DNA from: Ignavibacteriota bacterium
GTDB taxonomy: Bacteria > Bacteroidota > Ignavibacteria > UBA10030 > UBA6906
DNA length: 61,827 bases
Assembly: GCA_003157485.1 (NCBI GenBank)
Contig: PMJQ01000160.1
Span: 175-62,001, forward strand
Direction: 5' to 3'
How positions within the stretch are numbered: position 1 is the first letter of the stretch; each line of letters starts with the position of its first letter. Of the stretch, positions 1-61,827 are shown one piece after another. The notes beneath the pieces were generated by a model, which saw nothing but the letters and a program-made list of their open reading frames with translations, ran no database searches and was not told where the DNA came from. A program made the translations under genes and the position numbers.

Positions 1-1310
1 GTCGTCGCCATGACCGCCAGCCCGATTTCGCTCGTGGCGGCCTTCGCCGCCTCCATCGGAGTCGCCCCCTCGTGCATGTGCCTGTAGATGTTCTCGATGA
101 CGACGATCGCATCGTCGATGAGAAGGCCCACCGCAAGCGACAGAGCCATCAGGGACATGACGTTGAGCGTAAAATTGAGCGCAAACATGATGATGAAGCT
201 GGCGATGATCGACGTCGGGAGCGCAATAGCGCTTATGATCGTCGGCCGCAGGTTGGCAAGGAAAAGGTACACGACGATCACCGCGAGAAAGCCTCCGTAC
301 AATATGTCGAATATGACGTCATCCACCATGTCCCGGATGAATATGCTGTTGTCCCGGGCCATGGTGATCTGCATATCGCCCGGGATCTCTTTCTTGAGGC
401 GCTCGACCTGCGCCTTGACGGCCTCGGCCACCTGGACGGTGTTGCTTCCCGACTGTTTCTGGATATTGAGTCCGACCGCCCGGTTCCCGTTCATCCGCGC
501 GAGGCTCGTCCGTTCCTTGACCCCGTCCGTCACCCTCGCAACGTCCGAAAGGTGGACCACCCTGCCGCCGGGAGCCGCCACGATGACGCCGTTGAACTCG
601 GCCACGTTCGTGAACTTCCCCATTGTCCGCAGGAGAAGCTGCCTGGGGCCCGTGATGAGATTCCCCGCAGGGACCTCCATGTTCGCGGAAGCCACGCTCT
701 GGACGACATCCTGAACCGAGAGGTTGTACGAGCGCAGCCTCGCCGCATCGATTTCCACCTCGATTTCGCGCTCGTCCCCACCCACGAGGTCCACCGCTCC
801 CACACCCGGGACATTTTCGAGCCTTTTCTTGATCACGTCCTTCGTATACGTCGTAATCTCTTTCCCCGACCTGCTCCCCGACACGGTGAGCGTCATAATG
901 GGGACGCTGGCCGGATCGAGCCGTGTAATCACAGGATCGTCGATCTCGGCGGGGAGTTTTGCGCGGGCGGCCGCGACCTTCTCCCGGACCTCCTGCGCGG
1001 CGATCTTCCCGTCGATTTCCAGTTTGAACTGGATGACGACGATCGACAACCCCTCCTGTGACGTCGATTGGATGTGGTCGACGCCGGCGATCTGATTGAC
1101 CGCATCCTCGACGTTCTTTGTCACATCGGATTCAACCTGCTCGGGCCCCGCCCCGCGGAGGACCGTGGTCACCGTGACGTACGGGATGTCGATGTCGGGA
1201 AACTGGTCGATATTCAGCTTGGAGTAGGAAAAAAGGCCGAGCACGATCAGTGCGAATATCATCATCGTCGCAAAGACAGGCCGTTCGATCGATACATCCG
1301 CGAGTTTCAT
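1..1310 (-). CDS. RND-family efflux transporter (AcrB/MexB type), C-terminus cut off by window edge
   Basis: Inner-membrane proton-driven pump subunit of a tripartite efflux system. Translating the minus strand from the ATG at 1308-1310 gives an N-terminus typical of the family: MKLADVSIERPVF, then the first membrane helix, then a DQFPDIDIPYV-like periplasmic start. The porter domain follows. The frame stays open to base 1, where it reads through the helix with the IDDAIVVIENIYRHMHEG motif typical of RND pumps (about residue 410 on). About 436 codons are present; a full pump has about 1,020-1,050. It lies 28 bp downstream of the membrane fusion protein gene and is the last visible gene of a MarR-TolC-MFP-RND operon. 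Lack of the Cus-type N-terminal pattern argues for a hydrophobe/drug pump rather than a metal pump. The substrate cannot be read. Confidence 0.93.
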   Translation of the reverse strand, partial: MKLADVSIERPVFATMMIFALIVLGLFSYSKLNIDQFPDIDIPYVTVTTVLRGAGPEQVESDVTKNVEDAVNQIAGVDHIQSTSQEGLSIVVIQFKLEIDGKIAAQEVREKVAAARAKLPAEIDDPVITRLDPASVPIMTLTVSGSRSGKEITTYTKDVIKKRLENVPGVGAVDLVGGDEREIEVEIDAARLRSYNLSVQDVVQSVASANMEVPAGNLITGPRQLLLRTMGKFTNVAEFNGVIVAAPGGRVVHLSDVARVTDGVKERTSLARMNGNRAVGLNIQKQSGSNTVQVAEAVKAQVERLKKEIPGDMQITMARDNSIFIRDMVDDVIFDILYGGFLAVIVVYLFLANLRPTIISAIALPTSIIASFIIMFALNFTLNVMSLMALSLAVGLLIDDAIVVIENIYRHMHEGATPMEAAKAATSEIGLAVMAT

Positions 1311-1338
1311 CCGGACCCCGTTGTCAGATCAGATTCAG

Positions 1339-2394
1339 TTACCTGTGGCCCACGGTGACAAGGCTGCTGTCCCGGAGGTTGTTGACCCCCACCGTCGCCA
1401 CCGTGTCGTTCTCCGCGAGACCCCGGAGAATCACCGTCCGTTCCCCGTCCGTCACACCGACGTCGACGGAGACCTGGTACGACCGACCGCCGCGGATGAC
1501 GAACACGCGGTTCGTCACACCGTCCGTCTGCACTGCAGCGGAAGGGACGGCAATCTGCGTCCCTGTTGGCGAGACGTTGAGCGTGACCTTCACGAACATG
1601 CCGGGCTTGAACCACCGGTCGGCGGTATTCGGAAAGAGGGCCTTGACGTCGAACGACCGCGAACGGACGTCCGCCGACTTCGAAAGCTGAATGACCTTCC
1701 CCCTGACTTTTGCATCAGGCTTCGCCTCGGAATAGATGACCGCCTCCTGCCCGAGCGCGACGTTTGTCACGTCGTTCTCATTCAGGCTGATCGTCACTTT
1801 CATCCTGTCGATGTTCGCCACCGTGACGAGAACCTCCCCCGGGGTCGTCAGGTCCCCCAGGCTCACGTTCACCGCAGTCACGACCCCCGCGATGGGCGTC
1901 GTGAGATCGACGGCGCTCCGCGCAGCGTCAAAATTCGCCTTTGCGACGTCGTACGCCGTCTGCGCCCCGTCAAGCGATTGAAGGGCTACGGCGCCCTCCG
2001 CGTAGAGCGATTTCATCCGCTCAAGCGACTTCCCAGCGTTCCGGAACCCCGCCTCCGCCTGGAAGTACTGGGAGGAGGTTCCCCCTTTGTCCAGGCCGAT
2101 GATCTCCTGGCCGCTGCGGACACGGCTCCCGACGGCCGCCCTGATGCCCGTGACCCGCTCTGATATTCTTGCGACGACGTTCGCCTGCTCTTCCCCTTCG
2201 AGAGAGCCAGTGTACACCCTCGTCACCACTAGGGGAGCCCGCCCTGCAACCGCCGTTTCGACCGCCACGACCTGCGGCGCGACGCCGGTGCCGGTTTTCG
2301 GGCTGTCATCACGCCCCGAGCCGCACCCGGGGGAAAGCATTGCGAATCCACACAGCGCCGTGAGAGCGGCGCCGTTTACACTCCGGACTTTCAT
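1339..2394 (-). CDS. RND efflux periplasmic adaptor (membrane fusion protein), lipoprotein-like
   Basis: Periplasmic adaptor joining the RND pump to the TolC-like channel; 351 aa from the chosen start. An in-frame start exists upstream at 2469, but it lies inside the preceding gene. MKVRSVNG at 2394 starts a clean export signal ending in a Cys (LSPGCGSG), so a lipid anchor is likely although the lipobox is not ideal. Features in order: signal, an N-terminal strand with the TRVYTGSLEGEEQANV barrel-sandwich start, an alpha-helical hairpin, the second lipoyl half (TPIAGVVTAVNVSLGD), a beta-barrel and a membrane-proximal domain (AVPSAAVQTDGVTNRVFVIRGG). HlyD/AcrA family. It sits between the TolC gene (22 bp gap) and the pump gene. 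Confidence 0.93.
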   Translation of the reverse strand: MKVRSVNGAALTALCGFAMLSPGCGSGRDDSPKTGTGVAPQVVAVETAVAGRAPLVVTRVYTGSLEGEEQANVVARISERVTGIRAAVGSRVRSGQEIIGLDKGGTSSQYFQAEAGFRNAGKSLERMKSLYAEGAVALQSLDGAQTAYDVAKANFDAARSAVDLTTPIAGVVTAVNVSLGDLTTPGEVLVTVANIDRMKVTISLNENDVTNVALGQEAVIYSEAKPDAKVRGKVIQLSKSADVRSRSFDVKALFPNTADRWFKPGMFVKVTLNVSPTGTQIAVPSAAVQTDGVTNRVFVIRGGRSYQVSVDVGVTDGERTVILRGLAENDTVATVGVNNLRDSSLVTVGHR

Positions 2395-2416
2395 GTGTGC
2401 CTCGTTCTGTGCGTTG

Positions 2417-3778
2417 TCAATGTGTGAAAGTATTCCCCGCCGTGTTTTCCCACTCCGCCTTTGCGACAAGGAAATCGTAAACGGCCTGCGCGCGCGTCGC
2501 GCGGGCCCGCGTCATCGCGACCTGCGAGTCCATGAGCTCGAGCTGCGTGCCGACCCCGCTTCTGTACCGGGTCTGCGCTATGCTGACGGCCTTTTCGGCC
2601 TGTGCGACATTACGTTCCTGTCCCACGATCCGTTTTTTCGCCTCCGCCATCCTGAGCTCGGCCGCCTGGAGCTGTATCTTCAGCCCCTCTTCCGCCTTCA
2701 GCCGCGCATAGTGCACCTTGTCGCGGTCGATCGTCGCCTCTTCGGTCCGTGCACTCGTTCTGAATCCGTCGAACAGGGGGAACGAGAGCTGCAATCCCAC
2801 GTTAAGGGACGTGGCCCACATGTAACTCCTGAATGCAAACGTGTTATCCTGCGTCTGGTACTGATAGGCCCCGACGAGGCTGAGCGTGGGGAAATACTCC
2901 GCCCGTTCAATGCTGATGTTCATGTCGAGCATGCTTTCCTGGAGGGCAAGCTGCAGGATCGCGGGGTTGGAGGAGAGCGCGTCGCGACGGGCGCTCTCCA
3001 GCGCCTCCGCCGGGACCTCGTCGAACGTGAATCCTCCCGCGACGTCGATCTCCGTGTCGAGCGGGATGGCAAGGAGGTTCTTCAGCGCGTTCATCGAAAG
3101 GAGGAGCGCATTGTCGGCGGAGATCAGGAGAGGCTCCGTGTTTGCAAGCTCCACTTCGGCCCTCAGGAGATCATACTCGGCGGCGTTGCCGTGCGCGTAC
3201 TGGAGACGCACGTTTTCGACGTTTGAGCGGACGACGTCAAGACCCTCCCTGTTGGCCCCCGCGAGCTCCTTTGCGAGAAGGACCGCGTAAAACGCCTTCT
3301 TCACGGCAAGCGTGACATCCTCCTTCGTGGCGCGGTACCCCTGTTCGGCAAAGTCATGGTATGTGTGGGCGATGTCGAGCGCAACGCCGACCTTGCGGCT
3401 GAAGAGGACCTGGGAGAGGGTTGCGCCGAGGAGGTACGAATTGTTTGATCCCAGCTCGAGAGTTTCCGTCGAGTTGCCGGGATTGAACGCGGTGTTGGGG
3501 GGGAGAAAGAGGACGGGAAGCCTCACGTTGCGCGTATACGTCCCCGTGAGCGAGAGCTGGGGGAGTGCCCCTGACCACGCCTCATTCACCTGTGCGTCCG
3601 CCCTGTACCGATCCTGTTCCGCAATCATGACGTCGCGGTTCTGCCCCAGTGCGAGGGCCACGGCGCTGTCCAGCGTCAGCACGACCTTCGGCCCGCCGGA
3701 GGCGTTCCCCCCGGGTGATGCGGGCGAAGTCGCGGCGAGGATCACAAGCATTATGAAGAGCTTCATGTTCACGTTCAT
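2417..3778 (-). CDS. TolC-family outer membrane efflux channel
   Basis: Outer-membrane channel component of the tripartite pump; 453 aa from the ATG at 3776-3778. A signal peptide (MNVNMKLFIMLVILAATSPASP) is followed by two tandem OEP repeats, each with long amphipathic helices. Examples are ALGQNRDVMIAEQDRYRA in the first half and AEKAVSIAQTRYRSGVGTQLELMDSQ in the second, the latter a signature stretch of the family. A longer frame goes to 3817 but would remove the signal peptide from the N-terminus. It is the second gene of the operon, 61 bp after marR. No lipobox is evident. Confidence 0.92.
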   Translation of the reverse strand: MNVNMKLFIMLVILAATSPASPGGNASGGPKVVLTLDSAVALALGQNRDVMIAEQDRYRADAQVNEAWSGALPQLSLTGTYTRNVRLPVLFLPPNTAFNPGNSTETLELGSNNSYLLGATLSQVLFSRKVGVALDIAHTYHDFAEQGYRATKEDVTLAVKKAFYAVLLAKELAGANREGLDVVRSNVENVRLQYAHGNAAEYDLLRAEVELANTEPLLISADNALLLSMNALKNLLAIPLDTEIDVAGGFTFDEVPAEALESARRDALSSNPAILQLALQESMLDMNISIERAEYFPTLSLVGAYQYQTQDNTFAFRSYMWATSLNVGLQLSFPLFDGFRTSARTEEATIDRDKVHYARLKAEEGLKIQLQAAELRMAEAKKRIVGQERNVAQAEKAVSIAQTRYRSGVGTQLELMDSQVAMTRARATRAQAVYDFLVAKAEWENTAGNTFTH

Positions 3779-3839
3779 TGATAGTCCCAGAAAACGTGTG
3801 GCGTTCAAACGCAGCACCCGGCCGGATGCAGGAGGCCGC

Positions 3840-4298
3840 TCATAGTTTCGCCGGAAGGGCCGCGTTTATTTTCCTGTACAGAAAGAGAAGCTGGTCCTGC
3901 TCGCTTTCGACGAGAACCGAAAGCATCGCCCGCCCGAGCCCGAGGATTGACTCCTCCACAACCTGGTACAGGCTCGCCCCGTCCCCGGTCAGCGCAACAC
4001 GGATGACCCGCCTGTCTTCCACCGACCGCTCCCGCGCAATTAGTCCCTTCTCCTCGAGCCGGTCGACGATGAGCGTGGCACTGCTGACTGTGAGCCTGAT
4101 CTTCAGGGCAAGTTCGGTCATCGTGCACGGACCGTCCTGGCCCAGGAAGAAGATCACGCTCCCGTCATGCTTGTTCAGGTCCCCCATCCTTGCGCGGGTG
4201 AGGCTGTCCTGCCAGCCCATGTACCGGTCGCCGAGCTTTTTGAATTCGGCCATCAATTCGACTGCTTTCCGCTCAATATCTCCCATAACTCCTACCAT
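3840..4298 (-). CDS. MarR-family transcriptional regulator
   Basis: Winged-helix dimeric regulator and first gene of the efflux operon, so it probably represses its own operon. About 152 aa. Helix-turn-helix around GPCTMTELALKIRLTVSSATLIVDRLEEKGLI, followed by the wing (RSVEDRRVIRVALTGDG), as in MarR/SlyA. The start is uncertain. The open frame reaches 4328, but a putative promoter occupies 4326-4356, so initiation at 4298 (MVGVMGDIERK) or 4286 (MGDIERK) is more likely. The GGAG at 4287-4290 is too close to serve the 4286 start. Inducing ligand unknown. Confidence 0.9.
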   Translation of the reverse strand: MVGVMGDIERKAVELMAEFKKLGDRYMGWQDSLTRARMGDLNKHDGSVIFFLGQDGPCTMTELALKIRLTVSSATLIVDRLEEKGLIARERSVEDRRVIRVALTGDGASLYQVVEESILGLGRAMLSVLVESEQDQLLFLYRKINAALPAKL

Positions 4299-4306
4299 AA
4301 GTCGAT

Positions 4307-4330
4307 ATTTGAAGAATTCGAATGTCAAAT
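4307..4330. promoter_or_regulatory. Putative MarR operator: inverted repeat ATTTGA/TCAAAT
   Basis: ATTTGA and TCAAAT flank a 12-bp core containing AATTCGAA, forming an imperfect 24-bp dyad. It overlaps the expected -10 region and transcription start of the marR-led efflux operon, where an autorepressing MarR protein would bind. Visible in sequence; the function is inference. Confidence 0.5.
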
Positions 4331-4356
4331 AAGAGAAATATATTCGTAATTGTCAA
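4326..4356 (-). promoter_or_regulatory. Putative promoter of the marR-tolC-MFP-RND operon
   Basis: A perfect TTGACA -35 hexamer lies at 4351-4356 on the minus strand, in AT-rich DNA unlike the surrounding GC-rich sequence. The -10 is less clear: CTTATTTG at 4326-4333 gives TTATTT or TATTTG at 18-19 bp spacing. It overlaps the inverted repeat proposed as operator. Confidence 0.45.
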
Positions 4357-4462
4357 GTGAATCTCATACCGGCGCCGATTGGGACCGCAATACTCGTGGG
4401 ATGCATCGGACTTCCGAACACGATGATCAACGGGGGACGTTTTGAACGCGCGGTCAGGGTGG

Positions 4463-4490
4463 AAAAAAAAGCCCCCTGACACAGGGGGCC
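4463..4490 (-). terminator. Rho-independent terminator of the DUF4412-like gene
   Basis: GCCCCC and GGGGGC arms pair around a short loop (4471-4489), followed on the minus strand by eight T (4463-4470). It lies 30 bp after the stop codon of the gene at 4520-5287. This is one of the clearest intrinsic terminators in the window. Confidence 0.88.
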
Positions 4491-4519
4491 TTTCCAGTGA
4501 AAAGGGGAGGAGCAGAGCG

Positions 4520-5287
4520 CTACTTGTCCATCTTCTGCATCATCGGGGATTCCGTCTTCGTGTAGCCGGCGGGGACGCTGAACTCACTTGCGGGCGTGGA
4601 TCGTTTCTCGACCTTTGTGACGACAGTCGTCATCTTTCCCATCATGTCCACGTCAGTCTCCATGGGGAACCCATCCATTTTCTGGTATGCATCCCCGAGG
4701 CCGGACATGTTCGTGAGCGTTGCCATGCGCTTCCCGAACTCCAGCCAATCCTTGCGGAGGTTGTCAAAACCCGTAACGTCCTTCGTCACCCACATCGTCA
4801 TGATCTCCTTACCGCCGCGGGACATGACGTATTGCGCGCAGGAGAATCCGCTTATCGTTTTCTTCTCGCCGGTGGCCTTGATGTCCACGGGAGAATCGGC
4901 CCCGCCGCCCATCATGGCGCCGAGCGCTTCCATCTGCTTCTTCTGTTCGGGAGGCATGTTCTTTATCTTCTCCCTGAACGCCGCCATCTTATCCCCCGCT
5001 TTCTTGGCATACGCCTCCATGTCCGCAAACGTCATTTCCGAGTACGTCTGCTTCGCGGGATCCACGTCGTAAATCTTCTCCTGGTCCATCCTGAGGATCA
5101 TGACCTTCGCCTGACTCACGATCTTGAACATCTTCGGCATCGCGTAGGTCTGAGAGACATTCGTCTGGTCTTTGAGCGGCCCGCCTGACGTGCTGGATTC
5201 CCAGTACAGTCCCTGTCCCGCCGCCGATGCGGCGAGAAGGAATATAAGGCAGACCCCGGTGAGGTATGCACGGCTTGTGTTTTTCAT
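4520..5287 (-). CDS. Exported DUF4412-like protein
   Basis: Exported protein of unknown function, 255 aa. The start at 5287 (MKNTSRAYLTG) has AAAGG 7 nt upstream and begins a clear signal peptide (LIFLLAASAAGQG). The mature part has short beta-type segments. One is an early QTYAMPKMFKIV stretch, then a YDVDPAKQTYSEM motif, a Met/Lys-rich helical segment (about residues 105-140), and an ISGFSCAQYVMS...MWVTKD core. This pattern resembles DUF4412-type proteins of Bacteroidota. The C-terminus is Met-rich (KTESPMMQKMDK). Monocistronic, with a strong terminator downstream. The family assignment is from memory of sequence style, so moderately sure. Confidence 0.75.
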   Translation of the reverse strand: MKNTSRAYLTGVCLIFLLAASAAGQGLYWESSTSGGPLKDQTNVSQTYAMPKMFKIVSQAKVMILRMDQEKIYDVDPAKQTYSEMTFADMEAYAKKAGDKMAAFREKIKNMPPEQKKQMEALGAMMGGGADSPVDIKATGEKKTISGFSCAQYVMSRGGKEIMTMWVTKDVTGFDNLRKDWLEFGKRMATLTNMSGLGDAYQKMDGFPMETDVDMMGKMTTVVTKVEKRSTPASEFSVPAGYTKTESPMMQKMDK

Positions 5288-5387
5288 GGACGACCTTTCT
5301 CGCTGTGAAGGGTTCTTGAGCATCAGTTTTGCCGCCAGGTACGTCGCCCCGTGCGGCCAGGGGGGCCGCCGGAGGCGGGAAACACGT

Positions 5388-5789
5388 TCAGGACTTCTTC
5401 GTTCCCGGAAGGGGGAGCGGACCCTCCCGGACGATCTCGATCCCGGGGGCGTTCTGTATCCACTCCGCACCGGGAAGAACAGAGCGCTGCGTCCACCCCG
5501 AGGCTTTCTTCAGGGACTCCGCGCTCGGGATCATTTCAATGGTATCCCACGGACAGTACTTCACACAGAGCTTGCAGCCAATGCAGATGTCGAGATCGAT
5601 TTCAACAAGCTTCTTGTGCTGGTCGTATTCCGGCCCCGGAACGGTGAGGATGCAATCCACGGGACAGAATTCAATGCAGACTTCACAACCCGTACAACCG
5701 GCCTGATTGACGACAGCGAGCTCTTTGGGCCTCTTTTTCGCTTTCACCGGTGCCGAAGGAGGCGCCGGCCGCACACCTTGTTCAGCCAT
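5388..5789 (-). CDS. Dicluster [4Fe-4S] ferredoxin
   Basis: Small electron carrier, 133 aa. Cysteines at residues 32, 35, 38, 42 and 69, 72, 75, 79 form two CxxCxxCxxxC(P) motifs (CTGCEVCIEFCP and CIGCKLCVKYCP) for two 4Fe-4S clusters; Cys46 is extra. About 30 residues of Pro/Lys-rich N-terminal extension and about 50 residues of C-terminal tail make it longer than a minimal bacterial ferredoxin. Start at 5789 is supported by GGAG 9 nt upstream. It follows the lipid-phosphatase gene by 47 bp on the same strand. The redox partner is not in the window. Confidence 0.9.
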   Translation of the reverse strand: MAEQGVRPAPPSAPVKAKKRPKELAVVNQAGCTGCEVCIEFCPVDCILTVPGPEYDQHKKLVEIDLDICIGCKLCVKYCPWDTIEMIPSAESLKKASGWTQRSVLPGAEWIQNAPGIEIVREGPLPLPGTKKS

Positions 5790-5836
5790 GAAGCATTGCT
5801 CCGCTTGTCGTTGAGAAGAACGGGGTTTCCTGCCCC

Positions 5837-6466
5837 TCAATTAACCAAAATGCCCCTTCTTTTGCAAATTCCGAGGATGATCATGTATGCGCCGTATGCG
5901 AAAAAAGGGGCGGCAAACACGTCCACGGTGTAATGAACGTGCTGAAGGACGACGCAGAGTCCCACGATCACCGTGAAGCATGCATACGCGATGCGGAGCC
6001 GCCTGCCGGGCATCACGAGGAACAGGAGAAACATCGTCGACGTATGCCCCGAAAAAAACAGATCGCGCGTGAGCGTTCTTCCTCCGCCAAAGAACTCTAC
6101 GAACGGATCCCTGAGCTCTATGATTCCCGGGGGAGGCTCAAGCGGCGCGAGGTACATCGCCGCAATGCGGAAAAGGGCCATGACCGAGTACGCCTGGAAG
6201 ACGAGAAGGAGCCGCCGCGGATGCCGGAGGAGAACCACGAGACCGGCGATGAGCCCGGCATAGATGATGAGGAACGTCACCCACGTGAGATTGACGGCGG
6301 GGAAGAGGACAAGGACCGGATCCGGGAGCGTCACGCCCTGCCGCTCCTCCACCGCATCGAGAAAATGCGTCAGGCCGAAGAGAACCGGGATCAAAACGGC
6401 GCACGTCGCGGCAAACTCCGCCCTCCACGCGGGATCGCGCCACGCAGTTCTAATGTCGGCCAGCAT
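5837..6466 (-). CDS. PAP2_C / sphingomyelin-synthase-like membrane phosphatase
   Basis: Integral membrane protein, 209 aa, about six helices. The motif FFSGHTST with His141, and HVHYTVDV with His178 and Asp182, reproduce the His/His/Asp catalytic triad of the sphingomyelin synthase-like PAP2_C family. A lipid phosphate or phosphodiester is the likely substrate (dephosphorylation or head-group transfer at the membrane face). The substrate cannot be deduced. A well-formed promoter (6523-6551) lies 50 nt upstream. The ferredoxin gene follows 47 bp downstream and is probably co-transcribed. Confidence 0.82.
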   Translation of the reverse strand: MLADIRTAWRDPAWRAEFAATCAVLIPVLFGLTHFLDAVEERQGVTLPDPVLVLFPAVNLTWVTFLIIYAGLIAGLVVLLRHPRRLLLVFQAYSVMALFRIAAMYLAPLEPPPGIIELRDPFVEFFGGGRTLTRDLFFSGHTSTMFLLFLVMPGRRLRIAYACFTVIVGLCVVLQHVHYTVDVFAAPFFAYGAYMIILGICKRRGILVN

Positions 6467-6522
6467 GCTGCAAAGGGAATTGTCACCGGAAAATTGTTGA
6501 AGGCACCCGTCGAAACCTGCTG

Positions 6523-6551
6523 AAACTACGGACTCGCGGGCTGAAAATCAA
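6523..6551 (-). promoter_or_regulatory. Promoter for the PAP2_C-ferredoxin unit
   Basis: Minus strand: TTGATT (6546-6551), 17-bp spacer, TAGTTT (6523-6528). The predicted start is about 6516, giving a leader near 50 nt. It directly abuts the terminator hairpin of the upstream M13 gene. Confidence 0.6.
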
Positions 6552-6586
6552 CAGGCCCCGCGACGCACGACGGGCCGCGGGGCCTG
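6552..6586 (-). terminator. Terminator hairpin of the M13 peptidase gene
   Basis: Eleven-base perfect arms CAGGCCCCGCG / CGCGGGGCCTG with a 13-nt loop, 24 bp past the M13 stop codon. On the minus strand it is followed by TTGATTTT, a weak U tract. Confidence 0.75.
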
Positions 6587-6610
6587 ATTCATGGGTATCG
6601 GAAGCTTTCC

Positions 6611-8665
6611 TTACCAGATGTTTGCCCTGAGCGATTCGGGCCGGACCATCGCATCGCCCTCTTTCAACCCGAACGCATGCTGGAATTCAGGCATGTCCGA
6701 CAGCGGGCAGTTGACGCGGAGCGCGCTTATGGCATGGGGATCGAGGATAACACGCCTGCGGAGCTCCTGGTCACGGTAATTCGCCCGCCAGATCTGCGCC
6801 CATGCAAGGAAGAAGCGCTGTTCGGGAGTGAAGCCGTCAATCGGCGCCACCGCGGGCTTCCCCGCTTCCGATTTCTTGAGAGCCGCAAATGCGATTGTCA
6901 GCCCTCCAAGGTCGGCGATGTTTTCGCCGAGCGTCAGCTTCCCGTTCTCGTGAATCGTGTCGATCACGACGCAATCGCTGTACTGCTGCTCAAGGCGGTG
7001 CGCACGGGCGTCAAAGGCGTTCCTGTCAACCGGCGTCCACCAGTCCTTCAGGTTCCCGTCGGAGTCGAACTTGTTCCCTTCGTCGTCGAATCCGTGCGTC
7101 ATCTCGTGTCCAATTACAGCGCCCATCCCGCCGTAGTTGACAGCATCGTCAGCCTCGGGATCGAAAAACGGAGGCTGCAGGATTCCGGCGGGGAAGACGA
7201 TCTCATTGAGCTGGGGATTATAGTACGCGTTCACCGTCGGCGGAGTCATCCCCCACTCGGTACGATCGACGGGCTGTCCGATCTTGTCGAGGTGGCGTTT
7301 GAATTCGAATTCGCTCGCGCGCATCAGGTTTGCGATGAACGGCCCCCTGTCGATCGTCAGCGACGAGTAATCGCGCCATTTCTCGGGGTATCCTATCTTG
7401 ACCCTGAATGCCGAGAGCTTGTCCAGCGCCTTCGACTTCGTATCGTCGCCCATCCACTCGCGGGTTTTGAGCCTCTCCTTGAACGCGGCGCGTAAATTCT
7501 CGACCATCTCCATGGCCCTCGCTTTTGCAGAGGGGGGGAAGAACCGTTTCACGTACTGCATGCCGAGCGCATCTCCCATATTCCTGTCCGTCGCCTCGAG
7601 CGCGCGCTTCCAGCGCGGCTGGATCTGCTTTGCACCTGTCATCACCTCGCCGTTAAAGTGGAAGCTCTCCGCAACGAATGCAGAGCTCAGCCAGGGAGCG
7701 GCGGCGTTCACGACATGCCACCGGAGATAGGTCTTCCAGTCCGCGAGCGTCACGTCGTTCATCATCGCGCTCACCTCCTTGAAGAAGGCGGGCTGTTCGA
7801 CATTGATCGGGCCCGGGCTTGGCTTGCCGATCGCCGCAAAATATGCTTTCCACCCGAATCCCGGCGCAAGGTCGCTCAGCTCTCCCAGGGTCATCCTGTG
7901 GTATGTCGCGTTGGGATCGCGCTGCTCGACCCGGGTCATCGACGCCCGGGCAAGCCGCGTCTCTATTTCCATGACCGTCTTCGCGTTCGCCGCGGCGGCG
8001 GCGGCATCACCTCCCGCAAGCTCGAGAAGCTTCCGGATATGGGCAAGATACTGCGCGCGGATTTCACGGGAGTGATCGTCGTCCTTCGTGTAATAGTCCC
8101 TGTCAGGAAGACCGAGCCCCCCCTGACGGACCTGCGCGATCTCCTGGGTGGAGTTCTTTGGGTCCTGGTTGACATAGAAGCCAAACAACGAATTGGCGAG
8201 AGTAACGTGATGATGGGCCACCTCGGCCGGGAGGCCCGATACGGAGGTGATTGCCGCTATGCGGGAGAATTCGTCGGCAAGCGGGCTGACCCCCTCCCGC
8301 TCCGCCGCCTCGGAATCCATCGCGCTTGCGTAGAAGTCGCCGATCTTCTGGACATTGGCGGTCTTTGTCCCGCCCGGAGCCGCAGCCGCATCGAGTATCG
8401 AATGCAGGTCACGCATGTTCTTCTCAATAAGCTCGTTGAAGCTCCCCCAGCGCGAATATTCCGCCGGGACGGGGTTTGCCGCAAGCCACCCGCCGTCCGC
8501 AAATCTGTAGAAATCAGTTCCGGGGCTTACCGTTTTGTCGATGTTGCGGGGGTCAATACCGTGATAGGTCTCGGGGTTTGCGGGGATGTGCTGCGCGAAA
8601 AGCGGGACTGCGGCAAGGGCGGCCGCAAGGAGAATGGCGCCCGTGCATCTGCGATGAATGCTCAT
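6611..8665 (-). CDS. M13-family zinc metallopeptidase (neprilysin/PepO type), exported
   Basis: Secreted or periplasmic zinc endopeptidase, 684 aa. Zinc site HEMTH (His520, Glu521, His524), third ligand in GENIAD (Glu581), and the substrate-binding NAYYNPQLNEIVFPAGIL segment upstream, all standard for M13. It starts with a signal peptide (SIHRRCTGAILLAAALAAVPLFAQ). Two ATGs in a row occur; GGAGG lies 7 nt before the second (8665), which I chose. The final ANIW replaces the CxxW end of mammalian enzymes, as is common in bacteria. Monocistronic. It probably feeds on or processes extracytoplasmic peptides. Confidence 0.95.
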   Translation of the reverse strand: MSIHRRCTGAILLAAALAAVPLFAQHIPANPETYHGIDPRNIDKTVSPGTDFYRFADGGWLAANPVPAEYSRWGSFNELIEKNMRDLHSILDAAAAPGGTKTANVQKIGDFYASAMDSEAAEREGVSPLADEFSRIAAITSVSGLPAEVAHHHVTLANSLFGFYVNQDPKNSTQEIAQVRQGGLGLPDRDYYTKDDDHSREIRAQYLAHIRKLLELAGGDAAAAAANAKTVMEIETRLARASMTRVEQRDPNATYHRMTLGELSDLAPGFGWKAYFAAIGKPSPGPINVEQPAFFKEVSAMMNDVTLADWKTYLRWHVVNAAAPWLSSAFVAESFHFNGEVMTGAKQIQPRWKRALEATDRNMGDALGMQYVKRFFPPSAKARAMEMVENLRAAFKERLKTREWMGDDTKSKALDKLSAFRVKIGYPEKWRDYSSLTIDRGPFIANLMRASEFEFKRHLDKIGQPVDRTEWGMTPPTVNAYYNPQLNEIVFPAGILQPPFFDPEADDAVNYGGMGAVIGHEMTHGFDDEGNKFDSDGNLKDWWTPVDRNAFDARAHRLEQQYSDCVVIDTIHENGKLTLGENIADLGGLTIAFAALKKSEAGKPAVAPIDGFTPEQRFFLAWAQIWRANYRDQELRRRVILDPHAISALRVNCPLSDMPEFQHAFGLKEGDAMVRPESLRANIW

Positions 8666-8792
8666 CATGTTCCCTCCAAAGGAATTGACCGAGTTTTGTG
8701 TGGAACGTTCTGGATTGACAGTCGGAGAGGCGGCCAGAAGTTGCACACCCTTATACGCGCACGGAGGGAAAAAGATGCGCAAAAAAGGGCAA

Positions 8793-9860
8793 TTATTGGA
8801 ACATCTCTCTCAGCAGATCCCAGGGGTTTTTCCGGTCCCTGTGCCGGTGCTTCCAATCCTGGTATGCGTCGCGGGTGATGAGGCCGATGGGACCGTCGTA
8901 GATGCCGCCGTGAAGCCACCCGTCGTAGACGCGGACGGCGATCACGTTCTCCTCGCCGAATTTCAGCAATCCTCCCGGGAGCGTGTAGGCGCGGAGCTCG
9001 GCATATTCATTCGACGTCCGTATCCTTCCGCCGTGGGGACTCATCGACCCCGTCCGGCCTACCCGTTCGCCGTTCAGATAGGTTTCATCGAGGTCGTCGA
9101 CTTTTCCCATGAGGAGGATGAGCCTCTTCCCGTCGAGAGCAGAAGAGGGGCGGAACTTCAGCCGGTACCAGGCGAATCCGTCGTAGTCCTTCAATCCCTG
9201 CGTTTCCCAGAAGAGAGGGACGGCCGCGTCCTGCCAGCCGGCGTCATCGTACGACGGCTCCTTCCACGAAAAGTCGTCGCCCGTTTTCAGTTTCCATGTC
9301 CCGGCGAGCGACTGTTCCGCACGGAGAGGGTCACTCTGCGCGTAGATTCCGATCTTTCCGCGGGTGATTCCCCCTGCGAGGCCTCCGTCATAGACGCGGA
9401 CCGCAATGACGTTCCGCTGTCCGAACTTGAGACACCACTGCGGAAGGTGGTACTCGCGTGACCAGCCGTATTCACTGATATAATGGGGGGGAAACTGTCC
9501 GCCGAACCCGATGAAATGCCCGTTGATGTACGTCTCGTCCGCGTCATCGATGGTCCCAAGGTGGAGAGTGAGGACTTTGTCGCGGAGGTCATCCGGCACG
9601 TCGAACTGCGTCCTGTACCAGGCATACCCGTCGTACCCGGGATACCCTTCGTCCTCCCATGCTGACGGCACGAATATGTCATCCCACTTCCTGTCGTCGA
9701 ACGACGGGTCCGCCCAGCGCCTGTCATCGCCGATCTGGAATTTCCATTTGCCGCGCAGGTCCTTCACCATCTGCTGTTCCTGCGCGCCGGCGACAACCGG
9801 GAGGGATGTCAGTAATGCCAGCGCACAGGAACTCCACAGCAGAATCCGATCGCTTTTCAT
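8793..9860 (-). CDS. Exported protein with two tandem GH2-like jelly-roll sugar-binding domains
   Basis: 355 aa with a signal peptide (MKSDRILLWSSCALALLTSL...AGAQEQ). The body is a duplicated module. Each copy contains LRGKWKF/LAGTWKLKTGDD, a DPSFDD...W / EPSYDDAGW strand, FVPSAWEDEGY / VPLFWETQGL, YDGYAWYRT / YDGFAWYRL, a D-D-x-DETYxNG strand, and N-V-I-A-V-R-V-Y-D-G. This is the galactose-binding-like jelly roll found at the N-terminus of GH2 glycosidases and sialate esterases, but no catalytic domain is present. Start supported by GGAGG 6 nt upstream. It may bind polysaccharide; no ligand can be assigned. Confidence 0.82.
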   Translation of the reverse strand: MKSDRILLWSSCALALLTSLPVVAGAQEQQMVKDLRGKWKFQIGDDRRWADPSFDDRKWDDIFVPSAWEDEGYPGYDGYAWYRTQFDVPDDLRDKVLTLHLGTIDDADETYINGHFIGFGGQFPPHYISEYGWSREYHLPQWCLKFGQRNVIAVRVYDGGLAGGITRGKIGIYAQSDPLRAEQSLAGTWKLKTGDDFSWKEPSYDDAGWQDAAVPLFWETQGLKDYDGFAWYRLKFRPSSALDGKRLILLMGKVDDLDETYLNGERVGRTGSMSPHGGRIRTSNEYAELRAYTLPGGLLKFGEENVIAVRVYDGWLHGGIYDGPIGLITRDAYQDWKHRHRDRKNPWDLLREMFQ

Positions 9861-9956
9861 TTGAAGCCTCCGGTAGTCTCTGTCACCCAATATCGGCACC
9901 AGAGAGGTCACACGCGTTCCGGCCCTGTCAAGAGATGTAAAATCTTGTCGCAGCGA

Positions 9957-10424
9957 CTATTTGCCCGTGGGCCGGCCGGCGTTGTATCCGAGGAGCGCCT
10001 TTTCGGCCTTGCCGCTGATGGCGGCAAACAGGTCCTCGTCCCATGCATAGTCCTGGCCGCTTTCGCCCTTAAATATCGCGGGAGAATCGAACACAAGTCC
10101 CGCAAGGTACGCCTTGTACCGGATTGCAGCCGTTCTCCCCCCCGTGGCAAGCTTCTCCAGGGTCGTTCTCATCTCCTCGAGCCCGGCAGCGGGAACCGCC
10201 CACCGCATCTTGACGGACTGGGCGATTGCCGATTCCACGACGCCGTCGTTCGGGCAGACGAGGCCTGAGACGTAATTCCGCTCATCCCGGGTGATTTCGC
10301 TTGCGGACAGCAGCGCCGGCGAAACAGCGGGGTTGGGGGCCTGGCCGGTTTCGGCCTGGCACGGTGCCGTGGAGTGGGCTGCGGTCACAAGGGCGGCGGC
10401 GAAGAGCATTGCGGTGGTTTTCAT
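9957..10424 (-). CDS. Small exported protein of unknown function
   Basis: 155 aa; start ATG at 10424 with GGAGG 5 nt upstream. A signal peptide (MKTTAMLFAAALVTAAHS) is followed by a Pro/Ala stretch and a mostly helical domain. That domain contains RDERNYVSGLVCPNDGVVESAIAQS and ends in DYAWDEDLFAAISGKAEKALLGYN. No family recognised. It lies directly downstream of an OmpR-type two-component pair. A 10-bp direct repeat of the kind such regulators bind sits about 97 nt upstream, so it may be a target of that system. Confidence 0.75.
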   Translation of the reverse strand: MKTTAMLFAAALVTAAHSTAPCQAETGQAPNPAVSPALLSASEITRDERNYVSGLVCPNDGVVESAIAQSVKMRWAVPAAGLEEMRTTLEKLATGGRTAAIRYKAYLAGLVFDSPAIFKGESGQDYAWDEDLFAAISGKAEKALLGYNAGRPTGK

Positions 10425-10520
10425 CGTGTCCTCCAGTGCATCAATGTGATTGTGATACGATCTATGGACACTGATGGATACGCCGCCCACGGACGGAAGA
10501 TGTGGGGATGAGGTCAGAAA

Positions 10521-10537
10521 TTGTCACAACTTGTCAC
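10521..10537 (-). promoter_or_regulatory. Direct repeat, possible response-regulator box
   Basis: TTGTCAC occurs twice with 10-bp period (10521-10527 and 10531-10537). Winged-helix OmpR/PhoB proteins bind head-to-tail repeats of this size and spacing. It lies between the regulator gene's stop codon and the small exported protein gene. Binding is inference. Confidence 0.4.
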
Positions 10538-10560
10538 TGCAGGAGAGCCCGGCGCGGAGG

Positions 10561-11241
10561 TCAGATCATGAGCTTGTACCCGGTGCCATGTATCGTCACG
10601 ATGTACTTTGGTTCCGCCGGGTCCGGCTCGATTTTCTGGCGGAGCTTGAGTATGAAATTGTCCACCGTGCGGGTGCTGACCGATTCGTCGTACCCCCAGA
10701 CATTCGTCAGAAGCTGGTCGCGCGTCACCGTACGATTGCGGTGCTGCCAGAGAAACTTCAGCACCTCAAATTCCTTCGGCGTCATCGCCACCGCCGCGCC
10801 GTTTTTCGACGCGTCGTACGCGGTGACATCGGCCTCAAACGATCCGAGACGCACCATGGAACCGCCCGCGACGCTCCTTTCGTTCCGCCTGAGCACGGCT
10901 TTGACCCGCGCAAGGAGTTCCCGCAGGCTGAAGGGCTTCGTCACATAATCGTCCGCGCCCAGCTCCAGCCCCAGCACCCTGTCGATCTCCTCCCCTTTCG
11001 CCGTCAGCATGATGACAGGCGTGGAGACACCGCGTTCACGGGCCTTCTTCAGCACGTCAAACCCGGAGAGCCCGGGAAGCATGACGTCAAGAATGACGCA
11101 GTCGAACGCATTGTCCGTCCAGACCCGAAGGCCGGCCTCCCCGTCCCCCTCGGTGCGCACGGTGTACCCCTCGAACTCAAGGTTGTCTCTGAGTCCGGTC
11201 TGCATCTTCGGATCGTCTTCAATGACCAGTATTGTGCTCAT
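10561..11241 (-). CDS. OmpR/PhoB-family response regulator
   Basis: 226 aa. Receiver domain with acidic pair (IEDD, residues 8-10), phosphoacceptor Asp52 (ILDVMLPG), Thr80 and Lys102 (VTKPF), all intact. The C-terminal winged-helix effector contains TPKEFEVLKFLWQH, the RDQLLTNVWG segment and the closing GTGYKLMI hairpin. It overlaps the end of the kinase gene by 23 bp, so translation is coupled. Transcription factor; targets unknown apart from the nearby direct repeat. Confidence 0.95.
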   Translation of the reverse strand: MSTILVIEDDPKMQTGLRDNLEFEGYTVRTEGDGEAGLRVWTDNAFDCVILDVMLPGLSGFDVLKKARERGVSTPVIMLTAKGEEIDRVLGLELGADDYVTKPFSLRELLARVKAVLRRNERSVAGGSMVRLGSFEADVTAYDASKNGAAVAMTPKEFEVLKFLWQHRNRTVTRDQLLTNVWGYDESVSTRTVDNFILKLRQKIEPDPAEPKYIVTIHGTGYKLMI

Positions 11242-12799
11242 TGCGGAATACGAGTGTGAATGTGCTTCCTTCGCCCGGCGTGCTTTGCAGATCGATTCTC
11301 CCGCCGTGCGCCTCCATGATGTGACGGGCGATCGAGAGTCCGAGGCCGCTTCCGTTCACGCCCGGGTTCCGGCCGGCAGGGACCCTGAAAAACGTCTCGA
11401 AGACGCGTTTGTGATATTCGGTGGGTATTCCCCGGCCGCGGTCTTCTATCTCCACGTACGGGCCTTCCGGGCGGGCGCCGGTGGCGACGCGAAGGTATTT
11501 TTGAGCGCCGCTATACTTCACGGCGTTGTCGAGTATGTTGATAATGGCCTCCTGGACCGCCTCAAGGTCCGCCCGCACGGCCGGGATCGAAGGATCGAGC
11601 GTCACCTCGGGAAAGAACCCCTCGCTTCGCAGGTGCGGCGAGAACGACTCCAGGACCCCCTTCACGGCCGCATTGAGGTCGACGGCGGCAAGGGCATAGG
11701 GCCTTCGCCCGGCGTCCATGCGCGAAAAATTCAGGAGGTTGTTGACGAGATGGGTGAGCCGTTCCGTCTCTTTGACGATCGTCGCATAATAGTCCTGCTT
11801 CTTCCCGTCCTCCGTCAGACGCCCCATTTCAAGCGTTTCCGCGTACATCCTGATGAGCGCCAGCGGCGTCCGGAGCTCGTGCGACACATTCGACACAAAA
11901 TCGGACTTCAACCGGACGAATTCCATTTCCCTCCTCACGCTCCGGAACACGACCCAGACGCCGGTAAGAAGAAAGGCGTCAAGGACGAGGAGGATCACGA
12001 GATCCCGGCGCACGCGCGATTGCGCAACCTGCTGTACGGTCTCCCCTTTGAGCCTGATCCCGGCCGCAAGATCGGGAAACAGCCAGAGCTGGCGACGCTG
12101 CTCGGGTTCGGCCGCCGCCCCCTCCTCGCTCGCATAGACGCTCTCCCCGGTCGACGTATTGACGACGGAGAGTATGAACTCCCCGGCGGCGGCCTCACGC
12201 ATCCGCTCCGCGAGAACGTCCTGAACGAACCGCTCCTCGCGGAGCCTGATCCCCGCCAGGGCGGGGACCCCTTCGAGGCCGCGCAAGACGAACAGAAGGA
12301 CGACAACCCCCTTCCGTCCCGATGAGTCCGCGATCATGCACGGCTCGATCTTCCTGTAGTTCTGCCGGCTGAGCGCGAGCAGTTTGTCGATAAGCGGCCG
12401 CTCCCCTGCGAGCCACGAGCCGGGACCCCCGAGCCACCGGATCTCAGCATCCGGCCTCTCCGTGAACGAGAAGATCTCCGCGCCCGCCGAATCCGCGACA
12501 AAGACCGCATCGATCGCGGGATTTTTCCCGAGAAACTTCTCCGTGAACCCCGGTGAAAAGGTTCCCCTGTTCCCCGACGGCTTCCATCCGTTCTCCGCGG
12601 TGCTCGCCCATGTGTTCACGACGTTCCACGCAAACTGGTTCAGGGAAAACAGGACGACGTCGAGCTGGCCCCGGTAGACCCCGGCGACGAATGACTCGCC
12701 CGCACTCAGCCCGTTTATCTCGTAGACGGTGAAAATGAGAAGGGGGAAGAGGACGAGAAGGAGGATGATGACGGCAACGCCGCGGAGTGTCCGTGGCAT
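11219..12799 (-). CDS. Membrane sensor histidine kinase
   Basis: 526 aa. Membrane helix 1 about residues 7-25, a large extracytoplasmic sensor region (about 26-265) of no recognised fold, and helix 2 about 267-286. No HAMP domain follows: the dimerisation/phosphoacceptor helix (SNVSHELRTPLAL, His307) begins almost at once. The ATPase domain has an N box (IINILDNAVKYS), G1 box (DRGRGIP), F box (FETFFR) and G2 box (GSGLGLSIARHIMEAHGG). The partner is the overlapping response regulator. Start chosen at 12799 (MPRTLRGVAVIILLL); frames upstream lack family support. Signal unknown. Confidence 0.94.
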   Translation of the reverse strand: MPRTLRGVAVIILLLVLFPLLIFTVYEINGLSAGESFVAGVYRGQLDVVLFSLNQFAWNVVNTWASTAENGWKPSGNRGTFSPGFTEKFLGKNPAIDAVFVADSAGAEIFSFTERPDAEIRWLGGPGSWLAGERPLIDKLLALSRQNYRKIEPCMIADSSGRKGVVVLLFVLRGLEGVPALAGIRLREERFVQDVLAERMREAAAGEFILSVVNTSTGESVYASEEGAAAEPEQRRQLWLFPDLAAGIRLKGETVQQVAQSRVRRDLVILLVLDAFLLTGVWVVFRSVRREMEFVRLKSDFVSNVSHELRTPLALIRMYAETLEMGRLTEDGKKQDYYATIVKETERLTHLVNNLLNFSRMDAGRRPYALAAVDLNAAVKGVLESFSPHLRSEGFFPEVTLDPSIPAVRADLEAVQEAIINILDNAVKYSGAQKYLRVATGARPEGPYVEIEDRGRGIPTEYHKRVFETFFRVPAGRNPGVNGSGLGLSIARHIMEAHGGRIDLQSTPGEGSTFTLVFRNEHNTGH

Positions 12800-12846
12800 T
12801 TTCACGTGGACCGGCCGGCAATGTTCTACAATGGGACGATCAGGAG

Positions 12847-12875
12847 AAACTAGGCACATCGGCAGTGAAAGTCAA
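12847..12875 (-). promoter_or_regulatory. Promoter of the kinase/regulator operon
   Basis: Minus strand: TTGACT (12870-12875), 17-bp spacer, TAGTTT (12847-12852). Predicted start near 12840, leader about 41 nt. Its hexamers match the promoter at 6523-6551. Confidence 0.65.
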
Positions 12876-12943
12876 TGCGGCGGCTCGCGCGGGCGGAGTT
12901 TTTTCCGTATATTAAACGATATATGTTTTGAGGGAAGACGAGA

Positions 12944-14557
12944 GTGGGTATCAGGGAAGAGACAGAGCGGCGCCGCACGTTTGCGATAATCTCGCACCCG
13001 GACGCGGGGAAGACGACGCTGACCGAAAAATTCCTCCTCTACGGCGGCGCCGTGCAGCTCGCCGGTTCCGTCACTGCGAGGAAAAACCAGCGGCAGTCAA
13101 CCTCCGACTGGATGGAGCTCGAACGGAAGAGGGGGATATCGATAAGCTCCACGGTCCTCCAGTTCGAGTACAACGGATACCGGATCAATCTCCTCGACAC
13201 ACCCGGACACCAGGATTTTTCCGAAGACACCTACCGTGTGCTGACGGCGGTGGACGCGGTCGTGATGGTTATTGACGCCGCCAAGGGGATCGAAACGCAG
13301 ACGAGGAAACTTTTCGAGGTCTGCCGGCGGCGGCGCATCCCGATTTTCACGTTCATGAACAAGCTCGACAGGCCGACGCGGGATCCGCTCGAGCTTCTTG
13401 ACGAGCTCGAACACGTCCTCGGCATCGGCGCATTCCCGATGAACTGGCCCCTCGGAACCGGGTTTCATTTCAGGGGGGTGATCGACCGGATGACGCGCCA
13501 GGTGCACCTTTTCGAGCTCGCCGCGGGGGGCGCATACAGGGCTCCCGTGCAAATCTCGACGCTCGCGGACCCGCTCGTGCGCGAAAGGCTCGACACCGAC
13601 GTTCACGGCCGGGTGTCCGAGGAACTCGAGATGCTTGACCTCGCGGGGAACGCTTTTCACGCCGCCGACGTCCTCGCAGGGAAGACCACCCCCGTCTTTT
13701 TCGGCAGCGCCAGGAACAACTTCGGGGTCCAGCTCCTCCTCGACGGATTCCTTGCGCACGCCGAACCGCCGCGTCCCAGGCTGAGCAAGGGTACCATTGT
13801 CCCCGTCGACAGCACCGGGTTCTCCGGATTCATATTCAAGATACAGGCAAACATGGACCCGCGGCACCGTGACAGGGTCGCGTTCCTCCGCGTCTGTTCC
13901 GGAAAATTCACGCGGGATATGACGGCCATCCATGCGCAGACGGGAAAGTCCATCCGGCTTTCGAATGCCGCCAAACTCTTCGGGCGGGAGAGGGAGACCG
14001 TGGATGAGGCGTACCCCGGCGACATCGTCGGATTCGTGGGGCAGTCGCTCCTCGGGATCGGGGACACACTCGCAGAGGACCCGTCGATTGTCTACGATGA
14101 AATACCCAGATTCCCGCCCGAGTGCTTCGCGATGCTCAGCAATCCCAACCCATCGAAATTCAAGCGCTTCCGCGAGGGGCTCGACCAGCTTCTCCAGGAG
14201 GGGGTCGTGCAGGGGTTCCGTCCGAGGAATGCGTCGCAGCAGGTTCCGATTCTCGCAGCCGTCGGACCCCTGCAGTTCGAAGTATTTCAGTACCGGCTCG
14301 GAAGCGAATACGGCGCCGAGTCGCGGCTCGACCCGGCGGAATGGAAGTTCGCCCGGTGGATCCACCCTGCCACCGACGGCGCGCTCATCTCTCCCGGCAT
14401 GCTTCCCACCGGAGCGGTCCTCGCGGACGACTCACGGGGACAGAGCGTCATACTCTTCCCCGGAGACTGGGCCCTCAGCTATTTTGCGGAGAAAAACCCT
14501 TCCATCATACTCGGAGAGCTCCCTTTCGACAACGCACCCGCGGAATCCCGGCGATAG
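12944..14557 (+). CDS. prfC: Peptide chain release factor 3 (translational GTPase)
   Basis: 537 aa, normal RF3 length. It recycles RF1/RF2 from ribosomes after termination. GTPase motifs G1 SHPDAGKTTLTEK, G2 GISISSTV, G3 DTPGHQDFS and G4 NKLDR are intact, followed by the RF3-specific middle and C-terminal domains (GPLQFEVFQYRLGSEY; MDPRHRDRVAFLRVCSGKF). GTG start with AGGGAAG 6 nt upstream; AT-rich DNA at 12908-12930 may hold the promoter, but I could not fix hexamers. Transcribed divergently from the kinase gene. A GCCGGC hairpin without a U tract lies just past the stop (14570-14586). Confidence 0.97.
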   Translation: MGIREETERRRTFAIISHPDAGKTTLTEKFLLYGGAVQLAGSVTARKNQRQSTSDWMELERKRGISISSTVLQFEYNGYRINLLDTPGHQDFSEDTYRVLTAVDAVVMVIDAAKGIETQTRKLFEVCRRRRIPIFTFMNKLDRPTRDPLELLDELEHVLGIGAFPMNWPLGTGFHFRGVIDRMTRQVHLFELAAGGAYRAPVQISTLADPLVRERLDTDVHGRVSEELEMLDLAGNAFHAADVLAGKTTPVFFGSARNNFGVQLLLDGFLAHAEPPRPRLSKGTIVPVDSTGFSGFIFKIQANMDPRHRDRVAFLRVCSGKFTRDMTAIHAQTGKSIRLSNAAKLFGRERETVDEAYPGDIVGFVGQSLLGIGDTLAEDPSIVYDEIPRFPPECFAMLSNPNPSKFKRFREGLDQLLQEGVVQGFRPRNASQQVPILAAVGPLQFEVFQYRLGSEYGAESRLDPAEWKFARWIHPATDGALISPGMLPTGAVLADDSRGQSVILFPGDWALSYFAEKNPSIILGELPFDNAPAESRR

Positions 14558-14616
14558 AACCGGAGCCCCGCCGGCAAAGTGCCGGCAGGGCCGATCCGCC
14601 ATACCGGAAACAGGCG

Positions 14617-15180
14617 TCACGCCGCCGATTTCACAAACGCCGAAATCCCGATCCCCCCGACGACCCAGCCGACAAGCGTATCGGCGACCCATCCCGTCGT
14701 GTAGTCGACCGGATACATCATCCAGTTCCAGTTCACGATGTGCACCGCGAGGCAAATGAAGAGCCCGAGAGTCCCGCAGAACATGACACGGGCAAAATAA
14801 CCCGATTTCGCCGCGGTGCTCCTCGACAGGAGCCACGCCGCGAGCATCGCGGTGAGTATGCAGTCCAGAAGGCCTATCCCCATTTCCGGAAGCATCATGC
14901 CGGAGTATCCCGCCGGGTTGTAGATCACGGTGCCCGTCGGCCCCTGCTGGCATTTCCTCGTCCACGCGTCGATCGCGGCCTGCTCGCCGGAGACCGGTCT
15001 CGCGGGGAACATGTACACCGCCTTCCGGTCCATCCCGTTCTTCATCGCGGTGATGACCGAATCTTCATTCGCCATCGTCCTTATCGTGGATGTGTGAAGC
15101 GGGATCGCCATCCATGCCACCGCGCTCCAGATGAACATGAGCACGCCGCCGACGACGCCTGCAAGAAGTATCTTTTTCAT
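14617..15180 (-). CDS. Putative four-helix membrane protein of unknown function
   Basis: 187 aa. An N-terminal hydrophobic helix (LLAGVVGGVLMFIWSAVAWM) is followed by an extracytoplasmic loop of about 70 residues, then three further helices (GIGLLDCILTAMLAAWLLS; VMFCGTLGLFICLAVHIV; VADTLVGWVVGGIGISAFV). The loop has HTSTIRTMANEDSVITAM near its start and a PAGYSGMML stretch. The end NWNWMMYPVDYTTGWVADTLVGW is a recognisable feature of a widespread small membrane protein family I cannot name. It follows the dehydrogenase gene by 12 bp and is probably its operon partner. Confidence 0.75.
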   Translation of the reverse strand: MKKILLAGVVGGVLMFIWSAVAWMAIPLHTSTIRTMANEDSVITAMKNGMDRKAVYMFPARPVSGEQAAIDAWTRKCQQGPTGTVIYNPAGYSGMMLPEMGIGLLDCILTAMLAAWLLSRSTAAKSGYFARVMFCGTLGLFICLAVHIVNWNWMMYPVDYTTGWVADTLVGWVVGGIGISAFVKSAA

Positions 15181-15192
15181 GAATCGCTCCTT

Positions 15193-16182
15193 CTAGAATG
15201 TGAGTGCCCGGTCAATGATCCGCTGGTTTGCGAGGCCGTTCGATCCGCTCAGCTCCGGCTCAGGGCCGCCGAGGATCCAGTTTGTGAACATCGTCGTTTC
15301 TTCAACATAGAGATTCGGCACCGGGATCTCTTCCGCGACGGGGACGCCAGGGGCGTCCCCCTTGCCGCGTGTGAGGATCAGGCGCCCGTCACGGTCTCCC
15401 GACGTGAAGTCGGGCACCGTGATGATCCCCTCCGTGCCGATGATCTCGAGAATCACGCGCCGGTAGGGAGCCGTGTACGAGCAGAACACGGAGGCCAGAA
15501 CGCCGTCCGGAAACTGCAGCGAAACGAACCCGGATTCCTCGATGGATGCGGCCGTAGGGAGCGGCCAGAGCGCGGCCGACACCGACGCGGGTTCGCCCCC
15601 CAGCACGTACCGGAGGGTGTCGAAGCAGTGCACGCCGACGTCGACGACTGGCCCTCCTCCGGCGACGGCCCGGTCGATCAGCCATTTTCTGTGGCTCACC
15701 CTCGCGTCATAGATGAACTCCGCCCGTGCGGCCTTCACGCTCCCGATGCGGCCCGCCACGATAAGCTCTTTCGCCCTCCGCACAAGCGGGGAGAGTCGCA
15801 CCATGTGACCCACCATCAGCTTCACGCCGTTCGACGCACATGCGTCGATCATGGCCTGCGCTTCGCGGGCGCTGAGCGCCATCGGCTTTTCCACGATCAC
15901 ATGTTTTCCGGCGTTCGCCGCCGCCACCGTCTCCGGACAGTGCGCGGAGTTCGCGGAAACGATGAACACCGCGTCGATGTCGGGGTGGTGCACGAGATCG
16001 TCGACAGAAGCGAATGCCAGCGGGATGGAGCATTCATCCGCCTTTTTCCTTGCCTCCTCCGCAGATCGTTTCTGAAGCCCGACCACCTCGGAATTCCTGG
16101 CGCGCCGGATGGCGGGCGCGATCGCCTTTTCGGCAAACCGGCCGAACCCGATGATGCCGTAACGAATCGTTCTCTGTGTCAT
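15193..16182 (-). CDS. Gfo/Idh/MocA-family NAD(P)-dependent oxidoreductase
   Basis: 329 aa. Cytoplasmic dehydrogenase, probably acting on a sugar or cyclitol derivative. Rossmann start YGIIGFGRFAEKAI, the catalytic EKPMA motif, and the family's second signature GGPVVDVGVHCFDTLRYVLGG with its catalytic-type His are all present. The substrate is not predictable from family membership. A convincing promoter (16213-16241) precedes it; the small membrane protein gene follows at 12 bp. Confidence 0.92.
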   Translation of the reverse strand: MTQRTIRYGIIGFGRFAEKAIAPAIRRARNSEVVGLQKRSAEEARKKADECSIPLAFASVDDLVHHPDIDAVFIVSANSAHCPETVAAANAGKHVIVEKPMALSAREAQAMIDACASNGVKLMVGHMVRLSPLVRRAKELIVAGRIGSVKAARAEFIYDARVSHRKWLIDRAVAGGGPVVDVGVHCFDTLRYVLGGEPASVSAALWPLPTAASIEESGFVSLQFPDGVLASVFCSYTAPYRRVILEIIGTEGIITVPDFTSGDRDGRLILTRGKGDAPGVPVAEEIPVPNLYVEETTMFTNWILGGPEPELSGSNGLANQRIIDRALTF

Positions 16183-16212
16183 GCGTATTCCGTCTGTTGT
16201 CCGTGCCCGTGC

Positions 16213-16241
16213 AAGATACGCCCGGAAGAACTCCCATGCAA
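16213..16241 (-). promoter_or_regulatory. Promoter of the Gfo/Idh dehydrogenase gene
   Basis: Minus strand: TTGCAT (16236-16241), 17-bp spacer, TATCTT (16213-16218). Predicted leader about 24 nt. Confidence 0.6.
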
Positions 16242-16304
16242 TGCCTTCGTAGTGCGGGGGAGATTCCGTCCACGCACCGGTTCAGCGCCTCCTCCGGCGG
16301 GGAG

Positions 16305-16333
16305 TTGACCTCCGGGGGATGAAATACTATCTT
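16305..16333 (+). promoter_or_regulatory. Promoter of the M1 aminopeptidase, implying a leaderless mRNA
   Basis: TTGACC (16305-16310), 17-bp spacer, TATCTT (16328-16333). The ATG is at 16339, where transcription itself would begin. The AGGAG at 16334-16338 abuts the ATG, too close to act as a ribosome binding site. Confidence 0.6.
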
Positions 16334-16338
16334 AGGAG

Positions 16339-18309
16339 ATGAAGAGACGCGCTCACCTTCTGGCCATTCTCGCTGCTGCGCTCCCCATTGCCGCCGCCGC
16401 CCAGGCACCGCCCGGCGGCATCGCGGGATCGGAGGCATGCGCGTTCAAGGCGGCGGGGGGCACCCGGAGCATCCTGGCGAGGGGTGATTTCGCCGACCCC
16501 GGCGTGCACGTCACCTACTACAGGCTCCGCCTGAAACTCTCCTCCTCCTTCCTTACCGGGGACGTCCTGGCCCGGCTTGTCTGCCTCTCCGACAGCGTCT
16601 CCACTGTGTCGTTCGACCTTGCCGGTTCGATGACCGTCGATTCCGTTCTGGGACCGGGGGGCCCACTCCGTTACACCCAGTATCTCCAGGGTTTTCAGGC
16701 GCAGCTCGGCAGGACATACCGGAAAGGGGATACGCTGACCGTCGACACGTTTTACGGGGGGGTCCCCATCGCCACGGGGTTCGGGAGTTTTGAATCTTCC
16801 TCCCTGGACGGCTCTCCCTGGATATGGACGCTGAGCGAGCCTTACGGGGCGCGGGACTGGTGGCCCTGCAAGGACGACAACAGCGACAAAGCGGACTCCA
16901 TTGACATGCTCGTGACGGTCCCTTCCGGACTGAAGGCGGGATCGAACGGCACGCTCGTCGCCACGGAGGTACATGGAAACGGGACGACGACGTTTCACTG
17001 GTCGGAGCGCTATCCGATCGCCGCCTACCTCGTGTCGCTGGCCGCGGCGAACTATGTGGAAATCGACGACTGGTTCCGTTACAGTCCCGCGGATTCGATG
17101 CCGATCATCAACTACGTGCTTCCGCCGTCGGCCGGAGACAGCCTGAGGGCTCTCGGTGAGACGAAGAGCATGCTCCGCATCTTCTCCGACGCCTACGGCC
17201 TCTACCCGTTCATCAAAGAAAAATACGGACACTCGAGGTTCGGATCGGGCGGGGCGATGGAGCACCAGACGATGACGTCGACGACCAATTTTTACGAAAG
17301 CACGATCTCCCACGAGCTTGCGCACCAGTGGTTCGGCGACCTGATCACCTGCGCGAACTGGCCGAACCTGTGGCTGAACGAAGGCTTTGCGGTGTACAGC
17401 GAGTCCGTCTTTCTCGAACGGTACTACGGTCCCGCCGCGTACACGGCGCACATCCGGGGTGTCATGACAAACGCGCTCAACGCACAGGGGACGCTGTACG
17501 TCCAGGACACATCGACAGTAGCAAACCTCTTCGACGCCGACCGGGTGTACGACAAAGGCGCATGGACGCTCCACATGCTCCGCCACGTGCTCGGTGATTC
17601 CGCGTTCTTTCGCTCCCTGCGCGCCTATGTCGCCGATCCGCGGTTCAGGTTCAGGAGCGCGACAACGGAAGGATTCAGGAGCGTGTGCGAAACGGTGTCG
17701 GGGAAGGATCTCGGATATTTCTTCAGTGAGTGGGTCTACGGGGAGGGGTATCCGAGATACAGCTACCGTTGGAAGGTCACGCCCACGGGAGTACTCTTCA
17801 ACGTGTCGCTCGTCCTTTCACAGACGGGGAGCTCGACGGCGACGCCGTTCTTCCGGATGCCCGTCGACGTCAGGCTCGTTGCGGGATCGCGCGACACCAC
17901 GTTCCAGGTCACTCCCCTCGCGTCGGGGGAGACGTTCACATTCGCCGTCCCTTTTTATCCTTCCGCGCTACAGATCGATCCCGACATGTGGATACTCAGG
18001 GACGTCGTCACGCCGGAGTCGATACTCCCGGACGCGTACGCGCTCGCGCAGAACTACCCGAACCCGTTCAACCCGGCGACATGGGTTACGTTCTCGCTCC
18101 CCCACAGGTCGGTCGTCACCGTCACCGTCTATGACCCGGTCGGCCGTGAAATCGCGGTTCTCGCCCGGGGGGAGTGGGAGGCAGGAACGCATTCCGTGCG
18201 CTGGGAAGGGACCGACACCGGGGGGAAGCCCGTCGCCACCGGGACGTATTTCTGCCGTTTCACCGCAGGGGGATACGCCGAGACCCGCGCGATGGTCCTC
18301 CTGCGGTAG
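16339..18309 (+). CDS. Secreted M1-family aminopeptidase with T9SS-type C-terminal sorting domain
   Basis: 656 aa. A signal peptide (AHLLAILAAALPIAAAAQ) is followed by an N-terminal beta saddle. The catalytic domain has GGAMEH (residues 304-309, aminopeptidase exopeptidase motif) and zinc ligands HELAH (His325, Glu326, His329) plus Glu348 in NEGFA. The last about 85 residues form a FlgD-like/Por-secretion tail beginning LAQNYPNPFNP and ending FTAGGYAETRAMVLLR. This is the usual signal for export by the type IX system and surface attachment. It cleaves N-terminal residues from peptides outside the cell. It is transcribed alone, between a promoter fused to its start codon and an intrinsic terminator. 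Confidence 0.95.
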   Translation: MKRRAHLLAILAAALPIAAAAQAPPGGIAGSEACAFKAAGGTRSILARGDFADPGVHVTYYRLRLKLSSSFLTGDVLARLVCLSDSVSTVSFDLAGSMTVDSVLGPGGPLRYTQYLQGFQAQLGRTYRKGDTLTVDTFYGGVPIATGFGSFESSSLDGSPWIWTLSEPYGARDWWPCKDDNSDKADSIDMLVTVPSGLKAGSNGTLVATEVHGNGTTTFHWSERYPIAAYLVSLAAANYVEIDDWFRYSPADSMPIINYVLPPSAGDSLRALGETKSMLRIFSDAYGLYPFIKEKYGHSRFGSGGAMEHQTMTSTTNFYESTISHELAHQWFGDLITCANWPNLWLNEGFAVYSESVFLERYYGPAAYTAHIRGVMTNALNAQGTLYVQDTSTVANLFDADRVYDKGAWTLHMLRHVLGDSAFFRSLRAYVADPRFRFRSATTEGFRSVCETVSGKDLGYFFSEWVYGEGYPRYSYRWKVTPTGVLFNVSLVLSQTGSSTATPFFRMPVDVRLVAGSRDTTFQVTPLASGETFTFAVPFYPSALQIDPDMWILRDVVTPESILPDAYALAQNYPNPFNPATWVTFSLPHRSVVTVTVYDPVGREIAVLARGEWEAGTHSVRWEGTDTGGKPVATGTYFCRFTAGGYAETRAMVLLR

Positions 18310-18329
18310 AAGGTTCCCGGACTCGCACG

Positions 18330-18352
18330 CCCGGCGGGGCCGGGGTTGTTCT
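18330..18352 (+). terminator. Intrinsic terminator of the M1 aminopeptidase gene
   Basis: CCCGGC and GCCGGG arms close a three-base loop (18330-18344), followed by GTTGTTCT. The rest of this 165-bp convergent gap shows nothing I can support, only a 22-codon minus-strand frame. Confidence 0.6.
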
Positions 18353-18474
18353 ACTTCGCGGCCCTTGCGGCGAGCGCGCGGTCGATCATCATAAGCGGCG
18401 CGCCGCTGCCGCCCGCCATTTGCTGAGCATGGGGGTCGTTCCTTCCTTTTTTCCCAGGTGACTGCGGAGGGAGT

Positions 18475-19299
18475 TTACGCAACGCCGGCGGCCGCGAGCC
18501 GTTCGAGGAGCGCCGCATCCTCCGCGGCCTGCTCGTCCTGACTGCGGCGCAATGACCTGACGAGATTCCGGAGCACGCGTCCCAGTATGGCTCCGGCGTC
18601 ACATTGGAGCGCCGCAAGGTCGGCGGTCTTCACGGGCGCGGCCGAACTGAGCCGCGCGAGATCCGTATCCAGGAGGACGAGCCCCCTGTTGAAGCAGTCG
18701 ACGACGAATCTGCGTCCCCCGTGGGAGGCAAGCGCGAGAAAATGGCCGGGGAGATTGCATCCTTCAACGCTCATGCCAAGGCGGTGCGCGACAAGAATGT
18801 AGACGCACACAAGAGAGATCGGCAGTCCCTCCCGTGCCGTGATCACGTGCACAAGATCGTTGTTTCGCGGCGCGTAATATTCTTCCACCGCACCGGCAAG
18901 ACCCTTGATACGGAAGAGGAATTCCGCCAGCGCAAGGGCGTCCTTCTCGAGATCTCCCTCACGGAACTCCCCCGCGAGGGCGTCCAGCGCGCCGGCAAGC
19001 GTCCCGGTTCGCGCATCAGTCCGCAGGAACCGCGACAGGAGGTCCTGACCGGCCTCGAGCTTGGCCTTGTCTCCGGTGATTCGCGCGAGGGCAGACCACC
19101 CCGAGGATAGCCGCTTGCGGCGCCCCTCCCTGAGAAGTCCATGGATGAGCCCCTCCGTCCCGGCGACCGAAAGACCGCGCAGGTGATCCTCGAGCGAGTC
19201 GCCGAACGCTTCAAACTGCTCGAGAACGGCTCCCCGGACGTCCGGGGAGTCGTCGTCAAGAAGCCGCAGAAGATACGGAAGTTGTCCGGGATCCGGCAT
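18475..19299 (-). CDS. SirB1-like transglutaminase-fold protein
   Basis: 274 aa. A HEAT-like N-terminal segment (about 1-70; LLRLLDDDSPDVRGAVLEQFEAF) is followed by the SirB1/Transglut_core2 domain. Its signature is YYAPRNNDLVHVITAREGLP, then ISLVCVYILVAHRLGMSVEGC, NLPGHFLA, and FVVDCFNRG. Domains of this type have a papain-like transglutaminase fold; in most members enzymatic activity is unproven. The terminal ~20 residues are Ala/Glu-rich. It begins 32 bp after the FKBP gene on the same strand, so probably co-transcribed. Confidence 0.85.
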   Translation of the reverse strand: MPDPGQLPYLLRLLDDDSPDVRGAVLEQFEAFGDSLEDHLRGLSVAGTEGLIHGLLREGRRKRLSSGWSALARITGDKAKLEAGQDLLSRFLRTDARTGTLAGALDALAGEFREGDLEKDALALAEFLFRIKGLAGAVEEYYAPRNNDLVHVITAREGLPISLVCVYILVAHRLGMSVEGCNLPGHFLALASHGGRRFVVDCFNRGLVLLDTDLARLSSAAPVKTADLAALQCDAGAILGRVLRNLVRSLRRSQDEQAAEDAALLERLAAAGVA

Positions 19300-19331
19300 C
19301 GGAGCGCATCACCTCGGGGGAAGATCCCTCT

Positions 19332-20027
19332 CTACTTCACAGCGATCAGCTCGACCTGAAATATGAGCGTGGCATTCGGCGGGATTGCCCCTCCGCCCGT
19401 CCCCGCCGGCCCGTAAGCGAGATCCGGAGGGATGTACAGCTCCCACTTCGAGCCTTCCTTCATGAGCTGGAGAGCTTCGGTCCACCCCTTTATCACGCCC
19501 GACACCGGGAACGTCGCAGCCTCACCCCTCTTGTACGAGCTGTCGAACTCCGTGCCGTCAAGGAGCTTCCCGCTGTACTGCGTGGTGACCGTCGAGTTGA
19601 GTTTCGGCTTCTTTCCTTTTCCCTCGACAAGGACCTTGTACTGCAGTCCGCTCGGGAGCGTCACAACCCCGGGCTGTTTCTTGTTCATCTCGAGGAACGC
19701 TTCCCCTTCTTTTTTGTTCTTCTCACCTGTCACTTTGGCACCCTCCTCGAGTTTTCCCCTCTGTTCCGTCTGGAACTTCATGATGACCTCCTGGCACTCG
19801 GCATCGGACATCTGATGAGACGCGCTGTCGAGGCTTGCGTCGAGGAGCCCGCGGAGGAAAGCGTCCGGATTGATGGCGATGGAGTCCCGGCCGAGATTGT
19901 GCCCGACGTTCAGGCCGATGCTGTAGCTCAGTTTGTCTTTCTGCGTCTCGAGCTTCACTTTCTTGTCGCCCGCCGTCTGACACCCAAGAAGGGCAAACGC
20001 GACGGCGGCTATCCAGAAACGATGCAT
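19332..20027 (-). CDS. FKBP-type peptidyl-prolyl isomerase, lipoprotein (FkpA/Mip-like)
   Basis: 231 aa. Lipoprotein signal with lipobox ALLGC (Cys16). The helical Mip/FkpA-type dimerisation domain follows (KLSYSIGLNVGHNLGRD...), then an FKBP domain with VTTQYSGKLLDGTEFDSSY, VIKGWTEALQLMKEGSKWELYIPPDLAYG and a closing FQVELI. It accelerates proline isomerisation in exported proteins. Start chosen with AAAGGA 6 nt upstream and a promoter at 20063-20091. Confidence 0.95.
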   Translation of the reverse strand: MHRFWIAAVAFALLGCQTAGDKKVKLETQKDKLSYSIGLNVGHNLGRDSIAINPDAFLRGLLDASLDSASHQMSDAECQEVIMKFQTEQRGKLEEGAKVTGEKNKKEGEAFLEMNKKQPGVVTLPSGLQYKVLVEGKGKKPKLNSTVTTQYSGKLLDGTEFDSSYKRGEAATFPVSGVIKGWTEALQLMKEGSKWELYIPPDLAYGPAGTGGGAIPPNATLIFQVELIAVK

Positions 20028-20062
20028 GATGGGTCCTTTCGATAGAGAAAATGGAATTTTTT

Positions 20063-20091
20063 AATGTACGGACCCTGGCGCAGAGAAGCAA
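20063..20091 (-). promoter_or_regulatory. Promoter of the FKBP gene
   Basis: Minus strand: TTGCTT (20086-20091), 17-bp spacer, TACATT (20063-20068); leader about 29 nt. Confidence 0.6.
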
Positions 20092-20099
20092 CGCGAATT

Positions 20100-20324
20100 T
20101 CAGACCCCGTCGAACACGTCATTGAGAAGATCGCGGGCCCTGTCGGAGAATTCACGCGGGACATACAGATCCGCTCCCTGCGGGAGCGCGAACGCTCCCC
20201 CGGCACCGAGGAACCCGGCATCGATAGACTGGATGATCGAAGGGATCCCTTCGGCATCAAGGGTCTGCCGCGCCCTCTCCGCGTACATCCGGTCCGGAAA
20301 ATTCTTCACAAGGACAAGATCCAA
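20100..20324 (-). CDS. DUF2007-type small protein
   Basis: 74 aa. Pattern of the DUF2007 family: LVLVKNFPDRMYAERARQTLDAEGIPS at the start, a short Gly/Ala loop, and a LYVPREFSDRARDLL end, forming a ferredoxin-like beta-alpha-beta fold. Function unknown. TTG start; AAGGAG lies 6 nt upstream, which supports it. It follows the acyl-CoA synthetase gene by 39 bp. Confidence 0.8.
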   Translation of the reverse strand: MDLVLVKNFPDRMYAERARQTLDAEGIPSIIQSIDAGFLGAGGAFALPQGADLYVPREFSDRARDLLNDVFDGV

Positions 20325-20363
20325 CGTCCACTCCTTCCCGGGCGCGCCGCAACATCACGCCCT

Positions 20364-22076
20364 TTAATTCTTTTTCTGCGCCAGGAACCGCTTCACCTTC
20401 TGCGTCGTCGTCTTCTCGAACTCGCGGTCCCTTATGTAGAATTTCCGGATCTGCTTGAACGGGGCGACCTCTTTATTCACGACGGCGATCTCTTCCCCGA
20501 TGACGGATTTCATGAGATCGGGGGTGATCTCCTTCCCCTTTGTTTCCGCAAGCTCGATGAACGAGCCCGCATCGACAACGACCTGCGCGGCGATGATCTC
20601 CCCCTGTTTAGGGTCGACCTCGCCGTAGACGAGCGACTCCATGACGAACGGGCTGCGATTGAGGAGATCCTCAAGCTCTTCGGGGTAGACGTTTTCGCCG
20701 CTCTTGGAGATGATGACGTTCTTCATCCTCCCCATGATGTGGAGGAAACCGTCCCCGTCCATCCGTCCGAGGTCGCCCGTCTTGAACCAGCCGTCTTCGA
20801 ACACGCCCCTGGTGGCCTCTTCGTTCTTGTAGTACCCGAGCATCACGTTCTTCCCCCGTGTCCAGATTTCACCGATGCCCACATGGTCCGGCTCGGCGAT
20901 CCTGAGCGTGACGCCGGGAAGGGGGATGCCGGCGGAATCGTCCCTGAAGTCTTCGACCCTGTTCAGCGTCAGGATGGGGGCCGTTTCCGTCAGACCGTAC
21001 CCCTGGACAAAACCGAACCCGAACTCGCGAAGCCCCTTCGCGACAAGGGGATCCTGGGCGGCCCCCCCCGCGATGAACAGGCGTATCGACCCGCCGAACT
21101 TCTCGTGGATCTCGTTGAAGACGGTCCGCCGGAAGCTCTTCCAGCCGAATTTTTCCACAACCGCGCCGGCCCTGATAAGCGGTCCAACGATCATTGACGT
21201 GAGCTTCTTCTGCTGTATTGTCCTGTACACCGTCTTGAACATCTTGTCGTACATCAGAGGCACGGACAGGAGTATCGTCGCGTGGACTGTCTGCAGGTCA
21301 TCGACAATGGTCTTGAGCGACTGCGCGAAATGGACGGAAGAACCCATGAACATGGGGCAGAGGAACCCGCACGTGCAGGCGTACGTGTGGTGAATCGGAA
21401 GAACGCCGAGAAACCGGTCTTCGGACGTGATCCGTATCATCTTCGTCATTGCCATCAGGTTCTCCGCGAGGTTCATCTGGCTGAGCATGACCCCTTTTGC
21501 GCGACCCAGTGACCCCGACGTGAATATTATCTCGGCAAGTTCTTCCGGGTGGATCCTCGGGAGCTGTTCAGGCGAACAGCCCGGGCTCCGCTCCACGAGC
21601 TCCACCATCGAAAACGTTTTCTCTTTCTTCGCCGGGATGTCCATGTTGATGTAGAACTTCAGGTTCTTCATCGATGCCCGGCTCTCCCGCACAAGAGGCT
21701 CGAATGCATCCGAATAGATGATCGCCGAGGCGTCCGATTCGTGCAGGATGTTGAGAATCTCATTCGACATCAGGGCCCTGTCGACGGGGACAACGACGTA
21801 ATTGAAGCACATCGACGTGAGATAGGCGAGCGACCACTGCACCCTGTTCTCCCCTATCACCGCAATGTGGCTCCGCTCCTTTATCCCCATTGCCCGGAGG
21901 GCGACGCCGAACTTCAGTATGTTCCTGAGGAGGCCGGCATAGGTAAGCCGCGGGATCGGGTATTCCTTCAGATCTTCGAGGGCGATTTTCTCCCCGTAAA
22001 CCCTCGCCGAGCGCAGGACCATGTCCTGGACCGAGGTGATGGAAGGGACGACGTTCAGGGGAATCTGAAGTGGCAT
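20364..22076 (-). CDS. AMP-forming long-chain acyl-CoA synthetase
   Basis: 570 aa, soluble or membrane-peripheral. It activates fatty (or other carboxylic) acids with ATP and CoA. P-loop-like IIFTSGSLGRAKGVMLS, then QGYGLTET, then the hinge and adenylate motif (GWFKTGDLGRMDGDGFLHI), GRMKNVIISKSGENVYPEELE, and the C-terminal lysine region (TTTQKVKRFL). It follows class I fumarase by 24 bp, and DUF2007 follows. Close to the FadD15/FACS-type branch; substrate chain length unknown. Confidence 0.92.
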   Translation of the reverse strand: MPLQIPLNVVPSITSVQDMVLRSARVYGEKIALEDLKEYPIPRLTYAGLLRNILKFGVALRAMGIKERSHIAVIGENRVQWSLAYLTSMCFNYVVVPVDRALMSNEILNILHESDASAIIYSDAFEPLVRESRASMKNLKFYINMDIPAKKEKTFSMVELVERSPGCSPEQLPRIHPEELAEIIFTSGSLGRAKGVMLSQMNLAENLMAMTKMIRITSEDRFLGVLPIHHTYACTCGFLCPMFMGSSVHFAQSLKTIVDDLQTVHATILLSVPLMYDKMFKTVYRTIQQKKLTSMIVGPLIRAGAVVEKFGWKSFRRTVFNEIHEKFGGSIRLFIAGGAAQDPLVAKGLREFGFGFVQGYGLTETAPILTLNRVEDFRDDSAGIPLPGVTLRIAEPDHVGIGEIWTRGKNVMLGYYKNEEATRGVFEDGWFKTGDLGRMDGDGFLHIMGRMKNVIISKSGENVYPEELEDLLNRSPFVMESLVYGEVDPKQGEIIAAQVVVDAGSFIELAETKGKEITPDLMKSVIGEEIAVVNKEVAPFKQIRKFYIRDREFEKTTTQKVKRFLAQKKN

Positions 22077-22100
22077 GAGAATCCTCCGGGTGGTTGGAGT

Positions 22101-23624
22101 TCAGAGAGAAGCCGGGGCTGCAAATCTGGCAAGCTCCTGCGCCGATGCCTTCTCCACGTCCGCATGGAGGCTGTTCCCGTTCGAGTCCATCGTCACGATG
22201 GCGGGGAAATCCTTCACGCGGATATGCCACATTGCCTCCGGGATACCGAATTCGAGGAAATCGACCCCCTCGACCTGCGTGATGCATTTCGCATAGTACT
22301 GGGCGGCGCCGCCGATGGCATTAAGATACACCGCTCCGAACTCCTTCAGCGCGGCGAGCGTTTTCGGTCCCATCCCACCCTTTCCGATCACCGCGCGGAT
22401 CCCGCATTTCCGTATCACCTCCGCCTGGTATGGCTCTTCGCGGCTGCTCGTCGTGGGACCTGCAGCATTCATGAACCAGGCGTCCCCTCTCTTGAGCGAT
22501 ACCGGGCCGCAGTGATACAGAAGCGCCCCCTTCAGGTCGACGGGAGGTTCGTGCGTCATGAGGTGGTGGTGTATCATGTCGCGGCCGGTATGCATGGGTC
22601 CGTTCAGGAGAACCACATCCCCCACATTCAGCGAACGCACCTGCTCCTCGGAAAGGGGCGCAGTCAGCCGGACCTCACGTCCCGTGAGCGGGAGTCCCTG
22701 CGATCGCGCCATGTGCACCGCGGGGGTATCATCCCTGTAGAGCCACCGGCGTATGGCGCCCGTGCGCGGATCGAGTATCACGCCCAGCCGACGGAACGCC
22801 CAGCAGTCGTAGGCCACGGAAACGAAGAAGCTCGCCGGGAGACGGTGATACGCGCCGATTTTGCAGCCGATCAGCGTGACCGCCCCGCCGAAGCCCATCG
22901 TGCCGATGCCGAGCTTGTTTGCGCTCTGCAGGACGTAGGCCTCGAGCTTCGCGAGCTCGGGGTTCGGATTGATGTCGTCGAGCGTGCGGAACAGCTGCTG
23001 TTTCGCGAAGTGGTACCCCGAGGCCCGGTCGCCTCCGATCGCCACGCCGATCGCCCCGACGCTGCATCCGTGCCCCTGCGCCTGGTACACCGCGTGGAGG
23101 ATGCACTTCCGCACGCCGTCAATGTTCCTGTCGGCCCTGCCGAGACCCGGCAGCTCGCAGGGGACGGAGTACTGAATGTTCTTGTTCTCACATCCCCCCC
23201 CCTTGAGTATGAGCCGCACCTCGATCTCGTCCTGCTCCCACTGTTCAAAGTGGATCACCGGAGTCCCTTCTCCCAGGTTGTTCCCGCTGTTTTTCCCGGT
23301 AAGGGAATCCACCTGGTTCGGGCGGAGGGTCCCCGACTTCGTCGCCTCGACGATCACTTCACGGATGAGGCCGGCGATTTCAATCTGGTTCGTCCCGACC
23401 GGCGTCCTGATTTCGAACGTCGGCATTCCGGTGTCCTGGCAGATGGGCGCGGCCCCGTCGCATGCCATGTCGACGTTTATCGCGATCGTGTCAAGCGCCA
23501 GTGCGGATTGCGTCGCGGGGGTCTCTGCTTTCATCGCGGCACTGAGGGCGCGCCTGACGTCGGGGGGAAGATTCGTAGATGTTTCAAGGACGAGCTTTGC
23601 GAGACTTTCTTTGAGGTGCTGCAT
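22101..23624 (-). CDS. Fumarate hydratase, class I (iron-sulfur, fused alpha-beta)
   Basis: 507 aa. Citric acid cycle enzyme interconverting fumarate and malate using a 4Fe-4S cluster. N-terminal alpha part has ICQDTGMPTF and the KGGGCENKNI motif with cluster cysteines (Cys62 in AAPICQD, Cys147-region GGGCENK, and GHGCSVGA). The C-terminal beta part has GDVVLLNGPMHTGRDMIHHHL, AAGPTTSSREEPY and GKGGMG. All are standard for the FumA/FumB type. MQHLKESLAKL start at 23624. Lies between queC (upstream, same strand) and the acyl-CoA synthetase. Confidence 0.95.
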   Translation of the reverse strand: MQHLKESLAKLVLETSTNLPPDVRRALSAAMKAETPATQSALALDTIAINVDMACDGAAPICQDTGMPTFEIRTPVGTNQIEIAGLIREVIVEATKSGTLRPNQVDSLTGKNSGNNLGEGTPVIHFEQWEQDEIEVRLILKGGGCENKNIQYSVPCELPGLGRADRNIDGVRKCILHAVYQAQGHGCSVGAIGVAIGGDRASGYHFAKQQLFRTLDDINPNPELAKLEAYVLQSANKLGIGTMGFGGAVTLIGCKIGAYHRLPASFFVSVAYDCWAFRRLGVILDPRTGAIRRWLYRDDTPAVHMARSQGLPLTGREVRLTAPLSEEQVRSLNVGDVVLLNGPMHTGRDMIHHHLMTHEPPVDLKGALLYHCGPVSLKRGDAWFMNAAGPTTSSREEPYQAEVIRKCGIRAVIGKGGMGPKTLAALKEFGAVYLNAIGGAAQYYAKCITQVEGVDFLEFGIPEAMWHIRVKDFPAIVTMDSNGNSLHADVEKASAQELARFAAPASL

Positions 23625-23668
23625 GGGGTTCTCCCTTATGGAACAAACCGGGATTGCGCCGCTTCCCT

Positions 23669-24358
23669 TCAGGCGTAGTCGGGCCGGACCTCGTACGGTA
23701 TCGGGTCTTCGGCACCGGCGTTGCGGAATCCCCGCAGTCGGAGGGCGCAGCTGTCGCAGACGCCGCAGGCGACGTCTTCGCGTTGATAACAGGACCAGGT
23801 GAGGTGCAGCGGCGCGCCCAGGTCTATCCCGGCACGGACAATGTCGCTCTTCCTCATCCGGATGACCGGGGTGACGATCGTGATGTCCGAACCGGGTTTT
23901 GTCCCGGACCGCACCGCCGCTTCGAACGCGTCATAGAACTCTCTTCTGCAGTCAGGGTATCCGGAAGAGTCTTCCTCGACCGCGCCCACGAAGACCGCGT
24001 GGGCTCCCAGGACTTCAGCCCAGCTCACCGCCGCCGCGAGCATGTTGGCGTTGCGAAAGGGGACGTAGGACGAAGGGATTCCTTTCGCGCTGAGGTCCGC
24101 CTCGCGCACCGGCATGGAGGGGTCAGTGAGGCTGGAGCCGCCGATCTTCCCCAGATGCTCCATGGAAACGACAAGGCGGGTCCGGATGCCATAGTGGTCG
24201 GCGATGGAATGAAATGAACGGAGTTCGCGGGAAGCGGTCCGCTGCCCGTATGTGCAGTGGAGCAGTGCCGTATCGTGTGTCTGGCGGGCGATCGCCACCG
24301 TGACGCAACTGTCCATCCCTCCGCTCGCCAGCACGACCGCCCGTGTTCCCCCCATCAC
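23669..24358 (-). CDS. queC: 7-cyano-7-deazaguanine synthase
   Basis: 229 aa, usual length. Converts 7-carboxy-7-deazaguanine to preQ0 with ATP and ammonia, on the way to queuosine. PP-loop ATPase motif SGGMDS (residues 12-17) and a C-terminal zinc site [15 protein letters not shown] are present. Its start overlaps the queE stop by 4 bp (ATGA), so the two are translationally coupled. Other queuosine genes (queD, queF) are not in the window. Confidence 0.97.
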
Positions 24359-24999
24359 ACCCCCCTGGCAGCGGGTTCCCAGATGTACTTGTGGGCCTGA
24401 AGCTGAAACCTCGCGTTGACCCCTGCATCAAGAATCCAGCGGGCGAGGTCGACCGGCTCAAGCTCGCCGAAGACAACGGACATCAGGACCGTGCACCGGG
24501 CATCGATCCCGTGTTCCCGGATCTTTGCGACCACCCACTCGAAATCTTCCCTGTCACGGATGACGAACTTCACCTCGTCGAGGGGGGTGAGCGCCCCCAC
24601 GTTTGCCCAGAGGTTTTTCTTCACCATCCCGCTTCCGGGGCATTTGAAATCGACGATCCTTTTCACCCTGCTGTCGAGTGCGGCGATGTCTATGCTCCCC
24701 GAGGTCTCGACGAGGACCTCGTATCCCGCGTCGCAAAGCGCCGTACAGAGCGGGTGCACGCCTTCCTGGAGGAGCGGCTCACCGCCGGTGATTTCCACGA
24801 GAGGGCAGCGGAACGACGCAACCCGGGAGAGGATTGCGTCCAGGGACATGGGCGTCCCCTCTTCAAACGCGTACGCGGTGTCGCACCAGGTGCAGCGCAG
24901 GTTACAGTACGTCAGACGGACGAATACACAGGGTCTCCCCGTGTGGCTGGATTCCCCCTGTATACTGTGGAATATCTCGTTGACGACGAGTTCTGTCAT
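24355..24999 (-). CDS. queE: 7-carboxy-7-deazaguanine synthase (radical SAM)
   Basis: 214 aa. Radical SAM ring contraction enzyme. Cluster motif [10 protein letters not shown] (CxxxCxxC), the N-terminal [22 protein letters not shown] characteristic of QueE, and the [11 protein letters not shown] motif for SAM binding. First gene of the queE-queC operon, preceded by a promoter with a leader of about 24 nt. No preQ1 riboswitch aptamer was visible. Confidence 0.96.
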
Positions 25000-25029
25000 T
25001 GGTTGAAGCGGGACCTGACTGTACGGCAG

Positions 25030-25058
25030 AAGGTACGGAGAAGGGGGAGGAAAATCAA
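25030..25058 (-). promoter_or_regulatory. Promoter of queE-queC
   Basis: Minus strand: TTGATT (25053-25058), 17-bp spacer, TACCTT (25030-25035). Just upstream, GATGAGCGC is directly repeated (25070-25078, 25084-25092); its meaning is unknown. Confidence 0.55.
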
Positions 25059-25093
25059 GAAACAGGGCGGATGAGCGCCCACAGATGAGCGCT

Positions 25094-25765
25094 TCAGGTC
25101 CGCAATTGGGCCGATTTCCTGCGGGATATGCAGTTGATGACGGAAGCGATCACGACGTCGTCGTCGACAGGTTTCATTATCAGGTCATCGACGCCGAAGC
25201 GTTTCCCCGCGATCAGCGTCTCGCGGTCGATGCGCGTCGCGAGGAACAGGAACGGGACGTCCTGATGCCCGGCGTTGGTTTTCAGCCAGAGATAAAGGTC
25301 GAACCCTTTCGGTCCGGTTTCAAAATTCACTTCGGATATCACGACCTCTGGCCTGAACATCGAATACGTTTCAAGGGCTTCTTCGTAACTCGAAGCCCCG
25401 ATTGCCATGAAACCGTACCGGCGGAGCGTCCCCGTGAGCGACGTGAGGAGGCGTTCATCCTGGTCAACGATCATCACGAGATCGGACCTGCGCGGACGGG
25501 GACGCGGTTCGTTTGTGTGCTCTCCCTTTCCGTTCGTCGTCCGCTTGAGGATATGCGCAACGAGATCGTCGATCGTCCCTTTGAGGAGCCTCCCCTCTTC
25601 ATTCGAAGAATCCAGACCGAAGACAGTGTCGAGCGTCTTGAGCCCCGCCAGATACCGGCCCATTTCGACATAGTCCCGCACATGCTGGAGGAAATGATCG
25701 ACTTTTGCACGTCGGAATGCCTCGGCAGGGGTAAGCCCTTCGAGGTCATCTTCTTCGGTGTTCAC
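25094..25765 (-). CDS. Degenerate receiver-domain protein (pseudo-response regulator)
   Basis: 223 aa. An N-terminal helical region (about 1-85) with an AEAFRRAKVDHFLQHVRDY...YLAGLKTLDTVFGLD pattern like a short helical repeat is followed by a basic linker (RPRPRRSD). The C-terminal receiver domain keeps part of the acidic pocket (VDQDE) and the lysine (MKPVDDD). The phosphoacceptor position, normally Asp in a V-I-S-D context, reads VVISEVNF, a Glu. The usual Thr/Ser is displaced (FLFLATR). It is probably not phosphorylated in the normal way. GTG start with GGAG 7 nt upstream. No output domain. Confidence 0.82.
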   Translation of the reverse strand: MNTEEDDLEGLTPAEAFRRAKVDHFLQHVRDYVEMGRYLAGLKTLDTVFGLDSSNEEGRLLKGTIDDLVAHILKRTTNGKGEHTNEPRPRPRRSDLVMIVDQDERLLTSLTGTLRRYGFMAIGASSYEEALETYSMFRPEVVISEVNFETGPKGFDLYLWLKTNAGHQDVPFLFLATRIDRETLIAGKRFGVDDLIMKPVDDDVVIASVINCISRRKSAQLRT

Positions 25766-25859
25766 TATGGATCTCCAAATGTAGGCTGCACCGCATCCAC
25801 CCGCACGAACACGGTGTTATTGTAATGAATCCGGAGAGATTAGACTGTGAGTCAAATCA

Positions 25860-25909
25860 CCTCCGCCCGGATCTGCCTGTGCGTGATGCCAAGAAATACC
25901 GGGCGGAGG
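25860..25909. repeat. Long-armed inverted repeat downstream of uppP
   Basis: Perfect 11-bp arms CCTCCGCCCGG (25860-25870) and CCGGGCGGAGG (25899-25909), with a 28-nt loop. It begins 30 bp past the uppP stop on the minus strand. No U tract, so either a rho-dependent/mRNA-stabilising hairpin or a structured leader for the next gene. The remaining intergenic DNA (25766-25859) shows nothing else clear. Confidence 0.6.
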
Positions 25910-25939
25910 AAAACCCTGAAAATCAGCGGGAAAAAGGGT

Positions 25940-26800
25940 TCAGGGCTGCATGAGCCCGTTCGCGAGGAGTGTAAAGAGGAGGAGGCCCAGGGCGAGCCGG
26001 TACCAGACAAACACCATCGCCGTGTTCCGCATAAGGTATCTCAGGAGCCAGGCAATCGCGGCGTATCCGACGACGCCGGAAACGACGGTCGAAATCAAGA
26101 GGTTCCCCAGGCCAAGATCGAATCCCCCGTGGATCTTTGTGAGTTCGAACAGCCCGCTGGCGACAACGGCGGGGATGCTCAGAAGAAACGAAAACCGTGC
26201 GGCAGATTCCCGGGTAAGGCCGAGAAAGAGCCCGGCGGTGATCGTCGTTCCGGATCGTGATGAGCCCGGTATGAGCGCGCAGACCTGCGCGAACCCGATT
26301 ACGAGAGCATCAACCCATGTGACCTGGGAAATCCCCCGGACGTGGCGGGCGACTTTTTCCGCTAGCCAGAGCAGAAGGGCGAGCGCAATCATGCTTATCG
26401 CGATCACGAGCGTGCTCTTCGTCATCGATCCCTCGATGATCTTCTTCAACGAGAGCCCCACCAGAGCGACGGGGAGCGTGCCGATGACGATATAGAATGC
26501 CATGCGGGAGTGTTCGGTGAATCCTCCTCCCGGCGTGCCCCCGCTGCCGCGGCGCATGTTCCGCAGATCATGAAGAAGGGATGCGACCATCTCCCAGAGG
26601 TCCTTCCTGAAGTACAGTATCACCGCGGCCACGGTCCCGAGCTGCATCACGGCGATGAACTCGGTCCAGGCCTCCGGGTGATTGGGGTCTATGACGTTCA
26701 GAAGTTTTCCGGCAAGCGTGAGATGGGCAGTGCTGCTTACCGGGAGAAACTCGGTCAGTCCCTGGACGACGCCGAGCAGGAATGCAAAGAAAGGGTTCAA
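25940..26800 (-). CDS. uppP: Undecaprenyl-diphosphate phosphatase
   Basis: 286 aa, multi-pass membrane enzyme recycling undecaprenyl pyrophosphate, the carrier for peptidoglycan and O-antigen synthesis. Both catalytic motifs are present: QGLTEFLPVSSTAHL near the N-terminus and ALIPGSSRSGTTI in the middle. TTG start (NPFFAFLLG) with AGGA 7 nt upstream. Located 73 bp downstream of the AAE transporter gene on the same strand. Confidence 0.96.
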   Translation of the reverse strand: MNPFFAFLLGVVQGLTEFLPVSSTAHLTLAGKLLNVIDPNHPEAWTEFIAVMQLGTVAAVILYFRKDLWEMVASLLHDLRNMRRGSGGTPGGGFTEHSRMAFYIVIGTLPVALVGLSLKKIIEGSMTKSTLVIAISMIALALLLWLAEKVARHVRGISQVTWVDALVIGFAQVCALIPGSSRSGTTITAGLFLGLTRESAARFSFLLSIPAVVASGLFELTKIHGGFDLGLGNLLISTVVSGVVGYAAIAWLLRYLMRNTAMVFVWYRLALGLLLFTLLANGLMQP

Positions 26801-26873
26801 GAAGGAGTCCTGTATGTTGGCATGAAATGACTGAGGTCAATTTACGACGCCTGAAGGACAGATTCAACGGGGC

Positions 26874-28529
26874 TCACATCAACCGGGAAACAAGGAGCTG
26901 CGCCATGATGATCTTCGCGATCATCGAGACCGGGTAAACGGACGCGTACCAGACATTCGGGGCATCGGACGCGCCGTGTTCGTTGGCGTAGGCAAGGCAG
27001 GCCGGCTGTGTCTGTATGCCGGACATGAGACCCATGACGGCCGGATATGAAAGACGGAGGAGCCGGCTCCCAACACCGAGGACAAGGATCGTCGTCACGA
27101 GTGTGATCCCCGCACCAACCGCCATGAGGGCCCAGCCGCCCCGTTCGACAGTCCCCGCGAACCCGTCTCCCGCTTTGGTCCCTATCCCCGCCAGGAACAG
27201 GACGAGTCCCACCTGACGCAGCGTTAGATTCACGCTGAAGGGCATCCCCCATGAGATCGGACCGGTTCGCTGCAGGCGTCCGAGGAGGAGACCGGCGATG
27301 AGGGGCCCCCCCGCAAATCCGAGAGAAAATGTCCCGCCGCCCGGGAGGGGGAACGTCGCGATCCCGAGGAGTATGCCCGCGGCAAGTCCAACGGAAAGGG
27401 AGAGGAAGTCGGCCTCCGATCCCGAACGGACGGAGTCCCCGAGAAACCGCGCCACGCGGTCCAGGTTACCGGCCCACGTCAGAACGCGGACCCTGTCTCC
27501 CCTTTCGAGGACCGTCTCACCCGTCGGGATGAAATCGACGTCCCCCCGCCGTACCCTCGTTATCGTCGCATCGAGAAGCCGCTGTATGTCCAGCTCCCGT
27601 ATCGTCCTGCCGATCACCCGCTTGTCGGAGACGTCGATCCTGCGGAAGTCGAATTCCTTGTTCTCCGTCTGTATTTCCCGGCCCGATTCTTCGCCGAAGA
27701 GTACCCGGGCCCTCTCGTGCGCCGGCGTGTCCCCCACGGCGACGACAAGGTCGTCCTTCGCCAGCGTCGTCTCGGCGTACACGAGCGAGGTCTCCTCCCC
27801 GCGCCGGAGACGGCTGAGGACAAACCCGTGGTGCGATCCATCGCCCAGGAGAGAAGCCACGGATCTGCCGAAGACGCCCGGGTTCACGACACGGTACGTC
27901 CTCCCGTACAGGGGTCCGGGCGTCTCTCCTGTCGCGGGCCCCACTTCCGGCTCCCTCTTCGCCGCACCGGATCTCATCTTCCCCGAAATGTGGAAGGCAA
28001 GGAGCACGCCGATGACCCCGAACGGGTATGCAACGCTGTAGCCGATCACGGGCGCGCTCGTCCTGGCCTGCATTTCGAGCGCCGTCAGCGCAGCTCCGCC
28101 CGGTGCGCTGCGGATCGCCTCAACGCCGGCGGCAAGCGCAGGCGTGTTCGTCAACGCCCCGCAGAATACCCCCACCATCGACAGTCCGTCGAGACCCAGG
28201 ACCCTGGAGCCCGCGACGGCCATCCCGGCTGCGAGGAGGATTGCGGCAAACGCGAAGAGATTCGCCCGGAGCGCTCTTTTCCCGAACGAAGAGAAGAACG
28301 ACGGGCCGGACTGGAGACCGATAGTGTAGACGAACAGGACGAGGCCCAGAACATAGAGAAGCTCGGGGATCCTTAGGCGGGAGTCGAGCGAACCGAACAG
28401 TATCCCCACGAAGAGCACCGCCGCCGGGCCGAGAGAAAAGCCGAAGACGCGGATGCTGCCGGCCAGCCATCCGAGGCCGATCACCGCAAAAAGGAGGAGG
28501 AGCGGAGACGATGCGAGATAGTCGATCAT
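26874..28529 (-). CDS. AAE-family transporter (AspT/YidE-YbjL duplication type) with two RCK_C domains
   Basis: 551 aa. Two copies of a five-helix hydrophobic module frame a soluble insert. N-terminal half: LYVLGLVLFVYTIGLQSGPSFF and GVFCGALTNTPALAAG. C-terminal half: VGLVLFLAGIGTKAGDGF and MGLMSGIQTQPACLAYANE. Between them are two TrkA_C/RCK_C-like domains, with REIQTENKEFDFRRI and LDIQRLLDATITRVRRGD. This matches AspT-related aspartate:alanine exchanger family members. Substrate unknown; a carboxylate fits the operon. Overlaps the epimerase gene by 4 bp (ATGA). Confidence 0.88.
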   Translation of the reverse strand: MIDYLASSPLLLLFAVIGLGWLAGSIRVFGFSLGPAAVLFVGILFGSLDSRLRIPELLYVLGLVLFVYTIGLQSGPSFFSSFGKRALRANLFAFAAILLAAGMAVAGSRVLGLDGLSMVGVFCGALTNTPALAAGVEAIRSAPGGAALTALEMQARTSAPVIGYSVAYPFGVIGVLLAFHISGKMRSGAAKREPEVGPATGETPGPLYGRTYRVVNPGVFGRSVASLLGDGSHHGFVLSRLRRGEETSLVYAETTLAKDDLVVAVGDTPAHERARVLFGEESGREIQTENKEFDFRRIDVSDKRVIGRTIRELDIQRLLDATITRVRRGDVDFIPTGETVLERGDRVRVLTWAGNLDRVARFLGDSVRSGSEADFLSLSVGLAAGILLGIATFPLPGGGTFSLGFAGGPLIAGLLLGRLQRTGPISWGMPFSVNLTLRQVGLVLFLAGIGTKAGDGFAGTVERGGWALMAVGAGITLVTTILVLGVGSRLLRLSYPAVMGLMSGIQTQPACLAYANEHGASDAPNVWYASVYPVSMIAKIIMAQLLVSRLM

Positions 28530-28954
28530 GAATGCCGGGGGGGGAATTCGGTGAACTCCGTCAGAACGCCGCAGGCCGAGCCGGGGTGGACGAACGCTAT
28601 GGAGAGTCCCTCCGCACCCTTTCGCGGGCTCCCGTCGATGAGCCGCACACCGTCCGCGGCGAGATCGCGAAGCGCAACGTGTATGTCACCGGAGGCATAG
28701 GCGATGTGATGGATCCCCTCCCCCCGTTTCTCGATGAATTTTGCCACCGGTCCGTCGGGACTCGTGCTCTGCAGAAGCTCGACCTTCGATTCCCCCAGGC
28801 GGAAGAATGCGGTCTTCACCGACTGATCCGCGACTTCCTCCACCGCATAACAGGGGACGCCGAGAAGCTTCTCGTAGATTCCTATCGCGGCGTCAAGATC
28901 CCGGACTGCTATTCCGACGTGCTCGATGCGCAGTGCATGGTGGGGCTGATCCAT
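28526..28954 (-). CDS. mce: Methylmalonyl-CoA epimerase
   Basis: 142 aa, glyoxalase-fold metalloenzyme interconverting (S)- and (R)-methylmalonyl-CoA. RIEHVGIAVRDLDAAI at the start (first His ligand), then VELLQSTSPDGP, GEGIHHIAYA (second ligand) and LTEFTEF (Glu ligand). Start at 28954 (MDQPHHAL) preferred, with GGAGG 10 nt upstream. Another ATG three codons earlier is only 1 nt from that GGAGG. The gene lies 47 bp after the biotin carrier gene and overlaps the transporter gene. Confidence 0.95.
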   Translation of the reverse strand: MDQPHHALRIEHVGIAVRDLDAAIGIYEKLLGVPCYAVEEVADQSVKTAFFRLGESKVELLQSTSPDGPVAKFIEKRGEGIHHIAYASGDIHVALRDLAADGVRLIDGSPRKGAEGLSIAFVHPGSACGVLTEFTEFPPRHS

Positions 28955-29001
28955 GACTCTCATTCCTCCCGGGTGCACATTCCGCGGCCTGCGGGCCGGG
29001 G

Positions 29002-29328
29002 TCATTCAAATTCGAGAAACACCTGTCCCTTCGTCACCGCGTCGCCGGCGGAAACACAGAGCGCATGGATCGTCCCCTCATGAGGGGAGACAACCTGGTT
29101 CTGCATTTTCATGGCCTCGAGCACGAGAAGAGGATCGCCTTCCTTCACGCGCATCCCCTTCCGCACGGACACCTCCAGTATGACCCCCGGGATGACGCAT
29201 CGGACGAGGCGCGGGTCGGGTGAAACGTACAGAGAGCGCGTTTCGAACTTTTTCGTGTATCGGGTCGCGTATGATACCTCACCTATCACGAGCTCCCGCA
29301 GCGTTTCGTCTGTCGGCACGGCGCTCAT
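29002..29328 (-). CDS. Biotin carboxyl carrier protein of an acyl-CoA carboxylase/decarboxylase
   Basis: 108 aa. The C-terminal biotinyl domain has the biotinylation site EAMKMQN and surrounding hammerhead (GVILEVSVRKGMRVKEGDPLL; VSPHEGTIHALCVSAGDAV). A short N-terminal extension (about 35 residues) has ELVIGEVSYATRYTKKFE. It carries the carboxyl group for the carboxyltransferase encoded just upstream, whose stop overlaps this start by 4 bp (ATGA). No biotin carboxylase gene is nearby. Confidence 0.92.
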   Translation of the reverse strand: MSAVPTDETLRELVIGEVSYATRYTKKFETRSLYVSPDPRLVRCVIPGVILEVSVRKGMRVKEGDPLLVLEAMKMQNQVVSPHEGTIHALCVSAGDAVTKGQVFLEFE

Positions 29329-30869
29329 GAGGGGGGTACCCCGTGTTTCTTATATGGCCGGGATTCGCTCTTGTTCGCCGATATCTGTATCGCGTGGATG
29401 AGGAAGTCCCTCGTGGCCGCGGGACTTATCACCGCGTCGATATGCCCCGAGGCCGCGGCAACGTACGGGTTCGCGAATTTTTCCGTGTACTCCGAAACCT
29501 TCCGGCGGCGCATCTCGGCCGGGTCCGGAGCGGCGGCGATCTCATTTCTGAATATGATGTTCGCGGCGCCCTCGGGCCCCATGACGGCGATCTCCGCGGT
29601 CGGCCACGCAACGACGAAGTCCGCCCCCAGGTGCCGCGAGCACATGGCGATATATCCCCCTCCGTACGCCTTCCGAAGGATGACGGTGATCTTGGGGACT
29701 GTGGCCTCGCTGAATGCATAGAGGAGCTTCGCGCCGTGTCGTATGACGCCGGCGTGTTCCTGGTCGACGCCGGGGAGATATCCCGGAAGATCGACAAACG
29801 TGATAAGAGGAATGCCGAACGCGTCGCAGAAACGGATAAACCGGGCAGCCTTGTCGGATGAATCGACGTCAAGTACGCCGGCAAGGACCATGGGCTGGTT
29901 GGCGACGATCCCCACGGTTTCCCCGTCGATCCGCGCAAACCCGACGACGATATTCGCAGCCCAGTTGGCGTGGACGTCCAGGAATTCGGAGTTGTCGCAC
30001 AGGGCGCAGATCACATGCCTCACGTCGTACGGCTTCCGTGAATCCATCGGCACGATCCGCTCGATGTCGAACTTCGCCTTCGGCGGCTTCACCGGGTACC
30101 GTTCGGCCTTCTTCTTGTTGTTCCAGGGGATGAACGTGAAGAGCTGTTTGATCTGGTGGAAGCACTCGAGCTCATTCCTCGCGTAGAAGTGGGCGTTGCC
30201 GGATATCTCGCTGTGGACTCGGGCTCCGCCGAGGTCCTCCATGGAGATCTCCTCGCCCAGGACCGTTTTTATGACTTCGGGTCCCGTGATAAACATCTTG
30301 GAGATATTGTCCACCACGAAGACGAAATCCGTCAGAGCGGGGGAATAGACTGCGCCCCCCGCACAGGGGCCCAGGATCACGGAGATCTGCGGCACGATGC
30401 CGGATGCGAGCGTATTCCTATAGAATATCTCGCCGTATCCTGCGAGTGAGTCCACCCCCTCCTGGATACGGGCCCCTCCCGAGTCGTTGATACCGATAAT
30501 GGGCATCCCCATTTTGATCGCGTGATCCATGATCTTCGTGATCTTCCGCGCATGCATCAGACCGAGCGAGCCCCCCGCTACGGTGAAGTCCTGCGCATAG
30601 ATGCATACCGGGTATCCCATGATTGAGCCGGTCCCCGTTATTACGCCGTCACCGGGAAGGACCTTCTTGTCCATGTCAAAGTCGCGGCAGCGGTGCTCGA
30701 CGAAGAGATCAAATTCATAAAACGAGTCGACGTCGAGCAAAGCGGTGATACGGTCCCGGGCGGTGAGCTTGCCGAGCGCCATCTGTTTCTCGGATGCCCT
30801 GCTTGCCCCTCCGTTTACAAGGCGTTCTTTCCTTCTGAAAAAATCAATGTGCTTATTTGGCATTGACAC
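29325..30869 (-). CDS. Propionyl-/methylmalonyl-CoA carboxyltransferase subunit (MmdA/PccB-like)
   Basis: 514 aa. Carboxyltransferase with both crotonase halves. N-half: GKLTARDRI, DFTVAGGSLG and GINDSGGARIQEGVDSL. C-half: FVDLPGYLPGVDQEHAGVI, KAYGGGYIAM and MGPEGAANIIF. It moves CO2 between biotin and propionyl/methylmalonyl-CoA. GTG start at 30869 supported by AAAGGA 7 nt upstream; an in-frame ATG two codons later would be 13 nt away. Heads the operon with biotin carrier, epimerase and transporter. Carboxylase or sodium-pump decarboxylase roles cannot be separated here; no MmdB-type membrane subunit is visible. Confidence 0.93.
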   Translation of the reverse strand: MSMPNKHIDFFRRKERLVNGGASRASEKQMALGKLTARDRITALLDVDSFYEFDLFVEHRCRDFDMDKKVLPGDGVITGTGSIMGYPVCIYAQDFTVAGGSLGLMHARKITKIMDHAIKMGMPIIGINDSGGARIQEGVDSLAGYGEIFYRNTLASGIVPQISVILGPCAGGAVYSPALTDFVFVVDNISKMFITGPEVIKTVLGEEISMEDLGGARVHSEISGNAHFYARNELECFHQIKQLFTFIPWNNKKKAERYPVKPPKAKFDIERIVPMDSRKPYDVRHVICALCDNSEFLDVHANWAANIVVGFARIDGETVGIVANQPMVLAGVLDVDSSDKAARFIRFCDAFGIPLITFVDLPGYLPGVDQEHAGVIRHGAKLLYAFSEATVPKITVILRKAYGGGYIAMCSRHLGADFVVAWPTAEIAVMGPEGAANIIFRNEIAAAPDPAEMRRRKVSEYTEKFANPYVAAASGHIDAVISPAATRDFLIHAIQISANKSESRPYKKHGVPPS

Positions 30870-30932
30870 GGGATAGTCCTTTTCCTGGGTAAGTAAGGAA
30901 GAGCGGTCAGAACCTGGAACACTGCAGCGTTA

Positions 30933-30961
30933 AATGTACGAAAAAGCGGGATGAAGTGAAA
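30933..30961 (-). promoter_or_regulatory. Possible promoter of the carboxyltransferase operon
   Basis: TACATT (30933-30938, minus strand) with TTTCAC (30956-30961) 17 bp upstream. The -10 matches others here; the -35 is weak. Confidence 0.35.
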
Positions 30962-31864
30962 TCAGACCACGGCAGCGAGCGCGGCGGCGACGCCGGGGTA
31001 GCGGAATTGATACCCCAAGCGGAGCAGTTGCGAGGGGACGGCGCGCTGACCGGTAAGTATCATGCCGGCCATCTCGCCGAGCGCAACACGGAGAGGGAAC
31101 GAAGGGACCGGAAGCCAGGAGGGCCTTGAAAGGGCGGCTCCCAGCGCGGCGCAAAACTCCTTCATCGTCACGCACCCGGGGGCCACCAGGTTGACGGGAC
31201 CTGAAAGCGCCGGATTGCCGAGAGCGAAGAGGATCACCCCCGCAACGTCATCCCTGTGCACCCAGGGAAACCACTGCTTCCCTGAACCGACGGGTCCGCC
31301 GACGTACAAGCGGAACGGAAGGAGCATTTTTTCAAGCGCGCCCCCCTTTTCCCCCAGAACGACACCGGTGCGCAGAACCACCACACGGCACCCGAGCTCC
31401 CCGGCGGCAAGCGCCTCTTGCTCCCAGCGGACGCAGAGGTCCGCAAGAAATCCGGCACCGGGGGGATGGTCCTCAGTAACGTCTCCCGATTCGACGGGAC
31501 CGTAATACCCCACTGCCGAGGAGTTGATGAAGACGGAGGGTTTCTTCTCTCCGGTCATCATCGCTTCAAGAAGAGCACGCGTGGCGTCGATCCGGCTCTC
31601 CACGATCCGTCTCTTCCGGGACGCGGTCCACCGCCCGTCGCCGATTGATTCTCCCGCCAGGTTGATGACGGCATCCGCACGACGGACGTGAACGGCCCAC
31701 TCCCCCTGTGTCCTGCCGTCCCAGGAAACACGTGCCGCATCTTCCGTGCGCGCACTCCGGGCCGGAGCACGCGTCAGCACGACCACGTTGTGCCCTTCGC
31801 TGCGGAGGAGGGGCACGACTGAAGACCCCATGAATCCGCTTCCGCCTGCGACGACGATGTTCAT
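30962..31864 (-). CDS. TIGR01777-family NAD-dependent epimerase (YfcH/SDR39U1-like)
   Basis: 300 aa. Extended SDR with the family's N-terminal VVAGGSGFMGSSVVPLL, NLAGESIGDGRW signature, INSSAVGYYG (the family's SxxYG active region), RTGVVLGEKGGAL, and PWVHRDDVAGVI. Function of the family is unsettled (some members were annotated as a cell-division inhibitor). The start at 31864 has AAGGAG 9 nt upstream and overlaps the end of the photolyase remnant by 4 bp. The same type of gene often sits beside carH/litR and photolyase genes. Confidence 0.92.
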   Translation of the reverse strand: MNIVVAGGSGFMGSSVVPLLRSEGHNVVVLTRAPARSARTEDAARVSWDGRTQGEWAVHVRRADAVINLAGESIGDGRWTASRKRRIVESRIDATRALLEAMMTGEKKPSVFINSSAVGYYGPVESGDVTEDHPPGAGFLADLCVRWEQEALAAGELGCRVVVLRTGVVLGEKGGALEKMLLPFRLYVGGPVGSGKQWFPWVHRDDVAGVILFALGNPALSGPVNLVAPGCVTMKEFCAALGAALSRPSWLPVPSFPLRVALGEMAGMILTGQRAVPSQLLRLGYQFRYPGVAAALAAVV

Positions 31865-32076
31865 GTGTGTGCGCTCCTTCCCGCGCCGGAGGGGGCTCCG
31901 GAGCAATGTGAACGGGAACCCGTCTCCGCACCGTCAGCACCCGACTCATGCGTACAGAGGAACGGAATCACGTCAGCGCCCTCCTCGAGTGCATGCCAGA
32001 GCGGACCGTTGTCCGAGATCCTGACCGTACGCCTCATCCAGACGAGCACGCGTCCGAATTTTCGGGGAGCATTCAC
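31861..32076 (-). pseudogene. Truncated photolyase/cryptochrome N-terminus (remnant)
   Basis: A 71-codon frame (GTG start at 32076) whose first about 42 residues read as the beginning of a DNA photolyase: RVLVWMRRTVRISDNGPLWHAL, then an EEGADVIPFLCTHES strand. This matches the first Rossmann strand-helix-strand of the photolyase N-terminal domain. About 25 low-complexity residues follow and the frame ends at a TGA overlapping the next gene's ATG. A full photolyase is about 450-500 aa, so over 85 per cent, including the FAD domain, is missing. There is no room for it here, so a deletion is likely. Confidence 0.72.
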
Positions 32077-32093
32077 GTGAGAGGGACGGGGGA

Positions 32094-33032
32094 TCAGGAA
32101 TGTCTCTCTTCGGGGAGATCGCCCCCGCTGCAGGGTGAACCGGACCTGCCGAACCCCTGTAAGAAGCAGAGAAGATCCTGCGAGGAATTATGCGAGGCGT
32201 CCACAACGCCGTCCTTCCGGCGTAGCGATCCGGCGAGCCGGCCCCCCGCCAGGAGTACAGCACCCGCCTTTTTCGCCGCCCCGGCGACCGTTTCAAGATC
32301 ACGCATGTGATCCCCGCCGGCGGAGACCGTAGAGGAGAGACATACAATATCGGGCTGCCATTGATCAATGGCGGCGCTGACGGCTTCGGCCGGGATGCGG
32401 GAACCAAGGTAGCGGGTTTCCCATCCTTCTGATTCGAAAAGGTACGCCGCACAGCGGAGCCCTATCTCGTGGAGCTCATCGCCGATCGTCGCGCAGACGA
32501 CCGCTCGCCCCGAAGGAGGCTTTATGCGGATCTGGAGCTGGAGTTTCGCCAGTGCCTCGAGCGTCTCATACGAGGCACTGTGCTCGTGTCCGATCCCTAT
32601 CTCCCCCCGGGACCATCGCTCGCCGATCTCCTCCATAGCGGGGCGGATCACACGGTCGTGCAGCTCCCAGATCTGCATGCAGTGTTGGTACAGGTAGGAG
32701 AGGAACGGGAACAGACCGTTCCCATCGGGCGTGAGCGCCCTGCGGACATACGATTCCACAAGAAGCGGGAAATCCCGTGCCAGGACGGCAACCTGAATTT
32801 TCGAGTCGAGCCCGTCGCTCCCAGAAATCTCGAGAGCTCCCGACGGCTCGAAGTGGTTTGCTTCAGCGAATTCCACGACATTCCGGATCTCAAATTTCCG
32901 GTGCCCCCCGGGGGTCTTGTGGCATTTCAGCGTCCCCTCATCGGCCCACCTTTTCACCGTCGTTTCAGTGACGTTGAAGAGCCGCGCGACATCAGCCGTG
33001 GAGAGAATAGTTTTCTGTATCGAACCTGTCAT
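32094..33032 (-). CDS. MerR-family B12-dependent photoreceptor-like regulator (CarH/LitR type)
   Basis: 312 aa. MerR winged helix (residues about 8-65; STADVARLFNVTETTVKRW) followed by a helical cap and a cobalamin-binding domain. The cap has the Wx9EH motif typical of CarH (Trp140, Glu150-His151). The Rossmann part has E-x-H-x-x-G (Glu186, His188, Gly191; His188 would be the lower cobalt ligand), LSSTVS and LAGGRL. Such proteins repress in the dark with adenosylcobalamin and release DNA when light cleaves the cofactor. The residue after Trp140 is Ser; in Thermus CarH it is the His that ligates cobalt after photolysis (from memory). Genes downstream fit a light-response locus. Confidence 0.88.
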   Translation of the reverse strand: MTGSIQKTILSTADVARLFNVTETTVKRWADEGTLKCHKTPGGHRKFEIRNVVEFAEANHFEPSGALEISGSDGLDSKIQVAVLARDFPLLVESYVRRALTPDGNGLFPFLSYLYQHCMQIWELHDRVIRPAMEEIGERWSRGEIGIGHEHSASYETLEALAKLQLQIRIKPPSGRAVVCATIGDELHEIGLRCAAYLFESEGWETRYLGSRIPAEAVSAAIDQWQPDIVCLSSTVSAGGDHMRDLETVAGAAKKAGAVLLAGGRLAGSLRRKDGVVDASHNSSQDLLCFLQGFGRSGSPCSGGDLPEERHS

Positions 33033-33048
33033 TAGTTAAGGCCGATAT

Positions 33049-33085
33049 GGTCGTTTTGTTCGTTTAAATCTACCGATAAACGACC
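33049..33085. promoter_or_regulatory. Putative carH operator with repeated TCGTTT half-sites
   Basis: GGTCGTTT (33049-33056) and AAACGACC (33078-33085) form a perfect 8-bp inverted repeat. A further TCGTTT (33060-33065) repeats the left arm directly with 9-bp period. The block covers the -10 hexamer and start site of carH, where an autorepressor would act. Confidence 0.55.
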
Positions 33086-33096
33086 CAGAAAGTCAA
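33067..33096 (-). promoter_or_regulatory. Promoter of carH
   Basis: Minus strand: TTGACT (33091-33096), 18-bp spacer, TAGATT (33067-33072); predicted leader about 28 nt. Confidence 0.6.
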
Positions 33097-33131
33097 GCGA
33101 ATTGACAGATATTCGGAGGGAACGGCATTTG

Positions 33132-33161
33132 TTCTCTCTTGAACCTCTATTCTCTCTTGAA
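33132..33161. repeat. 18-bp-period direct repeat across the glgB stop codon
   Basis: TTCTCTCTTGAA occurs at 33132-33143 and 33150-33161. The second copy encodes the last GlgB residues FKRE; the first repeats the same codons just after the stop, so it looks like a tandem duplication. Confidence 0.8.
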
Positions 33162-35345
33162 ATAGAGTGCCGCAAGGGGTGGAAGTGCGAGGTTCAGCGA
33201 GTATTCTCTTCCATGAACGGGGACGGCTTCGGCGTTCACCGCACCGTAATTGCCTATGTTGGATCCCCCGTAGCAGAGCGCATCGCTGTTGAATATCTCC
33301 CGGTACGTCCCCGGCTGCCACACACCGATTCTGTAACCGATGCGGGGAACAGGAGTGAAGTTGAAAACTGCGGTGATCGTTTCCGTCCCGTCGGCGGATT
33401 TCCGGTCGAACGCGATCACGCTTGACGCCGCATCGTGGAAATCAACCCATTCAAACCCGGTGTATTGAAAATCGACTTCGTGCATCGCCCGTTCCCGGCT
33501 GTAGAGCGCCCCCAGGTCCTTCACCATGTCCTGAACCCCCCTGTGCGTTGCGTACGCAAGGAGATGCCAGTCAATGCTCTTCTCATTGTTCCACTCGTCC
33601 CACTGTCCGATCTCTCCCCCCATGAAGAGAAGTTTCTTTCCCGGGAACGCATACATGAGCGAGAGAAGGAGCCGCAGGTTTGCAAATTTCTGCCAGAGAT
33701 CCCCAGGCATCTTTCCCAGGAGCGAACCCTTCCCGTGAACGACTTCGTCATGCGAAAGGGGGAGGAGGAACCGCTCGGTGAACGCGTACAGAAGTACAAA
33801 CGTCAGGTTCCTGTGATGAAACGTCCTGTAGACAGGATCCATCGAGAAGTATTCGAGTATGTCGTGCATCCACCCCATGTTCCACTTCAGGTCGAACCCC
33901 AATCCCCCGTTCTCCACAGAATTCGTCACTCCGGGCCACGAGGTCGATTCCTCCGCGATCGTGAGCACGCCAGGGTGGTAACGGTGCACGACGCCGTTCA
34001 GGTAGCGGATGAACTCGACGGCTTCGAGGTTTTCCCTCCCGCCGTACTTGTTGGGGATCCATTCCCCCTCCTTGCGGGAGTAATCCAGGTAGAGCATCGA
34101 GGCGACCGCGTCGATCCGGAGGCCGTCGATGTGATACTCTTCGAGCCAGAAGAGCGCGTTGCTTATAAGAAAGTTCTTAACCTCATTTCTTCCGAAATTG
34201 AATATGAACGTTCCCCAGTCCTGGTGCTCCCCCTTGCGCGGGTCAGCGTGTTCGTACAGGTGAGTTCCATCGAACTGTGCAAGCGCGTGTATGTCCTTCG
34301 GAAAATGTGCAGGGACCCAGTCGAGAACGACGCCGATGTTGTTCCTGTGGCACAGGTCCACGAAGTACTTGAAATCGGACGGGGTTCCGAACCTGCTCGT
34401 GGGCGCAAAATAGCCTGTGACCTGGTAGCCCCACGACCCGTCCAGGGGATGCTCCATCACGGGCATGAGCTCGACGTGCGTAAACCCCTCCTGGAGGAGA
34501 TACCCGACGATCCTGTCCGCCGTCTCGCGGTACGTGAGCCAGCGGTTCCCCTCCCCCCTCTGCCACGAACCGATGTGAACTTCGTACATTGCCACCGGGC
34601 CGGCCAACTGGCCGCCGCGGGAGCGCGTTTCCACCCATGCCGCATCCCCCCAGTCGAAGCCCCGGAGGAAGTTCACCCTTGACGCGGTGCGGGGGCGGAT
34701 CTCCATCTCCGACGCATACGGATCGGTCTTGTCCATGACGAACCCGTTCTGCGTTTTGATCTGGAACTTGTAAAGTTCCCCCTCGGCAAGGCCCGGGATG
34801 AAAATCTCCCAGATCCCCGACGACCCAAGGACGCGCATGGCGTGGCAGCGCCTGTCCCATCCGTTGAAGTCCCCGATCACGCTAACGCTCCGGGCCGATG
34901 GAGCCCAGACGGCGAACTGCACACCCCCCACGCCGTTGACATCGGCATAGTGCGCGCCGAGCTTTTCATAGATCCTGTGGTGATCCCCCGCGTTGAAGAG
35001 GTAAATGTCGAAGTCCGTCAGCGTCGGCATGTACGAATACGAATCATGGAACTCCTCCACCCGCCCGCCGGCGAGCGTCTTTCTGAGCCTGTAGGGGAAA
35101 ACCTCGCGGCACTCCGGTATGACAACCTCGAAGAAGCCGAGGTCATGGAGTTTCTCCATCGGAATTTCCCGGCCGTTCAGAACGCCTCCGGCGCCGATGA
35201 CTGAAACGGTCAGCGCGCCGGGGAGGAACGCGCGTATCGCAAGCCGTCCGCCGTCAAGGATGTGGGGCCCCAGCACCGCGAACGGGTCATGGTGATCGTT
35301 GAATATCACCCTGTAGACTTCATCAAGAGGGGCAGTGCTGTTCAT
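33147..35345 (-). CDS. glgB: 1,4-alpha-glucan branching enzyme
   Basis: 732 aa, full-length GH13 enzyme forming alpha-1,6 branches in glycogen. An N-terminal carbohydrate-binding domain ([22 protein letters not shown]) is followed by CBM48 ([22 protein letters not shown]). The catalytic barrel has [10 protein letters not shown], the nucleophile in [18 protein letters not shown] and [14 protein letters not shown]. The C-terminal beta domain ends ALYFKRE. Its start overlaps the rmuC stop (ATGA). No other glycogen gene is in the window. Confidence 0.97.
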
Positions 35346-36676
35346 GCGATCTCCTCATCCTGTACGCCCGGATCGTCACCGAGAAGTTTCACCGCGTCGC
35401 CGGAGGGGAGTTCCTGCACGTCGCGCAGTTTCCTCTCGATCTGGCGTGTCCGCGTCGCGGCGCTTTCGATCGTGTTGCTTGCTTCCTGAAGCTTCTTCTG
35501 CGTCTTATCGAGTATGTCGCCGAACTTTCCGAACTCCGATTTCACCGCTCCCAGAAGGGACCAGACCTCACCCGAGCGTTTCTCGATCGCCAGCGTCCGG
35601 AATCCCATCTGGAGACTGTTGAGAAGTGCAGCGAGCGTCGTCGGACCCGTGACGATGATCCTGAAACTGCGCTGGATGTCTTCCGTGAGTCCCGGCCTGC
35701 GGATCACTTCTGCATAGAGCCCCTCTGTCGGTAGAAACATTATCGCAAAGTCCGTCGTGTGGGGAGGATCAATGTACTTGTCGCATATCGTCTTTGCTTC
35801 CAGACGGATCCGGTTCTCCAGCTGTCTCGAGGATTCCTCCAGAAGGACGGGATTCGCCTGTTCCGAGGCGTCGACGATGCGCTGATAATCCTCCTGGGGG
35901 AACTTGGCGTCAATAGGGAGCCACAGAGGACCTCCGTTGCCGTGTCCCGGGAACTTGACCGCGAACTCCACCCGATCGTTGCTCCCGGCTTTCGTCGGCA
36001 CGTTCTTCTCATACTGCTCGCGGGTGAGTATCTGCTCCAGAAGCGCCCCGAGCTGAATCTCCCCCCACGTCCCGCGCGTCCTGACGTTTGTGAGAACCTT
36101 CTTGAGATCCCCCACACCGGCCGCGAGCGCCCTCATCTCACCCAGGCCGAGCTGGACCTGTTCCAGCCGCTCGCTGACGTGCCGGAACGACTCGCCAAGC
36201 CGCTGCTCCAGGGTATTCTTGAGCTTCTCGTCGACGGTCTCGCGCATCTTTTCGAGCTGAGCGCTGTTATCCGCCTGTATGGAAGCGAGTTTTCCCTCCA
36301 CGCTGTCACGCACCCTGTCGAGCTTCTCCCCCGTCGTCTGCTGGACCGCGTTCAGCTGGGCGGCGAACGAATCGAGCTGGCCCCTCTCTAGCGCGGCAAT
36401 CTCGGCGAGACGGGCCTGGAGTGAATCCGCGCTTGCGCGCAGCGCCCTCTGCAGCTCTTCCCTGTCCTGGGCCGCGGAACGCTCGGAGGCGTCCCTGGAA
36501 CGGGCAGACTCGTCCCGCAGCAGGCGGTCGACTGTTTCGAGTCCCGATTTCAGCGCTTCAAAACGGACAAGGAGGTCGCTTCCCGCCTGGCCGGAATGAC
36601 GGCGCAGGATGACGATAAGCATGACGACGGCGGCAAGGAGGAGCGCAAGCGCGCTCAGGAGGAGGGTTTCCTGCAT
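35342..36676 (-). CDS. rmuC: DNA recombination protein RmuC
   Basis: 444 aa. An N-terminal membrane helix ([22 protein letters not shown]) is followed by about 170 residues of coiled coil ([22 protein letters not shown]... to [12 protein letters not shown]). The nuclease-like RmuC domain has [39 protein letters not shown] and [12 protein letters not shown]. It limits recombination at inverted repeats in E. coli. Start at 36676 (MQETLLL) is chosen because the longer frame to 36724 would pass through the thioredoxin terminator. Coupled to glgB by a 4-bp overlap, an odd pairing. Confidence 0.93.
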
Positions 36677-36702
36677 TGACGGGGCATCTCTGGCATCGTG
36701 GG

Positions 36703-36735
36703 AAAAATACCGGAGGGGGATCATCCCCCCTCCGG
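36703..36735 (-). terminator. Intrinsic terminator of the thioredoxin gene
   Basis: CCGGAGGGGG (36710-36719) pairs with the CCCCC-TCCGG block (36725-36735, one bulge); on the minus strand the hairpin runs into TATTTTT. The rest of the 36736-36849 gap shows nothing else clear. Confidence 0.82.
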
Positions 36736-36849
36736 CCTCTTCAATATATGCCAGATGAGACTCAATGTCCAGACATGGCGGGTATTCACAACATCAATCG
36801 TCACCGCAGTACGGCGCCTGCGGCCCGGAAGGCGGGCGGTATGTTCGGC

Positions 36850-37206
36850 TTAGGCGGCGACCCGGAGGACTTCCGTTATCGCCTGGATGAATGACTCTTT
36901 CGGCATTGCGCCCGTGGCCATCTGGGGCTTCCCCTCCTTTGGAATAAAGAGTATCGAGGGAATGCTCCGTATCCCGAACACGGAGGCAAGTTCCTGTTCT
37001 TTATCCGTGTCAACCTTGTAAATGTTAATCTTCCCCGCAAATTCCTTCGAGAGATCCTCCAGGACGGGCGCGACCATCTTGCACGGTCCGCACCAGTCCG
37101 CGTAGAAATCCACTATGCAGGGAAGTTCACCTGCAAACGACCATTCCTTGTTCTTCTCGAAATCGAACACCTTTTCCTGAAACGTCTGCTTCGTGAGATG
37201 CTCCAT
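36850..37206 (-). CDS. trxA: Thioredoxin
   Basis: 118 aa. Active site WCGPCK in the standard strand-helix context (CIVDFYADWCGPCKMVAPVL), followed by the cis-Pro loop SIPSILFIP. Cytoplasmic disulfide reductant. The N-terminus (MEHLTKQTFQEKVFDFEKNKEWSF) is about ten residues longer than in E. coli, as is common in Bacteroidota. Single gene with its own terminator and a weak promoter candidate at 37243-37271. Confidence 0.95.
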   Translation of the reverse strand: MEHLTKQTFQEKVFDFEKNKEWSFAGELPCIVDFYADWCGPCKMVAPVLEDLSKEFAGKINIYKVDTDKEQELASVFGIRSIPSILFIPKEGKPQMATGAMPKESFIQAITEVLRVAA

Positions 37207-37242
37207 GAACCCTCTCCCTTCAGTGTGGTTTCTTTGTCACAT

Positions 37243-37271
37243 AAGATGCAGGGAACACCGTAAAGGGTCAG
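37243..37271 (-). promoter_or_regulatory. Possible thioredoxin promoter
   Basis: CTGACC (37266-37271), 17-bp spacer, CATCTT (37243-37248) on the minus strand; each is one mismatch from hexamers seen at 16305-16333. Confidence 0.35.
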
Positions 37272-37307
37272 GGGGCGCTCAACGGGGCGGAGCCCGGAAC
37301 CGGGGGG

Positions 37308-37538
37308 TTACTGGATGACGGAGGCGGCGGCTTCGTCTATTGCCTGCCGGAATTGTTCTATGGATTCGCCGAAAACGCGGACGGTCGAACGCTGTTTCTT
37401 CTCCCCGTCGTCGATCCTGTTCTCCGAAATCGCGATATATTTCCTCCCATTCTTCGCCTCCTTGACGTCAACGTAGTACGTTGTTTTTCCCGCCCTTACC
37501 ATCGTCGAATACATCGTTGCGGCTGCCTCATCGCCCAT
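37308..37538 (-). CDS. PUR-alpha-like DNA/RNA-binding protein (DUF3276 type)
   Basis: 76 aa. One PUR repeat: VRAGKTTYYVDVKEAKNGRKY strands, ISENRIDD turn, then RSTVRVFGESIEQFRQAIDEA strand and helix. Family members are abundant in Bacteroidota, Chlorobiota and Spirochaetes and bind single-stranded nucleic acid. ATG at 37538 has AGGAGG 5 nt upstream, an unusually strong site for this window, so I prefer it to the frame reaching 37568. An 8-bp inverted repeat lies 30-57 nt upstream. Confidence 0.85.
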   Translation of the reverse strand: MGDEAAATMYSTMVRAGKTTYYVDVKEAKNGRKYIAISENRIDDGEKKQRSTVRVFGESIEQFRQAIDEAAASVIQ

Positions 37539-37567
37539 GATACCCTCCTCTGTGCGCTGTGTCGTCA

Positions 37568-37594
37568 TATGAGAACTTCGAGTGGATTCTCATA
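37568..37594. promoter_or_regulatory. Inverted repeat TATGAGAA/TTCTCATA upstream of the PUR gene
   Basis: Perfect 8-bp arms (37568-37575, 37587-37594) with an 11-bp spacer, near the probable transcription start of the gene at 37308-37538. It could be an operator or a 5' leader hairpin. The rest of the gap to 37650 shows no other signal I can support. Confidence 0.5.
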
Positions 37595-37650
37595 GTGTAT
37601 ACAGCGCGGAGGTTCATTTTCCGAGCGGGGGCAATATAAGGGGAGAGGGC

Positions 37651-39056
37651 TCAGCGGGAGGAGGGAGCCGTCCCGGCGGGGAGCCCTTCCTGAGCGATCA
37701 TGTAGGCGAGCAGCGCCTCGGCAATCGCTCCCATCTCGAGTTCCCGGGGGTTCACTTTGTCGATCCTGTCCTTGTCGGAGTGATGATAGTCGAAATAGCG
37801 GTGGTTCTCCGGCGCCACCCCGAACCCGGGTACTCCCGTGGCAACCATGGGGGAGATGTCCACTCCGCTCCCGCCGGAGAAAAGACGGCCGGCATTCACC
37901 AATTCGAGGATGGACTTCCACTGGCCGACGGCCGCGCGCACCGGATTGCCGGCGTCCACCGAAAATCCCCTGGGAGCGAATCCTCCCGCGTCCGATTCTA
38001 TCATCGCCGTGTGTCTTTCACCGTGCCGGAGCGCATCCGTGACGTATCCCCGCCCGCCTCTGAGCCCGTTCTCCTCGTTCATGAACATCACCGCCCGGAT
38101 GGTGCGGGCGGGTTTGAGTCCCAGCGTCCGAATGAGATCGAGAGCTTCGACCGCCTGCACGCATCCTGACCCGTCGTCGTGCGCTCCCGTCCCCTTGTCC
38201 CAGGCATCGAGATGCCCTCCGATGACGATCACCTCGCCTGGGTTCAGTGTGCCGGTAATCTCTCCCATGACATTCGCAGAAGGGACGTCGGGGAGCGTCC
38301 TGCATGAGAGGGTCAGCCTGACACGGAGCAGGAGGCCCCTGTGCAGGAGCGCGCTCAGCATCTCCGCATCTTTCGTGCTGAGTGCCGCGGCGGGGATCTT
38401 CTTCACCCCGTCCTGATACCCCATCGCGCCGGTATGAGGAACTGCGTCGATGACGAGCGTCATCGAACGCACGAGGACGGCCAGAGCGCCCGCCTTCGCC
38501 CCCTGAATCGCCCCCCGCGACCGCTGATCGACCGCGCCCGAGTATGCTTCGAACGTGTTCAGGAGGGTCGGATCCATCGGACGGTTGAAAAATAATATCT
38601 TTCCGGCCGCGGCACTTCCAAGGCTCTCCAGCTCCCCGAACGATTTCACCTCGATGACGCCGGCGTTGAGGCCGCCGGATGGTGTTGCAACGCTCCCTCC
38701 GAGCGCACACACGGAGAGCGGAACGGACCTCTTCCCCGGAATCTCAAGACGGGCCTTCTCCGTTTTTCCGCGCTCCCACCGGGGGACCATGATGTGCTCG
38801 AAATGGACGTTGCTGAATCCCCTCTCTTCCATCCACGCCTTTGCGAGGACGAGCGCGGTGTCGGCTCCCGCCGAGCCGCTCAGCCGGTGCCCGGCGCGGG
38901 AGGTCAGCTCTTCCAGCATCCGGTACGCCCCCAGCCTCCCGAGCCCCGTCCGGAGGAGATTCCCGGCAACGGGGGCGTAGACACCCGATGTGTCTGTCTC
39001 CTGTGCGGCGGCGGTGAGACATGCGGCGGCAAGGAGAAGAGGGACAAGGGGGAGTT

Positions 39057-39060
<4 letters not shown>
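37651..39060 (-). CDS. M28-family metallopeptidase with PA domain (carboxypeptidase Q-like), exported
   Basis: 469 aa. A signal peptide (LPLVPLLLAAACLTAAAQ) is followed by an N-terminal region, a PA insert (about 120-270, with VIEVKSFGELESLG and GALAVLVRSMTL), and the M28 catalytic domain. Zinc residues sit in GGHLDAWDKGTGAHDDGSG, MNEENGLRGG, IESDAGG and FDYHHSDKD. The GHLDxWDxGxGAxDDGxG pattern is that of plasma glutamate carboxypeptidase. Peptide hydrolase acting outside the cytoplasm. Overlaps the threonine dehydrogenase gene by 4 bp. Confidence 0.95.
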
Positions 39061-40091
<1,031 letters not shown>

Positions 40092-40139
40092 ACTCTGTGT
40101 GTGGTTTCAGGGAGGAAAATGAGAGGGAGAAACAGTCAT

Positions 40140-40199
40140 ACGCGGGTCCCTGCGCGCGATGCACGACACGCAGAGACGATACAGGAGTACGACCCGCGT
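40140..40199. repeat. Nested inverted repeat between the CheY-like and threonine dehydrogenase genes
   Basis: ACGCGGGTC (40140-40148) and GACCCGCGT (40191-40199) are perfect 9-bp arms, 42 nt apart, with an inner CTGCG/CGCAG pair. It could be a terminator-like structure for the CheY-like gene or a leader element. No U tract. Confidence 0.5.
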
Positions 40200-40236
40200 C
40201 ATCGTCGGGAGCCGGCCCGGCAGAACGGCCCCGGGA

Positions 40237-40698
40237 CTAGAGTATGGGCGTGCCGCTCCCCCCGCGTGATCCAAAGCGCGTCTGCGTCTGCCCCTTGATC
40301 CGCGCCCCGCCGGGTGGAAGTTTGGGGCGCTTGTCCTCGGGAGTCGTCAGGTAATTGATCCATTCGATCATCTCTTCGACAGGACGTGCTTTCCTGAGGA
40401 AGCCCTCGTAGCGCGGATCCTTCACCGAATCGAGCGTGTGCTGATCGTCGTAGGCGGAGACGAACAGAAACGGCGTCTTTTCAAATTCCGGCGTCGCCCG
40501 CACTTCGCGGTGAAACTTGATTCCGTCCATTATCGGCATGTAGATGTCGGAGATGACCATGTCCACTTTCGATTCCTTCATCTTCGTCATCCCCTCTTCC
40601 CCGTTCTCCGCAAGGAGAACGTCCCATCCCTCCGACATCAGGACGCTTCGCATAATCAGCCGGTATTCCGGCTCGTCATCCACGACAAGTATTGTCAT
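40237..40698 (-). CDS. Single-domain CheY-like response regulator
   Basis: 153 aa. Receiver domain: acidic pair VVDDEPEY, phosphoacceptor in VISDIYMPIMDG, Ser in LFVSAYDD. Where most receivers have KP, this reads FLRKARP, so the lysine and proline are separated by two residues. A tail of about 40 residues (TTPEDKRPKLPPGGARIKGQTQTRF...) has no known domain. The start at 40698 (MTILVVDDEP) has AAGGG 9 nt upstream. No kinase is adjacent. Output must be through protein contact. Confidence 0.9.
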   Translation of the reverse strand: MTILVVDDEPEYRLIMRSVLMSEGWDVLLAENGEEGMTKMKESKVDMVISDIYMPIMDGIKFHREVRATPEFEKTPFLFVSAYDDQHTLDSVKDPRYEGFLRKARPVEEMIEWINYLTTPEDKRPKLPPGGARIKGQTQTRFGSRGGSGTPIL

Positions 40699-40834
40699 TT
40701 CACGGGTCCCTTCGTGCAAATGTCACTGTGCATAGTATCACACAAATCGCAAAAAAATGTTGCGTACCGTCACATGGACGAACAGCCTACAATAATGCGA
40801 AAGAATACAACAGAAATGTGAAATATGCAATTAT

Positions 40835-43800
40835 TCACATGCGGCCCGCGTTCATGTGAGAGACTTTCAGCGTTCCGTTTCTGAGCGCGCGGCGCTTCAT
40901 CCATGCGAAGAGGACGGGGGTCACCACAAGCACGTGGATTGCCGAAGTCAGGAGTCCACCGATCATCGGAGCAACGAGCGGCTTCATGACGTCCGCACCG
41001 ACACCGTTGCTCCACATGATCGGAACGAGAGCGATCATCGCCGTCGCGACCGTCATCACCTTCGGCCGCAGGCGCAGGACAGATCCCTCCACCGTGGCCT
41101 CCATGATGTCCGCGTCCGTCACCGGGCCCCGCTCGCCGCGCTCGTGTGCGCGGAGACGGCGGTCGAGCGACTCATGAAGGTACACGACCATCACAACCCC
41201 CGTCTCCACCGCCAGTCCGTAGAGCGCGATGAATCCTACCCAGACGGCGACGGAGAAGTTATACCCGAGTATGTAGATGAGGTAGATCCCCCCGACGAGC
41301 GCGAACGGAACGGAGAGCATCACGACGAAGGCCTCCATGAAATCCTTCGTGACGAAGTAGAGCATGATGTAGATGACGAGAAAGACAAGAGGCATCAGGA
41401 GCTCCATCCGCTCCTTCGCGCGGATCTGGTTCTCCCACTGGCCGCTCCACCGGATCGTGTACCCGGGGGGAAGGACGAGCTCCCGTTCAAGCTTCCCGCG
41501 CGCCTCCCCGACGAACCCCCCCATGTCCCGGCCGCGGACATTGAGGAGAACGATGGATCGAAGCTGACCGTCTTCGCTCCCGATCATTGGGGGGCCCTGC
41601 TCCAGCGTGATGCGCGCAAGCGCCGACAGGGGAACATACGCGCGCCGCGAAAGAGGCGCCCGGGGGCTTTCCGCCGCGGGGGAGATACCGGGGGGAGGCG
41701 CCGCCATTCCCGGGACCTGCATGGACTGACCGGTGGATGCGGACATCCCGGGTCCGGGACCGGAGATTCCGGTCCCGGCGCTCACGGGAACGGGAAGCTC
41801 CTGTACGGCTTTGAGGGAATTCCGCATGTCCCTCTCGTACCGGACGCGAAGGGGAAACCTCTCCCTCCCCGAAATCACCGTGCCGATGTTCTCCCCGCCG
41901 AGCGCAGTTTCAATGACGTCCTCCACGTCGCCGACGGAAACGCCGTACCGGCCGACGGCGGCTCGGTCGATCGCGATGTCAAGAAACATCCCCCCCTCGG
42001 AGCGTTCGGCGTACACGTCGGCGGCACCGGGTATCCCCCGGAGTATCTCCCCGGCACGAACGGCAAGACTCTCAAGCGTGTCAAGATCCCTCCCGAAGAC
42101 TTTCACCCCCAGGTCCGTCCGGATTCCGGTCGAGAGCATGTTGATCCTGTTGATGATGGGCTGTGTCCAGCCGTTGCGGACGCCGGGAATCTGAAGCTTC
42201 CGGTCCAGCTCGGCAACGATGTCCTCTTTCGTGATCCCCGGACGCCACATCTTCTTCGGCTTGAGAAGGATGATCGACTCGATCATGCTCAGTGGAGCGG
42301 GGTCCGTCGAAGTTTCCGCCCTCCCCGCCTTCCCCAGGACCAGATCCACCTCGGGGACCGAACGGATTGCGGCGTCCTGGACACGGAGGATTCTGTTCAC
42401 CTCCGTGATGGAGACGGAGGGAAGCGTGACAGGCATGAAGAGCAGGCTCCCCTCGTCGAGCGGGGGCATGAACTCCGATCCCGTGACGAGTATCATCGGG
42501 ACGGCGGCGATGAGCGCGACGACATTGAGGGCGATCGCGGTCTTCCCGTACCGGAGCGCCAGGCCGATGACCGGCGCATACATATTCCCGAGGATGCGCG
42601 TGACCGGATTCCTGTTTTCCGTCCTGAATTTCCCCCTGGTCAGGAGCGTCATGAGCACAGGAACGAGCGTAATCGCGATCAACGCCGACCCTGCGAGGAC
42701 GAACGTCTTTGTGAACGCGAGAGGACGGAAGAGTTTCCCTTCTTCCCCCTCCAGGAGAAATACCGGGAGGAATGAGACGACCATGATGAGAACAGAGAAG
42801 AAGATCGCGGGGCCCACCTGCCGGGCGGACCGGATGGAGATCGCCACGAAGTCGTCGTTTGTGAGCGTTCCTTTACTCTCCTGTTCCGCCGCGACGTTTC
42901 TGTACGCGTTTTCGACGAGAACAATTGATGCGTCCACGATCACGCCGATGGCAAGGGCGATCCCGCCCAGCGACATGATGTTCGAGGTGACGTTGAACAG
43001 CCTCATGAATATGAACGCGATAAGGACGGCAAACGGGATTTCGATGATGACCCGCAGGACGCTCCTGAAGTGAAGGAGAAACAGGAGCACCACAAGCGTC
43101 ACAACGACCGCCGCCTCGATGAGCGCGCGCTGGAGCGTTCCGACGGCCGCAGTGATAAGCTCGCTTCTGTCGTATGCAGGCCTGATCTCCACACCCGGAG
43201 GGAGGCCCGGACTGATCTCCCCGATTCGTTTCTTCACCCTCTCGATGACTTCCTTCGCGTTTTCGCCGCTCCGCATCACCACGATGCCGCCGACGACCTC
43301 CCCCCTGCCGTCCTTCTCCAGCGACCCGCGGCGTATATCCCCCCCGATCTGCACCCGGGCGACGTCGCGCAACCGGAGTGCAGTCCCTCCGGCGTTCGTT
43401 TCAACGGGAATCTCCTCGATATCGCGCACGGAGCGGATATATCCCTCGCCGCGCACGAAGAACTCCGCGTCCGACGCCTCGATGATCTTCCCCCCCACGT
43501 CGTTGTTGGACCGCATGACGGCATTGCGGACGTCGGCGAGCGTAAGTCCGAACGACTTCAGCAGGAAGGGATCGACATCCACCTGGTACTGCCTGACATA
43601 GCCTCCCACGGAGGCGACCTCGGCGACTCCCGGCACCCCCTGAAGATTGAGTTTCACATACCAGTCCTGCACGCTCCTCAGAGTGCCGGGATCGTATTTC
43701 CCTTCAACCGTATACCAGAAGACGTGACCGACGCCGGTGCCGTCAGGACCGAGCTGGAGCTTCGCCCCGGCAGGGAGCCCCGACTGCACGGTGGAGAGCT

Positions 43801-44137
43801 TTTCAAGGACGCGGCTCCGTGCCCAGTACAGATCGCTCGATTCGTTGAAAATCACATAGATGAACGACATGCCGAACATGGACTGGGCCCGGATGTCGTG
43901 GACCTCGGGGATCCCCTGCAGCGCGGTGACAAGCGGGAACGTCACCTGGTCCTCCACGAGTTTCGGCGAGCGTCCCATCCACTCGGTATACACGATGACC
44001 TGGTTTTCCGACAGGTCAGGTATCGCATCGAGAGGCGTCGTCAGGACCGCCCACAGGCCGAAACCGAGGACGGCCAGATAGACCATGAGGACCGCAAATC
44101 TGTTGCGGGCAGAGAATTCTATGATCCGCTCAATCAT
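40835..44137 (-). CDS. cusA: Heavy-metal RND efflux pump (CusA/CzcA type)
   Basis: 1,100 aa, inner-membrane pump of a copper/silver-type tripartite exporter. N-terminus IIEFSARNRFAVLMVYLAVLGFGLWAV and TPLDAIPDLSENQVIVYTEWMGRSPKLVEDQVTFPL are diagnostic for the metal-efflux branch. DASIVLVENAYRN and AVWVGFIALYGLAVETGVVMV mark the two helix bundles. It is about 50 residues longer than CusA because of a Pro/Gly/Met-rich insert in the second porter half (41650-41790). Start at 44137 with AGGAG 4 nt upstream. 8 bp after cusB, last gene of the operon. Monovalent versus divalent metal cannot be decided from motifs alone; the partner's domains favour Cu/Ag. Confidence 0.93.
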   Translation of the reverse strand: MIERIIEFSARNRFAVLMVYLAVLGFGLWAVLTTPLDAIPDLSENQVIVYTEWMGRSPKLVEDQVTFPLVTALQGIPEVHDIRAQSMFGMSFIYVIFNESSDLYWARSRVLEKLSTVQSGLPAGAKLQLGPDGTGVGHVFWYTVEGKYDPGTLRSVQDWYVKLNLQGVPGVAEVASVGGYVRQYQVDVDPFLLKSFGLTLADVRNAVMRSNNDVGGKIIEASDAEFFVRGEGYIRSVRDIEEIPVETNAGGTALRLRDVARVQIGGDIRRGSLEKDGRGEVVGGIVVMRSGENAKEVIERVKKRIGEISPGLPPGVEIRPAYDRSELITAAVGTLQRALIEAAVVVTLVVLLFLLHFRSVLRVIIEIPFAVLIAFIFMRLFNVTSNIMSLGGIALAIGVIVDASIVLVENAYRNVAAEQESKGTLTNDDFVAISIRSARQVGPAIFFSVLIMVVSFLPVFLLEGEEGKLFRPLAFTKTFVLAGSALIAITLVPVLMTLLTRGKFRTENRNPVTRILGNMYAPVIGLALRYGKTAIALNVVALIAAVPMILVTGSEFMPPLDEGSLLFMPVTLPSVSITEVNRILRVQDAAIRSVPEVDLVLGKAGRAETSTDPAPLSMIESIILLKPKKMWRPGITKEDIVAELDRKLQIPGVRNGWTQPIINRINMLSTGIRTDLGVKVFGRDLDTLESLAVRAGEILRGIPGAADVYAERSEGGMFLDIAIDRAAVGRYGVSVGDVEDVIETALGGENIGTVISGRERFPLRVRYERDMRNSLKAVQELPVPVSAGTGISGPGPGMSASTGQSMQVPGMAAPPPGISPAAESPRAPLSRRAYVPLSALARITLEQGPPMIGSEDGQLRSIVLLNVRGRDMGGFVGEARGKLERELVLPPGYTIRWSGQWENQIRAKERMELLMPLVFLVIYIMLYFVTKDFMEAFVVMLSVPFALVGGIYLIYILGYNFSVAVWVGFIALYGLAVETGVVMVVYLHESLDRRLRAHERGERGPVTDADIMEATVEGSVLRLRPKVMTVATAMIALVPIMWSNGVGADVMKPLVAPMIGGLLTSAIHVLVVTPVLFAWMKRRALRNGTLKVSHMNAGRM

Positions 44138-44145
44138 GCCTCTCC

Positions 44146-45387
44146 TCACTTCTGATGAACAACATGTTCGCGACCGGCCGGGGATTCGAGCTGGCTCTCG
44201 GAATCGATGAGGAAGCCTCCGCTTGACGCCACCATCTCCCCCTCCTCCACCCCGCTCAGAATCTCCGTGTATCCGCCGGCGGTCACACCCACGGCGACGG
44301 TCCGGGGGACGAAATGGCCCGGCTCCGATTCGACCCAGACGACGGGGCGCCGGCCGGTGAAGAGCACGGCGGACGCGGGGACGACGAGCGCCGGGCGCGG
44401 AGCCGGCTTCAGCAGGACCCGCGCGAACATGTTCGGCTTCAGATTCCCTTCGGGGTTCGCCAGCTCCGTCCGGAACCGGAGCGTGCGCGAGTCGGCGTCG
44501 AGCGACGGCTCGATGAACCCGACGCGGCCGCTGAAGAGAAGCCCCGGGTACGCTTCGACCGTCACCCCCACAGGCTCCCCCGGACGGACGAAGGCGATCT
44601 CCTGTTCGGAGACAGAGGCAATGACCCAGACGCGGGAAAGATCAGCCAGCTCGAACAGCATCGTCCCCTCGTCGACATACTCCCCTTCCACGACGGACTT
44701 CCGTATCACCGTGCCGGCAATCGGAGAATAGTACACAGCGGGGCCCTTCGGGTCGCGGTCCCGCCCGAGGCGGGCGATCTGCGACGCGGTCAGCCCGAAC
44801 CGTTCGGTGAGCCTCTTCCGCGACGCCGCGACAAGCTCCCCGCGGACGGATTCATCCGTGCCCGACAGCGCGATCAGGTACTCCTCACCGGCGCTGACAA
44901 GATCGGGACTGTACAGGGAGAGGAGAGGCTCCCCTTTGCGGACAACCGCACCTGTCCTGTTCACGAAGAGACGTTCTATGCGGCCTCTCCCCCTTGCTGC
45001 GACAACAGACCGGGAGGGCTCAGCGAACGCGACGACACCGGGAACGGAGACCGAGTCCGACAGCGGAATCATCCGTGCCGCAAACGTCGTGATATCCGCC
45101 CGGACACGCCCCTCATCGGTAACGATCACTTCACCGGCCGCCCGGTGTTCGCCGGCGGCGTCGTGCCGGCCCGATATTTTCCTGACCAGCGTCATCCCGC
45201 AGACCGGGCATCGTCCCGGCCTGTACTGGATCACCGAAGGATGCATCGGACACGTATAGTATTCGACCCCCTCTCCGGGTTGTGCCGCCGCCGATTCGCC
45301 GGTTCGGTGACCGTGACTGAGGAACACGAATGCAATGGCAAGGGCGGCAAGCACGACCGCAGAGCCAAGAAGCACTAATCTCTTCAT
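44146..45387 (-). CDS. cusB: Metal efflux periplasmic adaptor with N-terminal heavy-metal-binding domain (CusB type)
   Basis: 413 aa. A signal-anchor helix (residues 4-24) is followed by a small heavy-metal-binding domain (about 43-67) of the form YYTCPMHPSV...GRCPVCGMTL, as found in CusB-type adaptors and some P-type ATPases. Then come barrel-sandwich, hairpin, beta-barrel and membrane-proximal domains (YYSPIAGTVIRKSVVEGEYVDEGT; VEAYPGLLFSGRVGFIEPSLD; VVPASAVLFTGRRPVVWVE). Start at 45387 with AAAGGG 7 nt upstream. Links CusA to the outer channel and hands metal over. Confidence 0.93.
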   Translation of the reverse strand: MKRLVLLGSAVVLAALAIAFVFLSHGHRTGESAAAQPGEGVEYYTCPMHPSVIQYRPGRCPVCGMTLVRKISGRHDAAGEHRAAGEVIVTDEGRVRADITTFAARMIPLSDSVSVPGVVAFAEPSRSVVAARGRGRIERLFVNRTGAVVRKGEPLLSLYSPDLVSAGEEYLIALSGTDESVRGELVAASRKRLTERFGLTASQIARLGRDRDPKGPAVYYSPIAGTVIRKSVVEGEYVDEGTMLFELADLSRVWVIASVSEQEIAFVRPGEPVGVTVEAYPGLLFSGRVGFIEPSLDADSRTLRFRTELANPEGNLKPNMFARVLLKPAPRPALVVPASAVLFTGRRPVVWVESEPGHFVPRTVAVGVTAGGYTEILSGVEEGEMVASSGGFLIDSESQLESPAGREHVVHQK

Positions 45388-45403
45388 CGTTGATCCCTTT
45401 TTG

Positions 45404-46663
45404 TCATCGAAGATCGGTAATGTCCCGCACGCCGATTTCCTTCTCCAGGCCGGCAAGTGAACGCGCAAAATCCATCCGGATCATGAGATCTTCCATCGAA
45501 AGATCCCTCAACGTCCTGCAGGAGTCGAGAACCATCAGGAGATCTCCTTTCCCCGACCCGTATGCCGCAAGCGCCGCACGGAGCGCCCCCTCCGCCCGGG
45601 GGAGAATCCTCGAGCGGTATGCCCCCGCCTGCTCCCTGTCTGAAACCGCCCTGGAATACTCCTGCCGGATCTCAGAGCGGACCATCGAACGGGACGCGGC
45701 GAGCGAGGCGGCCGCACTGCTGATCCCGGCTTCCGATTCGTCGATCCTCCCCGCGCGCGCGCCGAGCGTCCAGGGCGCAAACGGGAGCGTGATCCCCGCA
45801 GTAACTGTCCATCCGTTGAATCCGGTCAGCGGCGCCGTCATATACTGAACGCCGATCCGGAGATCGGGGAGATACTCCTGGCGGGCCTGCGTGAGAAGCG
45901 CCCTCTGTTCATCGACGACGAGGGAGTCGTGAAGGAGCATGGGTCTGTACTCCATCGCACGGGCGGTGAGCGTATCGAGAGAAACGTCAAGCGCGAGGGA
46001 ATCGGGCATCTCCGCGATCCCGATCGTGTCGGGATCCTGCCTGTCGAGTATCGCCATGATCATGGATTTCGCGGAGAGCTCCCGCTGCCGCAGTGAGATG
46101 AGAAGGTTGTCATTCCTTGCCGATTCCAGGGAGGCCTTCAGAACCTCCTCCTCCCCCGCACTCCCCGCGCGGTATCTGACACTCACAACCGCGAGCGCCT
46201 GCCGGAGAAGATCACCGGTGCGGCGGGCGAGCCCGATTGCATGCTGCAGATACCAGACCTCCGCATAAGCCGACTTCAGTCTATAGAGTACTTCGAATTC
46301 CTTCTCCATATGGTCGTGGTGGGCATGGTCCGCTCCGATCTCCGCAATTTCCCGACGCGTCGAGAGTTTGCCGGGGAACGGGACCATCTGCATGATTTCA
46401 ACGCGGGAGAACATCGCGTCGGAATACCGGAATTGCGGCATCCCTTCCCTCATGAACGTGAGCTCCGGCGGGGGGAGCGAGGCTTCGGAGGCAATCTTCG
46501 CTCCCATCACGTCCATTTGTGCCCGCACCCGTTCGATCTCCGGACTGTTCGCGAGCGATTCGCGGACGAGATCAACGAGACGGGTCGTATCCGGCCCGCC
46601 CGAACCGGAGAGCGCGGAGAGAGGAATACATGCAACAAGGAGACCGCAGAGATATGCAGTCAT
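45404..46663 (-). CDS. cusC: TolC-family outer membrane channel of the metal efflux system (CusC type)
   Basis: 419 aa. Signal sequence (MTAYLCGLLVACIPLSALS), then two long helical-hairpin repeats (LANSPEIERVRAQMDVMGAKI; LTQARQEYLPDLRIGVQYM), ending FARSLAGLEKEIG. A His cluster (HAHHDH) lies at the end of the first helix (46315-46330), which is unusual for the family. The M1 of a longer frame (46762) lacks support. First structural gene before cusB; 17 bp between them. Confidence 0.88.
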   Translation of the reverse strand: MTAYLCGLLVACIPLSALSGSGGPDTTRLVDLVRESLANSPEIERVRAQMDVMGAKIASEASLPPPELTFMREGMPQFRYSDAMFSRVEIMQMVPFPGKLSTRREIAEIGADHAHHDHMEKEFEVLYRLKSAYAEVWYLQHAIGLARRTGDLLRQALAVVSVRYRAGSAGEEEVLKASLESARNDNLLISLRQRELSAKSMIMAILDRQDPDTIGIAEMPDSLALDVSLDTLTARAMEYRPMLLHDSLVVDEQRALLTQARQEYLPDLRIGVQYMTAPLTGFNGWTVTAGITLPFAPWTLGARAGRIDESEAGISSAAASLAASRSMVRSEIRQEYSRAVSDREQAGAYRSRILPRAEGALRAALAAYGSGKGDLLMVLDSCRTLRDLSMEDLMIRMDFARSLAGLEKEIGVRDITDLR

Positions 46664-46780
46664 ATCAGCCCCCAGGCTATTGCTGAATATATCAGTGTGT
46701 TGCTGCACCGGGAAAAGCACCGGGAGGGCGGACGCGGCGCACAGGAAAAGACTGCACGTCATCCCGCCGGAGGAGGGAGA

Positions 46781-47173
46781 TCAGATCAGGAGCGAAGAAT
46801 TCAGGACAGGGATATCGTCGGGAGGAACCTGAGACTGACACTGCCGGGAAGCCCCCGGCACGACAGAGAAAGAAACGGCGAGAGGAACGCTGTATATTGC
46901 CGTACACGGGGCCGCCGGGTGAAACCCCGGAAGCTTTTTGACGGAAAGGAATTCGTTCGTATTCCTCTCTGCGGCGATAGAGGGAGAGCAGCACGGTCTC
47001 CCCTTTATGACGACATCGCCGCCGCCGTCATACTCGTGGCAGAAGGGGCACATCATCGAACCGGCGGCCTTTGGCATCGGGCATGAATTGACGAGTATCG
47101 GAAGCCCGACGTTGAAGACAAGGAAGAGGCCCGCCAGGAACAGACGCGAAATGTAGATTCCAGTCCGGTTCAT
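46781..47173 (-). CDS. Small Cys-rich exported protein, HYC_CC_PP-like, heading the cus operon
   Basis: 130 aa. A hydrophobic N-terminus (ISRLFLAGLFLVFNVGLPILV) is followed by NSC31, a CPFC pair (Cys42, Cys45), CC (Cys61-62), Cys90 and Cys112, then a PP pair (117-118) and an end DIPVLNSSLLI. The order single Cys, CC, PP and the hydrophobic end resemble the HYC_CC_PP proteins found beside copper-resistance genes in Bacteroidota, but here the first motif is NSC instead of HYC and a CxxC is added. Possibly a periplasmic metal-binding accessory. The promoter predicts a 2-4 nt leader. Family match is from memory. Confidence 0.7.
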   Translation of the reverse strand: MNRTGIYISRLFLAGLFLVFNVGLPILVNSCPMPKAAGSMMCPFCHEYDGGGDVVIKGRPCCSPSIAAERNTNEFLSVKKLPGFHPAAPCTAIYSVPLAVSFSVVPGASRQCQSQVPPDDIPVLNSSLLI

Positions 47174-47182
47174 ACTGTAGAA

Positions 47183-47211
47183 AATATATACAATCGCGCA
47201 GTCGTATGCAA
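47183..47211 (-). promoter_or_regulatory. Promoter of the cus operon
   Basis: Minus strand: TTGCAT (47206-47211), 17-bp spacer, TATATT (47183-47188). Transcription would begin about 2-4 nt before the ATG at 47173, and no ribosome binding site is present. Confidence 0.65.
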
Positions 47212-47252
47212 GTGGCTTATGCCAATGGCACTGGCAAATGGCTTCTGCATAC
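47204..47252. promoter_or_regulatory. Operator-like array: three 13-bp repeats within an inverted repeat
   Basis: On the minus strand GCCATTTGC, GCCATTGGC and GCCACTTGC (plus coordinates 47234-47242, 47221-47229, 47208-47216) recur with exactly 13-bp period, last copy overlapping the -35. GTATGCA (47204-47210) and TGCATAC (47246-47252) flank the block as perfect 7-bp arms. Confidence 0.65.
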
Positions 47253-47259
47253 GGCAGAA

Positions 47260-48381
47260 TTACACCATGAAAACACGGGGGACTCTGGGTGAGATGAGAC
47301 AGGTGACCTCGTACGGTATGGTCCCGATCGTGTCAGCGATATCCCACGCCGATATGGACATGTTTCCATCGGTCCCGATGAACGTCACCTCATCGCCGGC
47401 GCGGCACCCGGGGTCGGGACCGACGTCAATCATGCAGTGGTCCATGCATATTGTTCCGACGACGGGGTACTTCTTCCCCCCGATAAGAGCGGAGGCGCGG
47501 TTTGTGAGGAGCCGTGAAAACCCGTCGGCGTACCCGATAGGCACAGTGGCAATCGTGGTGGCAGCGGACGTTGTATAGCGGCGCCCGTACGAAATGCTCG
47601 TCCCTTTCCCCACACTGCGGAGCATGCTGATATTCGAAACGAGGGACATTACCGGCCTGACGGGAAACCGCTCGGTCATCGGAACTGAAGGAGTATAACC
47701 GTAGAGCATGATTCCGGGCCTGACCATCTCATAATGGGCCTCCGGCAGTGCAATCACCGCTCCGCTGTTTGCCATGTGCCTCACAGGCACCTCAATCCCC
47801 GAGCACCGGAGCTTCTCAACAACCTCGTTGAACCGGGTAATCTGGGTGACCGCAAACGCCGTGTCCGGTCCCTCCGACGTCGCAAAATGGCTGTATGCGC
47901 CCGCAATCTCGATTCGGGGGAGACGCAGGAGGGCGGCTATTTCGGCGGGTGCGGAGGCGTCGGAGAAGCCCAGCCGCCCCATCCCCGTGTCAATCTTCAC
48001 GTGAACCGGAGCGTTCGCTCCTCTTTGCGACGCGATCCGGCTGATTGCGGCCCCTCCTTCGGCGTTACTCACGGAGAGTATGATTCCCTCTGCGAGCGCA
48101 CTGTCGATCAGCGACTCCGGGGCGATCTCGAACACGAGTATCGGAGCGGCAATCCCGCTCTTCCGTAAATCAAGGGCTTCCGAGACCCGGGCAACCGCCA
48201 GCACGTCGACACCCCGGCGGATCGCTTCCCTGGAGAGTTCCGTGATCCCGTGCCCGTACGCGTTTGCCTTCACCACCGCCATGATCTTCGTCCCTATCCG
48301 GCAGTACGAGCGGACACAACCGATGTTGTGGCGGAAGGCATCAAGGCTGATGAGCGCGCGCGTCGAGGGGGCGGAATTCAT
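47260..48381 (-). CDS. alr: Alanine racemase
   Basis: 373 aa, PLP enzyme making D-alanine for peptidoglycan. The PLP lysine is Lys38 in MAVVKANAYGHG. Also HVKIDTGMGRLGF, HMANSGAVI, RPGIMLYGYTP, the catalytic tyrosine region ISYGRRYTT, and the conserved TICMDHCMIDVG with GDEVTFIG. Full length. Divergent from the S9 peptidase operon, and 3' end close to the operator region of the cus operon. Confidence 0.97.
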   Translation of the reverse strand: MNSAPSTRALISLDAFRHNIGCVRSYCRIGTKIMAVVKANAYGHGITELSREAIRRGVDVLAVARVSEALDLRKSGIAAPILVFEIAPESLIDSALAEGIILSVSNAEGGAAISRIASQRGANAPVHVKIDTGMGRLGFSDASAPAEIAALLRLPRIEIAGAYSHFATSEGPDTAFAVTQITRFNEVVEKLRCSGIEVPVRHMANSGAVIALPEAHYEMVRPGIMLYGYTPSVPMTERFPVRPVMSLVSNISMLRSVGKGTSISYGRRYTTSAATTIATVPIGYADGFSRLLTNRASALIGGKKYPVVGTICMDHCMIDVGPDPGCRAGDEVTFIGTDGNMSISAWDIADTIGTIPYEVTCLISPRVPRVFMV

Positions 48382-48425
48382 CGTGCGTGTATGAACCAGG
48401 TGGTGAATAGCCTACGGGTTGCATG

Positions 48426-48454
48426 AATATCGACAGTGGGAGAGTGATTTGCAA
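48426..48454 (-). promoter_or_regulatory. Promoter of alr
   Basis: Minus strand: TTGCAA (48449-48454), 17-bp spacer, GATATT (48426-48431). Nearby GGTTGCA/TGCAACC (48417-48423, 48450-48456) form an inverted repeat overlapping the -35. Confidence 0.5.
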
Positions 48455-48458
48455 CCGA

Positions 48459-48487
48459 TTGATTTTGCTCTACGCGTTTGGTAAGTT
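48459..48487 (+). promoter_or_regulatory. Promoter of the S9 peptidase operon
   Basis: TTGATT (48459-48464), 17-bp spacer, TAAGTT (48482-48487). It is placed back to back with the alr promoter, with a leader of about 67 nt. Confidence 0.5.
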
Positions 48488-48560
48488 CTGACCATTCCAT
48501 CGCGCAGTTGTGCGGCAGCCCCCTTTCCAAATCATGATCTCTCCGACCCGGAATCAGCCG

Positions 48561-50633
48561 ATGAAACTCTTCCTGTTCATACTCAGTGCAGCCTGTTGTC
48601 TTTTCCATGCGGAGGCGCAGAAGCGCGCGTTCATGATTGCTGACCTCTACGCGATACGAAGCGTCGAAGATCCGCGGATATCCCCCGACGGGAGAAGAGT
48701 GGCGTTCGTCCTGAGAGAGGACGACCTGGCAGCCGGGAAATCATACGCCGCCCTTTACGTGATGGACCGCGACGGAGGGAACCAGAGACGTCTGACGCCG
48801 GAAAAGGGGAACGACACTCACCCCCGCTGGTCGCCTGACGGATCGTCCCTTCTCTTCCTCTCCACAGGTGAAAATGGAGCCCAGGCGTATGTGCTCACAC
48901 TGGAGGGGGAGGAATCAAAACAGCTGACGGAATTTTCCGCCGGCGTGGCCGACCCCGAATGGACAAAGGACGGCGCGGGAATCGTCTTCACCTCGGACGT
49001 CTATCCCGAATGCGGGGCCGATAACGGGTGCAACGGCCGCATCGAGAAGTCGAGGGCCGGCGGGCCGCTCGCGGCGCATATGGCGGATGGACTTCTCTAC
49101 CGGCACTGGACGCAGTGGCGGGACGGGAAGAGGACGCACATCATCAGGTTCACGATCTCCGGGGGGACATACACCGACCTGACACCCGGGGAGTTCGACT
49201 CCCCCCCCTTCTCGCTCGGCGGAGTGGGGTTTGACCTCTCCCCCGACGGGAAAGAGGTCTGCTTTGTCTCACAGAGGGACGGGATGGACGCCACGTCGAC
49301 GAACAAGGATATACTGAGCGTGCAGACCGGCGGAGGGACCGCAGCGAACCTGACGGCGGGGAACAAGGCGTATGACGGGGACCCGGCGTATGCCCCGGAC
49401 GGGAGGTACATCGCGTACCGCACACAGAGAGTGCCCGGCTATGAATCGGACAGGTTCCTCCTCGCGCTCTACGACCGCGCGACCGGGAAGAGCAGGATAC
49501 TCACCGAACATTTCGACAACTGGGTCGACGAGATTGCCTGGAGCCCCGACTCGAAGAGCATCTATTTCACTGCGGAGGTGGAAGGACGGGTCCCTCTGTA
49601 CAGGCTCGACATCAATTCCGGCGGGATCACGAAGCTGTACGGGACGGGAATGATCGACGCGTTCGTGATTGCGCCTGATGGGGCATCGGCGGTTTTTGTC
49701 CGCCGGACCGTCGGCGAACCCCGGGAACTCTGGAGCGTGCCGACTTCGACGGGGACGGCCGCGCGCCTGACGTTCTTCAACAGGGAGCTCGCCGACGCCG
49801 TCGATATCCGCCCTGCACAGGAGATGTGGATCCCCTCCCCCACCGGCCACAGGATACACACCTTTCTTGTCACTCCGCACGGGTTCGACCCGAAGAGAAA
49901 ATACCCCCTCATCATCAACGTCCACGGAGGACCGCAGATGCAGTGGGCTGATGCGTTCAGGGGAGACTGGCAGGTGTACCCGGGCGCCGGGTACATCGTC
50001 GCGTTCCCCAACCCGACGGGGTCAACGGGGTACGGACAGAAGTTCACGGAGGGAATTTCGAAAGATTGGGGCGGGAAGGTGTTCCGGGACATCATGGCGG
50101 TGACCGATTCGCTCGGGAAGCTCCCCTATGTCGATGGAGACAGGATGGGAGCCATGGGCTGGTCGTACGGGGGGACAATGATGATGTGGCTCGAAGGACA
50201 TACGACGAGATTCAGGGCCATCGCCAGCATGATGGGTGTATACGATCTGACGGCGATGCACGGGGGGACCGAGGAACTCTGGTTCCCCGAATACGAGCTC
50301 GGAGGGACCCCCTGGTCGTCGCACCTGTACGCAGAGCTCTCGCCGAACATGTCCGTCAAGAAATTCAAGACTCCGTGCCTTGTGCTGACGGGGGAGCGGG
50401 ACTACAGGGTCCCGTACACGCAGAGCCTCGAGTTTTTCACCGACCTCCAGGAGATGCACGTCCCTTCGCGGCTCATCGTCTTCTCGAACGACGGGCACTG
50501 GCCGAGCGGGGTGAAGTCGATGCCGTTTTATTATAACGCTCACCTCGACTGGTTCCACAGGTACGTGGGAGGAGATCCCGCTCCGTACGACATGACGAAA
50601 ATGCTCAGGAACCAGGCGCTCAACGACAAATGA
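48561..50633 (+). CDS. S9-family prolyl-oligopeptidase-like peptidase, exported
   Basis: 690 aa. A signal peptide (MKLFLFILSAACCLFHAEAQ) is followed by a WD/PD40-type beta-propeller (residues about 30-420; repeated ...PRWSPDGSSLLF, DPEWTKDGAGIVF, AWSPDSKSIYFT). The C-terminal alpha/beta hydrolase has nucleophile GWSYGGTMM, Asp in LTGERDYRVPY and His in NDGHWPS. Resembles acylaminoacyl/dipeptidyl peptidases that cut short peptides. Start at 48561 chosen for the signal peptide; GGAA is 7 nt upstream. Overlaps the AMP nucleosidase start by 4 bp. Confidence 0.95.
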   Translation: MKLFLFILSAACCLFHAEAQKRAFMIADLYAIRSVEDPRISPDGRRVAFVLREDDLAAGKSYAALYVMDRDGGNQRRLTPEKGNDTHPRWSPDGSSLLFLSTGENGAQAYVLTLEGEESKQLTEFSAGVADPEWTKDGAGIVFTSDVYPECGADNGCNGRIEKSRAGGPLAAHMADGLLYRHWTQWRDGKRTHIIRFTISGGTYTDLTPGEFDSPPFSLGGVGFDLSPDGKEVCFVSQRDGMDATSTNKDILSVQTGGGTAANLTAGNKAYDGDPAYAPDGRYIAYRTQRVPGYESDRFLLALYDRATGKSRILTEHFDNWVDEIAWSPDSKSIYFTAEVEGRVPLYRLDINSGGITKLYGTGMIDAFVIAPDGASAVFVRRTVGEPRELWSVPTSTGTAARLTFFNRELADAVDIRPAQEMWIPSPTGHRIHTFLVTPHGFDPKRKYPLIINVHGGPQMQWADAFRGDWQVYPGAGYIVAFPNPTGSTGYGQKFTEGISKDWGGKVFRDIMAVTDSLGKLPYVDGDRMGAMGWSYGGTMMMWLEGHTTRFRAIASMMGVYDLTAMHGGTEELWFPEYELGGTPWSSHLYAELSPNMSVKKFKTPCLVLTGERDYRVPYTQSLEFFTDLQEMHVPSRLIVFSNDGHWPSGVKSMPFYYNAHLDWFHRYVGGDPAPYDMTKMLRNQALNDK

Positions 50634-51400
50634 AAACAAAGGAACAGATTGTCGCCAACTGGCTCCCCCGGTATACCGGGACGCCGCTCGACGGCTTTGC
50701 GAAACACATCCTTCTTGTGAACTTCAACTCGTACGTTGAACAGTTCGCCGCATGGCACCGCGTCCCGGTTCGGGGGAAGGACCGGCCGATGCCGAACGCC
50801 ACCGCGGACGGGATCACGATCATCAATTTCGGCATGGGGAGCGCCAACGCCGCGACGATGATGGATCTTCTCGCCGGCGTCAGGCCGAAAGCCTGCCTGT
50901 TCCTCGGAAAATGCGGCGGGCTCAAGAAGAAGAACAGGCTGGGGGACCTGATACTTCCGATCGCCGCAATACGGGGGGAGGGAACGTCCATCGACTATTT
51001 CCCCGCGGAGGTCCCCGCGCTCCCGTCGTTCAATCTGCAGAAAGCGATCTCGACGACGATCCGTAACCATGCGAAGGATTACTGGACGGGGACGGTATAC
51101 ACGACGAACCGGCGCGTGTGGGAACACGATGAGGTGTTCAAACAGTACCTCCGCCGGATCCGCGTGATGGCAATCGACATGGAAACCGCAACGATATTCG
51201 TCACCGGGTTTCACAACAAGATCCCGACGGGCGCGCTCCTCCTTGTTTCCGACCAGCCGATGATCCCGGAGGGGGTGAAGACCGCGGAGAGCGACAGGCG
51301 GGTAACGCGCGAGTTCGGGGACATCCACCTGAAGATCGGCATCGATTCTCTTGCAGAGCTCATCAACAACGGCCTGACTGTCAAACACCTGAGATTCTGA
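50630..51400 (+). CDS. amn: AMP nucleosidase (short form)
   Basis: 256 aa. Phosphorylase-fold enzyme hydrolysing AMP to adenine and ribose-5-phosphate. Motifs: INFGMGSANAATMMDLLAG, LFLGKCGGLKKKNRLGDLILP, GEGTSIDYFP, MAIDMETATIFVTG and LLLVSDQPM. E. coli Amn is about twice this size with an extra N-terminal domain; the Bacteroidota form is this length. Translationally coupled to the S9 gene (ATGA). Confidence 0.92.
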   Translation: MKTKEQIVANWLPRYTGTPLDGFAKHILLVNFNSYVEQFAAWHRVPVRGKDRPMPNATADGITIINFGMGSANAATMMDLLAGVRPKACLFLGKCGGLKKKNRLGDLILPIAAIRGEGTSIDYFPAEVPALPSFNLQKAISTTIRNHAKDYWTGTVYTTNRRVWEHDEVFKQYLRRIRVMAIDMETATIFVTGFHNKIPTGALLLVSDQPMIPEGVKTAESDRRVTREFGDIHLKIGIDSLAELINNGLTVKHLRF

Positions 51401-51424
51401 CGCGGAATTCCCGACGGGACACCC

Positions 51425-52540
51425 ATGAGCCTCTTTTCCCTCCTCCCGATCCTGTTCGCGCTCTTTGCCTCACCCCCCGATGCGGCGACGAAGCGGGCAC
51501 CGCAGGCCCCCGTCCTCAAGCCGTTCGGCGCGATGACGGAGGAACGCGCGTCCCACACGGCCACGCTCCTCCCGGATGGAAGGGTGCTTATCGCGGGGGG
51601 GTTCCGGAAAATATCCGGGCGGGACGACGAGATCTACACGTCGAGCGCCGAACTCTTCGATCCGCAGACGAAGAAGTTCAGCAGTACCGGGGAGATGGCC
51701 TATGCGCGGGGTGGGCACACGGCGACGCTCCTCAGGGGGGGCGGGCTCGTGCTCATTGCCGGAGGGTGGAATCTTATGGGGGTCATCTCGAGCGCGGAGC
51801 TGTACGAACCCGCGAGCGAAAAATTCACGACGATCGGCAGCATGACGATGCGCAGGGGAGGCTGCACGGCTACGCTCCTGAACGACGGACGTGTCCTCAT
51901 CTGCGGCGGGACCGGACGCGACGTCACGGCAAGCGCGGAGTTGTTCGATCCGGCACGAAAATCGTTCACAGCGACCGGGCCCATGACCGTCCCCAGGTAT
52001 TCACATGCCGCGATACTCATACCCGGCGGGCGCGTTCTCATTACCGGAGGGCTGACACGCCGCGACGTCGTTCTCTCCTCCTGCGAACTTTACGATCCGG
52101 ATGCCGGGACGTTCACGCTGGTAGGCGACATGGCGGAGCCCCGCTGCAAGCAGGCGGCCGTCGGTCTCTCCAGGGGAGAGGTTCTGATACTGGGGGGGAC
52201 GGACGAGACGACGTGGAGAGGGGACCTTGCCCTCATTGAACGGTACGACATCGAGACGGGAAAATTCGTCAGGATCCCGGACATGAAGCATCCCCGGGCC
52301 AGGTTCGCCACGGCGGTCGCACCCCTCGCGGACGGAAGCCTTGTCGTTGCTGGAGGAGACCAGGCAATCGAGATACTAAGCTCCGCGGGGGGAGAGGCCG
52401 AGCCCTCCGTCGCCGCGGCCCTCGACCGGCCGTATTTCTATTCGACCGCAACGGCATTGTACACGGGGTCCGTCCTGATACTCGGCGGATACGACGACAA
52501 AGGGGAGACGACGGACAGGGCATGGCTCTTCAGGAAGTAG
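51425..52540 (+). CDS. Kelch-repeat beta-propeller protein, exported
   Basis: 371 aa with a short N-terminal hydrophobic segment (SLFSLLPILFALFASPP). Five to six kelch blades follow, each with HTATLLPDGRVLIAGG-like strand, S-x-A-E-L-Y/F-D-P and a T-x-x-G-x-M-x-x-x-R turn; the repeats start at about residues 43, 95, 145, 192 and 245. Probably a surface or periplasmic binding propeller; ligand unknown. Codon 1 at 51425 follows amn by 24 bp and the last 19 bp overlap the next gene. Confidence 0.88.
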   Translation: MSLFSLLPILFALFASPPDAATKRAPQAPVLKPFGAMTEERASHTATLLPDGRVLIAGGFRKISGRDDEIYTSSAELFDPQTKKFSSTGEMAYARGGHTATLLRGGGLVLIAGGWNLMGVISSAELYEPASEKFTTIGSMTMRRGGCTATLLNDGRVLICGGTGRDVTASAELFDPARKSFTATGPMTVPRYSHAAILIPGGRVLITGGLTRRDVVLSSCELYDPDAGTFTLVGDMAEPRCKQAAVGLSRGEVLILGGTDETTWRGDLALIERYDIETGKFVRIPDMKHPRARFATAVAPLADGSLVVAGGDQAIEILSSAGGEAEPSVAAALDRPYFYSTATALYTGSVLILGGYDDKGETTDRAWLFRK

Positions 52541-53109
52541 CGATACGGGAGTTCTGGCGGGGTTTCCTGCGGGAGGAGGAGGCGATCTACGGCGGGGCGG
52601 AACTCAACGCGGTGCTCAGGGAGCTCATCGAGCGGGTGCACCCGGATCTGGAATTTGACATCGGGCCGCTCGACGGAGGGAGGAGGAAGATCGTGATAAG
52701 CGCAGGGGGGATCCGCGAGGCGTTCCCGGCCGTTGAAGCGCTCGCGCAAGGGGCCCCGCAGCTCAACCGGTGGGAGGTCGTCCGCTACAGGCAGCGCCGC
52801 CCCCTCAGGGGGAAGTTCGCCATCGGGGGGCTCACACTCTCCCCCGACACGATCCGGTTCGAGATTTCCTCCGGCGGTCCGGGCGCCGGGATCGTCCTCT
52901 ACATGCCGGGATATACGCGCGCGGAGCATTCCCGGTACCTCGCACTCGCACTCCTTCTCCTTGACACGCTCCTCGGTGAATACGACGTGGAGATGAAACT
53001 CGGAACGATCGGGATCGAGCCGTCCGAGAAGGAGAACTCTTCGCGTGCTTTGACACTCGACCGCCTCCCGGGCGTATTCGACGCATACGCCCATGAGTCA
53101 CGCAACTGA
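52522..53109 (+). CDS. Conserved-looking cytoplasmic protein of unknown function
   Basis: 195 aa, no signal peptide or membrane segment. Mixed alpha/beta: LNAVLRELIERVHPDLEFDIGPLDGGRRKIVI, then AFPAVEALAQGAPQLNRWEVVRYRQRR, then GFxLSPDT-like strand LTLSPDTIRFEIS and a final LLLDTLLGEYDVEMKLGTIG. I do not recognise the family with certainty; the layout recalls small DUF families found beside housekeeping genes. It overlaps the kelch gene by 19 bp and ybaK by 17 bp, so it belongs to the operon. Confidence 0.75.
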   Translation: MALQEVAIREFWRGFLREEEAIYGGAELNAVLRELIERVHPDLEFDIGPLDGGRRKIVISAGGIREAFPAVEALAQGAPQLNRWEVVRYRQRRPLRGKFAIGGLTLSPDTIRFEISSGGPGAGIVLYMPGYTRAEHSRYLALALLLLDTLLGEYDVEMKLGTIGIEPSEKENSSRALTLDRLPGVFDAYAHESRN

Positions 53110-53596
53110 TTACCCGATCACCACCGCCGTCCGGTTCCTACGGGAGAAGAATATTCCGTTCGAGGCCCATCTCTACAGGTACGTGGAACACGGCGGCACA
53201 GCCGCCGCCGCCGCCGCGCTTCAGGTTCCGGAGCACGCGGTCGTCAAGACTCTGGTGATGGAAGACGAGCGCGGCAGGGGGCTCATAGTCCTCATGCACG
53301 GGGACCGTGAGGTCTCGACGAAAGAGCTCGCCCGCATCCTGAGCGTCAAAAGCATCTCCCCATCCTCCCCTGAACAGGCAATGCGCCGGACCGGCTACAT
53401 GGTCGGAGGGACGAGCCCATTCGGAACCCGTACGGACCTCCCCGTGTATGCGGAGGGGACGATATTCTCCCTCCCCCGCGTCTTCATTAACGGGGGAAAA
53501 CGGGGTTTTCTCCTCTCCGTCAAACCCTCCGACATCAGGCGCGCTCTCTCCGTGGCGGAAGTGAGCGTCGGCATACTCCCTGTCTCAGCCCCGTGA
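53093..53596 (+). CDS. ybaK: YbaK/EbsC-family aminoacyl-tRNA deacylase
   Basis: 167 aa. Editing enzyme removing wrongly attached amino acid (typically Cys from tRNA-Pro). LREKNIPFEAHLYRYVEHGGTAAAAA at the start, VVKTLVMEDE, the active-site region HGDREVSTKELARIL, TGYMVGGTSPFGTRTDLPVYAE and INGGKRGFLLSVKP. The Ybak Lys equivalent falls at VVKTL. Overlaps the preceding gene by 17 bp. Deacylase specificity within the family is not settled from sequence. Confidence 0.92.
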   Translation: MSHATDYPITTAVRFLREKNIPFEAHLYRYVEHGGTAAAAAALQVPEHAVVKTLVMEDERGRGLIVLMHGDREVSTKELARILSVKSISPSSPEQAMRRTGYMVGGTSPFGTRTDLPVYAEGTIFSLPRVFINGGKRGFLLSVKPSDIRRALSVAEVSVGILPVSAP

Positions 53597-53656
53597 CCGG
53601 CCGCCCCCTCCTGTAGGGGAGGGAACCGGTCTGCGCGCCGGCGTGTTTTCTCCAAT

Positions 53657-54040
53657 ATGCAGACGTACGCCGCGACAACAGAAGACATCACGGTCACAGT
53701 GCGCCCGGTCTACCTGGACGGGCAATCCAACTTCATCGAGCGGAAATTCGTGTTCGCCTATTTCGTCGGGATCGAAAACCAGGGGATAGAGCAGATTCAA
53801 CTCCTCCGCAGGCACTGGTTTATCACAAACGGGAACGGCAACATACAGGAGGTGGAGGGGGAAGGAGTTATCGGTCAACAGCCCGTGATACCCCCGGGCG
53901 GAGCGCACGAATACAGCAGCTATTCAATCCTGGAGACGTTCGAGGGCTCGATGGAGGGGACATACCTCATGGAACGCCCGGGGGGCGACCAGTTCTCCGT
54001 CACGATACCTCGTTTTGTTCTTAGGGCGGCCGCAAACTGA
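53657..54040 (+). CDS. apaG: ApaG-family protein
   Basis: 127 aa. FN3/immunoglobulin-like beta-sandwich protein; homologs affect Co/Mg homeostasis in enterobacteria, mechanism unknown. TEDITVTVRPVYL, FVFAYFVGIENQG, QLLRRHWFITNGNG, EGEGVIGQQPVIPPGGAHEYSSYS and GTYLM are all family-standard. Convergent with the metallophosphoesterase gene, only 5 bp apart. The 60-bp gap to ybaK contains a GC-rich hairpin (53600-53630) without a U tract. Confidence 0.95.
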   Translation: MQTYAATTEDITVTVRPVYLDGQSNFIERKFVFAYFVGIENQGIEQIQLLRRHWFITNGNGNIQEVEGEGVIGQQPVIPPGGAHEYSSYSILETFEGSMEGTYLMERPGGDQFSVTIPRFVLRAAAN

Positions 54041-54045
54041 ACCCG

Positions 54046-55209
54046 TCAGGCGGCCCCTATGCGGAGCCGTATGAGGAGAATCTCCGGATGATTCCCTGTT
54101 CTCACGGGAGGCCCCCACGTCCCGACGCCGCTTGAAACGTAGTAATGCGTGTCTCCTTTCACCCCTTCTCCCCAGCTTATCTCGTACACCCGCCGGGTGA
54201 TCAAGCTCAGGGGCCAGAGCTGCCCGTGGTGCGTGTGTCCGGAAATCTGTATGTCGATTCCCTTTCCCGCCGCCTCGCCGAGGCCGAACGGCTGGTGGTC
54301 CATCAACACCACCGGATAGGCGGCGTCCACATCCGCCATCAGTGAATCGAGAGGCTTCCTCTTCCGCCCGCCGAACCCGGCGCTGCTCCTGTCTTCCCTG
54401 CCGACGATGAAGATCCCCCCTTCAAGACGCGCCACGCTGTCACGCAGCATCGTGATGCCGTGCTCCGCCAGGTATGCACAGGCGCGTTCCGCCCCGCCGA
54501 TGTACTCGTGATTCCCCGTCACGGCAAACACGCCCCGGGGGGATCTGATCTTCCTGAGCGTCTCACCGAGGTTCTCCCGTATGACCGGCCCCAGGTCCTC
54601 GTCGACGATGTCCCCCGGAAGGAGGACTACGTCAGGCTGGAGGCTGTTGATCCGGTCGACGATCGACTGGAGGCGTCTCCGGCCGATGATCGTCCCCAGG
54701 TGAATGTCCGACGCCGCCACGATGCGGAGCGTGTCCGGTCCCGCGGTTTTCTTCCGGACCGTTAGGTCGATCTCGCGGATCCGCGGGTGCAGTGCATTGA
54801 AATACCCCGCCGCAACGATGACGAGGATGAGCGCGGAGAGAGCAAGTCCCGTCACGGACTTCGCCGCGGCATAATGCTCACTCACGACACGGGGGAAAAA
54901 CGGGACAAAGGAGTTCACGAGACGCAGGAGATCGAGCAGGACGATTCCCAGCAGAGAATAGAGCATCGCGGCGAGCCAGAACGAACCGGTCCAGACCAGA
55001 AGGGACGAGACCGGTGAAATCCAGGCCCGCTCCATGAACCGCCCGGCGATGAAGGAGAGCGAGAGGAAGAGGAACGCCGCGACGTACGGGACACGGAGTG
55101 AGGAATCCGAAGGGATCGCCTGCCAGCCGCGGGTGAATATGTAGAAATTGATGAGACCGTACAGCGTGAAGAAGACGCCAAGGAAAACAATCAGGTTTAC
55201 CGCTTTCAT
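54046..55209 (-). CDS. Membrane-anchored metallophosphoesterase
   Basis: 387 aa. Four to five membrane helices in the first about 140 residues (NLIVFLGVFFTLYGLINFYIF; YVAAFLFLSLSFIAGR; LLVWTGSFWLAAMLYSLLGIVL; SVTGLALSALILVIVAAG) precede a calcineurin-like domain. Metal motifs: ASDIHLG, PGDIVDED, GNHEYIGG, and GHTHHGQLWP. The domain order is that of the YkuE/YaeI-like group. Start at 55209 (MKAVNLIVFL) chosen. A longer open frame reaches 55935, but it overlaps aroF out of frame and its sequence is Arg/Gly-rich non-coding type. Follows aroF by 8 bp. Confidence 0.92.
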   Translation of the reverse strand: MKAVNLIVFLGVFFTLYGLINFYIFTRGWQAIPSDSSLRVPYVAAFLFLSLSFIAGRFMERAWISPVSSLLVWTGSFWLAAMLYSLLGIVLLDLLRLVNSFVPFFPRVVSEHYAAAKSVTGLALSALILVIVAAGYFNALHPRIREIDLTVRKKTAGPDTLRIVAASDIHLGTIIGRRRLQSIVDRINSLQPDVVLLPGDIVDEDLGPVIRENLGETLRKIRSPRGVFAVTGNHEYIGGAERACAYLAEHGITMLRDSVARLEGGIFIVGREDRSSAGFGGRKRKPLDSLMADVDAAYPVVLMDHQPFGLGEAAGKGIDIQISGHTHHGQLWPLSLITRRVYEISWGEGVKGDTHYYVSSGVGTWGPPVRTGNHPEILLIRLRIGAA

Positions 55210-55217
55210 CGCGGGGG

Positions 55218-56237
55218 TCAGGCTCCCGCCGTCACGTGCAGCGCCCGTTCGACCTCCCTGACCTCGCGCATCAGGTTCGCGAACGCGTCCGGGGTAAGAG
55301 ACTGTTCGCCGTCGGAAAACGCTTCCGCCGGATGCGGATGGACTTCGATCATGAGTCCGTCCGCTCCCGCCGCGACCGCCGCACGGCTCATCGGGAGGAC
55401 AAAGTCGTGCCGGCCCGTCCCGTGGCTCGGGTCCACGATAATCGGTAGGTGGGAGAGCTGCTTGACGGCGGGGACGACGTTCAGGTCGAGCGTGTTCCTC
55501 GTGTACTCCACAAACGTCCGGATCCCCCTCTCGCAGAGTATAACGTTCGCATTCCCCCCCGAAAGGAGATACTCGGCGCTCATCAGGAACTCGTTCAGCG
55601 TCGCGGCGAAGTTCCTCTTGAGGAGGACCGGTTTTCCGACGCCCGAGAGCGCCCTGAGAAGCTTCGTGTTGTGCATGTTCCGCGCTCCCACCTGGAGGAG
55701 GTCCGCGTACCGGGCGACAAGGTCCACATCGGACGACTCCATGACCTCGGTGACGATCCCCATACCGGTCTCCTGGCGCGCCACGGCAAGAAGCTTGAGC
55801 CCCTCCTCGCCGAGACCCTGAAATGCGTACGGGCTTGTCCGCGGCTTGTACGCGCCCCCGCGAAGAAGGCCGGCACCTGCATCCTTCACCGCGCGGGCGG
55901 TCGTCAGGAGCTGCTCCTCGCTTTCGACTGAGCACGGCCCCGCGATCACGGCGAGTCGGCCGTCTCCGAATTTCACCCCGGCGACGTCCACCACGGTGTT
56001 CTCGCGCCTGAACTCCCTGCTTGCCAGTTTGTACGGTTTGAGTATCGGAATAACGTCTTCCACAAGAGGGAGAAGCGAAAACTGCTCCTTCTTCAGAAGC
56101 CGCTCATCGCCGATCACGCCTATGATCGTCCGCTCCACTCCCTGCGAAAGATGCGCCTTGAGCCCCAGCTCCTTCACCCTGTCCACGACATGATTGACGT
56201 CTGCCTGCGTCGCGCGGGCGTTCATTACGATGATCAT
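55218..56237 (-). CDS. aroF: 3-deoxy-7-phosphoheptulonate synthase (DAHP synthase, class I-beta)
   Basis: 339 aa. First step of aromatic amino acid synthesis. An N-terminal ferredoxin-like regulatory domain (MIIVMNARATQADVNHVVDRVKEL) of the Thermotoga/Porphyromonas type is followed by the barrel with VIAGPCSVESEEQL, LRGGAYKPRTSPYAFQGLG, GARNMHN, LLKRNF, and PIIVDPSHGTGRHD. ATG at 56237, GGAAGAGG about 8 nt upstream. The N-terminal domain implies feedback inhibition. Sits between the SpoIIE phosphatase gene (25 bp upstream) and the metallophosphoesterase. Confidence 0.96.
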   Translation of the reverse strand: MIIVMNARATQADVNHVVDRVKELGLKAHLSQGVERTIIGVIGDERLLKKEQFSLLPLVEDVIPILKPYKLASREFRRENTVVDVAGVKFGDGRLAVIAGPCSVESEEQLLTTARAVKDAGAGLLRGGAYKPRTSPYAFQGLGEEGLKLLAVARQETGMGIVTEVMESSDVDLVARYADLLQVGARNMHNTKLLRALSGVGKPVLLKRNFAATLNEFLMSAEYLLSGGNANVILCERGIRTFVEYTRNTLDLNVVPAVKQLSHLPIIVDPSHGTGRHDFVLPMSRAAVAAGADGLMIEVHPHPAEAFSDGEQSLTPDAFANLMREVREVERALHVTAGA

Positions 56238-56262
56238 GATGCACCTCTTCCTTCAGGCAATG

Positions 56263-59034
56263 TCACATTCCTTTGATGACGACGATTGTCTCGTCGTCAT
56301 GCTGCACGGTCCCTTCGGAGAACGCGGCGACATCGGCGATGAGAGCGTCACGGATCGAGGCCGCGTCTCCCCCCGCCTTTCCGGGGAGGAAGCTCATCAG
56401 CCTCTCCTCGCCGTAAAGTTCCCCTCCCCTGTTGTGCGCCTCGGTCATCCCGTCCGTCACAAACAGGAGAACGTCGCCCGGCCCGTATCTGACGACTTTC
56501 TCTTCGATCTCCGAGGAGAAAACACCCGCGTTATTCAGGCCGAGTCCCAGTCCCCGCGGAGTGACCGCCACGACGCTCCCCTCCGCGGCACGGTAATGAT
56601 AGAGGGGGAGGTGGCCCGCCCGGGCAAGGAGGAACGAATGATCCAGAGGATCGAACGAGGCCCCCAGCGCCGTCACAAATGAGCTCTTCTCCATGTCCCC
56701 GCAGAGGAGCCGGTTCGCCCGGATGAAGAGATCGGCGGGAGAAAGGTCGAATCCGTGCAGGGAGCGGAGAATCCCCTGGACCTTCGACATGTAGAGCGCG
56801 GCCGAAGTCCCCTTTCCGCTCACGTCCCCGACCACGATCGTAAGACGGTCCTTGCTCCCGTTCAGATAATCGAAGAAATCCCCGCCGACCTCCAGGGCCG
56901 GGATGGAGGCGCCGGCGATATCAAGCCCGCGGATGACCGGCGTTTTCTGGGGGAGGGACGCAAGCTGGATGCGGCGCGCGATCGCAAGCTCGTGCTTCAT
57001 CCTCTCCTGTTCCGCCAGCTCCTCGTAGAGGAACGCATTCTCCATCGCCATCGCCGCCTGCACGGCGGCGGCGGCCAGGAACTCATAATCCTCCCTCCGG
57101 TATGTCGCCTCCGAGAGCTTCTCCCCCAGGACGATCGCTCCGAGGAGGCGCTCCCGGGAGCGGACGGGAACGATGAGGTACAGTGCGTACGCGCGGAACG
57201 CCTCCTTCAGCGTCGGCGGGAGATAGTCGACGTGAATCTGCTCACCGGCTTCCGCCAGGACATTCGCAAGGCCCTTTTCCACGAGAGTGCAGAATTGCTC
57301 CCACGCCGCGAGATCGAACCCGTGGCCGACCCGGCACGCGGAGACCTCATTCCCGCGGAAGAAGAACACGCCAGCCCGCTTCACGCGGACAAGGTCGGCG
57401 ATCTTCTCCGTGAGCGCCGCGCCGATATCCGCCATGCTCAGTTTCGTCGCAAGCACCTCCGTGAGTTCGCCCACCGCGTGCCTGTAGTCGTACCGCGCCC
57501 TGAAGTATTTCCTGTCGAGCCAGTCCTGTCCCAGTTTTCTTATGCGCCAGAGGAGGTACCATGCCGCAGTCCCGATGGAAATAAGCGCAAGCCGGTTTGT
57601 CCACTCCTTCACCCCTCCCGAGGCGGGCTCATCCACCGCCTCGATCGTCGTCCCGTGGATCAGTATCGCGGGGAGATGAAAATCGACGGACGAGAGCGTA
57701 AAGAACACGTTCACAAGGACCGTCGCCATGAGGCTCCCCCATGCGACCGAAATAAGCGAATACTGGATGTTCCGCCTGATCCGGAGGTTGAGGTCGAGAA
57801 GCCCGTATCTGCCGATCACGTAGAGGTAGGTCAGTGTGACCGCAAAAACCAAAACGCCTAATGGCATTATGGAATTCATCCCGATGTCGCTCGTCCCAAT
57901 GATAATCTGAATTGCGATAAGCGAGAGGATATACACGCCGAACGCGCTCCAGGCCCAGTATATCGGAGCCGCCATCTTCCTGTTCTCCCGCGTCGCTCCT
58001 TTTCTGTAGATGATTGAGAGCACGACGTGGAACAGAATGAGAACGCCGATTCCTCCGGTTGCGATAACCGCCACTTTGAAGAGAACGCCCGTATACGTGG
58101 CGGCTGCGATGCCGCCGTAGGCCAGGGGTATCCACCGCCTGAAGAGTAAGTCGGGGCGCTCCTTCGGAAAGAACGCCATCGAGCGCATGGCGATCGCCGA
58201 CCCGGCAATGAGGGAAACTGACACGAGGAAGTTGCGGATCCTGACAAAGAGGTCGACGTCGATCTCGCGCTGAATCAGCCCGGCGGCAAAGAAAAAGCCG
58301 ACGAAGAGGAGTCCGAGTCCCACGATGCGGGCGGCGCGTATACGGGGGCGTCTCAGCGCGATGAATGCCCCCACACCCATCATGAACATCCCGGAGAGGC
58401 TGAGCAAAAGGAACGCCAGGGGCATGCCGAAACGGGCAAGCGTCACGTTGAGATTCAGTTTCTCGTTGTTCCGGAGCGCCTCGTACACGATTGTTTTGCC
58501 GGTCTGGCCGCGGCGCAACAGAATATCGGCTTCCTGTGCGGTCTTGAACCGGCCGCCGTTAATCCCGAAGAGAAGGTCCCCCACCTTAAGCCCCGCCCTG
58601 TCCGATGCCCCTCCAGGAGTCACGTCGGTCACCGCGATCACGTCGCGCAAAAAGAGCGCTGAGGAGTCCGTGATGTTCCCTCGTCGGACGTTCCAACGGG
58701 CGTAGGAGAGCTTCGAAGGCCTGTAGACCGAGACGTCCAGAACCGAATCGGGACGAACGGAACCGAGCATTCCGGCGAAGGCAGAGGAATCACGGACGGC
58801 GGTTCCGTTTATTCTGTCGATGAAATCGCCGGGGCGGATCGTGTCCCCTCCGGCAGCGGGGATCCCTTTCGCGACGCAGAGCACCATCCCGCGCGGAAGA
58901 TTCGCGAAGACGTTTTCGTCTGTCGAGGAACCGGCGTAGTTGACGAACGTAATACACGCCCCGGCGGTGAGGACCGCCGCCAGGACGCCGAAAAGCGGCC
59001 GCACGATGATCGGATATCTATCAAAAATGCTCAT
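56263..59034 (-). CDS. Large membrane PP2C/SpoIIE phosphatase with PDZ and GAF domains
   Basis: 923 aa. Order: membrane helix (13-33), PDZ-like domain (about 45-115; GDTIRPGDFIDRINGTAVRDSSAF), second PDZ (about 130-180; GGASDRAGLKVGDLLFGINGGRF), roughly eight membrane helices (about 205-480), a GAF-like domain (about 560-690), and a SpoIIE-type PP2C phosphatase (about 720-923) with GGDFFDYL, VVGDVSGKGTSAAL, ARAGHLPLY and FVTDGMTEAHN. Probably dephosphorylates an anti-sigma factor antagonist or other Ser/Thr target in response to a membrane/periplasmic cue. No anti-sigma gene is adjacent. Start ATG at 59034 (MSIFDRYPIIVRP). Confidence 0.9.
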   Translation of the reverse strand: MSIFDRYPIIVRPLFGVLAAVLTAGACITFVNYAGSSTDENVFANLPRGMVLCVAKGIPAAGGDTIRPGDFIDRINGTAVRDSSAFAGMLGSVRPDSVLDVSVYRPSKLSYARWNVRRGNITDSSALFLRDVIAVTDVTPGGASDRAGLKVGDLLFGINGGRFKTAQEADILLRRGQTGKTIVYEALRNNEKLNLNVTLARFGMPLAFLLLSLSGMFMMGVGAFIALRRPRIRAARIVGLGLLFVGFFFAAGLIQREIDVDLFVRIRNFLVSVSLIAGSAIAMRSMAFFPKERPDLLFRRWIPLAYGGIAAATYTGVLFKVAVIATGGIGVLILFHVVLSIIYRKGATRENRKMAAPIYWAWSAFGVYILSLIAIQIIIGTSDIGMNSIMPLGVLVFAVTLTYLYVIGRYGLLDLNLRIRRNIQYSLISVAWGSLMATVLVNVFFTLSSVDFHLPAILIHGTTIEAVDEPASGGVKEWTNRLALISIGTAAWYLLWRIRKLGQDWLDRKYFRARYDYRHAVGELTEVLATKLSMADIGAALTEKIADLVRVKRAGVFFFRGNEVSACRVGHGFDLAAWEQFCTLVEKGLANVLAEAGEQIHVDYLPPTLKEAFRAYALYLIVPVRSRERLLGAIVLGEKLSEATYRREDYEFLAAAAVQAAMAMENAFLYEELAEQERMKHELAIARRIQLASLPQKTPVIRGLDIAGASIPALEVGGDFFDYLNGSKDRLTIVVGDVSGKGTSAALYMSKVQGILRSLHGFDLSPADLFIRANRLLCGDMEKSSFVTALGASFDPLDHSFLLARAGHLPLYHYRAAEGSVVAVTPRGLGLGLNNAGVFSSEIEEKVVRYGPGDVLLFVTDGMTEAHNRGGELYGEERLMSFLPGKAGGDAASIRDALIADVAAFSEGTVQHDDETIVVIKGM

Positions 59035-59095
59035 GGATGCTCCCGGAACGTCACGAATCCTCTTCTGTTAACGTTGTAAAGAGCGGGAAGTTGCC

Positions 59096-60232
59096 TCATG
59101 TAAAGAACTCCCTGAGTGAACGAATCACGGAGTCCTGGTCCTCCTCCCCCAGTCCGTAGTAGAACGGAAGCCGGACCAGCCTCTCACTCACATCCTCCGT
59201 CACCGGACAGTCTCCGGGTTTCCCCCCGAACCGCCGTCCCATTGTCGAGAGATGGAGCGGCAGGTAGTGGAATACCGCGGCAATCCCCCTCTCCCTGAGA
59301 TGTGCGATGACCGCCTGGCGTCTCTCCAGCGAAGGGGTCAGTATGTAATACATGTGATAGGGATGTTCGCATCCCGGCGGAATGCACGGAAGCCCGATCC
59401 CCGCTTCCTCGGCCCAGGGGGCGATGCCGGACTGGTACCGCTCCCAGATTTTCCTCCGGTCTGCCTGCACGAGATCCTTCGATTCGAGCTGACCGAGGAG
59501 GAATGCGGCGAGGATGTCGGAGGGGAGATAGCTTGACCCGATGTCGACCCACGTGTACTTGTCGACCTCCCCCCTGAAGAACCTGCTCCTGTCAGTCCCC
59601 TTCTCGCGGATGATCTCCGCGCGCTCGACGTACGACTCGTCGTTAAGAAGGAGCGCTCCCCCTTCACCGCAGGTAAAGTTCTTCGTTTCGTGAAAGCTCT
59701 GCGTCGCCAGAGCACCGAATGTTCCGAGGTGTTTCCCGTGATATTTCCCAAAAAGGCCGTGGGCGTTGTCTTCGACGACGGCGATCCCGTGACGGGCCGC
59801 GATCGCCGTGATCTTCTCCATCGCGCAGCCCACCCCTGCATAGTGCACCGGGACGACCGCCTTCGTCCGCGGCGTGATCAGGGATTCAAGGAGCGACTCG
59901 TCGAGGTTGAGCGTCGAGCGATGGACGTCGATGAAGACCGGGTGAGCGCCGCGCAGGACGAAGGCGTTCACCGTGCTGACGAACGTGAACGCAGGGATGA
60001 TCACCTCATCCCCCGGCTGTACCTCCAGCAGGAGCGCGCTCATTTCAAGCGCATGCGTGCAGGAGGTCGTGAGGAGCACCCTCGGCACGCCGAGAGATTC
60101 TTCAAGCAGCGCGCTGCATTTGCGGGTGAACGCTCCGTCCCCGGCAATCCGGGATTCCCCGACGGCCTCCGCGACATACTGCATTTCATTCCCCACCACC
60201 GCAACCCGGTTGAAGGGGACAGGATTGTTCAT
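59096..60232 (-). CDS. wecE: dTDP-4-amino-4,6-dideoxygalactose transaminase (WecE/RffA-like)
   Basis: 378 aa DegT/DnrJ/EryC1 aminotransferase. It aligns along its whole length with WecE: NRVAVVGNEMQYV, TTSCTHALEMSALLL, GDEVIIPAFTFVSTVNAFVLRG, VPVHYAGVGC, SFHETKNFTCGEGG with the PLP lysine, EIIREKGTDRSRFFRGEVDKYTW, and AVFHYLPLH. The substrate is a nucleotide-4-keto-6-deoxyhexose. It stands alone: no dTDP-sugar or polysaccharide genes are near. Start at 60232 (MNNPVPFNRV). Divergent from the NUDIX gene. Confidence 0.93.
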   Translation of the reverse strand: MNNPVPFNRVAVVGNEMQYVAEAVGESRIAGDGAFTRKCSALLEESLGVPRVLLTTSCTHALEMSALLLEVQPGDEVIIPAFTFVSTVNAFVLRGAHPVFIDVHRSTLNLDESLLESLITPRTKAVVPVHYAGVGCAMEKITAIAARHGIAVVEDNAHGLFGKYHGKHLGTFGALATQSFHETKNFTCGEGGALLLNDESYVERAEIIREKGTDRSRFFRGEVDKYTWVDIGSSYLPSDILAAFLLGQLESKDLVQADRRKIWERYQSGIAPWAEEAGIGLPCIPPGCEHPYHMYYILTPSLERRQAVIAHLRERGIAAVFHYLPLHLSTMGRRFGGKPGDCPVTEDVSERLVRLPFYYGLGEEDQDSVIRSLREFFT

Positions 60233-60256
60233 CGGCGTGATTGATCTGAGTTTGTT

Positions 60257-60285
60257 AAAATGGGAAGAATCCCCGAGAGAATCAA
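60257..60285 (-). promoter_or_regulatory. Promoter of wecE
   Basis: Minus strand: TTGATT (60280-60285), 17-bp spacer, CATTTT (60257-60262); leader about 18 nt. Confidence 0.4.
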
Positions 60286-60299
60286 CGGGATCGCGGTTC

Positions 60300-60328
60300 T
60301 TGAAATTCACGGCGCGATCACGTATACT
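60300..60328 (+). promoter_or_regulatory. Promoter of the NUDIX gene
   Basis: TTGAAA (60300-60305), 17-bp spacer, TATACT (60323-60328): the best hexamer pair in the window. Leader about 34 nt. Confidence 0.65.
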
Positions 60329-60368
60329 CAATCTCAATCGCCGTCCTTCAGGTCCGTCGTCCGACGCC

Positions 60369-60920
60369 ATGAAATCCTGGAAAACCCTCTCCCGCTCCCC
60401 CGTTCTCACACGTGGGAAATTTCTCACGCTCGAAGATCACGAGGTGGAACTCCCCGACGGCCGCGTCATCAAGGAGTGGCCATGGCTCGTGATGCCCGAC
60501 TACGTCAACATCATCGCGGAGACCCCGGAGGGTTCATTTCTCTGCTTCCGGCAGACGAAGTACGCCGTCAGCGACGGGACCTCCCTCGCACCCGCCGGAG
60601 GGTACGTCGAGCCCGGGGAATCTCCCGGCGCCGCGGCAATGCGTGAGCTGCGCGAGGAGACAGGATATGAGTCCGCTGATTGGGTACATCTCGGATCGTT
60701 TGTCGCCGACGGCAACCGCGGCGGCGGGACGGCTCATCTGTACCTCGCGCGGGGGGCCCGGAAAACCGGGACGCCCGTGAGCGACGACCTGGAAGAGCAG
60801 GAGATGCGGCACATGAGCAAGCCCGAGCTCGAACGCGCGCTCCTCGCGGGTGAATTCAAGGTTCTCGCCTGGAGTGCCACGGCCGCACTCGCACTCATGC
60901 ACATTAATCGTACCCGCTGA
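60369..60920 (+). CDS. NUDIX hydrolase (ADP-sugar pyrophosphatase-like)
   Basis: 183 aa. Nudix box GYVEPGESPGAAAMRELREETGY fits Gx5Ex7REUxEExGU exactly. Upstream LTLEDHEVELPDGRVIKEW and LAPAGG, and downstream FVADGNRGGGTAHLYLA, resemble ADP-ribose/ADP-sugar pyrophosphatases. Start ATG at 60369 (MKSWKTLSRSP); the open frame extends upstream, but its sequence is not protein-like and overlaps wecE. Hydrolyses a nucleoside diphosphate derivative; exact substrate unknown. Confidence 0.93.
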   Translation: MKSWKTLSRSPVLTRGKFLTLEDHEVELPDGRVIKEWPWLVMPDYVNIIAETPEGSFLCFRQTKYAVSDGTSLAPAGGYVEPGESPGAAAMRELREETGYESADWVHLGSFVADGNRGGGTAHLYLARGARKTGTPVSDDLEEQEMRHMSKPELERALLAGEFKVLAWSATAALALMHINRTR

Positions 60921-60966
60921 CCGGGCCGCACATTCTCCCGCAACAGGGAACCCCGTGGCACACCAA

Positions 60967-61150
60967 AGCGGTCCGGGGACAGCCGGGTTCAACAGGGTGG
61001 CCTGGGACCTCCGTCCCACGGCGGACCTGCTCAATGCGTACGGCGGGGAGGGACGAAAATTCGTCCAGCCGGGGGAATACACGGTGACGCTGACGTACGG
61101 AAAGAAGAAGGACGTCCAGAAACTCCGCGTGACGATCGCCCAGGGGATCG
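60967..61150 (+). pseudogene. C-terminal remnant of a sortilin/BNR-type glycosyl-hydrolase-like protein
   Basis: A plus-strand frame without a credible start reads SGPGTAGFNRVAWDLRPTAD, then a VQPGEYTVTLTYGKKKDVQ stretch and LRVTIAQGIETR. That order (G-x-N-R-x-x-W-D-L-R, then P-G-x-Y-T-V-x-L, then Q-x-L-x-V) is the usual C-terminal Ig-like end of VPS10/sortilin-like BNR-repeat exported proteins of about 900-1,100 aa. Only about 60 codons remain, between the NUDIX gene and the chalcone-isomerase-like gene, with no signal peptide or propeller. Family reading is from memory. Confidence 0.6.
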
Positions 61151-61177
61151 AAACCCGGCAAGGAAGAACCGCCCGGC

Positions 61178-61783
61178 CTATTCCTGCGAGATCCTTGACA
61201 CGAGATCGCTCCTGTCGACGATGGAGTCTTTGCCGAGCCATATCGACCAGAGGACACGGGCGAACAGCGGTGAGGTGAGAGGAGGCTTCTCCTCCCCCGC
61301 CACGGCGGCGATCACGATCCCTCCCGGGAGCCACCGGAGAACGAACTGCTGGTTCTCCTTCACGTCCCTGGAAAAGAAGGCGACGAACTGGTCCACGAGC
61401 GGGCGTATCGACGTGAACTCGTCCGCCGTGGCATTCTCCTTGAACCCGTCCAGATAGGCATCCCTGATCTTCGCCGCATCCACATCACGGGCGAAGTCCA
61501 TCGTGATCTGCCGGGCTTTCCCGTCCACGAGCATTGCCTCCAGCGCGGCGTCCTTTGGTCCCTTCACAGGATCCTGCGCGTAGTGAGCCATCCCGTACAC
61601 CTTGAACACGAGTTTCTTCCTGACGGCGACGCCCGTGAGCGACATCGTGTAGCCGACACCGTCTTTCGTGAATTTCACGACTACGGGAAAACTCTTCCCG
61701 GTGGAAGGTTCCTGCACAGTCTCCTGCGCCGGGGCCATGACGGGGAAAAGAAGGAGGAGCGGAAGAAGTGCGAATCGATTCAT
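61178..61783 (-). CDS. Chalcone-isomerase-like exported protein
   Basis: 201 aa. Signal peptide (MNRFALLPLLLLFPVMAPAQE), then a chalcone isomerase-like fold: SLTGVAVRKKLVFKVYGMAHYA, MLVDGKARQITMDFARDVDAAKI, AYLDGFKENA, VDQFVAFFSRDVKENQQFVLRWLPGG and LFARVLWSIWLGKDSI. Bacterial members lack plant flavonoid substrates, and a fatty-acid-binding role has been suggested for the fold. It is on the minus strand; the convergent remnant of an unrelated gene lies beyond its stop. Confidence 0.85.
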   Translation of the reverse strand: MNRFALLPLLLLFPVMAPAQETVQEPSTGKSFPVVVKFTKDGVGYTMSLTGVAVRKKLVFKVYGMAHYAQDPVKGPKDAALEAMLVDGKARQITMDFARDVDAAKIRDAYLDGFKENATADEFTSIRPLVDQFVAFFSRDVKENQQFVLRWLPGGIVIAAVAGEEKPPLTSPLFARVLWSIWLGKDSIVDRSDLVSRISQE

Positions 61784-61827
61784 ACGGTCACCGGAAATTG
61801 ACGTTCAGTTGGGCCGGCCCGCGGGCG

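Follow-up and report, generated by a model that had tools for sequence, protein, structure and literature searches.

The window, as we call the whole 61,827-nt stretch of DNA that was analyzed from the genome of an Ignavibacteriota bacterium (G000), carries a gene for a CarH-like regulator between a branching enzyme gene and an oxidoreductase gene. The features of this locus are the following:

33147..35345, minus strand: GlgB (branching enzyme), which in synteny flanks the locus on the left; in the sister genome G003 it directly abuts the SDR gene
33091..33096, minus strand: putative -35 element TTGACT of the carH promoter, 18 bp from the -10 element, assigned from sequence
33067..33072, minus strand: putative -10 element TAGATT of the carH promoter, likewise assigned
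33038..33065, minus strand: candidate operator for the CarH-like protein, made up of three direct repeats of 9 bp (AWCGNNCNW x3) just past the -10 box
32094..33032, minus strand: CarH-like regulator of the AdoCbl type, 312 aa, with a BldC/MerR wHTH, a four-helix cap and a Rossmann B12 domain
31951..32076, minus strand: photolyase stump with a GTG start, about 42 residues homologous to the N-terminus of the photolyase antenna domain
31861..31950, minus strand: non-homologous tail of the stump frame, whose TGA overlaps the SDR start codon (ATGA)
30962..31864, minus strand: SDR oxidoreductase of the TIGR01777 family, which in synteny flanks the ancestral crt-phr cluster on the right

The regulator and the photolyase stump

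The reading frame of the regulator is uninterrupted (312 aa, no stops) and matches three Pfam profiles: HTH_17 (E = 6e-10), B12-binding_2 (E = 6e-6) and B12-binding (E = 1e-13). The first-pass annotation had described a MerR helix-turn-helix, a Wx9EH cap motif and an ExHxxG cobalamin motif in this protein, and all three were recovered. The N-terminal MerR-type wHTH is matched by HTH_17 and by MerR_1, which exceeds its cut-off; the cap motif is exact (W140-x9-E150H151); and the cobalamin residues are part of an exact ExHx2Gx41SxTx27GG motif (E186-x-H188-x2-G191, S233xT235, G263G264), judged against the form ExHx2Gx41SxT/Vx22-27GG of class I CarH/LitR proteins. The Wx9EH motif separates CarH from the B12-independent CarA. 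The SignatureFinder signature of B12 photoreceptors is represented by GxxW, EH and GxxxP, while its GxxH element appears as G184DELH188 (GxxxH, one residue longer). The position of TtCarH His132 is occupied by Ser141 and is never His in the family.

Since the NCBIfam CarH equivalog model yields only 58.2 bits against a cut-off of 400, the regulator is named CarH-like and not a CarH equivalog. Its DNA-binding domain (DBD) matches the BldC-like wHTH model NF033787 (E = 7.7e-15; 54.5 bits, under the cut-off of 77). By sequence, the closest relative with a solved structure is 8JBS (E = 7e-42; TtCarH, E = 4e-14), and a fold search with the AlphaFold model (mean pLDDT 77) ranks 8JBS/8JBT first, with a TMt of up to 0.90 over the B12 domain. 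These structures are of CtMerR from Chloracidobacterium thermophilum, which binds AdoCbl and forms a tetramer in the dark and a monomer in the light; it has Arg at the TtCarH H132 position, yet responds to light (PMC11796333). Both proteins combine a BldC-like wHTH with B12 cap and Rossmann domains and share GxxW, EH, GxxxP and the lack of His at the H132 position. They differ in the GxxxH of the regulator versus GxxH, and their identity in a structural alignment of the B12 domain is about 28%. A cobalamin adenosyltransferase gene was found in the genome of the window, and AdoCbl could therefore be formed from cobalamin. The Rfam scan of the window returned no match, and hence no cobalamin riboswitch.

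Downstream of the regulator, the 71-residue frame at 31861-32076 (minus strand) matches positions 1-36 of the PF00875 profile (E = 2.8e-7, above the curated cut-off), the comparison that the first-pass annotation had proposed. It aligns with the N-termini of intact family photolyases to about residue 42; this part of the original description stands, whereas the non-homologous tail, given as about 25 residues, is of about 29. A DNA photolyase has an antenna and an FAD-binding domain and this frame has PF00875 positions 1-36 only, so that, as judged from its sequence, it is a photolyase remnant and not a photolyase. The annotated TIGR01777 epimerase further downstream was also recovered (348.6 bits; cut-off, 207), with its likely start at the ATG at 31864, which overlaps the TGA of the fragment as ATGA. 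The same ATGA overlap with the SDR start codon is found in the independent stump of a relative, G016 (L052, about 7820-8050), as in the window (31861-31864). Translational coupling to the SDR might perhaps have been preserved in both stumps; a coincidence of frame, about 1 in 9, is the possible alternative.

Gene loss at the carH locus in related genomes

We compared the locus with that of relatives, which are MAGs deposited as Ignavibacteriae, Bacteroidota/Bacteroidetes and Chlorobi. In four of them (G012, G014, G017 and G018), the same place is occupied by glgB, crtI, carH, crtB, a polyprenyl synthase gene, a photolyase gene and more carotenoid genes (the complete gene order was read in G012 and G014), and the SDR follows this cluster in G014 and G018. 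These Ignavibacteriota MAGs show that the ancestral order was crtI-carH-crtB-GGPPS-phr...SDR. Other relatives present reduced versions. G010 has carH, a crtB stump of 40 residues, an intact photolyase gene and the SDR; in its congener G016, carH is followed by a photolyase stump and the SDR. The phytoene synthase stump of G010 (G010:C208:18739-18855; L054) covers the first 40 profile positions between carH and the intact photolyase, and is an intermediate state of decay. In G001 and G002, which belong to the genus of the window, carH adjoins the SDR and the photolyase is gone, and in the sister species G003 carH has been excised exactly, so that glgB and the SDR now meet within about 4 bp. The intact clusters, stumps and deletions at one and the same place bear out the view that the light-response locus has decayed around an intact CarH-like regulator. 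The accompanying claim that the classical target was deleted is right for the photolyase but too narrow, as the classical targets also included the carotenoid operon.

Across the family, carH is kept with both crtI and phr absent in 7 of 21 genomes (G000, G001, G002, G005, G008, G016 and G019), in all of which family-wide searches detected neither a CrtI above cut-off nor a photolyase FAD domain. The contrasts within genera indicate that loss occurred independently three times or more (genus g1; G016 vs G010; G019 vs G012/G017). G006 is not counted among the seven: it lacks a photolyase and keeps CrtI/CrtB elsewhere in its genome. G020 was dropped as a case of loss, its crt-phr cluster being located on another contig. 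No carotenoid CrtB or CrtI was found in G000. Two PF00494 matches on contig C184 were rejected as phytoene synthases: the one that was scanned is HpnD above the NCBIfam cut-off, and because the same tandem pair occurs in relatives we read the two as hopanoid HpnC/HpnD. The CrtI-like matches in this genome are weak partial matches to oxidoreductases (42 bits; cut-off, 238).

The truncation of the photolyase could also be an error of assembly hiding an intact gene, given that the G000 assembly consists of 239 contigs and is 91% complete. The stump is the sole PF00875 match in this genome, and searches of its contigs with PF00875 and FAD_binding_7 returned no other trace of a photolyase. FAD_binding_7 is absent from every contig of G000 and of three congeners, the congeners have carH adjoining the SDR without any photolyase, and the gene is intact in G010 but reduced, in the congeneric G016, to a stump of independent origin. 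We consider an assembly error very improbable.

Several other observations were made around these loci. A cluster for methylmalonyl-CoA epimerase, biotin carrier and carboxyltransferase lies near the locus at 28526-30869 of the window, and in G016 methylmalonyl-CoA mutase-like genes adjoin the SDR, placing an AdoCbl-dependent pathway beside an AdoCbl-type regulator. G007 has an additional CarH-like paralogue (G007:C265; L167), which is divergent and is accompanied by a near-perfect copy of the operator motif. None of the papers searched mentions both 'Ignavibacteria' and 'CarH'.

We then estimated selection on carH. The dN/dS ratio (NG86) is 0.17 between G001 and G002 (0.117/0.682) and 0.16 between G000 and G002 (0.204/1.26, near saturation), which shows purifying selection with a dN/dS of about 0.16-0.17. 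Within the genus, identity is 92-94% for the DBD and 61-63% for the Rossmann domain. The cap residues (W140, E150 and H151) and the B12 residues are invariant in 18 aligned CarH sequences, an alignment in which the G007 regulator is cut by the contig end after the motif His.

A candidate operator and an ECF sigma factor gene

The alignment of carH promoters exposed tandem 9-bp repeats (AWCGNNCNW x3) directly after the -10 box, and the 9-bp period is seen across the aligned candidate sites. A 29-position model, built on the carH and ECF sites and thus not independent of them, finds two sites in G000 at E ≤ 1; the carH site, itself one of the training sites, has E = 2.3e-4 in the whole-genome search. 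A pattern search of G000 and three congeners returned the carH site and one notable second site, in G000 (C96) and G001 (C81), which in both genomes falls on the promoter of one and the same ECF sigma factor gene (TTGACA-17-TATAAT and TTGACT-17-TATAAT, respectively). C96 is a contig other than that of carH, so the ECF gene would be a target in trans. Two further operator-like sites in G000 were set aside: that on C85 apparently lies inside a coding frame, and neither it nor that on C78 is among the significant matches of the model. The sites at carH and at the ECF gene are the only clear ones in this genome. Outside the family and the training set, the motif immediately precedes carH in G027 and a photolyase gene in G064, and these sites support the three-repeat motif as the candidate operator of the regulator.

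We scored the 220-bp stretches upstream of the ECF orthologues with a matrix trained only on nine carH/crtI-type sites. As would be expected of a LitS-like, CarH-controlled sigma factor, the promoter of the sigma factor gene carries the predicted operator of the regulator: the matrix finds a site in 15 of the 16 orthologues. Scores range from 9.9 to 29 for the 14 orthologues in CarH-bearing genomes with readable promoters, relative to a 99th percentile of 7.2 over 2,514 null windows (the few higher ones include true carH sites) and to at most 7.5 for 15 non-orthologous ECF genes. The exception is G002, where the site starts ATCGTACAAATCG and an assembly gap comes directly after ATCGTACAAATCGTCT. 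In G003, which lost carH, the ECF site is eroded, with a damaged first repeat, a weaker -10 and a score of 12.4; this is a single event and the score is still above background. CarH and the ECF gene tend to occur together (15 of 17 genomes with CarH against 1 of 4; Fisher P = 0.03, uncorrected for relatedness), with CarH found without a detected ECF orthologue in G007 and G013 (the CarH of G013 being distant).

These results show a predicted operator conserved at the carH and ECF promoters. The link between carH and the ECF gene appears ancestral in the family rather than gained after the gene losses, and the regulator most likely retains this ancestral target in trans. The first-pass annotation had expected that the regulator may now control other genes; the ECF gene with the same predicted operator is such a candidate, but the link is old and not new. 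It is thus probable that the regulator has neither fallen idle nor been rewired recently.

The motif was also observed before other genes. The same TonB-dependent receptor gene bears an operator-like repeat in two genera (L187 at G010:C92; L189 at G014:C49) and is a possible extra member of the regulon. DUF4397-like lipoprotein genes lie directly behind the motif in two families (L185 and L186 in G012 and G017; L207 in G064, by inspection).

Proposed regulation and alternative explanations

Sequence signatures shared by related genomes suggest that the regulator continues to control carH itself and, at a distance, the gene of an ECF sigma factor, a master regulator. In the dark, the AdoCbl-bound protein would oligomerise and probably occupy the three head-to-tail repeats past the -10 box, both at its own promoter and at that of one ECF sigma factor gene (G000:C96). 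On illumination, cleavage of the Co-C bond would take the oligomer apart and release both promoters; in the simplest model, carH and the ECF gene are thus repressed in the dark and relieved by light. The freed sigma factor would then switch on its own gene set, the presumed ECF regulon. The carotenoid operon and the photolyase, once in the same cluster and regulon, would have been lost stepwise, leaving the photolyase stump; we propose that the regulator was kept because its sigma factor output was not lost. Taken as a whole, we regard as likely this explanation, in which the protein is an AdoCbl-dependent repressor of the CarH/CtMerR type and its B12 binding, light response, DNA binding and repression are predicted from homology and motifs. 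The evidence is entirely sequence, mostly from MAGs. The missing His at the H132 position, the GxxxH element, the 58 bits against 400 and the repeat spacing all count against it, as do the two CarH-bearing genomes in which no ECF orthologue was detected (G007 and G013) and the fact that G003 is a single event whose site scores above background.

Known systems provide parallels to most parts of this model. In the dark, CarH is bound to DNA together with AdoCbl, and light makes it dissociate (PMC8156234). The CarH proteins of Thermus thermophilus, Bacillus megaterium and Myxococcus xanthus share with the regulator the domain order, the complete Wx9EH and B12 motifs, a direct-repeat operator (predicted here) at a sigma-A-type promoter and an ancestral carotenoid cluster. 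In contrast, the predicted repeats are of 9 bp rather than the 11 bp of CarH (PMC8156234), the predicted operator lies after the -10, the bis-His residue is missing and the regulator was kept here despite the loss of carotenoid genes; the two myxobacteria without carotenoid genes are also without CarH (PMC9304148). The word 'operator' is absent from the report on CtMerR (PMC11796333), so there is no CtMerR target DNA to compare with the 9-bp-repeat operator and regulon predicted here. In Streptomyces coelicolor, LitR is likewise a B12-based MerR photoregulator that controls an alternative sigma factor gene, litS (PMC12705666), but LitS drives crtE, whereas in G000 carH and the ECF gene are widely separated and the genome lacks crt/phr. 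BldC of Streptomyces binds head-to-tail to 9-bp direct repeats AATTNNNNC (PMC5859096); it resembles the regulator in wHTH type and in the spacing of the predicted sites, and differs in its variable repeat numbers and in having no B12 domain. In the regulator, the DBD is of the BldC kind and the B12 domain of the CtMerR kind, and at its predicted sites 9-bp repeats occur together with sigma-A-type promoters.

The repeat unit and its 9-bp spacing, in place of the 11 bp of TtCarH, match BldC sites (PMC5859096), and BldC-like domains are widespread; the carH and ECF repeats might in principle be the sites of some other BldC-like protein. We find this unlikely, as the motif is associated with the promoters of carH, crtI and photolyase genes in different families and erodes where carH was lost, and the DBD of the CarH-like protein is itself BldC-like. 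Another explanation is that the regulator no longer has a function, is intact by chance and is being lost as a relic, as might be suggested by the deletion of carH in the sister species G003 and the fast divergence of the Rossmann domain. The low dN/dS, the conserved DBD, the invariant B12 residues, the predicted operator and promoter, both intact, and the parallel retention of carH in seven genomes make a relic quite improbable.

It is also conceivable, if doubtful, that the regulator was kept as a sensor of AdoCbl (B12 status) controlling the ECF sigma factor, light being no longer its physiological signal. Repeated loss of photolyase and carotenoid genes suggests lightless habitats, and four photolyase-less relatives have record labels ending in 'D' (E1D, E2D, E3D), which we take to denote deep fen peat. 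The locus moreover adjoins propionyl/methylmalonyl-CoA genes, and methylmalonyl-CoA mutase uses AdoCbl. DNA binding by CarH-type proteins needs AdoCbl (PMC8156234). Yet the light-associated cap residues are invariant, and the habitat argument is a lead taken from labels, with E3M MAGs on both sides. The stronger proposal, that in lightless lineages the B12 photoreceptor persists as a pure coenzyme-B12 sensor gating an ECF sigma factor through BldC-style 9-bp repeats, is rather doubtful; if true, a photoreceptor would have returned to metabolite sensing.

Under the light-responsive repressor model that we favor, there is a testable reason for a photoreceptor gene to outlive those for photolyase and carotenoids, namely that the output which has been conserved is probably a sigma factor encoded elsewhere. 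The logic is that known from LitR-LitS; the candidate three-repeat operator and the ECF link are new here. For the CtMerR-like branch, the predicted operator is of the 9-bp BldC style and not of the 11-bp CarH spacing. Finally, G003, G010 vs G016, and G019 vs G012/G017 constitute natural contrasts of gain and loss that may inform on the role of B12 photoreceptors where light matters little.
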